A stretch of 64,000 nucleotides of DNA from contig NZ_QYUL01000001.1 in the NCBI RefSeq assembly GCF_003590795.1, forward strand, positions 1,257,001 to 1,321,000, in the 5' to 3' direction. This DNA comes from Azospirillum cavernae. Lineage in GTDB: Bacteria; Pseudomonadota; Alphaproteobacteria; Azospirillales; Azospirillaceae. The number at the start of each line of letters is the position of its first letter. Within the stretch, counting starts at the first letter, position 1. This document shows positions 1 to 64,000 of the stretch, one piece after another. The notes under the pieces are model-generated. The model was given only the letters and a program-made list of their open reading frames with translations, was not told the origin of the DNA and did not search any database. The position numbers and the translations under genes were made by a program.

Positions 1-1
1 G

Positions 2-370
2 TACCCGCAGACCCGCCAACTGGTGCAGCAGGTGGCCAAGGCGCTGGCGAAGCTGCCCAACAAGCTGTCGATCAGCGGCCACACCGACGGCACGCCGTTC
101 GCCGCCGGATCGGGCCGCGACAATTGGGATCTGTCCAGCGAACGGGCCAACTCCACCCGCCGCGCGTTGATCGCGGGCGGCATCGACGAGAAGCGGATCC
201 AGGACGTCGTCGGCAAGGCCGACCGCGACCCGCTGGCCCCCGACCAGCCGGGCAGCCCGCGCAACCGCCGGGTCAGCATGGTGTTGCTGCGCGAAACCCA
301 AGCGGCGCCTCCTCCTCCCGGCGCCCCACCCGCGACCAAAGCAGCGCCCGCACCGGCGCCAAAGCGCTGA
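2..370 (+). CDS. motB: MotB-like flagellar motor / OmpA-type peptidoglycan-binding protein, C-terminal fragment
   Basis: Only the last 122 codons are in the window; the 5' part lies upstream. The reading frame starting at base 2 is open to the edge. The residues match the OmpA/MotB peptidoglycan-binding fold: the core ISGHTDGTPF, then NWDLSSERANSTRRALIAGG, a DRDPL segment and the terminal NRRVSMVLL. In the family this domain anchors the motor stator to the cell wall in the periplasm. The protein ends in a low-complexity Ala/Pro tail (about the last 25 residues), common in alphaproteobacterial MotB. The NWDLS and DRDPLAPDQP wording favours MotB over Pal or a general OmpA protein, but the membrane helix that would prove it is not visible. 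Confidence 0.8.
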   Translation, partial: YPQTRQLVQQVAKALAKLPNKLSISGHTDGTPFAAGSGRDNWDLSSERANSTRRALIAGGIDEKRIQDVVGKADRDPLAPDQPGSPRNRRVSMVLLRETQAAPPPPGAPPATKAAPAPAPKR

Positions 371-548
371 AACACTCCCAACAGCCAATCAAAAATCGCA
401 TCCCTGCACCGCGTCACGCCCGGATTTCGCGCGTTTGCCCCTGTTCAAAGCGCGCGACGATGGGTCATACTTCCCAGACAACGTGATGCCGCCGGAACGA
501 TGCCGTCCGGTCGGCGATGATCGGTCCGAGATAAGCGCGGGGGAGTCT

Positions 549-2018
549 GTGAGCGTACCCGAGGGCAAACCATCTGACCTTTTGTCATCCTATAATCCTG
601 GCCTGTATTTCGACGAACTGTTCGGAAGCATGGACTTGCCGGCCGAACACACGGCGCTGATACGGCAGAGATTGTCGGGTCTTGATTTCGATGAACTGCG
701 CCGCCGCGCGCAGGATGTGGAAAGGGAGCTTTACAACCTCGGCATCACCTTCATCGTGTATTCCGAAAAGGACGCGGTTGACCGGATTCTTCCGTTCGAC
801 ATCATCCCGCGCGTGATCTCCGCGAAGGAATGGACGCATCTGGAAGCGGGCGTTACCCAGCGCGTGACGGCGCTGAACCTGTTCCTGCACGACATCTACC
901 ACGATCAGAAGATCCTGAAGGACGGAATCATTCCGCGCGATCTGGTGGAGGGGAACCACAATTTCCGCCCCCAGATGATCGGGCTGGACGTTCCGTTCAA
1001 CACCTACATTCACATCATGGGCACCGATCTGGTGCGCGACCGCTTCGGCACCTTCCGGGTGCTGGAGGACAATGGCCGCGTTCCCTCCGGCGTGTCCTAT
1101 GTGGTGGAAAACCGCCACATGATGCAGCGGGTGTTCCCCGATCTGGTGCAGGACATCGGCATCCGCCCGGTGGACAATTACGGCCACAAGCTGCTCGACG
1201 CGATGATGGAAATCGCGCCGACCGGGGTGGACGATCCGCAGGTCGTGCTGCTGTCGCCCGGGACCTACAACTCCGCCTATTTCGAGCACATCTTCCTGGC
1301 GCGCGAAATGGGCGTGCCGCTGGTCGAAGGCCGTGATTTGGTGGTGGAAAACGACCGCGTCTATATGAAGACGACCAACGGTCTGGCCCCGGTCCATTCG
1401 ATCTACCGCCGTCTCGACGACGCGTTCCTCGACCCGCGCGCCTTCAACCCGGACAGCCTGCTCGGCGTTCCCGGCATCCTCGACGCCTACCGCAAGGGCA
1501 ACGTCGCGTTGGCCAACGCGATCGGCACCGGCGTGGCCGACGACAAGGCGGTCTATTGCTACGTTCCCCGGATGATTAAGTATTATCTGGATCAGGAAGC
1601 GATCATCCCCAACGTCGACACCCGCATCTGCCGCGAACCGGACGCCCTGCAATACACGCTGGACCATCTGGCTGAACTGGTGGTCAAGCCGGTGGGCGAA
1701 GCGGGCGGTTACGGCATCACCATCGGCCCGCGCGCGAGCAAGGCCGAACTGGATGATTGCCGGGCCAAGCTGCTGGCCGATCCGTCCAACTACATCAGCC
1801 AGCCCGTGGTCGATCTGTCGGTCTGCCCGACCGTGACCGACGACGGCATCGAACCGCGCCACGTCGATTTGCGGCCCTTCGCCATCACCGGCAAAAACAC
1901 CTGGGTTCTCCCCGGCGGCTTGTCGCGCGTGGCGCTGAAGAAAGGCACGCTGATCGTCAACTCGTCCCAGGGCGGTGGCTCGAAGGACACGTGGGTTCTG
2001 GAAGGTGGTGCGGCATGA
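549..2018 (+). CDS. Circularly permuted ATP-grasp protein (DUF404/DUF407 type)
   Basis: A predicted peptide-bond-forming ATP-grasp ligase of the circularly permuted class that pairs with alpha-E proteins; its substrate is unknown. Conserved stretches are YNPGLYFDELFG at the N-terminus, ITFIVYSEKDAVDRILPFDI, the DNGRVPSGVSYVVENR segment, VVLLSPGTYNSAYFEH, and near the C-terminus VVKPVGEAGGYG (nucleotide-binding loop) and WVLPGGLSRVA. GTG at 549 was chosen because a GGGGGAG purine run sits just upstream and conservation begins soon after. ATG 486 or TTG 435 in the same frame would add 21 or 38 residues without a visible ribosome site. The stop overlaps the start of the next gene (ATGA at 2015-2018), so the two are translationally coupled. 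Confidence 0.85.
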   Translation: MSVPEGKPSDLLSSYNPGLYFDELFGSMDLPAEHTALIRQRLSGLDFDELRRRAQDVERELYNLGITFIVYSEKDAVDRILPFDIIPRVISAKEWTHLEAGVTQRVTALNLFLHDIYHDQKILKDGIIPRDLVEGNHNFRPQMIGLDVPFNTYIHIMGTDLVRDRFGTFRVLEDNGRVPSGVSYVVENRHMMQRVFPDLVQDIGIRPVDNYGHKLLDAMMEIAPTGVDDPQVVLLSPGTYNSAYFEHIFLAREMGVPLVEGRDLVVENDRVYMKTTNGLAPVHSIYRRLDDAFLDPRAFNPDSLLGVPGILDAYRKGNVALANAIGTGVADDKAVYCYVPRMIKYYLDQEAIIPNVDTRICREPDALQYTLDHLAELVVKPVGEAGGYGITIGPRASKAELDDCRAKLLADPSNYISQPVVDLSVCPTVTDDGIEPRHVDLRPFAITGKNTWVLPGGLSRVALKKGTLIVNSSQGGGSKDTWVLEGGAA

Positions 2019-2992
2019 ACCTGCTCGCCCGATACGCCGAGTGTATTTTCTGGATGGCCCGCTACATGGAGCGGGCCGAGAATCTCGCTCGCATCCTGGA
2101 TGTGCACGAAACCTTCTCGCGCGACACGCGGGGGGCGACCAACTGGTTCTCCATCGTTCAGCTCAACGCGGACGAGAAGGACTTTTTCAGCCGCTACGAC
2201 CGTCCGACGGCCGAATCGGTGATCCATTACTACATGTTCGACGCCCAAAACTCGAACTCGCTGCTCTCGATGCTGCGGATCGCGCGGGAAAACGCGCGCG
2301 CCCTGCGGCCCTGGATCTCGACCGAGATGTGGACGCAGATCAACGTGTTCCACAACAAGCTGTTGGACATGTCGACCAAGGATGTGGCCTCGCAAAACCT
2401 GTCCAAGGTCTGCACCTGGATCAAGGAAGAGTGCCAGACCCACACCGGCATCACCGAGGGCACCTTCTACCGCGATCAGGGCTGGTATTTTTACCAGATG
2501 GGCAAATACATCGAGCGGGCGGACCAAACCACCCGCCTGCTCGACATCAAGTATCACACCCTGCTGCCCTCCCCGGTGGAGGTCGGTTCGACGCTGGACG
2601 TCAGCCAATGGACGACGGTGTTGCGCTCGACCGCTGGCTATCACGCCTTCCGCCGGGTCTACCCGCGCGGCATGTCGCCGACCACGGTGGCCGGTTTCAT
2701 GCTGTACAACGAAGGCTTCCCGCGTTCGGTGGTCATGTGCGTCCGTCAGATCGACGGCGTGCTGACCCGGCTGCGCTCCCGCTACGAGTTGCGCGGCGGG
2801 GCGCAGGCGATGGAACGGGTGGACGAGTTGCTGTCCGCCCTGCTCTCCCGCCCGATCGAGGCGGTGTTGCGCCAAGGGTTGCATGAGTATCTGGACTGGA
2901 CCCAGCTTCAGCTCAATCTTCTGACCACGGAAATCGCGCAAGCCTTCTTTGGGAAGGAAGCACCTGTGGCTGTTGAAGCCCAGTCGCAGTAA
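2015..2992 (+). CDS. Alpha-E domain protein (DUF403)
   Basis: This 325-residue, all-helical protein is the usual partner of the circularly permuted ATP-grasp ligase just upstream, and the start overlaps that gene's stop by 4 bases. The family signature is at the N-terminus (LLARYAECIFWMARYMERAE), followed by the segment around SLLSMLRIARENARALR and the C-terminal QIDGVLTRLRSRYELRGG region. Families of this type are found with ATP-grasp and transglutaminase-like genes and have been proposed to take part in peptide synthesis or modification; no biochemical role is evident from the sequence. A transglutaminase partner is not adjacent here. Confidence 0.85.
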   Translation: MNLLARYAECIFWMARYMERAENLARILDVHETFSRDTRGATNWFSIVQLNADEKDFFSRYDRPTAESVIHYYMFDAQNSNSLLSMLRIARENARALRPWISTEMWTQINVFHNKLLDMSTKDVASQNLSKVCTWIKEECQTHTGITEGTFYRDQGWYFYQMGKYIERADQTTRLLDIKYHTLLPSPVEVGSTLDVSQWTTVLRSTAGYHAFRRVYPRGMSPTTVAGFMLYNEGFPRSVVMCVRQIDGVLTRLRSRYELRGGAQAMERVDELLSALLSRPIEAVLRQGLHEYLDWTQLQLNLLTTEIAQAFFGKEAPVAVEAQSQ

Positions 2993-2999
2993 GCTGGAT

Positions 3000-3021
3000 G
3001 GCGGGGGCTTCGGCCTCCGCC
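3000..3021 (+). terminator. GC-rich hairpin with TTCG loop after the alpha-E gene
   Basis: A 9-bp stem (GGCGGGGGC pairing with GCCTCCGCC, one G-T wobble) closes a TTCG tetraloop 7 bases after the alpha-E stop. No T-run follows, so it is either a weak terminator or an RNA-stabilising hairpin between this pair and bpt. Confidence 0.4.
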
Positions 3022-3052
3022 CACCCTGTCGCTTCCCGGTCCCACGGTTCGC

Positions 3053-3802
3053 ATGTCGGTCATCCAGCCGCAACGCCCTTTGCAGCAGTTCTTTCGGTCG
3101 GGGCCAATGCCCTGCCCCTATTTGCCGGGCCGTGTCGAGCGCAAGCTGTTCACCCGTCTGATCGGTCCCTACGCCAGCGAGGTGAACTCCACCCTGTCGC
3201 GCGCCGGGTTCCGCCGCAGCCACGACATTGTGTACCGCCCGGTTTGCCCGAATTGTCAGGCTTGCACGCCCGTTCGCGTGCCGGTCAACCAATTCACCCC
3301 CAGCCGGTCGCAACGGCGGGTGGTGGCGCTGAATCAGGACGTGACGATGGCCGAGCGCCCGGCCTACGCCACCTCCGAACAATTCCGTCTGTTCAGCCAA
3401 TATCAAAACTCGCGCCACGGCGAATCCGACATGGCGCGCATGGCGATGGGCGATTTCGTCGCCATGGTGGACGAGGGGCGGGCCGACACCGGCCTGTTGG
3501 AGGCGCGCGACGCCGACGGGCGTCTGGTCGGCTGCATGCTGACCGACCAGCTGGCCGACGGCTATTCCGCCGTCTACAGCTTTTACGACGCCGCCCAGGA
3601 CCGCCGCAGCCTTGGCACCCACATGATTTTGGGCCTGATCGAACGGGCGCGGCAGGTTGGCCTGCCCTATGTCTATCTTGGCTACTACATCGCCGACAGC
3701 CGCAAGATGGCCTACAAGGCGCGCTTCCACCCGCTGGAAGCGCTGGGGCCGACCGGGTGGCGCCGCCTGACCGAGACGATGCCCGCCCCTGCCCCGCCTT
3801 AA
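3053..3802 (+). CDS. bpt: Aspartate/glutamate leucyltransferase (Bpt, N-end rule)
   Basis: This enzyme transfers leucine from Leu-tRNA to proteins with N-terminal Asp or Glu, marking them for ClpS/ClpAP degradation in the cytoplasm. At 249 residues it has the normal length. The N-terminal domain shows the Cys cluster [14 protein letters not shown] (around residues 65-78). The C-terminal GNAT-like domain shows the conserved segment [21 protein letters not shown]. The stop codon TAA (3800-3802) overlaps the TAA of the convergent chemoreceptor gene (3799-3801 on the other strand), so the two transcripts meet tail to tail with no spacer. Confidence 0.93.
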
Positions 3803-5490
3803 GCCGCCTTGATGCGGTCGAGGAACTGCTCGACGTCCATCCGCAGGGTTTCCGCCTGCCGCGACAACTCGCCCGCCGCGCCCAGCACTTGAGCGGCGGC
3901 GGCGCCCGCTTCGCCAGCGGCCTGAGTCACCTGCCCGATGCTGCCCGACACCTCTTGCGTGCCGCCAGCGGCCTGCTGGACGTTGCGGGAAATCTCGCTG
4001 GTGGCCGCGCCCTGCTCCTCGATGGCGGCGGCGATGCCGGTGGTGATGTCGTTGATGGCGCCGATGGTGCCACCAATCCCGGTGATGGCCTGAACCACGC
4101 CCTGCGTGGTCTGTTGGATCGCGCTGATCTGAGCGGCGATCTCTTCTGTCGCCTTCGCGGTCTGCCCGGCCAGCCCCTTCACCTCGCTGGCGACGACGGC
4201 GAATCCCTTGCCCGCCTCGCCCGCGCGCGCCGCCTCGATGGTGGCGTTCAGCGCCAGAAGGTTGGTTTGCGACGCGATGTCGGTGATGAGGCTGACCACG
4301 TCGCCGATCTTCTGCGCCGCGTCGGCCAAACTGCGCACGGCGTCGCTGGTCTGCGCCGCCTCACTCACCGCCTGCCCGGCGATGTCGGCGGAGCGTGTGA
4401 CCTGCCCGCCGATCTCGCGGATCGAGCTGGTCATTTCCTCCGTCGCGCTGGCGACGGTCTGGACGTTGGCGCTGGTCTGTTCGATGGCGGTCGCGACGAT
4501 GACGGCCTGGGCGTTGGTCTGCTGGGCCATCGCCGACATGCTGCGCGCGGTGGCGTTCAATTCCGTCGCCGAGGAGGACACGGTGCGCAGGGCCGCCATC
4601 GCCGACGCCTCGAAATCCGCGACCAGCCGGTCAATGGCCTCGACCCGCCGCTGTTTGGCGGCTTGATCGGCGGCTTGCAGCCCGGCCAGCCGATCCGCCT
4701 CGACCAACCCATCCTTGAAGATCTGGACCGCGCGGGCCATCGAGCCGATTTCGTCGCCGCGCTCGCCGCCGTCAATCTCGACCGACAATTCACGGTTGGC
4801 CAGACGCCCCATGACCGAGGTCATGCCTTGCAGCGGACGAACCACGCTGACGATGATGATCCAGGCGGCGGCGGTCCCGATGGCGACGGCCACCGCGATC
4901 ATCGCCGCGATCCACAGCTTGCTCGACGCGTAGATCGCTTCGCCATGGTTGGCCGAGGCCACGCCCTGGCGGACGTTGAAGTCGATCAACTCCTGCAAAA
5001 TTCCCCGCGCCTTGCGCAGTTCCTTGCGGGATTCACCCAGGAAAATGGCGGTCGCCGCCGCTTTGTCGCCCTTGCGCGACAGCGGCAAGAGCCGATCCAC
5101 GCTGATCGCCATATAAGCGTCCAACGACGTTGAAAAACGGCGGTAGGCGTCCGCCTCCCAGCCCGGCGTCAGCATTGATTCATAGGTTTTCCGGCTGCCC
5201 GCCAGAGCGCGCGTGGTCTCGGTCAACAAACGGTCTTCCTCGGCGATGTCCGCCGCCGTGGCGACCATCAGATGCGCGCCTTCGATGATCCGGTAATATT
5301 CCAGCTTTTCGATGATCGCGCCCGCCGCCGCCGTGGCGGGCAACCAATTGTCGCGAACCTCAGCCGCCTCCCCATTCACCACCGACAGGCGCGTGATGGA
5401 AAAGAGGCCGAGTCCAGCCGCGCAGGCAAGAATGATGCAGAACGCAGAAATGGTTTTGAATCGAATTGAAAATTGCGCGAGCCAGGACAT
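3799..5490 (-). CDS. Methyl-accepting chemotaxis protein
   Basis: A 563-residue transmembrane chemoreceptor. In order it has a first membrane helix (about residues 12-32), a periplasmic four-helix-bundle-type sensor (about 33-190), a second helix (about 195-218), HAMP, and a cytoplasmic signalling domain. The signalling hairpin tip carries the family hallmark [20 protein letters not shown], followed by [12 protein letters not shown]. It relays ligand state to CheA/CheW. ATG 5490 was chosen because the minus strand has a GGGGGGA ribosome site just upstream. An in-frame start at 5550 would add 20 polar residues before the membrane helix. A broken paralogue lies directly upstream (5719-6165), and the two share near-identical linker and C-terminal segments. 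Confidence 0.93.
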
Positions 5491-5663
5491 CCGTTCCCCC
5501 CGATAGAATGATCGCCCCGTTTGATCCGAGACTCTGGCCCCAGATAACATGAGTTTAGCGTCAATTTGTATTTATTTTTCGCGTCAAGATGGATCATTAA
5601 AATAGTATTACGCGCTTTGTGAGAAATTTATTCACAGCGCCCCGTTATTAAATGTTAATTTTG

Positions 5664-5704
5664 CACAAAAAACAGGCGCTCGCGTTCCCGCAAGCGCCTG
5701 TTTT
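5664..5704 (-). terminator. Rho-independent terminator of the chemoreceptor remnant
   Basis: A perfect 12-bp stem (AAAACAGGCGCT with AGCGCCTGTTTT) is followed, read on the minus strand, by a run of T residues. It sits just after the stop of the chemoreceptor remnant, so the degraded gene kept its terminator. Confidence 0.75.
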
Positions 5705-5718
5705 CAACAACCAACCGT

Positions 5719-6165
5719 TCAGGCGGCCTTGATGCTCACCAGGAAACTCTCGACATCGTGGCGCAGGGTTTCCGCTTGGCGCGACAACTCCCCGGCGGCG
5801 CCCAGAACTTGAGTCGCCGCCTCTCCGGCTTCGCCCGCCGCCTGGGTCACTTGGCCGATGCTGCCCGACACGTCTTGTGTGCCACGAGCGGCTTCCTGAA
5901 CGCTGCGGGAAATGCGCGGTCGCGTCCAATTCCGACGCCGAAGACGCCACGGTGCGCAGGGGCGACGCCGCCGACGCCTCGAACCCAGCGATCAGGTGAT
6001 CCACCGTCTCCGCCCGTTTTTGCTTGGCGGCCTGATCGGCGGCCTGCAATTCAGCCAAACGCACCGCCTCGATCAAGCCGTCTTTGAAACTCTGGACCGA
6101 GCGCGCCTTGGCGCCGATTTCGTCCTGACGCTCGCCACCGTCGATGTTGACCGACAATTTGCAAC
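5719..6165 (-). pseudogene. Methyl-accepting chemotaxis protein remnant with an internal deletion
   Basis: This is a paralogue of the neighbouring chemoreceptor that has lost most of its length. The remaining 5' part matches the end of HAMP and the linker (LSVNIDGGERQDEIG to ASSASELDATA). It then jumps, at about 5913, to the piece that follows the signalling hairpin in the intact copy (ISRSVQEAARGTQDVSGS), but out of frame. The original C-terminus, ending VSIKAA with stop at 5719-5721, is still recognisable in the second frame. Everything upstream of HAMP (sensor and both membrane helices) and the whole methylation and CheA/CheW-binding tip are missing. It cannot encode a working receptor. 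Confidence 0.85.
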
Positions 6166-6202
6166 GCAGGATGCGAGCCGCAGGAGACGGCGCCCGCGCA
6201 AA

Positions 6203-6220
6203 CTACGTGATTCTACGTAG
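6203..6220 (+). promoter_or_regulatory. ACGTA-type palindromic operator candidate upstream of dctQM
   Basis: The sequence CTACGTGATTCTACGTAG is an imperfect palindrome with ACGTA half-sites. An extra half-site (TTCGTAG) follows, so CTACG-like units repeat about every 11 bp on the minus strand. The same 18-mer with one change is found upstream of dctP in the same orientation relative to transcription. It starts about 155 bases before the dctQ start. The binding protein is unknown. Confidence 0.55.
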
Positions 6221-6356
6221 CTCCTTCGTAGCCCTTGCAAGAGGCGGGTTCCGAAGGGAATAGTCCTGCGAAATCAAATGATTTTGTGTATTCTCGGGAC
6301 GTGGTGGATCGCTGTTCGACGCGTTCCTATGGCATGAACAAAAGCAAAAGGGGCCG

Positions 6357-6935
6357 GTGAACGCCGCGCCTCTGCAAACAGGGGAGGTTGATCCGTTGAG
6401 AGCCATGCTCAAACTCAGCGGGCTGATCGACGCCATGAACGACGGCGTCGGCAAGCTTGTGTATTGGTTGGTGCTGGTCGCTGTTGTCGTCAGTTCCGGC
6501 AACGCGGTGGTGCGCTACACCTTCAACAACAGCTCCAACGCTTGGCTGGAATTGCAATGGTACCTGTTCGCGGCGATCTTCATGCTGTGTTCAGGCTACA
6601 CGTTCCTGCGGAATGAGCACATCCGCATCGACATCGTTCTGGGTCGCTTTTCCAAGCGGGTGCAGGCGATGGTCGATATTTTCGGGATCGTCGCGTTCCT
6701 GTTCCCGATGGCGCTCATCATCATGGTGTTGTCCTGGCCGATGGCGAAGGACAGCTTTCTGACGAACGAAATGTCCAGCGACGCCGGTGGTTTGGTCCGC
6801 TGGCCCGCCAAGCTCCTGATCCCGGTCGGCTTCTTTCTGCTGACCGCCCAAGGGGTGTCCGAACTCATCAAGCGCATCGCTTTCCTGGCCGGTCTGATCG
6901 ACGAGCCGGGCGAGAAGATGCACGGCCACTCGTAA
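6357..6935 (+). CDS. dctQ: TRAP transporter small permease subunit (DctQ)
   Basis: This is the four-helix small membrane subunit of a tripartite ATP-independent periplasmic transporter, which works with DctM and the periplasmic DctP in sodium-driven uptake of organic acids. The 192-residue protein has four hydrophobic segments (about residues 33-53, 67-85, 105-128 and 147-167) and the family motif NAWLELQWYLFAAIFMLCSG, followed by FLRNEHIRIDI. The GTG at 6357 has an AAAGGGG ribosome site at the right distance; ATG 6393 or 6405 are alternatives. DctM follows after 16 bases. Confidence 0.88.
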   Translation: MNAAPLQTGEVDPLRAMLKLSGLIDAMNDGVGKLVYWLVLVAVVVSSGNAVVRYTFNNSSNAWLELQWYLFAAIFMLCSGYTFLRNEHIRIDIVLGRFSKRVQAMVDIFGIVAFLFPMALIIMVLSWPMAKDSFLTNEMSSDAGGLVRWPAKLLIPVGFFLLTAQGVSELIKRIAFLAGLIDEPGEKMHGHS

Positions 6936-6951
6936 GGGAGCGCGATCCATC

Positions 6952-8454
6952 ATGATGGCAGAGTTTGTAGCCGCCAATATGGCGCCGCTGATGTTCGCCG
7001 CCTTGGTCGGCTTTCTTCTGATGGGCTTTCCGGTCGCCTTCGCGCTGGCCGCCAACGGGCTGTTCTTTGGCTTCATCGGCATCGAGCTGGGGCTGCTGAC
7101 CCCGGCGCTGGCGCAGGCCTTGCCTGAACGCGTGTTCGGCATCATGCGCAACGACACGCTGCTGGCCATTCCCTTCTTCACCTTCATGGGCCTGATTCTG
7201 GAGCGATCCGGCATGGCCGAGGATCTGCTCGACACCATCGGGCAGTTGTTCGGCCCGCTGCGCGGCGGTCTGGCTTATGCGGTGATTTTCGTCGGCGCGC
7301 TGCTGGCGGCGACCACCGGCGTGGTGGCGGCGTCGGTCATCTCCATGGGCCTGATTTCGCTGCCGATCATGCTGCGCTACGGCTATGATCGTCGGGTCGC
7401 CACCGGCGTCATCGCCGCATCCGGCACCTTGGCCCAGATCATTCCGCCGTCGCTGGTCCTCATCATTCTTGCCGACCAGTTGGGCAAGTCGGTGGGCGAC
7501 ATGTACGCCGGCGCGATGATCCCCGGCTTGGTGCTGACCGCCCTGTACGCTGGTTACATTCTGCTCATCAGCATCATCCGTCCAGAAACGGTCCCCGCCC
7601 TGCCGCTGGAAGCCCGCAGCCTGCGCGGCGCCAAGCTGATAATCCGCGTCGTCACCACTCTGGTGCCGCCGCTGTTCCTGATCTTTTTGGTGCTCGGCAC
7701 CATCTTTCTGGGCATCGCCACCCCAACCGAAGGCGGCGCCATGGGCGCCATGGGCGCGCTGATTCTGGCTCTGCTCAAGCGGCAATTGAGCTGGTCGCTG
7801 ATGCGGCAGGCCATGGACACGACGGCCAAGCTGTCCACCTTCGTCGTCTTCATCCTGATCGGCTCCACCGTCTTTGGTCTGGTGTTCCGCGCGGTGAACG
7901 GCGATTTGTGGGTCGAGCATCTGTTGACCGGCCTGCCGGGCGGCCAGTTGGGTTTTCTGATCGTCGTCAACATCCTGGTGTTCGTGCTGGCCTTCTTTCT
8001 CGATTTCTTCGAGTTGGCCTTCATCATCGTGCCGCTGCTGGGGCCGGTGGCCGACAAGCTGGGCATTGATTTGATCTGGTTTGGCGTGCTGCTGGGCGTC
8101 AACATGCAAACCAGCTTCATGCACCCGCCTTTCGGCTTCGCCCTGTTCTATCTGCGCAGCGTGGCGCCACGATCCGATTATCTGGACAAGATCACAGGGA
8201 AGCTCATCCCCAAGGTGACGACCGGACAGATCTATTGGGGCGCGGTTCCCTTCGTCATCATCCAGGTCATCATGGTCGGTCTGGTCATCACCTTCCCCAG
8301 CCTGATCGAAGCTGGTTTGGACCGTGGGCAGAAATTTGATCTCGACAAGGTGAAGATCGAAATTCCCGCCCTGGAGAACAGCGATGTGGCCCCGCCCTTC
8401 GGACAGTCTGATGATTCGGCGAACGACATCATGAAACAGCTTCAGCAGAAGTAA
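6952..8454 (+). CDS. dctM: TRAP transporter large permease subunit (DctM)
   Basis: The large membrane subunit of the TRAP transporter, with about 12 hydrophobic segments over 500 residues. It forms the sodium- and substrate-translocating core in the inner membrane. Recognisable stretches are GFPVAFALAANGLFFGFIG, AIPFFTFMGLILERSGMAEDL, GALLAATTGVVAASVISMGL, the SGTLAQIIPPSLVLI segment and PTEGGAMGAMGAL. AAGGGAG precedes the ATG. It is cotranscribed with dctQ, and a strong terminator follows at 8479. Confidence 0.93.
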   Translation: MMAEFVAANMAPLMFAALVGFLLMGFPVAFALAANGLFFGFIGIELGLLTPALAQALPERVFGIMRNDTLLAIPFFTFMGLILERSGMAEDLLDTIGQLFGPLRGGLAYAVIFVGALLAATTGVVAASVISMGLISLPIMLRYGYDRRVATGVIAASGTLAQIIPPSLVLIILADQLGKSVGDMYAGAMIPGLVLTALYAGYILLISIIRPETVPALPLEARSLRGAKLIIRVVTTLVPPLFLIFLVLGTIFLGIATPTEGGAMGAMGALILALLKRQLSWSLMRQAMDTTAKLSTFVVFILIGSTVFGLVFRAVNGDLWVEHLLTGLPGGQLGFLIVVNILVFVLAFFLDFFELAFIIVPLLGPVADKLGIDLIWFGVLLGVNMQTSFMHPPFGFALFYLRSVAPRSDYLDKITGKLIPKVTTGQIYWGAVPFVIIQVIMVGLVITFPSLIEAGLDRGQKFDLDKVKIEIPALENSDVAPPFGQSDDSANDIMKQLQQK

Positions 8455-8478
8455 CCGCTTCAATCATACAGCAAAAAC

Positions 8479-8510
8479 AAGGGGCCGGATTTTCCGGCCC
8501 CTTTTCTTTT
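8479..8510 (+). terminator. Rho-independent terminator of dctQM
   Basis: The stem GGGGCCGGA pairs with TCCGGCCCC, extended by A-T pairs, with a 3-base loop and the T-rich tail TTTTCTTTT on the plus strand. It lies 25 bases after dctM. Confidence 0.9.
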
Positions 8511-8541
8511 CTGTGACATTTTCACGGATGACACGGGCAAC

Positions 8542-8569
8542 AAAAAAGGCCCCGCTTGCGCGGAGCCTT
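8542..8569 (-). terminator. Rho-independent terminator of dctP
   Basis: Read on the minus strand, GGCTCCGC pairs with GCGGGGCC (one T-G wobble) around a GCAA loop, followed by TTTTTT. It lies just after the dctP stop and back to back with the dctM terminator. Confidence 0.85.
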
Positions 8570-8592
8570 CTTCGTGTCGTGAATTGACGCGC

Positions 8593-10096
<1,504 letters not shown>

Positions 10097-10102
<6 letters not shown>

Positions 10103-10117
10103 TCAGGTGAAGCGGTT
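10097..10117 (-). terminator. Hairpin at the parC stop codon
   Basis: On the minus strand AACCGCT pairs with AGCGGTT around a 7-base loop and is followed by TTCT. The stem includes the last codons of parC. It is a modest terminator candidate for recO-parC transcripts. Confidence 0.4.
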
Positions 10118-12328
10118 CTGTTTGGGGAAGCCGTTGGGCGGCATCTTCCCCACCCCGGCGCGGTCGTCCAACCAGCCGGTCAGATCGGTGACGGTGAAGA
10201 CCCGCTCGCCATGCTTCCAGGTCAGGCCGTCGGCCAGCGCGAAGCTCTTCACGTCGGCGACGCTGGCGTCCTTGTATTTCTGCAACTGGACGCCCTTGCC
10301 GCGCGTCATCAGCGGCACCTGGATCAACGGGAAAATCACCAACTTCCGATTGTTGCCGATCACCGCCAGATGGTCGCCGGTCAGCGGGTGGCAGATGCGG
10401 GCGCTGCGACCGTCTTCCAGATTGAGAACCTGCTTGCCGCTGCGGGTCTGGGCCAGAACCTCGACCTCCTCCACCTGGAAGCCGCGCCCGTCGTCGGACG
10501 CGACCAGCAGCTTGCGGCCCGGCTGGTGGCGGAACAGATCGACGATGTCGACGTCGTTGCCGAGATCAATCATCAGCCGGATCGGCTCGCCAAAGCCCCG
10601 GCCACGCGGCAGCTTGTCCACCCCCAGCGTGAAGAATTTCCCGTTGCTGGCGAAGACCAAAAGCTTGTCGGTGGTTTCGCAGGGAATGACGAAGCCCCGC
10701 GAATCGCCGTCCTTGTACTTCACATCCTCTTGATCGGCGTCGGTCAGATGGCCGCGCACGCTGCGGATCCAGCCCATTTTGGAGCAAATCACCGTCACCG
10801 GCTCGCGCTCCACCATCGCTTCCAGCGGAACGTCGATCAGGGCGGGGGCGTCGGCAATGTCGGTCCGCCGCTTGCCCAGCGCGCCGCCGCCGAACTTCTT
10901 CTTGATCTCGGCCACGCCGTCGGTGATGCGCTTCCAGCGCAGGGCCTCGTCGCCCAACAGCTCGGTCAGGCCGTTCTTTTCCGTGGTCAGCGCGTCATGC
11001 TCGCGCCGGATCTCCATCTCCTCCAGCTTGCGCAAATTGCGCAACCGCATGTTGAGGATGGCGTCAGCCTGAACGTCGGTCAGGGCGAAGACCCGCATCA
11101 GATCCTGTTTCGGCTCATCCTCTTCGCGGATGATGCGAATCACCTCGTCAAGGTTGAGGTAGGCGATCAGATAGCCGCTGAGGATCTCCAGCCGGTGCTC
11201 GATCTGCGCCAAGCGGTAGCGCGAGCGGCGGACCAGAACCTCGTGCCGGTGATCGAGGAAGGCCTGCAACACCTCGCGCAGATTCATCACGCGCGGGACA
11301 TGATCGGCGCCCAGCACATTCATGTTCAGCGAGAAGCGAATCTCCAGATCCGTGGCCTGGAACAGCGAGGCCATCAAGACCTCGGGATCGACGTTCCGGC
11401 TTTTCGGCACCAGGACCAGCCGCACGTCCTCCGCCGATTCGTCGCGGATGTCTTCCAGCAGAATCAGCTTCTTGGCGGTCAGCAGCTCGGCGACCTTTTC
11501 GACCAGCCGGGCCTTGGGCACCTGATAGGGCATCTCGGTGACGACGATCTGCCAGGTCCCTTGCGGCAGCTTTTCAACCGTCCACCGGGCGCGCAGCCGG
11601 AAGGATCCGCGCCCGGTGCGGTAGGATTCCACCACGCTCTCGCGCGATTCGACCATCACGCCGCCGGTGGGAAAATCCGGGCCGGGCATGAAGCCGACCA
11701 ACGTGTCGATGGGGGCGTCGCGGTGCTTGATGAGGTGTTTCAGCGCGTCGCAGATTTCGCCGACATTGTGCGGCGGAATGTTGGTGGCCATGCCGACGGC
11801 GATGCCGCTCGATCCGTTGGCCAACAGATTGGGAAAATTGGCGGGCAGAACCGTCGGTTCGTCGCCGTCGCCGTCGTAGGTGGCGCGGAAATCGACCGCG
11901 TCCTCGTCGATGCCGTCGAGCAGCGCCTTGGCGACCTCGGTCAGGCGGGCCTCGGTGTACCGCATGGCCGCCGCGTTGTCGCCGTCGATGTTGCCGAAAT
12001 TGCCCTGCCCGTCGATCAACGGGTAACGCACGGCGAAATCCTGCGCCAAGCGGACCAGCGCGTCATAGACCGACGTGTCGCCGTGCGGGTGGAATTTGCC
12101 GATCACGTCGCCAACGACGCGGGCGCATTTTTTGGGCGGAGTCGTCGGCTCCAGCCGAAGCTGGCTCATGGCGAACATGAGACGGCGGTGCACCGGCTTC
12201 AGCCCGTCGCGCACATCGGGCAGCGAGCGGGACATGATGGTGGACAGCGCGTAGCTGAGATACCGCTCGCCGAGAGCGTCGGCCAGCGGCTTTTCGAGGA
12301 TGTCGAGAGCAGGGTCTTGCGGCTTCAT
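10103..12328 (-). CDS. parC: DNA topoisomerase IV subunit A (ParC)
   Basis: The catalytic subunit of topoisomerase IV, which together with ParE decatenates replicated chromosomes. The 741 residues are the usual alphaproteobacterial length. The N-terminal breakage-reunion domain shows [20 protein letters not shown], the [20 protein letters not shown] region and the active-site tyrosine in [11 protein letters not shown] (Tyr124). The C-terminal half carries beta-pinwheel repeats such as [19 protein letters not shown]. It lies 10 bases downstream of recO on the same strand, the recO-parC arrangement common in this class. Confidence 0.96.
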
Positions 12329-12338
12329 GGCGCCTTGT

Positions 12339-13070
12339 CTAACCGATCTGATCGCCGCGCGCCACCGCGTTCGCGTAACGTTCCTGCAAGCGAACGCGAG
12401 CGGGCGGCAAGGAGCCGTTCAACAGGCCGCGTTGCAGGAAATGGCCGGTCAGTTTCAGGCCGCTCATCACCTCCGCCGGGCCGCCGCCGCCCCGCCCGGC
12501 CAGGAAATCGGGCAAGGGCAACAGCCGGTCGCGGTAGGGTTCGCCGACCGACGCGGTGACGGCCCGCCCGGTGCGCGGGCTGACATAGGCCAGATAGTCG
12601 TTCGCCCCCGACACGGCGCAGCGGTCGAGATCCAGGCCGAATCCAAGCTCCGCCAGCAGCCCGACCTCCCACCGCACATAGGCTTCGGCCCAGGCCGGGC
12701 CGTCGAGCAGGTCGAACAGCGCCAGCAGCCCATCGAACAGCGCCGGGTGCGGTTCGTGATCGGCCAGCGCCGAATCCACCAAAGCGCAGGCGCTGGACAA
12801 GGCGGCCAAGCGCGCCGCCGCGTCAAAGAACAGCGCCGCGTAGCCCTTCACCGGCTCCAATGTGAAATGGCCGAGATGCTCGGCCAGCCGCCCGCGCCAG
12901 CGCGCCGCCAGCAGGCTTCCCGGCTCCAGCGCGCCGCGCAGTCGGGGCGACCGCCCCCCCGCGACCAGACCGGAATGCCGCCCATGGTTGCGGGTCAACA
13001 GTGTCGCCACCACCGCCCCTTCCCCATGCGGGCGCGTCGCCAAAAGGATTCCTTGGTCATCCCATTCCAT
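12339..13070 (-). CDS. recO: DNA repair protein RecO
   Basis: A recombination mediator that helps RecR load RecA on SSB-coated DNA. The 243 residues are normal length. The N-terminal OB-fold starts [26 protein letters not shown], with the conserved [21 protein letters not shown] and the helical C-terminal domain ([36 protein letters not shown]). In many proteobacteria recO directly follows era; here the two are about 45 kb apart with the siderophore locus between. Confidence 0.93.
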
Positions 13071-13088
13071 GGCTTTAAGCTCTATCAG

Positions 13089-13120
13089 GACAAAGGCGTT
13101 GTCGCCAGACCGCCTTTGTC
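13089..13120. promoter_or_regulatory. 10-bp inverted repeat in the recO / PAS-EAL divergent region
   Basis: GACAAAGGCG and CGCCTTTGTC form a perfect 10-bp inverted repeat separated by 12 bases, midway between the divergent starts of recO and the PAS-GGDEF-EAL gene. A TTGACT sequence follows at 13130. It may be an operator or a transcript hairpin; nothing identifies a partner. Confidence 0.3.
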
Positions 13121-13285
13121 GGCAGGAACTTGACTTTTCTCGGCGTCGGGTCTACCCGAACCCCCTCTTGATTGCTCGTTCACGACACAAACATTAGACT
13201 GACGCGATCGCACCGACGTTGTGTTGATCGCTCGGATCGGGGGAGTTTCCCCCAAACACCAGCACGGAGGTCGAAACAGGGGGTC

Positions 13286-15793
13286 TTGGGCAGCAACATC
13301 GACCGATATCTTCTGGCCGAAAAGGCCGGATCCGAAGGTGTGTGGGATTGGGATCTGCGGACGGACACGCTGTATCTCTCCCCCCGCTTCAAGGGATTTC
13401 TTGGCCTCCCCCCCGGCGACGCCAACCGGCCGCGCGATTGGCTGTCGCTGGTGCATGCCGACGACGTCGAGTGGCTGAACGCGTCCTTCGAGGCGCAAAT
13501 GGTCGGGCTGGCGATCCCCTTCCAGATCGAACACCGCGTCCGCCACGCCGACGCCGCCATCAGCGGTGACGCCATCGAGTGGCGCTGGCTGGTCTGTCGC
13601 GGCATGGCCGTGATGGACAGCCTGGGCGAGCCGATCCGGCTGGTCGGCTCCGTCGCCGACATCACCGACCGCAAGATTGCCGAACAGGCCCTGCGCAAAA
13701 GCGAGGAGCGTTACGCGCTCGCGGCGGCGGCCAGCAATGACGGGCTGTATGATTGGGATCTGATCGCCAACCGGGTCTATTACGCCCCGCGCTGGGCCTC
13801 GCTGCTCGGCCTGTCCGCCAGCGATCTGAGCGACAGCCCGGAGGAATGGCTGGGCCGCGTCCACCCCGCCGACCGCCCGGCTTTGACGACGGCGCTCGCC
13901 GCGCTGAACGGCAGCGAGGACGGCGCGTTCCAGGCGGAATACCGGATGCGCGGCGCCGACGGTCAAACCCGCTGGTTCGCCTGCCGGGGCATCGCCGCGC
14001 TCGACCCGATGGGGGAGCCGGTTCGGCTGGTCGGCAGCCAATCCGACATCACCGACCGCAAAACCGCCGAACAGCGCCTGCGCCAGAGCGAGGAGCGTTA
14101 CGCCCTGGCCGCCGCCGGGGCCGCCGATGGGCTGTGGGATTGGAACATCGACAATGGCGAGGTCTATTATTCGCCGCGCTGGAAAGCGATGCTGGGGTTG
14201 GACGAGCCGGAGGTCGCCAGCACCATCACCGAATGGTTCAGCCGCGTCGTTCCCGACGATTTGGACGGGCTGCGCACCGCCGTCAACCTGCATCTGACCG
14301 GCGAACGCAACCATCTTCAGCATGAATTCCGCATCCGGCGCTCCGACGGCGGCGAGTCCTGGATGCTGGTGCGCGGTCTGGCGGTGCGCGACGACAAGGG
14401 GTGCGCCGTCCGCATGGCCGGGTCGATGACCGACATCACCGCCCGCAAAAAGGCCGAACAGCAATTGCTGTTCGACGCCTTCCACGACGCCATGACCGGC
14501 CTGCCCAACCGCACCCTGCTGCTCGACCGCATCGGCCAAGCCCTGGACCGCAACCGGCGGGCGGGCGCCCGGCAATTCGCCGCCATCCTGATTGATCTGG
14601 ACCGTTTCAAGGCGATCAACGACGCGCTGGGCAGCGCCACCGGCGACCGGCTGCTGAAGATCATCGCCAAGCGTCTGGACAACAGCCGCCGCGTCGGCGA
14701 CACGCTGGCCCGCCTGTCCGCCGACGAGTTCGCCGTCCTGCTCGACGAGATCGACGACGTCGGCGACGCGCTGGGCGCCGCCGAGCGCATGGCACAGGCG
14801 ATTTCCCGCCCGGTGACTCTGGAAGGGCATGACGTGGTGCTGACCTCCTCCATCGGCGTCGCCTTGAGCGCCACCGGCTATGACCGGGCCGAAGACATGC
14901 TGCGCGACGCCAGCCTCGCCATGTACCGGGCCAAGACCGGCGGGCGGGCGCGGATCGACGTGTTCGACAGCCATCTGCGCCGTCAAGCCATGGCGATGAT
15001 GCGCACCGAGGCCGATTTGCGGACAGCGTTGGAGCAGGACCAGCTTTGTCTTTACTATCAGCCCATCGTCTCGCTGCGCACCGGCCAGATCGCCGGGTTC
15101 GAGGCGCTGATGCGCTGGAACCACCCCGACCGTGGCTTGGTGCCGCCCAACGATTTCATCCCGCTGGCCGAGGAAACCGGCCTGATCGTGCCGATGGGCC
15201 GTTGGGCCTTGCAGGTGGCGACGCGGCAATTGCAGGTCTGGCAGGAGCGGTTCCCCCGCCCAACCCCGCTGTTCATGAGCGTCAACGTCTCCTCCCGCCA
15301 ATTCCGCGACGATGATCTGGTTCAGGTGGTCGGCGATCTTCTGGCGGCGATTCCGATTCCGCCCTCCAGCCTGAAGCTGGAGCTGACGGAAAGCCTGCTG
15401 ATGGCGGATCCCGAAAAATACGAGGCCGTGATGCGGCGAATCCGCGACATGGACGTGCGGCTGTCGATTGACGATTTCGGCACCGGCTATTCGTCGCTGG
15501 CCTATCTGCACCGCTTTCCGGTGGACACGCTGAAGATCGACCGCAGCTTCGTCCAGGCCATCGCGTCCGGCCAGGGCAACGCCGCCATCGTCCATGTCAT
15601 TTCCACGCTGGCCACCATCCTCAACATGGACGCCATCGCCGAAGGGGTGGAAACCGCCGAGGAAGCCGGGTATCTCAGCGACATCATGTGCAAATACGCC
15701 CAAGGCTACCATTTCGCCCGCCCCGCCCCGCCCGACGTCGCCGAACGGTTGCTGGCCGCCGAAGCGGCGCCGGGCGTCGCGCTTATTCCTTAA
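13286..15793 (+). CDS. PAS-PAS-PAS-GGDEF-EAL signalling protein, probably a c-di-GMP phosphodiesterase
   Basis: A cytoplasmic protein with no membrane helix. Three PAS/PAC repeats (about residues 5-400) are each joined by an RKxAEQxLRxSEERYALAAA-type linker. They are followed by a GGDEF domain and an EAL domain. The cyclase motif is degenerate (SADEF, about residues 478-482). The EAL domain keeps its catalytic set: EAL at 606-608, NVSSRQF, LELTES, IDDFGTGYSSL, KIDRSF and AEGVE. It therefore probably degrades c-di-GMP and uses the GGDEF half as a sensor. The start is uncertain: TTG 13286 follows an AGGGGG run and directly precedes the first PAS, while TTG 13172 in the same frame would add 38 atypical residues. 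Confidence 0.88.
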   Translation: MGSNIDRYLLAEKAGSEGVWDWDLRTDTLYLSPRFKGFLGLPPGDANRPRDWLSLVHADDVEWLNASFEAQMVGLAIPFQIEHRVRHADAAISGDAIEWRWLVCRGMAVMDSLGEPIRLVGSVADITDRKIAEQALRKSEERYALAAAASNDGLYDWDLIANRVYYAPRWASLLGLSASDLSDSPEEWLGRVHPADRPALTTALAALNGSEDGAFQAEYRMRGADGQTRWFACRGIAALDPMGEPVRLVGSQSDITDRKTAEQRLRQSEERYALAAAGAADGLWDWNIDNGEVYYSPRWKAMLGLDEPEVASTITEWFSRVVPDDLDGLRTAVNLHLTGERNHLQHEFRIRRSDGGESWMLVRGLAVRDDKGCAVRMAGSMTDITARKKAEQQLLFDAFHDAMTGLPNRTLLLDRIGQALDRNRRAGARQFAAILIDLDRFKAINDALGSATGDRLLKIIAKRLDNSRRVGDTLARLSADEFAVLLDEIDDVGDALGAAERMAQAISRPVTLEGHDVVLTSSIGVALSATGYDRAEDMLRDASLAMYRAKTGGRARIDVFDSHLRRQAMAMMRTEADLRTALEQDQLCLYYQPIVSLRTGQIAGFEALMRWNHPDRGLVPPNDFIPLAEETGLIVPMGRWALQVATRQLQVWQERFPRPTPLFMSVNVSSRQFRDDDLVQVVGDLLAAIPIPPSSLKLELTESLLMADPEKYEAVMRRIRDMDVRLSIDDFGTGYSSLAYLHRFPVDTLKIDRSFVQAIASGQGNAAIVHVISTLATILNMDAIAEGVETAEEAGYLSDIMCKYAQGYHFARPAPPDVAERLLAAEAAPGVALIP

Positions 15794-15827
15794 ACACGAT
15801 CCACCATCATCGACCGGAGACTCCGCC

Positions 15828-16211
15828 ATGTCCGACCGCAGTTGCGGCGAATGCACCCTGTGCTGCAAATTGATGGGGGTGCCGGAGCTGAAAAAGCCGT
15901 CCGCCAAATGGTGCGCGTCCTGCGACCAGGGCAAGGGCTGCACCGTGTATGAGGAGCGCCCGCCCTCCTGCCGGAATTTTCAGTGTTTCTGGCTGATGGA
16001 CGAGAATTTCCCCGACGAATTCCGCCCCGACCGCATCCACGCGCTGGCCGCCTTCAACGACGTGAAGAACAGTTGCGTGCTCCACGTCGATCCGGCCAAG
16101 CCGCGCGCCATGGGCAGCCCCCAGGTTCAGGCGCTGACCGACGCCTTGCTCAAGACCTACGAGAAGGTGTTTTTCCTGTGCGGCAAGGAAAGCGCCATGA
16201 TGCAGCGGTGA
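15828..16211 (+). CDS. CxxCxxCC-type (YkgJ-like) putative metal-binding protein
   Basis: A 127-residue cytoplasmic protein with the family hallmark CGECTLCCKLMG at residues 6-17. A second Cys set (WCASC and GKGCTVYEERPPSCRNFQCFW) could complete an iron-sulfur or zinc site. The function of this family is not established. CCGGAGA precedes the ATG. It lies 34 bases after the EAL gene and could be cotranscribed with it, and it converges with the siderophore exporter gene. Confidence 0.85.
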   Translation: MSDRSCGECTLCCKLMGVPELKKPSAKWCASCDQGKGCTVYEERPPSCRNFQCFWLMDENFPDEFRPDRIHALAAFNDVKNSCVLHVDPAKPRAMGSPQVQALTDALLKTYEKVFFLCGKESAMMQR

Positions 16212-16249
16212 GGCCGTCGTCTGTTTGAGGCGTGAGTCGCGCCGATGCG

Positions 16250-17896
16250 TCAAGACAGAAGCGGGCTTTCGACCTTCGGCGCTTTCCTGCGATTTTCGCA
16301 GGCGATCAACCCTCCATTCTCCATTTTGTAAAGAGAATCAGCCAAGCTGAAATAATGATCGTCGTGCGTGATCGCGATGATTGTTTTTCCTTGTTTCTTT
16401 AGGAGCGGAATGATTTCCGTGTAAAAGATGCGGCGGAACTCCGGGTCTTGATCGGCGGCCCACTCGTCGAGGATTAGGATCGACTTGTCTTCCAAGATGG
16501 CCGAAATCAGGGCCAGACGCTTCCGCTGCCCCTGAGACAGCGCGGTGGTGCTCCACGCCCCTTCGCGCAGCGCAACCTTGCCATCCAGCGCCAACAACCG
16601 CAGCAGCGGGTTTGCGACAGCCAAGGTCGGCGGCAAGCCTTCGGCGGTCAGCGCCTCGGCGAACAGATGAAAGTCGCTGAGGATCACCGCGACATGCTGG
16701 CGATACCACGCCGTTTGATCGGCGGTGATGGCCCGGTCAGCGAAACGGATGGCCCCCGCTTGGGGCGGGTAAAGCCCCGCGACCAGCCGGGCGAAGGTCG
16801 ATTTTCCCGATCCGTTGCCGCCAATGATGAAGACGATTTCGCCACGTTCGACGGTCAAATCGACCGGCCCGAAGGCGAAACCGGCATCCTCGCCGCGCGG
16901 CGGATAATGATAGGACAGCCCGCGCAACTCCAGCCGCGACCAGTCGGCGGCGGGGCGCGGCGGGGCGATGTCCTCCCCCGCTTCGGCCAGGGCCAGCGAC
17001 CCCACCGTCTGGACGGCGATGTTTCCGGCGATCCAATGCGGCAGGGAGCCAATCAGCCCGGCCAGCGGCGCGCGGATGAACAGCACCATGGTGGTGGCGG
17101 CGGTCGCCTGCTCGACCGTGCCGATCCCCAGCCCCTGTTTGAGGATGAGAACCGCAAGGATGGTCAGAAGGACGGCGCTGTTGACGAGGTTGGCGGTCAA
17201 CACCCCGAACAGGTCGGCGGTCGCTTCTTGCTTGCGGGCCTCGGCGGCGGCGGGGCGCAGACCGTCGCGCAGGAAGGCCAGCCGCCGCGCCCGGCTCAGC
17301 CGCAGCTCGTTTCGCCCCCGGATCAAGGCGTCGAACGCCTCATGGATCCGGTCATCGGCCATGCGGGCCAGCCGCTTGTGCCGCTTGGCGCGCCCACCCA
17401 GCGCGCGCGCCACGACGACGACCAGCCCCGTCACCAACGCCAGCGCCAGCGCGTAGACCGGCGACAGCCAGACCAGATAGCCATAGCCGCTGACCAGCAC
17501 GCTGCCGCCGAACATCACGAACGGCAGGCTGTTGAAGGCTTGGCTGATCGCCGCCACATCCTTGGTCAGCGTCGCCAGAATGCGCGGGCCGCCGATCCGG
17601 TCGATGGTCTCGACGTCGGTGGCCATCAACCGCTCGACCAAATTGAGACGGAGGTCCCGCACGATGTCGTGGCCTGCGCCAATAATCAGCGATTGCGACG
17701 CCAACCCCAGCCCGAACAGCGCGGCGATCAACGCCAGCCCGGCCCCCGCCGTCATCCACAAATGGACCGAAGGCGCGGCAAGGGCGTGGTTGAACAGGGC
17801 CACCGCGCTGATTCCGGCGATGGCCGCGCCCAGATTCAAAACGCCGCCCAGCGCCACGCGCCGCCAGCGGCCTTTCAGAATGGACAACAGCGTCAC
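16250..17896 (-). CDS. Cyclic-peptide-type siderophore ABC exporter (PvdE/SyrD-like)
   Basis: A fused membrane-plus-ATPase half-transporter of 548 residues. The N-terminal ~310 residues contain about six hydrophobic helices. The C-terminal ATPase has Walker A IGGNGSGKST (about 357-366), the signature LSQGQRKRL (about 452) and Walker B ILILDEWAADQDP (about 473). The EWAADQDP ending is typical of the PvdE-like family that exports NRPS siderophores or their precursors from the cytoplasm to the periplasm. The GTG start overlaps the stop of the PepSY gene (GTGA), so it is translationally coupled to the uptake genes upstream. Export of this locus's peptide is inferred from context. The family name does not prove that the product is cyclic. 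Confidence 0.88.
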   Translation of the reverse strand: MTLLSILKGRWRRVALGGVLNLGAAIAGISAVALFNHALAAPSVHLWMTAGAGLALIAALFGLGLASQSLIIGAGHDIVRDLRLNLVERLMATDVETIDRIGGPRILATLTKDVAAISQAFNSLPFVMFGGSVLVSGYGYLVWLSPVYALALALVTGLVVVVARALGGRAKRHKRLARMADDRIHEAFDALIRGRNELRLSRARRLAFLRDGLRPAAAEARKQEATADLFGVLTANLVNSAVLLTILAVLILKQGLGIGTVEQATAATTMVLFIRAPLAGLIGSLPHWIAGNIAVQTVGSLALAEAGEDIAPPRPAADWSRLELRGLSYHYPPRGEDAGFAFGPVDLTVERGEIVFIIGGNGSGKSTFARLVAGLYPPQAGAIRFADRAITADQTAWYRQHVAVILSDFHLFAEALTAEGLPPTLAVANPLLRLLALDGKVALREGAWSTTALSQGQRKRLALISAILEDKSILILDEWAADQDPEFRRIFYTEIIPLLKKQGKTIIAITHDDHYFSLADSLYKMENGGLIACENRRKAPKVESPLLS

Positions 17897-19398
17897 GCGG
17901 TTTCTCCCGCCAAGGCCCCGACGACCACCCGGCGCTGGCGCCAAGCGACGGCGAACAGCCAGCCTGCGAACAGCCAGGCGGTGGCGTCCACCACCATCAC
18001 CGGCGCGCATCCCAACCATGGCGCCGACGGAAACAGCGCCAGACGCAGCAGCGGCAACCCGGCGTAGGCGACCGCCAGCACCGGCAGCGCGACCCGCGAC
18101 AGGGCGGGCCGCAGCCGGTCCAGCGCGGGCAAAAGATGAAGCAGGATGGCCGCCGCCGCGACCGACCACACCAACCACGGCCGCGTCGCGCCGCTCACCA
18201 GATTGTCGGTCAGCAGGACCAGCGGCAGCAGGATGTACAGCGCGTTGTTGGCGGCGAACAGCCGCATCGACCAGGGAATCCGCCCATCCCGCCCCTTCTC
18301 GCCGCGCAACCACAGCAGCTTCATCCCGGAATCGACGATCCACAGACACAGAACGCCAAGCAGGCAATAGACCAGCGCCGTCGTGGTGCCGCCAAAGCGG
18401 GCGTAGTGCAACGGGCGCAGGGCGCTTTCCACCACCCCGGCCCAACCGCCGTCGCGGGCGTCGCGCGCCGGGCCAAGCGCGCCGTCGGACAGGGAACAAT
18501 CGGCGCGCAGGCTGCCAGCCCCCTCCCCCGCCCAGGTCAGGCGGCCATGGGGGATGCCCTCGACCATCAGCCGGTCGCCCTGGCGTTGGATGCGCCCGAC
18601 GCGCGCGTCGGGAAAGCGCTCGGCGAAACGATCCAGGCAGCGGGCGAAACCAGCGGGAACGCCGCCCGCCGCGTCCACCGAGGCTTTGCCCGGTTCGTCG
18701 TCGCTCATCAGGGCGCGCAGGGCGGCGGGGTTTCCCCCCGTCTGCAACACGGCGTCCAGCGGCAGGCTGGCCACCTTCAACCCCAGAATTCCGCCGGTCA
18801 GCCCCATGACGAACAGATAGGGGATCAACCAGAAGCCAAAACGCTTGTGCGCGTCGCTCAAATCAAGCAGCCGGGACCGGCGGCGCCAGCTCCAGGCCTC
18901 GCGGATCAGCTTGCCATGGATGAACAGGCCGGTGCCGACCAGCAGAACGATCAAAATCCCGGCCAACCCCATCAGGAACCGGCCATAGGGTTTGGGCAGC
19001 AACAGATCGGTGTGCAGCCGCCGGAACAGCGTGTCGGTCAGCACGCCGTTCCACGGAACCATCACGTCGGCGCCCGGATTGACCACCAGATTGGTCAGCG
19101 GCGCCGTCTCGCCAAAACGACCGGAAAAGATGAAGAAGGGGCGCAGCGGGTTGGGCGCCATCATCGTCCATTGCGCGCCCACCGCGTGGCGGGCGGCGAC
19201 GTGACGCAGGCTGTCCACCGCGTCGGGCGGCGGTTGAATAACCGCCGCCGCCAGCGCGGGCGTCATCCAGGGCCGGACGAAATCGGCGTAGAAGGCGAGG
19301 ATTCCCGTCCACAGCGACCAGGAAATCAACAGGCAAAACACCAGGCTGATGACCCGATGGATCGACAGCAAACGGTTGGACGCGGCCTGACTCAGCAT
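17893..19398 (-). CDS. PepSY-associated membrane protein, putative inner-membrane ferric-siderophore reductase
   Basis: A 501-residue inner-membrane protein with about eight hydrophobic helices. Four PepSY_TM-type helices come first (around residues 10-35, 140-162, 190-210 and 340-365), with a large periplasmic loop between helices 1 and 2 and another after helix 3. Histidines at helix ends (SIHRVIS, FIHGKLI, DAHKRFGFWL) fit the haem-ligating pattern of this family. FoxB-like members reduce ferric siderophores to release iron. Its place directly after a TonB receptor and before the exporter supports that role. The specific substrate is unknown. Helices 5-8 form an extra C-terminal membrane block. 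Confidence 0.8.
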   Translation of the reverse strand: MLSQAASNRLLSIHRVISLVFCLLISWSLWTGILAFYADFVRPWMTPALAAAVIQPPPDAVDSLRHVAARHAVGAQWTMMAPNPLRPFFIFSGRFGETAPLTNLVVNPGADVMVPWNGVLTDTLFRRLHTDLLLPKPYGRFLMGLAGILIVLLVGTGLFIHGKLIREAWSWRRRSRLLDLSDAHKRFGFWLIPYLFVMGLTGGILGLKVASLPLDAVLQTGGNPAALRALMSDDEPGKASVDAAGGVPAGFARCLDRFAERFPDARVGRIQRQGDRLMVEGIPHGRLTWAGEGAGSLRADCSLSDGALGPARDARDGGWAGVVESALRPLHYARFGGTTTALVYCLLGVLCLWIVDSGMKLLWLRGEKGRDGRIPWSMRLFAANNALYILLPLVLLTDNLVSGATRPWLVWSVAAAAILLHLLPALDRLRPALSRVALPVLAVAYAGLPLLRLALFPSAPWLGCAPVMVVDATAWLFAGWLFAVAWRQRRVVVGALAGETA

Positions 19399-19420
19399 GG
19401 GATTCTCCGCATCGAACCGC

Positions 19421-19648
19421 TCACCGGCTCGGTTGCTTGGCGCTGGACGGCGCGGCTTTGGCCGGGGTGGCGATCCACAAGGCGACGAACCATTGGACCG
19501 TCCACAGGACCGGCCCGGCGACCATGACGCTGTGCAAACGCTCGGTCCCCGTCATGCCCGCCAGAGCGCACAAGCCGGACACCACCGCCAGCGACAGCGG
19601 CAGCCCCAGCAGCAGGCTGGCGATGGACACCAGAATCGCGCGCCTCAT
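19421..19648 (-). CDS. Small membrane protein of the siderophore uptake operon
   Basis: 75 residues with two hydrophobic helices (about 4-27 and 40-60) and a polar Ala/Ser/Lys tail. Its ATG overlaps the stop of the preceding small gene (ATGA at 19645-19648). Small proteins of this size and position, resembling the DUF3649 type, are often found between TonB siderophore receptors and PepSY membrane proteins. The family match is from memory and is tentative, and the molecular role is unknown. Confidence 0.65.
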   Translation of the reverse strand: MRRAILVSIASLLLGLPLSLAVVSGLCALAGMTGTERLHSVMVAGPVLWTVQWFVALWIATPAKAAPSSAKQPSR

Positions 19649-19869
19649 CGCCGCCCCCGCGCGTCGGGGGATTCCCGCAGCAAAGCGGTCAGCAGGCTGC
19701 CGGACAACCCAATCTCCATCAGCGCCAGCGCGATCCCGGCCTCGGTCCCAACGCTGGGCAGCGCGACGGCCAATCCGCCAATCTGAAGCGCCCAAAAGGC
19801 GCCCCAGACCAGCAGACGGGTCCGGCGGTCTTGCGGATGCCGTTTAGAAATCAAGGCTGAGGCCGCCAT
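19645..19869 (-). CDS. Small two-helix membrane protein downstream of the TonB receptor
   Basis: About 74 residues with a basic N-terminus (SKRHPQDRRTRL) and two hydrophobic helices (WGAFWALQIGGLAVALPSVG and GIALALMEIGLSGSLLTALL). It overlaps the 3' end of the receptor gene by 26 bases if ATG 19869 is used; TTG 19854 is the other candidate. It resembles the DUF3325-type small proteins seen in siderophore uptake operons, but that is tentative. Coupled overlaps on both sides suggest one transcript: receptor, two small membrane proteins, PepSY protein, exporter. Confidence 0.6.
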   Translation of the reverse strand: MAASALISKRHPQDRRTRLLVWGAFWALQIGGLAVALPSVGTEAGIALALMEIGLSGSLLTALLRESPDARGRR

Positions 19870-22027
19870 AGACGGTGCGCGGCGCCCCGACCGACACACG
19901 GTAGGTGCCGCCCGACGCTGTCAGATACGCCTTGTCGGTCAGATTCTTGACGCCGAAATCGACGCGGACCTGCCGCTTGTCGCCAATCGGGATGTAGTAC
20001 CAAGCCCCGGCGTCAACCAAGGTGTAGCTGCCCAGCTCGAACGTGTGCTGCGCGTCGCCGTAACGGTTGCCGACCAGCGTCACGCCAGCGCCCAGCCCCA
20101 GCCCCTTCAACGGGCTTTGCGGGTCCTTGAACTCATAGCTCGACCACAGGCTGGCGTTGTGCGTCGGCACGTTGGTCGGGCGGTTGCCATCGACGGTTCG
20201 GTCGCCGCTGACCAGCTTGGCGTGGACCAGACCCACCGCCGCGCGGATGTTCCAGCCCTCCGTCGGGTTGCCGACCACCGACAACTCGCCGCCGCGCGAC
20301 CGCTGGCCGCCGGTCAGAACGGCCACGCCGTTGACGGTTTCCACCACATTGTTCTGCTTGATGTCGAACAGCGCGCCGGTCATGAACAGCCGCTCGCCCA
20401 TCAGGTTGATCTTGGTTCCAACCTCATACTGGCGGCCCTTTTCCGCCGGGAAAACCTGGGTGTCGCCGTTGTAGAAATTGTGCGGCTGGAAAGTGTCGGC
20501 GTAGTTGGCGAAGAAGGACACATCCTCCAGCGCCTTCCACATCAGGCCGGCGGTCTTGGTCAGGTTGCGGTCCACCGGGTAAGAGCCGGTGGTGACGCCC
20601 GCCCCCAACAGATTTTGCACCGAGGCGCTGCCCTTGGAATATTCATAGCGCGCGCCCAACGTCAGGGTCAGCGCCCTGGTCAGGCTGATGTCGGCCTGGG
20701 CGAAGGGGCCGAAATCGGTCTGATCGACCTTGCGGGCGGTCCGCGCCGTCGGTCGGGCGCTGTCATCGACCAAGCGCCAGCTCAACGGGTTGGACGCCGT
20801 GCCGCCGGTCTGGTTGGCCCCGACATAGTTGATCCAGCTTTCCCGCTGGTTGCGGTATTCGACGCCGGTGGCGAACTTCACCGGCAGCAGCGCCTCGAAC
20901 TCGCCCTTCACCTGCACGCGGCTGAAGAAGGTCCGCAGGTCGCGGTCGTCGTTGCCTTCCACGCGCCGAACCAAACTTCCGTTCGTCAGAACGCTGCGGA
21001 CCTCGGTGTGAATTTCGTCGGTTTTTTCGCGGGCGTAATACAGCTTGCCTTCCAGCTTCCAGGCCTCCGACCCCAGCGGAACCGACACGTCCAGTTCGCC
21101 CTGATGCGAGGTGGAATCGCGGTTGGCGAAGGTCGCGTCGTAACGGGTGTTGCGGCCCGGCTCGGTCACGCTGCGCAGGCTTCCGGTGGTCGGCACGGTG
21201 ATGAAGCCGCGATCCAGCGGGCGGCTGTCCTTGCCATACTCGTAGCCGACCGTCACCGTGGCCCCGTTGGCCCCCGCCCAGCTCAGGGTCGGGGCGAAGA
21301 ACTGACGTTGCACCAGGGTGGAATCGCGGAAGCTGTTGCTCGCCTCGGCGCTGCCGACGACGCGGTAGGCGAACTCCTCCGACAGCGCGCCGGTGCTGTC
21401 GAACATCGTTTGGCGTTCGCCATAGGAGTCGACGTTCACCTCAATGTGGTTGCGCGGGGTCCAACTCGGCTTTTTGGTGGTGATGTTGACCAGACCGCCG
21501 GGGGTCATCTGGCCGATGTCGGACACCGGACCCTTGATGATCTGGATGTTTTCCACCGTGCTGGGGTCGATGCGGCTGTTGCTCTTCAACCGAACGCCGT
21601 TGCGGTAAACATCGTCGCGGCGGCGGAAGCCCCGGATGATGTAATCCTCACGCGTGCCGCCGTAACCGTCGTTGTTCACCACGTTGGGGAAGTAGCGATA
21701 AACCTCCTCCATCTCGCGGGCGTGCTGGTCTTGCAGCAATTGTTCGGGGATGACGTCGATGGTGCGCGGGATGTCGGTGATGTCGTTGGACAGACGCCCG
21801 CCGACCTCGGTGACGCGGCTGTCGTAACGCGATTGCGGGGTGCCGCCGACCATCACGGAATCGAGCACAATCGGTTCAGCGCTCGCTTTGTCGCCGGTGG
21901 TCTGCGACACGACCGGCGTGGCCATCGCCACCGTCCCGCCCATCGCCACGGCCCCCAACAGAGCCAGACGCGACACCCCCGTCTTCGCCCAACGCCGTCC
22001 AACCGCCCCCATCACACCTGTCGTCAT
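19844..22027 (-). CDS. TonB-dependent siderophore receptor
   Basis: A 727-residue outer-membrane receptor for a ferric siderophore, presumably the product of the adjacent NRPS. A signal peptide (ALLGAVAMGGTVAMATPVVSQ) is followed by the plug domain: SNDITDIPRTIDVIPEQLL, YIIRGFRRRDDVYRNGVR and IQIIKGPVSDIGQMTPGGLV, then NITTKKP. The beta-barrel ends in the aromatic terminus YGGLSLDF. No extra N-terminal signalling (STN) domain is present, so it is not a sigma/anti-sigma-coupled receptor. ATG 22027 has GGGGGA upstream; a TTG lies one codon earlier. A Fur-type box lies 50 bases upstream, indicating iron repression. Confidence 0.95.
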   Translation of the reverse strand: MTTGVMGAVGRRWAKTGVSRLALLGAVAMGGTVAMATPVVSQTTGDKASAEPIVLDSVMVGGTPQSRYDSRVTEVGGRLSNDITDIPRTIDVIPEQLLQDQHAREMEEVYRYFPNVVNNDGYGGTREDYIIRGFRRRDDVYRNGVRLKSNSRIDPSTVENIQIIKGPVSDIGQMTPGGLVNITTKKPSWTPRNHIEVNVDSYGERQTMFDSTGALSEEFAYRVVGSAEASNSFRDSTLVQRQFFAPTLSWAGANGATVTVGYEYGKDSRPLDRGFITVPTTGSLRSVTEPGRNTRYDATFANRDSTSHQGELDVSVPLGSEAWKLEGKLYYAREKTDEIHTEVRSVLTNGSLVRRVEGNDDRDLRTFFSRVQVKGEFEALLPVKFATGVEYRNQRESWINYVGANQTGGTASNPLSWRLVDDSARPTARTARKVDQTDFGPFAQADISLTRALTLTLGARYEYSKGSASVQNLLGAGVTTGSYPVDRNLTKTAGLMWKALEDVSFFANYADTFQPHNFYNGDTQVFPAEKGRQYEVGTKINLMGERLFMTGALFDIKQNNVVETVNGVAVLTGGQRSRGGELSVVGNPTEGWNIRAAVGLVHAKLVSGDRTVDGNRPTNVPTHNASLWSSYEFKDPQSPLKGLGLGAGVTLVGNRYGDAQHTFELGSYTLVDAGAWYYIPIGDKRQVRVDFGVKNLTDKAYLTASGGTYRVSVGAPRTVYGGLSLDF

Positions 22028-22076
22028 CAATCATCCCCCAAGACGTAAAGCCCGTGGCGCGCCGCGCCATTCATTA

Positions 22077-22095
22077 GCGAATAAGAGTTAATCGC
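22077..22095 (-). promoter_or_regulatory. Fur-type box upstream of the TonB receptor
   Basis: GCGAATAAGAGTTAATCGC is a 19-bp imperfect palindrome in which 7 of 9 position pairs match, as in Fur operators. It lies 50 bases before the receptor start. Inferred to mediate iron repression of the receptor-to-exporter operon. Confidence 0.6.
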
Positions 22096-22183
22096 ATTTT
22101 TGGCGGGCGTTCCGACCCACGCCCCGCTCAAAACACGCCCATGACCGCGCCGTCTTCCCCCGGACGGTCAGCCCGCCCGTCCC

Positions 22184-22393
22184 TTAGGACGCGGCGTCCA
22201 ACGCCCGGCGCAAGCTGAGCGGGCGCATGTCGGTCCACACCCGATCAATGTGGGCCATGCATTCGTCCTTCGTGCCTTCAACGCCATCGCGGCGCCATCC
22301 CTCTGGGATTGGCTTGTAGCTTGGCCACAGGGAGTATTGCTCCTCATCGTTGACCACGACGAGCAAGCGCTGATCCGCGTCGTCCCACGCCAT
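22184..22393 (-). CDS. MbtH-like NRPS chaperone
   Basis: A 69-residue cytoplasmic protein that binds and activates NRPS adenylation domains. The family pattern is clear: VVNDEEQYSLWPSYKPIPEGW, then CMAHIDRVWTDMRPLSL. ATG 22393 has AGAGG upstream and matches the usual MbtH beginning (MAWDD). It is transcribed divergently from the hydroxylase-NRPS operon, from a shared region with two Fur-type boxes. It probably serves the Asp, Ser and Gly adenylation domains of the three synthetases. Confidence 0.95.
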   Translation of the reverse strand: MAWDDADQRLLVVVNDEEQYSLWPSYKPIPEGWRRDGVEGTKDECMAHIDRVWTDMRPLSLRRALDAAS

Positions 22394-22450
22394 ACTCACA
22401 CCTCTTATGCGGGATGCGCGCACTGCCGCGCGCTGTTTGCGATGCCCTGG

Positions 22451-22478
22451 ACCATACAGGGGCACGCTCGAATTTCAA
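22451..22478 (-). promoter_or_regulatory. Candidate mbtH promoter
   Basis: Minus-strand TTGAAA and TATGGT hexamers 16 bp apart lie directly downstream of the left Fur-type box, which would cover the upstream edge of the promoter. Confidence 0.35.
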
Positions 22479-22481
22479 GAT

Positions 22482-22496
22482 TGAAAATGATTCGCA
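22482..22496. promoter_or_regulatory. Fur-type box, left copy of the divergent pair
   Basis: TGAAAATGATTCGCA fits the 7-1-7 Fur pattern TGATAATnATTATCA at 11 of 14 positions. It forms one arm of a perfect 14-bp inverted repeat with the right box. It is closest to mbtH. Confidence 0.65.
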
Positions 22497-22521
22497 GTCG
22501 CGCTAATGGTTTTTCCGCAAC

Positions 22522-22536
22522 TGCGAATCATTTGCA
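22522..22536. promoter_or_regulatory. Fur-type box, right copy of the divergent pair
   Basis: TGCGAATCATTTGCA is a near-perfect 7-1-7 palindrome. Its centre lies 40 bp from that of the left box, and it is about 60 bases upstream of the hydroxylase start. Inferred iron repression of the NRPS operon. Confidence 0.65.
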
Positions 22537-22595
22537 AGTTTCTTAAAATTCTACTCATTCGCGCGTTCTGGAATTCCAGAAGGCTGGAGGTTGGC

Positions 22596-23590
22596 GTGGA
22601 AACTCTGGAAAAACTGCCCCTGTCCATCGAAATCCGCAAACTGGGGCCGGGTCCCGGCGACGTGGTGGTGGTCGCCCCGCAGGACGACGCCCCGCAGCCG
22701 CTGACGCGGTCCGACGCGATCGCCGCCATCGTCGACCGCCATTTGCTGCGCGAGGGAGCCATCCTGTTTCGGGGGTTCGACATCCTTGGGGAACAGCCGT
22801 TCCAGGCCTTCGCGTCGGCGTTCGGCGATCCGCTGCTGGATTACCGCTTCGGCTCCACCCCACGCACCGACCTTGGCGACGGGGTTTACACCAGCACCGA
22901 ATACCCGGCCCATCAGGTCATCCCCCTGCACAACGAGCAGTCCTACACGCGGTCCTGGCCGCTGCGCTTGTGGTTCCATTGCGTGATCCCAGCGGAGGAG
23001 GGCGGCGAGACGCCCATCGCCGACAGCCGCATCGTGTATGACCGGCTGGAACCGGCCCTGCGGCGGCGCTTCGCCGAAAAGCGCCTGTGCTACAGCCGCA
23101 ATTACGGCGGCGGGTTGGATGTTCCCTGGCAAAAGGTCTTCGGCACGGACGACCGCGCCACCGTCGAGGGCTATTGCCGGGACAACGGCATCACTTGCGA
23201 GTGGAAGCCGGACGGCGATTTGCGGACCCGTCAGATCGTGCAGGCGGTGGCCGACCACCCGATCACCGGCGAGACCGTCTGGTTCAACCAGGCCCACCTG
23301 TTCCACGTCTCCAACCTCGACCCGGCGGTGCAAGAGGCGCTGCTGAGCATCGCGGGCGATTCCTGGAATTTGCCGCGCAACGTCTTTTACGGCGACGGCT
23401 CCCCGCTGGAGGACAGCGCGCTTCAGGAAATTCGCGGCGTTCTCGACGCCTGCACCATCCGCTTTCCGTGGCGGGCGGGGGACGTGCTGATGCTGGACAA
23501 CATGCTGTTCGCCCACGCCCGTTCGACCTTCCGGGGCAAGCGCAAGGTGCTGGTGGCGATGGCCCAACCCTGCTCGGAAGGAGCGGCCTC

Positions 23591-23594
<4 letters not shown>
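22596..23594 (+). CDS. Stand-alone TauD/SyrP-like Fe(II)/2-oxoglutarate dioxygenase, putative aspartyl beta-hydroxylase
   Basis: 332 residues. The iron ligands are visible as LHNEQSY (His112, Glu114, an HxE pair as in clavaminate-synthase-like members) and the distal FAHAR (His307) with the following basic segment for 2-oxoglutarate. In siderophore clusters such stand-alone enzymes hydroxylate the beta-carbon of carrier-bound aspartate, giving an iron-binding alpha-hydroxycarboxylate. This is the first gene of the NRPS operon, and its stop overlaps the GTG of the first synthetase (GTGA). GTG 22596 was chosen because GGAGG lies 5 bases upstream. Starts further upstream would run into the right Fur-type box. 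The three Asp modules downstream are the obvious targets. Hydroxylation of a different residue cannot be excluded by sequence alone. Confidence 0.88.
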
Positions 23595-31471
<7,877 letters not shown>

Positions 31472-31474
31472 ATC

Positions 31475-34400
31475 ATGACGACGACGGTCGATTCCCACGC
31501 CATCGCCGCGCGCCTGCACCGGCTGCCCGCCGAGACGCGCGCCCGCTTCCGCGCCCAGTTGGAGGAGCGCGGCGTTGACAGTTGGTCGCTCCCGCTCGTG
31601 CCGTTCTCCGGCGACGCCGTCGCCGACGGCGGCGAAACCGTCGGTCCCTTGTCCTGCGGGCAGGCCCGGCTGTGGGTGATAGACCGGGTCGAGAGCGGCG
31701 GCGGTCAACCGGGCACGGCGCTGTACAACCTCGCCACCCAGGTGGAGATCACCGGGGCGTTGGACGTCGCGGCCCTGCGGCGCGCGCTGGATGGGCTGCT
31801 CGAACGCCACGACATTCTGCGCACGGTGTATGAGCCGGGCGACGGCGACGGCGCGCCGCCGCGTCAACGGGTTCTGCCCCGCTGGCCCGACGTCTTGGAT
31901 GTCTTGACGCTGGACGACCCTGCCCCCGCCGCCCGCGACGCCCATCTTCAGGCCCGGTGCGACCGCCCGTTCGATCTGGCGCGCGACCCGCCCCTGCGCG
32001 CCCATCTTTTGCCGATGGGCGAGGGGGTTTGGCGTCTGCTTCTGGTGATCCACCACATCGCCTGTGACGCGTGGTCGGAAGCCATCCTGATTCGCGACCT
32101 CGCCCAGCTTTACGAGCGTCACGCGCAAGGCGCGCCGCCGCCGGTGACAGCCGCGCCAATCCGCCTGAGCCATCGCGACGTCGCCCGTTGGCAACGCGAT
32201 TGGCTGGAGGGCGGCGACTGCGCCCGCCAAACCGCCTTCTGGCGCCGCCATCTCGACGGCGCGCCGGAAGAGTTGGCTTTGCCGCTCGACCGCCCGCGCC
32301 CGTCCCCCTCGCGGCGCACCCATGAGGGGGCGGAGATCGAGGCGGCGATCCCCGCCGCCCAACTGGCCGGTTTGACCGCGCTGGCGGCCCGGCACGGCGC
32401 GACGCTCTACGCCGTCGCCCGCGCCGCCTTCACGCTGCTGCTGGGGCGTTACGGCGACACCGACGATCTGGTGTTGGGAACCACGGTGGCCAACCGCCAG
32501 CGGCCCGAATTGGCCGATCAGATCGGCTTCTTCGCCAACACCCTGCCGATCCGCCACCGCTTCGATTGGAACGACCGCTTTTCCGACTTCCTCGATCAAG
32601 CGACCGCCGTGCAGATCGAGGCGTTCGACCATCAGGATCTGCCCTTTGACCGGCTGCTCGACGCGCTGGAGATCCGACGCGGCGGCCCGGCGTCGCCCCT
32701 GTTTCAGGTCCTGTTCGTCCATCAGAACGTGCCGCGCGAGACTCTCGCGCTCGCCAACGCCGCCTTGCGGCCGCTGCCACTGCCCAAAAGCCGGGCGCGT
32801 TTCGACCTGACCTTGCGTCTGCACACCGGCGATCAAGCCCCGCGCGTGGCGCTGGAATACAGCCGCGAGCTGTTCGACGACGCCACGGCGGCCCGGCTGC
32901 TCGACGATTACGCCGCGCTGCTGGAGCAGATCGCCGAGGACGCCGATCAACCGCTGTCCACCTATCGTCTGCGCCATGAATCCACGCCGCTGCGCGGCCC
33001 GGCGGCGCTTGCGGCCCCCGACGACGCGCTGAGCGCCTTCCTGCGACAAGACGGCGCGCGCGCGGCGTTGCGCTGGACCGACGGGGCGATGAGCTACGCC
33101 GCGTTGAACGCGCGCGCCGACCATGTGGCGCGCGCGCTTGGCCGACAAGAGGGGCGGCGGATCGGCGTTTTGCTGCCGCGCGGCCCGGCCCAACCGGCGG
33201 CGATGCTCGCCGTGTGGAAGGCCGGAGCCTGCTGGACGCCGCTGGACGGCGCCCTGCCCGCCGAGCGGCTGCGCTGGATCGCCGAAGACGCCGCGCTCGC
33301 CGCCGTCATCGGCCAAGGCCCCGCGCCGCATTGGCTCCCGCCCGCCGCCGTCTGGCTTGACCTTGACCCGTCCGCCGAACCGGGTGACGCCGCGACGGCC
33401 CAAGCAACGGCCAGCCCCGCTCAACCGGCCCCGAACCGCCCGGCTTATGTGATCTACACCTCCGGCTCCACCGGGCGGCCCAAGGGGGTGGAGGTCAGCC
33501 ACGGCGCGCTGGTCGCCTACGCGCGCGGCGTCGCCGACGCGCTGAACTGGCCGACGGACGCGGCCTTGGCGGCGCTCTCCTCCGTCGCCGCCGATCTGGG
33601 CTTCACCAGCCTGTGGGGGGCGCTGCTGACCGGGCGGACGCTGCGCCTGCTCGACGACGCCGAATGCGCCGACCCGGAAACGCTGGCCCGCGCGCTTGAC
33701 CACGTCCCCGCCGATGTTTTGAAAATCGTGCCGTCGCATCTCGACGCGCTGCTGGCCCTGCCGTCGCCCCAGCGCTTGCTGCCGCGCCGCGCCCTGATTC
33801 TGGGCGGCGAGGCGGCCCCGGCGGGGTTGCTCGACCGGCTGGCCAGCCTCGCCCCCGCCATGGAGATCTGGAACCATTACGGGCCGACCGAGACCACCGT
33901 CGGCGTCGCCATCCACCGCCTGACGCCCGGCCAGGAAACCCACCTGAGCCGCGCCTTGGGCGACAGCGTCCTCCACACGCTGGACAGCCGGATGCGCCCG
34001 ACGCCCGTCGGGGCGGCGGGCGATCTGTGGATCGGCGGCGACCAATTGGCCCTTGGCTATGTCGGCGCGCCGGGCCTGACCGCCGAGCGCTTCGTCGCCA
34101 CCGCCGAAGGCGGGCGGCTCTACCGCACCGGCGACCGGGCGCGCCGCCTGCCCGCCAACGCGGCGAACCCCCAAGGCGGCGTCGCCTTCCTCGGGCGCGC
34201 CGACGGGCAGGTGAAGATCAACGGCTTCCGGGTGGAGCTGGGCGAAATCGAAACCCAGGCGCGCCGCGCGGGCGTCGCCCAGGCGGTCGCGCTGGCCGTC
34301 CCCGGCCCGAACGGCGCGCGTCTGGCGCTGGTCGCGACCGACGGCGGCCCGGACGTCGCCACGCTGCGCGCCCGGTTGGCCGAAACCCTGCCCGGCTACA

Positions 34401-37400
34401 TGACGCCGCGCGACATTCGGCTGGTGGAATCGCTGCCGCTGCTGCCCAACGGCAAGATCGACCGCCGCCGCCTGCTCGACGAGGCCGCCGCCCACGCCGC
34501 CAATCCACAAGGCGCCGCAGCGCCGGACCGCGCGATCAACGCGCTGACCGTCCGAATTCAGGCGCTGTTCGCGCGGGTGCTGACTCGCGCGGTCGGGCCG
34601 GACGACAATTTCTTCGCCGCTGGCGGCGATTCCATCCTTGGGCTGCGGTTGGCGGCTCTGGCCCGCGCCGACGGCCTGCCGCTGACGCCCAAAATGCTGT
34701 TCGAGCAGGAAACCCCGGCGGCGGTCGGCGCGGCGCTGGCCCAAATCCTGCCGCCCGAGGACGCGCCCGCCCTCACCCCCACCACCCAAGCGGTGCTGGA
34801 CCTGTTCCGCGAGGCCCTGCGCCGTCCCGATCTGGGCGCGGACGAGGATTTCTTCGCGGCGGGCGGCGATTCCATCCTGTGCCTTCAGGTCGCCGCCAAG
34901 GCGCGACGCGGCGCGCTGGCCTTGACGCCGAAGCTGGTCTTCGACCACCCCACCGCGCGCGCCGCCGCCGACGCCCTGGACCGCACGGCGCCGCCATCCA
35001 CCGCGAGCGCCATTCTGGACTCCGCCGCGCCCGTGCCGCTGCGGCCGATCCAGCGCTGGTTCCTCGCCCAGCGCCAGCCACGGCCCGGCCATTGGAACCA
35101 GTCGATCCTGCTGGAGCTTCACCAGCCGGTCGCGCCCGACACTTTGCAAGCCGCGCTTGACGCGCTGGTCCGCCGTCACCCGGCGCTGTCGATGGCGTTC
35201 GCCGCCGACCCGGATGGCGGTTGGACGCAAGTGTGGCGCCCGGCGGCGGGAGCCGTTCCGCTGTCCCGCCACCGCGTCGCCTCGGCGGACGCGCTGGACG
35301 CTTTGCTGCCAACGCTGCAACCGGAATTCGACCTCGCCCAGCCGCCCTTGATCCGCGCCGCCTTGATCGACAGCGACGCGGCGCCCCACGCCCATCTGCT
35401 GCTCTCCATCCATCATTTGGCGGTGGACGGCGTGTCGTGGCGCGTCCTGCTCGACGATTTGTTCAGCGCGTCGGGTCGGCTTTCCGATCCGGGCGACGGC
35501 CCGGTCATGGCGCTCGCCGCGTTCCACGCCGCCGCGACGCCCGACGACGCCCTGCTGGAGCGCGCCCGCGCCCATTGGCGCGACGAAGCTCCGGGGCTGC
35601 GCGCCGCGACCGACGCCATCCTCGCCCGCGCCTTCAACGGCGCCTTCAACGGCGACGCCCCGAAAGGCCCGTGGCGAAACCACGAGAGCGTCGAGCGTCG
35701 GGACACGCTGGACGCCGCCGGGCTTGGCCCCGCCCCGCGCGACGCGCTGCTCGCCGCGCTCTGCGAGGCTCTGGCGCTCTGGAACGGGCATGACGAGCTG
35801 GCGATCGAGATGGAGGCCCATGGGCGCGACGGGCTGGACGGCGCCCAGGCGACGGCGGTGGGTTGGTTCACCAGCCGCTACCCGCTGCGCCTGCGCTGGC
35901 GGGCCGACGCCAGCCCCGCCGCCAACCGCGCGGCCATCGCCGCGCAGGTGAACGCTGTGCCGGACGGCGGGCGCGGCTTCGGCCTGCTGCGCCACGGCCC
36001 GAACGGGGCGGCGGCGGAGGTCGCCAACCTCCCGGTTCCTCCGGTCGTGTTCAACCATCATGGCCAGATCAACAGGGGCGGTGACGGGGACGGATCGGTC
36101 CGCCGGTCGCCGCGCGCCGTGCCGAACCAGCGCCACCCCGACAACCACCGCCTGCACGCGCTGGAACTGGACACGGTCATCGAAGACGGAACCCTGCGCC
36201 TGCGTTGGGCGTGGCCCCGCGACGCCGCGTCGATGGCGGCGCTGCCTGATTTGTTCCTTGAGCGGCTGGCCGCTCATCTGTCCCTTGAGCGGCTCGCCGC
36301 CGCGTCGGACCCGGCGACCGAAGAACGCTACCCCCTGTCGCCGGTGCAGACCGGCCTGTTGTTCCACGCGCTGACCGACGCCGGGCGTGGCCAGTATCTC
36401 AATCAAGTGATCGTCCGGCTGGACGGCGCGCTGGACGCGGAGCGGTTCCGCGCCTGCTGGCAGGCGCTGGTCGATCATCACCCCGCCCTGCGCACCGGCT
36501 TCCACTGGCCGCAGGATGGCGACCCGCAGCAAAGCGTCGCCGCCCGCGCTGCCCTGCCCTGGCGTTCGCTGGACTGGAGCGCGACCGATTCCGGGCCGGA
36601 GGCGCTGCGCCGGGAGGCCGACCGCGATCTGGCCGCCGGGCTGGATCTGACCCGACCGCCGTTGATGCGGGTCACGCTGTTGCGCTTGGCCGCCGACCGC
36701 CACGCGCTGATCTGGACCCGTCACCACCTGATCGCCGACGGCTGGTGCACCGCCCGCCTGATGGGCGAGGTGGCGGAGCGCTACCGCGCGGCGCTCAATG
36801 GACAGGCCCCCGTCATCGACAGCCCGCCGCCCTACCGTGACTTCATCGCGTGGCTGAGCCGCCGCGATCCCGCCGCCGGGCGCGCCTATTGGGCCGAACA
36901 GGTCGGCGACGTGACCGAACCGGCCCGTTTGCCGCGCGGCGGCGCCCCCGACGGCGGCGCCCATCACCGCGAAACCGCCTTGTCCCCCGCCCGCTTCGCC
37001 GCGCTCAAGGCGCGGGCCGCCCGCGCCCGCGTGACCGTCAACACCCTGTGCCAGACGGCGGCGGCGTTGGCCCTGGCCCGCCACACCGGGCGCGACGACG
37101 TCATTCTGGGGGTCGTCGGGGCCGGTCGTCCGGTCGATCTGCCCGGCGCCGACCGCATGATCGGTCTGTTCATCACCACCATCCCCTTGCGGGTCCGCAT
37201 CGACCCGCACCAGCCGCTGGACGCGCTGCTGCGCGCCGTGCAGCGGCGGATGAGCGACGCCCGCGACCACGAACACACGCCGCTGACCGAGATTCAGGCG
37301 GCGGCCCCCGTCCGCGACGCGCTGTTCGACACGCTGCTGGTGTTCGAGAATTACCCGCTGCCCGCCGGATCGGGCGAGGGGCCGTTGCGCGCCACGCTGG

Positions 37401-39525
37401 AACGCGCCATCGAGCGCACCAACTACCCGCTCTCCCTGGTGCTGATCCCGCGCGAGGGGCTGACGCTGCGGACCACCGCCGACCGCGCGGTGATTGACGA
37501 CGCCATCGCCGACAGCGTGGCCGACACGCTGATGACCATCCTCACCCACATGGCCGACGCGCCAGAGCAAACGGTGGAGTCGCTGCTTTCCCTCCTCCCG
37601 CCGGGCGAGCTTGAGCGCCAGCGCGTTTGGAACGCGACGGCGTCGGACCTTGGCGGCTTCGCGCCGCTGGGGACGTTGTTGAGCGAGCAGGCGGCGCGGA
37701 CCCCCGACGCCGTCGCGCTGGAATGGGAAGCCGATGGCCGGACCGAGCGGCTGAGCTACGCCGCGCTCGACCGCCGGTCCAACCGGCTGGCCCATTGGCT
37801 GATCGCCCAGGGCTGCCGCCCCGACGACCGCGTCGCGCTCTGCTTCGACCGCTCGCCCGAGCTGGTCATCGCCATCCACGCCGCCGTCAAGGCGGGGTGC
37901 GCCTATCTGCCGCTCGACCCCGAACACCCCGCCGCCCGCCTCGCGACCATGCTGGAGGATGGCGGCGCGGCGTTGGCGCTGACACAAAGCCACCACCGCG
38001 ACCGGCTGCCCACCCCCCAGATTCCAGACGATCCCGGCCTGACCGTGGCGATCCTCGACGCCGACGCCACGCTCGCCGACGGCCAGCCCGACCACCTCCC
38101 CAACCGGCCCGTCGCCCCCGGTCAGTTGGCCTACGCCCTCTTCACCTCCGGCTCGACCGGGCGGCCCAAGGCGGTCGGCGTGCCGCAGGCCGGCCTGCTC
38201 AACCGGCTGCGCTGGATGCAGGACCGCTATCGCCTGTCCCCCGCCGACGCCGTGCTGCAAAAGACCCCCTACGGCTTCGACGTGTCGGTTTGGGAGTTCT
38301 TCTGGCCGCTGATGACCGGCGCCCGGCTGGTGCTGGCCGGACCCGGCGAGCATCGCGACGCCGCCCGCCTGACCGCCTTGATCGAGACGCACGGCGTCAC
38401 CACCCTGCATTTCGTCCCGGCGATGCTCCAGGTCTTCCTCGACGCGCTGGAGCCGGGCCGTTGCGCCGGGCTGACCCGCCTGCTGTGCAGCGGCGAGGCG
38501 CTGCCCGCCGCCCTGCGCGACCGCTGCCTCGCCGCCCTGCCCGCCGAACTGCACAACCTCTACGGCCCGACCGAGGCCTCCATCGACGTCACCGCCTGGG
38601 ATTGCCGGGCCGAGCCGCAAGGCTCCGTGCCGATTGGCCGCCCCATCGCCAACATCCAAACCTGGATCCTCGACGGCGCGCTGAACCCGGTTCCGGTCGG
38701 CGTCGCGGGCGAACTTTATCTGTCCGGGATCGGGCTGGCGCGCGGCTATCTCGGGCGACCCGGCCTGACGGCGGCGGCCTTTTTGCCGAACCCGCTGGCC
38801 GACAGTCCAGACCACCGCCTCCTCTACCGCACCGGCGACCTCGCCCGCCACCGCCCCGACGGCGCCATCGAGTATCTCGGGCGCGCCGACTTCCAGGTGA
38901 AGATCCGGGGCCAGCGCGTCGAATTGGGCGAGATCGAAGCCGCCCTGGCCGCCCTGCCCAGCGTGGCCGAGGCCGTCGTCGCCGCCTCCACCAGCGCCAA
39001 CGGCGAGGCGACTTGGCTCACCGCCTGGATCGTCCCCCCGGCGGGCATTCCCGCCCCCACCCCGGACGAGGCCCGCGCCGCCCTGGCCCACAGCCTGCCC
39101 GACCACATGATCCCCGCCGTCCTCCTCACCCTCGACCGCATGCCGGTCAATCAGAACGGCAAGATCGACCGCAAGGCCCTGCCCCAGCCGCAACCGCCCG
39201 ACAGCGGCGGAGCCGCGCCGCAGGGCGAGACCGAAGCCGCCCTGGCGACCCTGTGGAGCGAGCTTCTCGGCCACCCGATTGACAGCCGGGACGCGCATTT
39301 CTTCCTGGCGGGCGGGCATTCGCTGCTGGCCCCGCGTCTGGCGGCGCGCATCCGCGACCGCCTCCACCGCCCGGTCGAGCTGATCGCGGTGATGGCGCAC
39401 CCCGTCCTGCGCGATCTCGCCGCCCACATCGACGCGCTTCCGGTCGTTTCAAACACGATCGTTTCAAACACGGCCTCCCACGACACCGCGCCCGCCGACG
39501 GCGCCAGCTATGAACGGTTTGAGCT

Positions 39526-39529
<4 letters not shown>
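31475..39529 (+). CDS. Siderophore NRPS 2: C-A(Asp)-T-T-E-C-A(Ser)-T
   Basis: 2684 residues, modules 3 and 4. C (about 50-470) has HHIACDA (His193-194). A (about 505-1000) has pocket residues DLTKIGHVGK, Asp. Tandem carriers have serines Ser1053 and Ser1133 (both AGGDSI), 80 residues apart. E (about 1187-1610) has HHLAVDG and then VGWFTSRYP. The next C (about 1616-2040) has HHLIADG and the SPVQTGLLFH opening of D-to-L domains. The second A (about 2062-2569) reads DVWHLSLIDK, Ser. A single T (GGHSL, Ser2616) has no epimerase, so Ser stays L. The C-terminus is an acidic tail ending SYERFEL, facing a TubC-like docking domain in the next protein. The ATG lies 3 bases after the previous stop, and the stop overlaps the next start (ATGA). 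Confidence 0.95.
37595..39210 (+). repeat. Ser adenylation unit, copy 1 of a near-identical long direct repeat
   Basis: About 1.6 kb of the Ser adenylation domain is almost identical at the DNA level to 41035-42635 in the next gene. Copy 1 has 15 extra bases in the stretch after ALTQS. Confidence 0.9.
39444..39473 (+). repeat. 15-bp tandem duplication in the NRPS 2 C-terminal linker
   Basis: Two copies of a 15-base unit beginning TCGTTTCAAACACG encode VSNTI-VSNTA just after the last carrier domain. The duplication is in frame and lies in a linker. Confidence 0.85.
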
Positions 39530-52956
<13,427 letters not shown>

Positions 52957-52961
52957 GTCGC

Positions 52962-52991
52962 GGCGCCCGCCCATGGTTATGGGGAGGCGCC
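52962..52991. terminator. Hairpin between the convergent NRPS 3 and histidine kinase genes
   Basis: GGCGCC pairs with GGCGCC, followed after a 2x2 internal loop by CCCAT with ATGGG around a GGTT loop. It nearly fills the 39-base gap between the two stop codons. It lacks a T-run and could act in both directions. Confidence 0.45.
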
Positions 52992-52995
52992 TGGA

Positions 52996-55900
52996 TCAAT
53001 GGCCGACGCGGCGCAGACCACCCGATTGCGCCGCGCCGCCTTCGCTTGTCAGCGCGCTCAACAATCTCTGCGCGGCGTCGGCGAAGTTCAAACCATCGAT
53101 CTCGTCGCAAAGCTCCGCAAAGGACGGCTTTCCCAAGGATCCCGCCAGGGATGGGCGCATTCGCTCGAACAGGGTCATCGCGTTCATGCTCCGCGCGTTC
53201 AGGGTCTCGATCAACTCCATAACCTCGGCAATCACCAAGGGGGGTGCGTCCGCCGCGTCCGGCTCTTCAACAACGACGGACAAGCCGCTTCGCTGAACAG
53301 ACTGGTCAAGCGCGGAAAGCGCCGCGTCCAACCGCTCCAGCAAAGGCGGGATTTCCGCCGATGGCCCATGGCGAACGGCGTTCTCGGCCCTGTGCGCGCG
53401 CTCCATGACGTCAACGGCGGCGATGTTGCCCGCCGCCCCGCGAAGGGTGTGCAGCGTGCGCGCGGCTCCGTCTGGATTTTCCGCCGCAAGATCGCGGCGG
53501 ATTTGTGGGACGGCGTCGGTGAACTCGCGAACAAAACGGATCAGCAACGACGTGAACAAGGTCCGGTCTCCGCCCAAACGCCGAGAGACTTGGCCCATGT
53601 CGATTCCCGGCACGTCGACGTCCAACAGCTCGCCACGGTCGGGCGGGGGGACGAACAATTTTGACGCCGCCCCTTTCGACAGGGGGACCTGACGGCGGAT
53701 GGACCGCACCATCTGATCGACATCAAAGGGTTTGGCGATGAAATCATTCATGCCGACCTGCTCCGCGCGAAGACGTTCGGACGCAAGCGCGCCCGCCGTC
53801 AAGGCGATGATCGGCAGATTGGCAAGCCCCAGATCCTGGCGGATGCTCCGGGTCGCCTCATAGCCGCCCATCACCGGCATGTGCACGTCCATCAGCACAG
53901 CGTCGAACGCCGCGTCGTCGGCGATCAATCGGTCCAGCGCCTCCTGGCCGTTGGCGGCGACCGTCACCGCCGCTCCGTTCAGCTCCAGGATGCGCCTTGC
54001 CACCTCCTGGTTCACGACATTGTCCTCCACCACCAACAGCCGCAGGCCATCCAACCCAGCGCCGTCGCCCCCACCACAGGGTCCATCCAATCGGGGCAGG
54101 TCGTCCGGCGTCGGCTGGGGCACGCTGGACACGCCCAGGGGAACGGTGAACCAGAAACGGCTGCCACGGCCAAGTTGGCTCTCGACGCCGATCTGCCCGC
54201 CCATCAGCTCAACCAACCGCTTGGAGATGCTCAACCCCAGACCGGAGCCGCCGAAATGCCGGGTGATGGAGTTGTCCGCCTGACTGAAGGCGTCGAACAG
54301 GGTTGGCAAGATGGTCTCGGCAATGCCGATTCCGGTGTCCTGAACGGTGAAACGCAGCATGACCGCCCGACCCTCGACGTCAACCCGCTCCACCCGAAGG
54401 GTGACGGCGCCCTTGGTCGTGAACTTGATGGCGTTGCCGGTCAGATTGATGAGCACCTGCTGCAAACGCAGGGCGTCGCCGATCAGCGCGTCCGGCAGGT
54501 CGGACGCCGCGTCGATCACCAATTCCAAATCCTTGGCGCTGGCGTTGGCCGACATGATGACGGAGATGGCGTCCAGCAAATCAGAAAGCCGAAAATCCGC
54601 TGTTTCCAGTTCCAAACGTCCCGCTTCGATCTTCGAGAAATCAAGGACGTCGTTGATGATGGCCAGCAAACCGCGCCCCGCGACCTGGATCTTGCGCACC
54701 AGATCGCTCTGTTCCGACGACAGGGCCGTCCGTTCCAGCAGATATGAGAGGCCAAGCACGGCGTTCATCGGCGTTCGGATCTCGTGGCTCATGTTGGCCA
54801 GGAATTGCCCCTTCGCCAGACTGGCCTCTTCCGCCCCCTGTTTGGCCAACCGCAACTGACGTTCAAACGCCTGACGCTTCCCGATGTCTTGAACGACGCC
54901 CAGATAGCCGATGATGCCGCCATCGCCATGCCGGATGGCGGTGACGATGAGAGAAACCGGAAATTCGGAGCCGTCCTTGCGGACATAGGTCCACTCGCGG
55001 CTTTCGGCTCCGTCGATCTCCGCCTTGTGGACAAAGACGCGGAAGCCGTCGATGGCGACGCCAAACTCGGTCTGCAAGTCCTGGGCGCGTGCGACGACCT
55101 CGTCCATCCGGTGAAGCACGGCTGGTGTCTGGACGCCCACCATCTCGCCCGCGCTGTAACCGAGCATGCGTTCGGCGCCCCTGTTGAAAATGGTGATCGT
55201 CCCTTGCGGATCGGTGGCGATGATCGCGATTTCCGACGCCGCATCAAGGACGCCGCTGAGCAACCGATTGCTGCGGTTGCGCTCCTCCTCGGCAAGCTTG
55301 CGGGCGGTGATGTCGATCCGCAGGGCGACATAACGCTCGATGCGCCCGTCATCGCCCCGAAAGGGCGCGAACACGCTGTCCATCCACAGCGGGCGGCCAT
55401 CCTTGGCGTGGTTGCAGATCTCGCCGCGCCAGGTGCGGCCCGCCATGATGGTCGACCACATCTCCCGCCAAAACTCCGGCGGATGGACCCTCGAACTGAT
55501 CGTCCTGTGGGTCCGCCCAACCAACTCCTCCGCGCTATACCCCATGGTCCGGCAGAGATTGTCGTTGATCTCAAGAATCCGGCCTGCGGTGTCCGTGACC
55601 GAACACAGCAACTGTTCATTGATCGTCCGCAGCAGCACCTCGTTTTCCCGCAAGGCGGCGGCGAGTTTCAGGCGATGCTCGACGATGTCCGACACGTCAT
55701 GAACCAGGACGAAAAAGCCTTGCACCGCGCCATCCGCCTGATCGGGCAGAAAATGCACGAGGGAGTGGCGCACCCCGGAACCGTCTGGTTTGGGAACAGT
55801 CCGCTCGAACGTCTGCGATTCGCCGCGCAAAGCCGCTTCCGTATGGGGACGATTGCTCTCGAACAGCGCGTCGCCCAAAAGCTCTCTCATCGATCGTCCC

Positions 55901-57501
55901 GGCAGGGCCGTCGTCTCGATCCCGAACCGACGGGAATAGGCCCGGTTGGCGAAGCGGCAGGTCAAGTTCCGGTCCCAATAGCCGATCATCGATGGAACCG
56001 CGTCCAGAACGGTTCGGAGGGTATGACGCGCCGCATCCAATTCAGCCGTCCGTTCCACCACCTGCCGTTCCAAATCGACGTTGAATTGCGCAAGGCGGCG
56101 CTCTGCCGCCTTGCGCTCTCCGATGTCGCGCATCAGCTTGGCCACGCCGACGACGCGCCCACGCTCGTCCTGAATGGCGCTGACCGTGACAGACACCTCG
56201 ACCACGCTTCCGTCACGATGCAGGCGCAAGGTGTCAAACGAGGTCACGTCCGACGCGCCGCTGTTGACACGTTGCAGCAGCGTCAGGTCCTCGTCCCAAC
56301 GATCCTGGGGCAACAGAAGCGGGGCCAGCGGTTGCCCGACAACCTCGTCCTGTTGATAGCCAAACAGACGCTCCGCCGCCCGGTTCCAGCTTATGACGGT
56401 TCCGTCCATCCCCTCGCCGACGATGGCGTCGCCGGAATTTTCAACGATGGCGCCCAAACGGCGCCACGCCAGATCGGTCATGCGTTTGCGGGCGCGGTTC
56501 AGCCCCAACGCCGCCGCCAGCCCAGCCGCCAGCAAACTGGCGCCGCCGCCGATGAGCAGAACCAGAGACGGCGTCGCCGGATTCAGGGAAGGACCGAAGG
56601 CCGGGCGGGCGGCGACGTCGATCCGCCACCGACGACCGAACACGTCGCGCTCAAGGGCCTGCGTGGCCAAGGGCCGACGATCCGGCGTGTCCTTGACGGA
56701 CGAAAAGATAACGTCGGCGACGCCCGCATCGGTGATGTCGCTCAATTGAAGATCAAACAGCGCGCCGTCGATGTGAAGCGTGCTGAGCACCTCCAACATG
56801 CTCAGTGGCGCGTACGTCCAGCCGACCGCCTCAGCCCGCCGGGCCTCCACCGTCGTCGGCGCGCCCGTTCCTCGATAAACGGGCATCAGGATCAAAAACG
56901 ACTGCTGCGGCCCGCCCACAGCTTGAACCAGAGTGATCGGGCCGGTCAGCCGGGTTTCTCCGCTGTCCATCGCCGCAACGGCGGCCTTGCGCCGGTTTGT
57001 TTCGGACGCGATGTCAAGCCCGACCGCCGGACGGTTGCGCTCGACCGGCTCAATGTAACGGATGACGTAGCGCTCCCCATCATGCGGCGCAAATTGCCGG
57101 ATGGCGAAATCGGGCCAATCATCCTGTCGCGCCGTTTCAAGAAAGGCGGCCTCGCCCTCCTGGGTCACGCGCTCGATAAAGCCGAAACCGCGCGCCCCGG
57201 GAAACTCGGAATCGACGTCGCGCGTCAGGCTGTAACGATGAAACCGCTTCCGACTCAGCCCTACGTCGCTGACCGCGACCACCGCGCCGCGCGCGCCGCG
57301 CAGCCCGTACTGGTACAGTGTCACCCGATCCACGATGTCGGAGGCCATCCTTTCGGCGGCGGTGGACAGCGCGTCACGGACGCGCTGATCGTTGAGCCGC
57401 TCAATCTCCCAGGCCGCGCCGCCCGTGAGGGCCAGCCCGACCATCAGCGTGATGAGAAACCAGAGGAACGACACCCGACCGGGCTGAAGGCTGGTCAACA
57501 T
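52996..57501 (-). CDS. CHASE-PAS hybrid sensor histidine kinase with receiver and HPt domains
   Basis: 1501 residues. A membrane helix (about 10-30), a periplasmic CHASE-type sensor (with [20 protein letters not shown]), a second helix (about 312-334) and four PAS domains (about 345-890) lead into the kinase core. The phosphorylated His906 is in SHEIRTPMN, and ATPase motifs include GNAIKFT, DTGIGI and [10 protein letters not shown] receiver domain has Asp1205 (MDVHMP). The HPt domain has His1351 ([10 protein letters not shown]). It is a full internal phosphorelay without an output domain, so it must hand phosphate to a separate regulator not seen nearby. GAGAGGA precedes the ATG. It converges on the NRPS operon with 39 bases between; a functional link to iron is not shown. 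Confidence 0.93.
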
Positions 57502-58012
57502 TGTCCTCTCCGCCAGGCGGCGACATCCCCGCGATCCAACGTCACCCGCGACCTGCGTCGCCGGTCAACCAATCTCCGGCCCGTCGGCAAAGGGTTGGCT
57601 CCCCAAGTTGGACCTTCTCATGGTCCCCCATGGCTGAATCGTCAGCGCGAACGTCAACCAGACCGGATGATGCGGCTGCTGTGACATGGCGACGCCCTCC
57701 GCTCGCGACCAACCCACAACACACGCGGGCATCCTCTCCAACCTTTGGAAAGGCGAGGGCTGTCCAGCAAGAATTCAGCCAAAGCGGATTTTCAGGAAAA
57801 CGCTGTGTTTCAAAGCAGTTCCGCAACGCAGGCTCACGCCGAGGCTCGTTTGCGTCGCAAGAAAACTCTCATATTGAAAATGCGTTTTGCAAAATGGGAG
57901 GAGAATCGAATTTTATTGATAAAATTCCATCAACAGCGGCCTCTTCGGCATGTTCGTTGCCGCGCGGCGCCGTCGCCACCTCAAGTTTGCCCGAAGACGC
58001 ATGACCTTGAAT

Positions 58013-58062
58013 GTGTCTGGGAGCGCCCGAAACGCGCGTCGTCGGGCGACCGTCACAGACAC
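58013..58062. other. Two-step stem-loop downstream of era
   Basis: GTGTCTG pairs with CAGACAC and, inside it, CGCCCGA pairs with TCGGGCG around an 11-base loop. There is no T-run. It may be part of the era 3' end or an RNA structure. Confidence 0.35.
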
Positions 58063-58073
58063 GCCGCAGCGCG

Positions 58074-58098
58074 TCGGGGGGCGCTCTCAGCCCCCCGA
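58074..58098 (-). terminator. Hairpin after era
   Basis: A perfect 9-bp stem (TCGGGGGGC with GCCCCCCGA, 7-base loop) begins 9 bases after the era stop. It is probably the end of the pdxJ-era operon, although no T-run follows. Confidence 0.5.
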
Positions 58099-58107
58099 AA
58101 ACACCCG

Positions 58108-59166
58108 TTACGACGCCCCGAAATCCAGCCCCCAGGCCGAATAGCGTTCGGGATCGTCCACCCAACCTTCACGCACCTTGACGAACAGGATCAGGTGCAC
58201 CCGGCGTTCCAGCATCTTCTGCAATTCGCTGCGGGCCGCCTGCCCCAGCGACTTGATGCGCTGACCGCCCTTGCCCAGCACGATGGCCTTCTGGCTTTCA
58301 CGCTGCACGAAGATGACCTGCGAGATCTTCACCGATCCGTCGTCAAACTCCTCCCACACCTCGGTTTCGACCGTGGCGGAATAGGGAAGCTCCTGGTGAA
58401 GCTGAAGGAACAGCTTTTCCCGCGTGATCTCCGCCGCCAGCAGACGCATCGGCATGTCGGAGATTTGATCCTCCGGGAAATGCCACGGACCATCCGGCAG
58501 GCCAGCGGACAGAAACGCCTTCAAATGGGCGACGCCGTCCTCGGTCGAGGCCGAAATCATGAAGGTGTCGGTGAAAACGCCCGATTTCTGGAACTCATCG
58601 GCGATGCCCAGCAGGACGTCGCGCTTGACCAGATCAATCTTGTTCAGGATCAAGATCGCCTTGCGGCCTTGATCCTTCAGGCGGGCGACGATGCCCAGCG
58701 TGTCGTCGTCCACGCCCCGGCGCGAGACGTCATAGAGCACGCCGATCACGTCGGCGTCCTCCGCCCCCTGCCACGCCGCCGCGACCATGGCGCGGTCCAA
58801 CCGGCGCTTGGGCTTGAAGATGCCCGGCGTGTCGACGAAAATCAGTTGGCTGTCGCCGACGATGGTGATGCCCAGAACGCGGGTGCGGGTGGTCTGCACC
58901 TTCGGGCTGACGATCGACACCTTGCTGCCGATCATCGCGTTCAGCAGCGTGGATTTCCCAGCGTTGGGCGCGCCGACCAGCGCGACGAAACCGCAACGCG
59001 GATGTTCCGGCATGGCGCCCAGCGGCGGCAGCGCGATCGGCACGCCCGGACGGGCGTCCTCCTCGTCGTCGTCACCCTCTTCGCCGTCCTCGCCTTCGCC
59101 CTCGAACGCGTCGTCCTCGAACTCATCATCGAAATCATTGTCGATGTCGTCGCGACCGTCAGTCAT
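58108..59166 (-). CDS. era: GTPase Era with an acidic N-terminal extension
   Basis: An essential GTPase that binds the 16S rRNA 3' region and assists 30S assembly. G motifs are GAPNAGKST, DTPG and NKIDL. The C-terminal KH domain has IFVQRESQKAIVLGKGGQRIK. The frame has about 50 extra N-terminal residues, of which residues 5-37 are mostly Asp and Glu. Canonical Era would begin near Met52 (MPEHPRCGF, base 59013), giving 301 residues. The upstream ATG 59166 overlaps the rnc stop by 8 bases, consistent with coupled translation, so the extension is probably real. Confidence 0.93.
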   Translation of the reverse strand: MTDGRDDIDNDFDDEFEDDAFEGEGEDGEEGDDDEEDARPGVPIALPPLGAMPEHPRCGFVALVGAPNAGKSTLLNAMIGSKVSIVSPKVQTTRTRVLGITIVGDSQLIFVDTPGIFKPKRRLDRAMVAAAWQGAEDADVIGVLYDVSRRGVDDDTLGIVARLKDQGRKAILILNKIDLVKRDVLLGIADEFQKSGVFTDTFMISASTEDGVAHLKAFLSAGLPDGPWHFPEDQISDMPMRLLAAEITREKLFLQLHQELPYSATVETEVWEEFDDGSVKISQVIFVQRESQKAIVLGKGGQRIKSLGQAARSELQKMLERRVHLILFVKVREGWVDDPERYSAWGLDFGAS

Positions 59167-59917
59167 CGACCTGCACTCCCACCTGGCTCAGCAACGCGCT
59201 GGCCGCCTTCTTTTCCGCGACACGCTTGGAGGAGCCGGATCCGGTGACGGTCTCCATCCCCTCGACGTGGACCGCAACGACGAACACCGGCTCATGCGCC
59301 AGGCCGCTTTGTTCAATCAATTCATAGTGCGGCAACGGCTTGCCGCGCCCCTGCGCCCATTCCTGCAACGCCGTCTTGGAATCGAGCGGCGGCGGAGTCG
59401 GCTTTTCAATCTGTTCGGCCAGCGACTCGCGCACGAAGCGCGTCACGACGTCCAGCCCGGCGTCGAGATAGAGCGCGCCGATCACCGCCTCGCACGCGTC
59501 GCCCAGGATGGTCCGGTTGTTCCGGCCACCACTGTGCACCTCAGCGGGGGACATGCGCAAGTAGCCGCCCAACCCGATGCGGTCGGCGACCCGGCCCAGC
59601 GATTCCCGGCGGACCAGCGCGGCGTGCCGCTTGGCCAGCGCCCCTTCCCGCTCGTCCGGGTAGCGTTCCAGCAGCCATTCCGCGACGATCAGGCCGACCA
59701 CGCGGTCGCCCAAAAACTCCAGCCGTTCATAGGCGATGCCCGGCCCCTTGCCCGGACGGCGCCCGGCGCGCAAGGTCCGTTCCAACCCCATCAGGCTGGG
59801 GTGGGTCACGGCGTCCTGCAACAGACTGAAATCATTGAACTCATGCCCCAGCGAACGGGCCAGCGCCGCAACGTCCAAAGCGCCGTTGTGCTCGTCCACC
59901 ATGTTCGAATCGCTCAA
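59159..59917 (-). CDS. rnc: Ribonuclease III
   Basis: Double-strand-specific endoribonuclease for rRNA and mRNA processing. The nuclease signature ERLEFLGDRVVGL and the second acidic site GDACEAVIGALYLDAG are intact. The C-terminal dsRNA-binding domain begins DSKTALQEWAQGRGKPLPHYEL. The start is TTG 59917, immediately after the lepB stop and with GGAG upstream, or ATG 59902. It sits between lepB and era as in many proteobacteria. Confidence 0.95.
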   Translation of the reverse strand: MSDSNMVDEHNGALDVAALARSLGHEFNDFSLLQDAVTHPSLMGLERTLRAGRRPGKGPGIAYERLEFLGDRVVGLIVAEWLLERYPDEREGALAKRHAALVRRESLGRVADRIGLGGYLRMSPAEVHSGGRNNRTILGDACEAVIGALYLDAGLDVVTRFVRESLAEQIEKPTPPPLDSKTALQEWAQGRGKPLPHYELIEQSGLAHEPVFVVAVHVEGMETVTGSGSSKRVAEKKAASALLSQVGVQVDD

Positions 59918-60685
59918 TTACCGGACTCCGCTGAACAGGCGGCTGAAGCGCAGATCGACCGGCCAGCGCCAGACCTCGAAGAAGCGGGTGCCTTCGTCGA
60001 GCGAGAAGAACAGGAATTCGGCGCGGCCCACCAGATTTTCCACCGGCACGTAACCGACCTGCCCCGGCACCCGGCTGTCCAGCGAGTTGTCGCGGTTGTC
60101 GCCCATCATGAACAGATGGCCGTCCGGCACCTTGAAGACCGGGGTGTTGTCGAGCGGGCCGTTGTCCGATTCCTCGATGATGCGGTGAACCCGGCCATTC
60201 GGCAGAGTCTCAAGGAATTGGGCCGTCCGGACAGTCCGCCCCAATGCGTCCTGCGAGACGTAATCTTCAATCCGCTCTCGCTTTACCGACTTTCCATTGA
60301 TGTGCAGAACGCCGCCGATCATCTGGATGGTCTCGCCGGGCAACCCGATGACGCGCTTGATGTAATCGGTCTTGTTGTCGCGCGGCAGCTTGAACACCGC
60401 CACGTCGCCGCGCTCCGGCAGGCCGCCCAGCACGCGCCCCTCGAACAGCGGCATGCCGAAGGCCACGGTGTGCTTGCTGTAGCCGTAGGAGAATTTCGAG
60501 ACGAACAGATAGTCGCCGACCAGCAAGGTCGGGATCATCGACCCCGACGGGATGTTGAACGGCTCGAAGGCGAAGGTGCGGACGCCGAAGGCGATCAGCA
60601 CGGCGAAGACCACCGTTTTCACCGTTTCGACGAGGCCGGAGTCCTTGGGCTTGGCGTCGGACGCCGTCTGCTTCTGGAAGGTCAT
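59918..60685 (-). CDS. lepB: Signal peptidase I
   Basis: Inner-membrane protease that removes Sec and Tat signal peptides. An N-terminal membrane helix ([17 protein letters not shown]) precedes the catalytic Ser in [13 protein letters not shown] and the catalytic Lys in [12 protein letters not shown]. The box [11 protein letters not shown] is also present. Normal length of 255 residues. Its ATG overlaps the acpS stop (ATGA). Confidence 0.96.
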
Positions 60686-61167
60686 GCTGGGGTCGCCGTT
60701 TCGGTGGGTGCGGAGGGGGGCAGGCTTTCGGCGCTGATGATGACGAAGGCTTCGGCCATCGGGTATTCGTCGGTCAGCGTGACGTGGATGCGGGGGCGCA
60801 TGCCGGGCGGGGTCATCGACTCCAACCGGGCCAGAGCGCCGCCGGTCAAGCGCATCGTCGGCTGGCCGGAGGGCAGATTGACCACCCCCAGGTCGCGCCA
60901 GAACACGCCGTCGCGAAAGCCGGTGCCAAGCGCCTTGGAGCAGGCTTCCTTCGCGGCGAAACGCTTGGCGTAGCTCGACGCCCGCGCGCTGTGGCGCCCG
61001 GCGGAACTGGCGCGGCGTTCGGATTTCGCCTGCTCGATGTCGGTGAACACCCGGTCGATGAAACGCGCGCCGAAACGCTCCAACGATTTTTCAATGCGCC
61101 GAATGTCGATCAGATCGTTCCCGATGCCCAAAATCACACCGGACAGGGAGGCGCCAAACGCCGTCAT
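60682..61167 (-). CDS. acpS: Holo-[acyl-carrier-protein] synthase
   Basis: Transfers 4'-phosphopantetheine to acyl carrier protein. The metal-binding start [13 protein letters not shown] and the segment [17 protein letters not shown] are present. ATG 61167 overlaps the pdxJ stop (ATGA). The 161 residues include a slightly long C-terminal tail ([15 protein letters not shown]). AcpS enzymes usually do not serve NRPS carriers, so a separate Sfp-type enzyme for the siderophore synthetases is expected outside this window. Confidence 0.93.
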
Positions 61168-61898
61168 GGGCACGCCGCGTCCATCGCCGCGCGCATGCGG
61201 CGGATCGCGTCGGCCAACCCGCCGAAAATCGCCTCGCCCACCAGGAAATGCCCGATGTTCAGCTCAACAATGGTCCCAATGGCGGCGACCGACCCGACCG
61301 TCTCGTAGGTCAGCCCATGCCCGGCGTGGCATTCCAGCCCGATCTCTTCGGCGTGCGCGGCGGCGCGGACGATGCGCGACAGCTCGCGCGCGCGCTCCGT
61401 CGGATCCTCGGCGTCGCAATAGGCCCCCGTGTGGAGTTCGACCACTGGCGCGCCCAGCGCCTTGGCGGCGTCGAGTTGCGCCGGTTCGGGGTCGATGAAC
61501 AAGGACACGCGAATCCCGGCGTCGTTCAAGGCGCCAATCGGACGGGTCAAGAAGTCGAACGCGCCAACCGCGTTCAGCCCACCCTCGGTCGTCACTTCGG
61601 TGCGTTTTTCCGGGACCAGACAGGCGGCGTGCGGCGTGTGGCGCAGGGCGATGGCGAGCATCTCGTCGGTCGCCGCCATTTCAAAATTCAGCGGACGGTC
61701 GATCTCGGCCATCAAGCGTTCAATGTCGCGGTCAATGATGTGGCGCCGGTCTTCGCGCAGATGGGCGGTGATGCCGTCGGCCCCGGCCTGGATGGCGAGC
61801 AACGCCGCGCGCACGGGATCGGGATGCGCCCCGCCGCGCGCGTTGCGGACGGTGGCCACATGGTCGATGTTCACGCCAAGGCGCAGAAAACGAGACAT
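61164..61898 (-). CDS. pdxJ: Pyridoxine 5'-phosphate synthase
   Basis: Final ring-closing enzyme of DXP-dependent vitamin B6 synthesis. Recognisable are [18 protein letters not shown] at the start, [16 protein letters not shown] and [15 protein letters not shown] 61898 has GGAG upstream. First gene of the run pdxJ-acpS-lepB-rnc-era, in which each gene overlaps or abuts the next. Confidence 0.95.
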
Positions 61899-61950
61899 CA
61901 CGGGACTCCAAAGGCTCGCCCGACCGCGCGAAAACGGCGGCGATTCCGTC

Positions 61951-61979
61951 TATATAGCGATGACGGAGCGTCGCGTCAC
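61951..61979 (-). promoter_or_regulatory. Candidate promoter of the pdxJ-era operon
   Basis: Minus-strand GTGACG and TATATA hexamers are 17 bp apart and lie about 50 bases upstream of pdxJ, a good housekeeping-sigma fit. Confidence 0.45.
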
Positions 61980-62075
61980 CCTTCGCGTAAGCGTCACAAA
62001 TTAATTGAACATTGAACGGAAAAAACGCATTATGACGCGAGAGTATCGAGGCGATGGCGCAAAAAGGGGATACGC

Positions 62076-62105
62076 TTGATATGATACAATCATAAGGAAT
62101 AATTT
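62076..62105 (+). promoter_or_regulatory. Candidate promoter with an internal palindrome upstream of the AT-rich orphan pair
   Basis: TTGATA and TAATTT hexamers are 18 bp apart. The palindrome TATGATACAATCATA (62080-62094) overlaps the -35 and spacer, as an operator would. Confidence 0.3.
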
Positions 62106-62145
62106 TAAAACTCCAACATTAGATTGGCTTGCGAAATAGGATTTA

Positions 62146-62625
62146 ATGCGCATGGCGAGATTTGCTCAAATCATAATTTTTATTATCGGTCTAGCTATTT
62201 GGGGAAATTACATAGGTAATAACTCCAATGGTCCATTTGTACCACCGCCAATGCTTCCTGGAAGCGGCGTCGTTGTCGATTTATTTAAAAGATTTATTGA
62301 ACTCCTTGCGATTAGCTCAAAAATTCGCGAAGCAAATGCTGCGGAAAAAAGCGTTACGTTTCCAGCAAATACAATTGTACCATTCGACAGCAAGTTTTAT
62401 CCAGAATCATTTATAAACAAATACAAAATATCAACAAGCTACGATGTTGAGTTTTTTGACAGAAAAGCTGTCGAAAACATAGAGTTATGCACGATAAAAG
62501 CGAACAGGATATCAAGTTCAAACATAAATTCCATGAGAGACTATAGATACTCATGCTTAAAAAATGTAGGCTACGACGAAAATGATCTTTCTTATGTCGG
62601 AGGAAAACATGGATCGCCAAAGTAA
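62146..62625 (+). CDS. Hypothetical membrane-anchored protein (AT-rich orphan)
   Basis: Not recognised. 159 residues with one N-terminal hydrophobic helix (IIIFIIGLAIWGNYIG) that could be a signal anchor, then a mostly polar domain rich in Asn, Ser and Lys with two cysteines (ELCTIKANR and RYSCLKNVGY). Codon use is strongly AT-biased, unlike all neighbours. It overlaps the leader of the next gene by 17 bases, which suggests cotranscription. Only the length, the codon pattern and the paired arrangement support it as a gene. Confidence 0.6.
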   Translation: MRMARFAQIIIFIIGLAIWGNYIGNNSNGPFVPPPMLPGSGVVVDLFKRFIELLAISSKIREANAAEKSVTFPANTIVPFDSKFYPESFINKYKISTSYDVEFFDRKAVENIELCTIKANRISSSNINSMRDYRYSCLKNVGYDENDLSYVGGKHGSPK

Positions 62626-62941
62626 TACTTATGAGAATTCGCATAAAATTGGAAGACTTTTAAAGACGCTCATCATCTTTCTACCCCTAGGATTAGCGTC
62701 TTGCTCCGGCAACTCAAAATATCCCCAATACCCTCAATACACGCCGCCACAAGTAAGTGGATACTCTCGAGGGCTTGAGTGCCAAAACTGCTTAAGCAAA
62801 TACACAATCGATTCGAATGAGTGCGCTGATTTCGTAAAGGAAATCAGAAGCATCATGACGAGAGACAAAGAGCAAGCTTACTGCATGCGAAAAAGAAACT
62901 GGCCCGACTCTGGGACAGTCTGCCAAAAGACCTGTGGATAA
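62609..62941 (+). CDS. Hypothetical cysteine-rich lipoprotein (AT-rich orphan)
   Basis: Not recognised. 110 residues. A lipoprotein signal is visible: basic start, hydrophobic LLKTLIIFLPLGL and the lipobox LASC. A Pro/Tyr-rich stretch (KYPQYPQYTPPQ) then leads to a small domain with six cysteines (LECQNCLSK, NECADF, AYCMRK, VCQKTCG), suggesting disulfides in the periplasm. ATG 62609 was chosen over two earlier in-frame ATGs because GGAGG lies 5 bases upstream. It shares the low GC of the previous gene and probably the same foreign origin. Confidence 0.65.
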   Translation: MDRQSNTYENSHKIGRLLKTLIIFLPLGLASCSGNSKYPQYPQYTPPQVSGYSRGLECQNCLSKYTIDSNECADFVKEIRSIMTRDKEQAYCMRKRNWPDSGTVCQKTCG

Positions 62942-62968
62942 CCAAACCTAGAAACGCGCGCGTGCTTC

Positions 62969-64000
62969 TCACCGCCCGCGCGCGCGTTCCACCGAATGAA
63001 TCGCCGGAGTCGCCCGCAGGGCCGCCATAATGTTGGTCAGATGCTTGGCGTCCTTGACGTCGATGTCGATCAGCAGATCGAAATAATCGGCGGTGCGGTT
63101 GGTGATCTTCTGGTGAATCACGTTGCCCTGATTCTTGCCGATCACGGTGAACAGCGTGCCGAGCGCGCCTTGCTCGTTGCTGATGGACACCATCAGGCGC
63201 CCGACATGCTCCTCGGGCGAATCCGGGCCGGTTTCCCACGACACGTCGATCCAGCGTTCCGGTGATTCGTGGAAGCTTTCCAACGTTTCGCAATCGATGG
63301 TGTGGATCGTCACGCCCTTGCCGGTGGTGACGATGCCGACGATGCGGTCGCCGGGCAGCGGGTGGCAGCAACGGGCGTAATGCACCGCCATGCCGGGAAT
63401 CAGCCCCCGGATCGGCATCGGCGGTTGTTTGCCGCTGGGCTTCGGCTTGAGCTTGACGACGTTTGTGGTCTTGTCGTCCAACTCGCGCAACGTCGCCGGG
63501 GCGGTTTGCGCCTTGTGGCCGGGGAAAACCGCGTGGAAGACCTCGCGCACCGAATGCAGGCCGGATCCGACTCCGGCCATCAGATCCTCCGCCGTCGGCT
63601 GCTGGAAGATCTTGATGACGTTGTCGAGCGCCTTTTCGCTGAACTCGTAGCCTTCCGCCTTGAACTGCCGCATCAGCATGCCGCGCCCAAGCTCGATGTA
63701 CTGGGACCGCTGCTGGGTGCGCAGGAATTTGCGAATGCGGGCGCGGGCCTTGCCGGTGACGACGAAACGCTCCCAACCGGGAACCGGCGTCTGCGCCTTC
63801 GAGGTGACGATGTCGACCTGATCGCCGTTTTGCAGGACGCTGCGCAGCGGCAGCATCCGCCCGTTGATCTTGGCCCCGACGCAATGATCGCCAACCTGGG
63901 AATGGACGGCGTAGGCGAAATCGACCGGAGTCGCCCCGCGCGGCAAGGCGATCAAATCGCCCTTCGGCGTGAAGCAGAAGACCTGCTCCTGGAACAGTTC
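62969..64000 (-). CDS. rsh: RelA/SpoT-family (p)ppGpp synthetase/hydrolase, C-terminal part
   Basis: The gene runs off the right edge; 343 codons are present. They contain the TGS domain (VFCFTPKGDLIALPRGATPV, DFAYAVHSQVGDHCVGAKING), the conserved linker with HYARCCHPLPGDRIVGI, and a C-terminal ACT domain (IDIDVKDAKHLTNIMAALRA). The catalytic hydrolase and synthetase domains lie outside the window. These regulatory domains sense uncharged tRNA on the ribosome in the stringent response. Confidence 0.95.
   Translation of the reverse strand, partial: ELFQEQVFCFTPKGDLIALPRGATPVDFAYAVHSQVGDHCVGAKINGRMLPLRSVLQNGDQVDIVTSKAQTPVPGWERFVVTGKARARIRKFLRTQQRSQYIELGRGMLMRQFKAEGYEFSEKALDNVIKIFQQPTAEDLMAGVGSGLHSVREVFHAVFPGHKAQTAPATLRELDDKTTNVVKLKPKPSGKQPPMPIRGLIPGMAVHYARCCHPLPGDRIVGIVTTGKGVTIHTIDCETLESFHESPERWIDVSWETGPDSPEEHVGRLMVSISNEQGALGTLFTVIGKNQGNVIHQKITNRTADYFDLLIDIDVKDAKHLTNIMAALRATPAIHSVERARGR

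Follow-up and report, generated by a model that had tools for sequence, protein, structure and literature searches.

Enzymes that tailor peptides in trans must locate the correct carriers on megasynthases, and the locus described here raises the question of how a single free-standing hydroxylase could serve three aspartate modules carried on three separate synthetase proteins. The locus lies in a 64,000-nucleotide stretch of the Azospirillum cavernae genome (contig NZ_QYUL01000001.1, positions 1,257,001 to 1,321,000 of the forward strand), the whole of which we refer to as the window and along which unprefixed coordinates are counted. In this plant-associated soil bacterium, one free-standing enzyme appears to carry out three Asp hydroxylations, which would yield a scavenger that holds iron via hydroxyaspartates only.

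The hydroxylase and its neighbours

The hydroxylase gene and the genes beside it are as follows.

16250..17890, minus strand: cyclic-peptide-export ABC transporter (TIGR01194, 347.3 bits against a cut-off of 286.2)
17893..19398, minus strand: PepSY_TM membrane protein, candidate ferric-siderophore reductase
19844..22030, minus strand: TonB-dependent siderophore receptor (TIGR01783, 314.8 bits against a cut-off of 223.5)
22184..22393, minus strand: MbtH-like protein, about 69 aa, divergent from the hydroxylase (PF03621 at 22244-22384)
22596..23594, plus strand: stand-alone Asp beta-hydroxylase of the TbetaH-Asp type, 332 aa, HxE...H, GTG start (profile, alignment, predicted fold, tree)

Translation of the hydroxylase begins at a GTG codon at 22596, with a ribosome-binding site (GGAGG) 5 nt upstream, and ends at a TGA (23592-23594) that overlaps the GTG with which the first synthetase gene, NRPS1, begins. 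The protein matches Pfam TauD (PF02668, E = 5.7e-50), with an HxE motif formed by H112-N-E114 (HNEQSY) and further residues H307 and R316, all four of these positions being invariant across the homologues in two alignments (8/8 and 23/23). Its AlphaFold model (mean pLDDT 79.1, pTM 0.81) matches the TauD/At3g21360 fold and is weak at residues 81-120, a stretch that includes the HxE motif and reaches a pLDDT of only about 48-63. Profile, fold and the H-x-D/E...H plus Arg residues are all those of a TauD/TfdA Fe(II)/2-oxoglutarate dioxygenase, and NCBIfam profiles gave no match near any cut-off; the hydroxylase adds a member to an enzyme family already known.

An initial annotation of this DNA had noted a single HxE-type TauD/SyrP-like ORF that is fused to no synthetase, and both points are borne out by the Pfam match, the HNEQSY motif and the genome searches. 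A search of the genome with the enzyme returns only itself, a Pfam TauD search of the same genome adds just two weak matches of 27.9 bits each, and no TauD domain is found in NRPS1, NRPS2 or NRPS3, so that a fused or second hydroxylase in this genome can be rejected. The receptor, the MbtH-like protein and the peptide exporter adjoin the synthetase genes, as befits a siderophore cluster. The MbtH-like frame is shorter than the length limit of the ORF list, and the exporter ORF extends to 18499, with the TIGR01194 match starting at about 17890.

The clade of the hydroxylase

In a tree of 66 representatives, obtained by thinning the tips at 93% identity, the enzyme falls within a stand-alone clade of 45 tips (support 0.989). 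An enlarged tree gives a clade of 50 tips, all of them stand-alone-size ORFs with zero fused members (support 0.969), and including the partial sequence of MobD, the tistrellabactin enzyme, gives 51 tips, again with no fused member (support 0.929). Only the C-terminal part of MobD was used because the Tistrella mobD record (NC_017966.1 345895-346838) reads in two overlapping frames. The nearest sister of the window enzyme is the Vibrio/Moritella group, a placement of low support (0.109). By clade, then, the hydroxylase is of the TbetaH-Asp stand-alone siderophore type. The phylogeny proposed as a check in the initial annotation thus groups the enzyme with stand-alone siderophore Asp hydroxylases, and a grouping with non-siderophore TauD enzymes is rejected; the same placement supports the earlier view of a siderophore enzyme that necessarily acts in trans if several Asp are modified.

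The fused IbetaH-Asp hydroxylases and SyrP belong to the same family, share its chemistry and are about 40-45% identical to the window enzyme, but they form a separate clade, and the Asp carriers in those modules mostly read GGHSLxV. The IbetaH-Asp enzymes reportedly act with interface domains. The window enzyme is neither fused nor within their clade. SyrP itself, cited as an Asp hydroxylase (PMC3207962), is represented by loci L172 and L184 in a syringomycin-like context; the P. syringae KUIN-1 gene (L172) adjoins a Thr-like A-T protein and a synthetase that begins with Ser-Ser. We give almost no credence to the alternative that the window enzyme is SyrP-like and serves a toxin or lipopeptide pathway, forming the opposite (L-threo) diastereomer. 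The TauD family, the HxE motif and a 40% match to the KUIN-1 protein are common ground, but SyrP belongs to the fused-type clade and not to that of the window enzyme, and the divergent neighbours of the hydroxylase are a siderophore receptor and an MbtH gene. An eLife paper likewise places SyrP with the fused type (PMC12971057).

This placement bears on stereochemistry. The initial annotation had reasoned from stand-alone organisation to the erythro diastereomer, a step that is unsafe: SyrP and the enzymes at G030:28850 and G032 stand alone yet group with the fused-type clade and not with the window enzyme, so it is clade, not gene organisation, that carries the prediction. Stand-alone genes of the L174/L169 type also fall outside the window enzyme's clade. 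Within the TbetaH-Asp type, MobD is described as hydroxylating at 3R to give L-erythro with a GGDSI carrier (PMC10391617), and DlcD and DelD (of delftichelin and delftibactin) are assigned (2S,3R) (PMC13122642). The window enzyme would, by its clade, yield L-erythro (2S,3R) beta-hydroxyaspartate.

The assembly line and its predicted backbone

Domain order was read from profiles built on the window's own domains and from Pfam, which agree.

23591..31471, plus strand: NRPS1, C(starter)-A[Asp]-T-T-E-C-A[Gly]-T
24998..26458, plus strand: A domain of residue 1, code DLTKVGHVGK (Asp)
26501..26956, plus strand: tandem carrier domains, both GGDSI (26501-26722, 26735-26956)
26999..28276, plus strand: E domain after Asp1, HHxxxDG kept, second motif EEHGR
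31475..39529, plus strand: NRPS2, C-A[Asp]-T-T-E-C-A[Ser]-T
33035..34486, plus strand: A domain of residue 3, code DLTKIGHVGK (Asp)
34514..34969, plus strand: tandem carrier domains, both GGDSI (34514-34726, 34754-34969)
35000..36274, plus strand: E domain after Asp3, HHxxxDG kept, second motif EAHGR
39526..52956, plus strand: NRPS3, TubC_N docking-C-A[Ser]-T-E-C-A[Asp]-T-T-E-C-A[Gly]-T-TE
45616..47082, plus strand: A domain of residue 6, code DLTKIGHIGK (Asp)
47128..47619, plus strand: tandem carrier domains, both GGDSI (47128-47349, 47404-47619)
47668..48942, plus strand: E domain after Asp6, canonical EGHGR
52111..52953, plus strand: terminal thioesterase

The synthetases form a three-gene operon in which NRPS2 and NRPS3 overlap as ATGA. 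Nine positions of each A-domain code were read by alignment and the final K was assumed. The three codes DLTKVGHVG, DLTKIGHVG and DLTKIGHIG, which specify Asp, stand beside DILQLGVIW and DVWHLSLID, each present twice and specifying Gly and Ser, respectively. Each synthetase carries one Asp code, as the initial annotation had it, and together the modules predict a backbone of Asp-Gly-Asp-Ser-Ser-Asp-Gly. The C domain that opens NRPS1 joins the initial C domains of other clusters with Asp at the N-terminus (13 tips, support 1.0); we take these to be acylating starters, as in such lipopeptides, and the heptapeptide is probably N-acylated.

Several features of the operon and its surroundings may be recorded alongside. 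The two Ser A-T regions (37600-39250 and 41040-42690) are 94% identical in DNA across 1668 bases, their Gly counterparts (29650-31320 and 50320-52000) being 95% identical across 1682 bases, compared with only 47-49% protein identity among the three Asp A domains, a pattern that we read as recent duplication or gene conversion for the Ser and Gly modules and not for the Asp modules. The first C domain of NRPS2 (31634-32962), together with the C domain of a Vibrio/Moritella module that has no A domain, is placed next to C-like domains located ahead of fused hydroxylases (support 0.781). Directly after NRPS3, and convergent with it, lies a CHASE/PAS hybrid histidine kinase of 1501 aa with receiver and Hpt domains (52996-57501, minus strand). 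Elsewhere in the genome, a second large NRPS locus (G000:C3:245000-270000) contains a 5679-aa frame with non-Asp codes and no hydroxylase match.

Predicted epimerisation of the Asp residues

All three Asp-module E domains keep HHxxxDG and the Glu and His of ExHGR, and the canonical EGHGR is found only at residue 6 of the three, which makes a D configuration firmer there than at residues 1 and 3 (EEHGR and EAHGR). Among 91 E domains surveyed, in which some rows repeat one locus, EGHGR occurs in 31/33 single-carrier Asp rows, 35/38 single-carrier rows for other residues and 3/15 tandem-carrier Asp rows, and is absent from the remaining five (four that lack an A domain, one with a triple carrier). 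Variants of ExHGR are thus frequent in E domains that follow tandem carriers (12 of the 15 Asp rows). On these motifs, D is well supported for residue 6 only among the three Asp.

Epimerisation at C2 converts L-erythro (2S,3R) to D-threo (2R,3R), not to D-erythro. The earlier prediction of erythro followed by D therefore keeps its D at residue 6, is less secure at residues 1 and 3, and has to be changed in the diastereomer expected of the product, which would be D-threo. Residues of this kind occur in megapolibactin (PMC6771848), gramibactin (PMC9679993) and the loihichelins (PMC6836290). The same correction applies to genome-mining software, for which stand-alone organisation is insufficient to assign stereochemistry and E domains that convert L-erythro to D-threo have to be taken into account.

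A probable role for one enzyme at several sites

A precedent for one enzyme at more than one module is the pyoverdine of P. syringae 1448a, whose sequence by MS/MS is Lys-Asp-Thr-Thr-Ser-Asp-Ser with both Asp hydroxylated and for which the single SyrP-like gene of the locus was proposed, from homology, as the hydroxylase (PMC3207962). The P. cerasi locus (L119) has one such gene before synthetases reading Lys / Asp-T(GGDSILS)-E, Thr / Thr, Ser / Asp-T(GGDSILS)-E, Ser-TE, a module order equal to the 1448a residue order. Like the window, this system (hydroxylase of the Pspph1922 type) pairs one stand-alone enzyme with several Asp modules that sit on separate proteins and each contain a GGDSI carrier and an E domain; it differs in having two sites and not three, a single carrier per module, and a chromophore that gives further ligands. 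The tistrellabactin (MobD), delftibactin (DelD) and delftichelin (DlcD) pathways also combine a stand-alone HxE-bearing TauD enzyme (DelD lying outside our tree) with a GGDSI-type Asp carrier, but each has one hydroxylated Asp among several ligands, in contrast to the three Asp modules of the window with their tandem carriers and E domains.

In the window, tandem carriers occur at exactly the three Asp modules (3/7 modules), and all six carriers read GGDSI with the serine intact. This is the T_E carrier type associated with TbetaH-Asp enzymes, found here in 6/6 and non-diagnostic because E domains follow; since GGDSI is usual before any E domain, the motif alone is no proof of hydroxylation in this operon. 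Of 398 genomes sampled from the phylum, the 18 whose A domains matched best, the genome of the window aside, were picked before their carriers were seen and searched for the hydroxylase (a further Asp row, L216/G159, lay outside this test). All 18 A domains read Asp, and 17 of the genomes have a stand-alone homologue 55-62% identical to the window enzyme together with a DSI-type carrier (GADSI in one). In the eighteenth, G396 (C2:1094543-1095466, with L206), the best hydroxylase match is 42% and the Asp carrier reads GGHSLLA; the match sits in a 1525-aa frame. Carrier type is thus linked to the presence of the enzyme, although wherever an E domain comes next the comparison leaves hydroxylation and epimerisation confounded.

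The same comparison speaks against a reading in which free Asp is the substrate of the enzyme and beta-hydroxyaspartate is what the A domains load, since the A-domain code is that for Asp throughout, whereas the carrier type changes according to whether the enzyme is present. SyrP, moreover, acts on carrier-bound Asp, and we regard the free-Asp route as very unlikely. A less remote alternative is that the enzyme selects among modules, so that only one or two Asp are hydroxylated and other ligands come, for example, from the acyl group or the C-terminus. P. capeferrum WCS358 offers an argument for it: the same enzyme type lies beside two Asp modules, one with a GGHSLLA carrier and no E domain and the other with GGDSILS and an E domain, and its pyoverdine contains one Asp and one OH-Asp. 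As these carriers differ, selection among Asp modules probably does happen. All three Asp modules of the window, however, carry GGDSI, twice each; the tandem layout is kept in Azospirillum B510 at three modules and in strain 412522 at the two covered; and recognised ligands would fall below six without three such groups. We consider partial hydroxylation unlikely, and modification at all three sites likely.

From these comparisons we infer that the hydroxylase most likely works in trans, with L-Asp bound as a thioester to the GGDSI-type carriers of all three Asp modules as its substrate, which would give L-erythro (2S,3R) beta-hydroxyaspartyl thioesters whose C2 the E domains would epimerise to D-threo (2R,3R), most securely at residue 6. 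The product would be a probably N-acylated Asp-Gly-Asp-Ser-Ser-Asp-Gly in which three beta-hydroxyaspartates alone chelate Fe(III). Taken whole, this reading of a TbetaH-Asp enzyme and a tris-beta-hydroxyaspartate heptapeptide siderophore seems to us probable. Because a single operon here combines one enzyme with three target and four non-target modules, and because Asp carriers differ in related systems such as that of WCS358, the recognition code could be tested by carrier-domain swaps.

Tandem carriers and their distribution

At loci that surround the hydroxylase, an A domain with two carriers behind it is seen in 21/97 Asp rows and in 0/153 non-Asp rows, with truncated loci counted and A domains with unread code positions dropped. 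The corresponding Fisher value (5e-10) overstates independence because the rows are redundant, G026 and L072, for instance, being the same genome. In the phylum sample the counts are 2/19 Asp rows against 0/10 others. Tandem carriers are not obligatory, as they are found with and without E domains and single-carrier Asp-T-E modules are common. A need for tandem carriers when hydroxylation is combined with epimerisation is rejected by the single-carrier A-T-E modules of P. cerasi and by the 33/97 Asp rows with a single T then E. A division of labour, with the first carrier serving the hydroxylase and the second the E domain, is likewise unsupported, both by the carrier tree, where the two NRPS1 carriers pair together, as do those of NRPS3, and by T-T before C without E in 6/97 rows. 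We suggest instead that the doubled carriers may be a capacity adaptation for a slow in-trans step, because a single enzyme must serve three places.

The layout recurs in a few relatives. Azospirillum B510 (G004) has the same arrangement of one enzyme and three Asp modules on three proteins, with tandem carriers at all three, and Azospirillum 412522 (G026) follows the same plan as far as its contig goes, with tandem carriers at the two modules covered. A plasmid of V. harveyi N8T11 (NZ_CP154268; L183, 14000-62000) has the order TonB (minus), MbtH (minus), hydroxylase (plus), then NRPS genes; it shares with the window this gene order, the sequence Asp-Gly-[Asp]-Ser-Ser-Asp-Gly and tandem carriers at the Asp sites. 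Moritella DT_65 (L073), read up to its second Asp-site module, shares gene order and tandem carriers. Both differ from the window in that the second Asp-site module has no A domain and the first no E domain, and V. harveyi alone has three carriers at its third Asp-site module and two at the other sites. The second Asp-site module of V. harveyi is C-T-T-E, so that Asp would need to be loaded in trans.

Ligands and novelty

A genome search for a siderophore-type N-monooxygenase, the mark of a hydroxamate, gave no full-length match and one partial Lys/Orn-oxygenase match (38.9 bits, 117 residues), which is ordinary because that profile also matches in 12/14 control genomes. The genome encodes two chorismate-binding proteins (508- and 795-aa frames); by their size these are taken as Trp/pAB-type, and a catechol pathway is provisionally set aside. 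The genome thus yielded no gene for a hydroxamate, a point that, like the tandem carriers and the syntenic Vibrio cluster, goes beyond the initial annotation. On this search, which covered hydroxamate and catechol functions, three beta-hydroxyaspartates would be the only recognised ligands and would supply six oxygen donors to Fe(III).

Literature searches for a tris-hydroxyaspartate siderophore or this Azospirillum cluster, and for tandem carriers at hydroxyaspartate modules (the latter with Reitz et al. 2019 (PNAS) outside its scope), found nothing, and the Azospirillum siderophore clusters named in a passage of PMC3899980 are of pyochelin and enterobactin type, not the window cluster. The enzyme type is known; its triple use and the doubled carriers at those sites look unusual. 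The proposed pathway, a three-site, tandem-carrier, hydroxyaspartate-only system, varies a known theme, with the one-enzyme, two-Asp-module pyoverdine of P. syringae as its precedent. If the reading is true, a tris-beta-hydroxyaspartate siderophore would be a chelator class not found described in the literature searched. It is conceivable, if somewhat doubtful, that a few Azospirillum and marine Vibrio/Moritella share siderophores in which Fe(III) is bound solely by three beta-hydroxyaspartates made by one trans-acting enzyme, with tandem or triple GGDSI carriers as a capacity adaptation. Fe(III)-bound beta-hydroxyaspartate photolyses (PMC10391617, PMC9679993), and a product with three such residues would therefore probably be strongly photoreactive.
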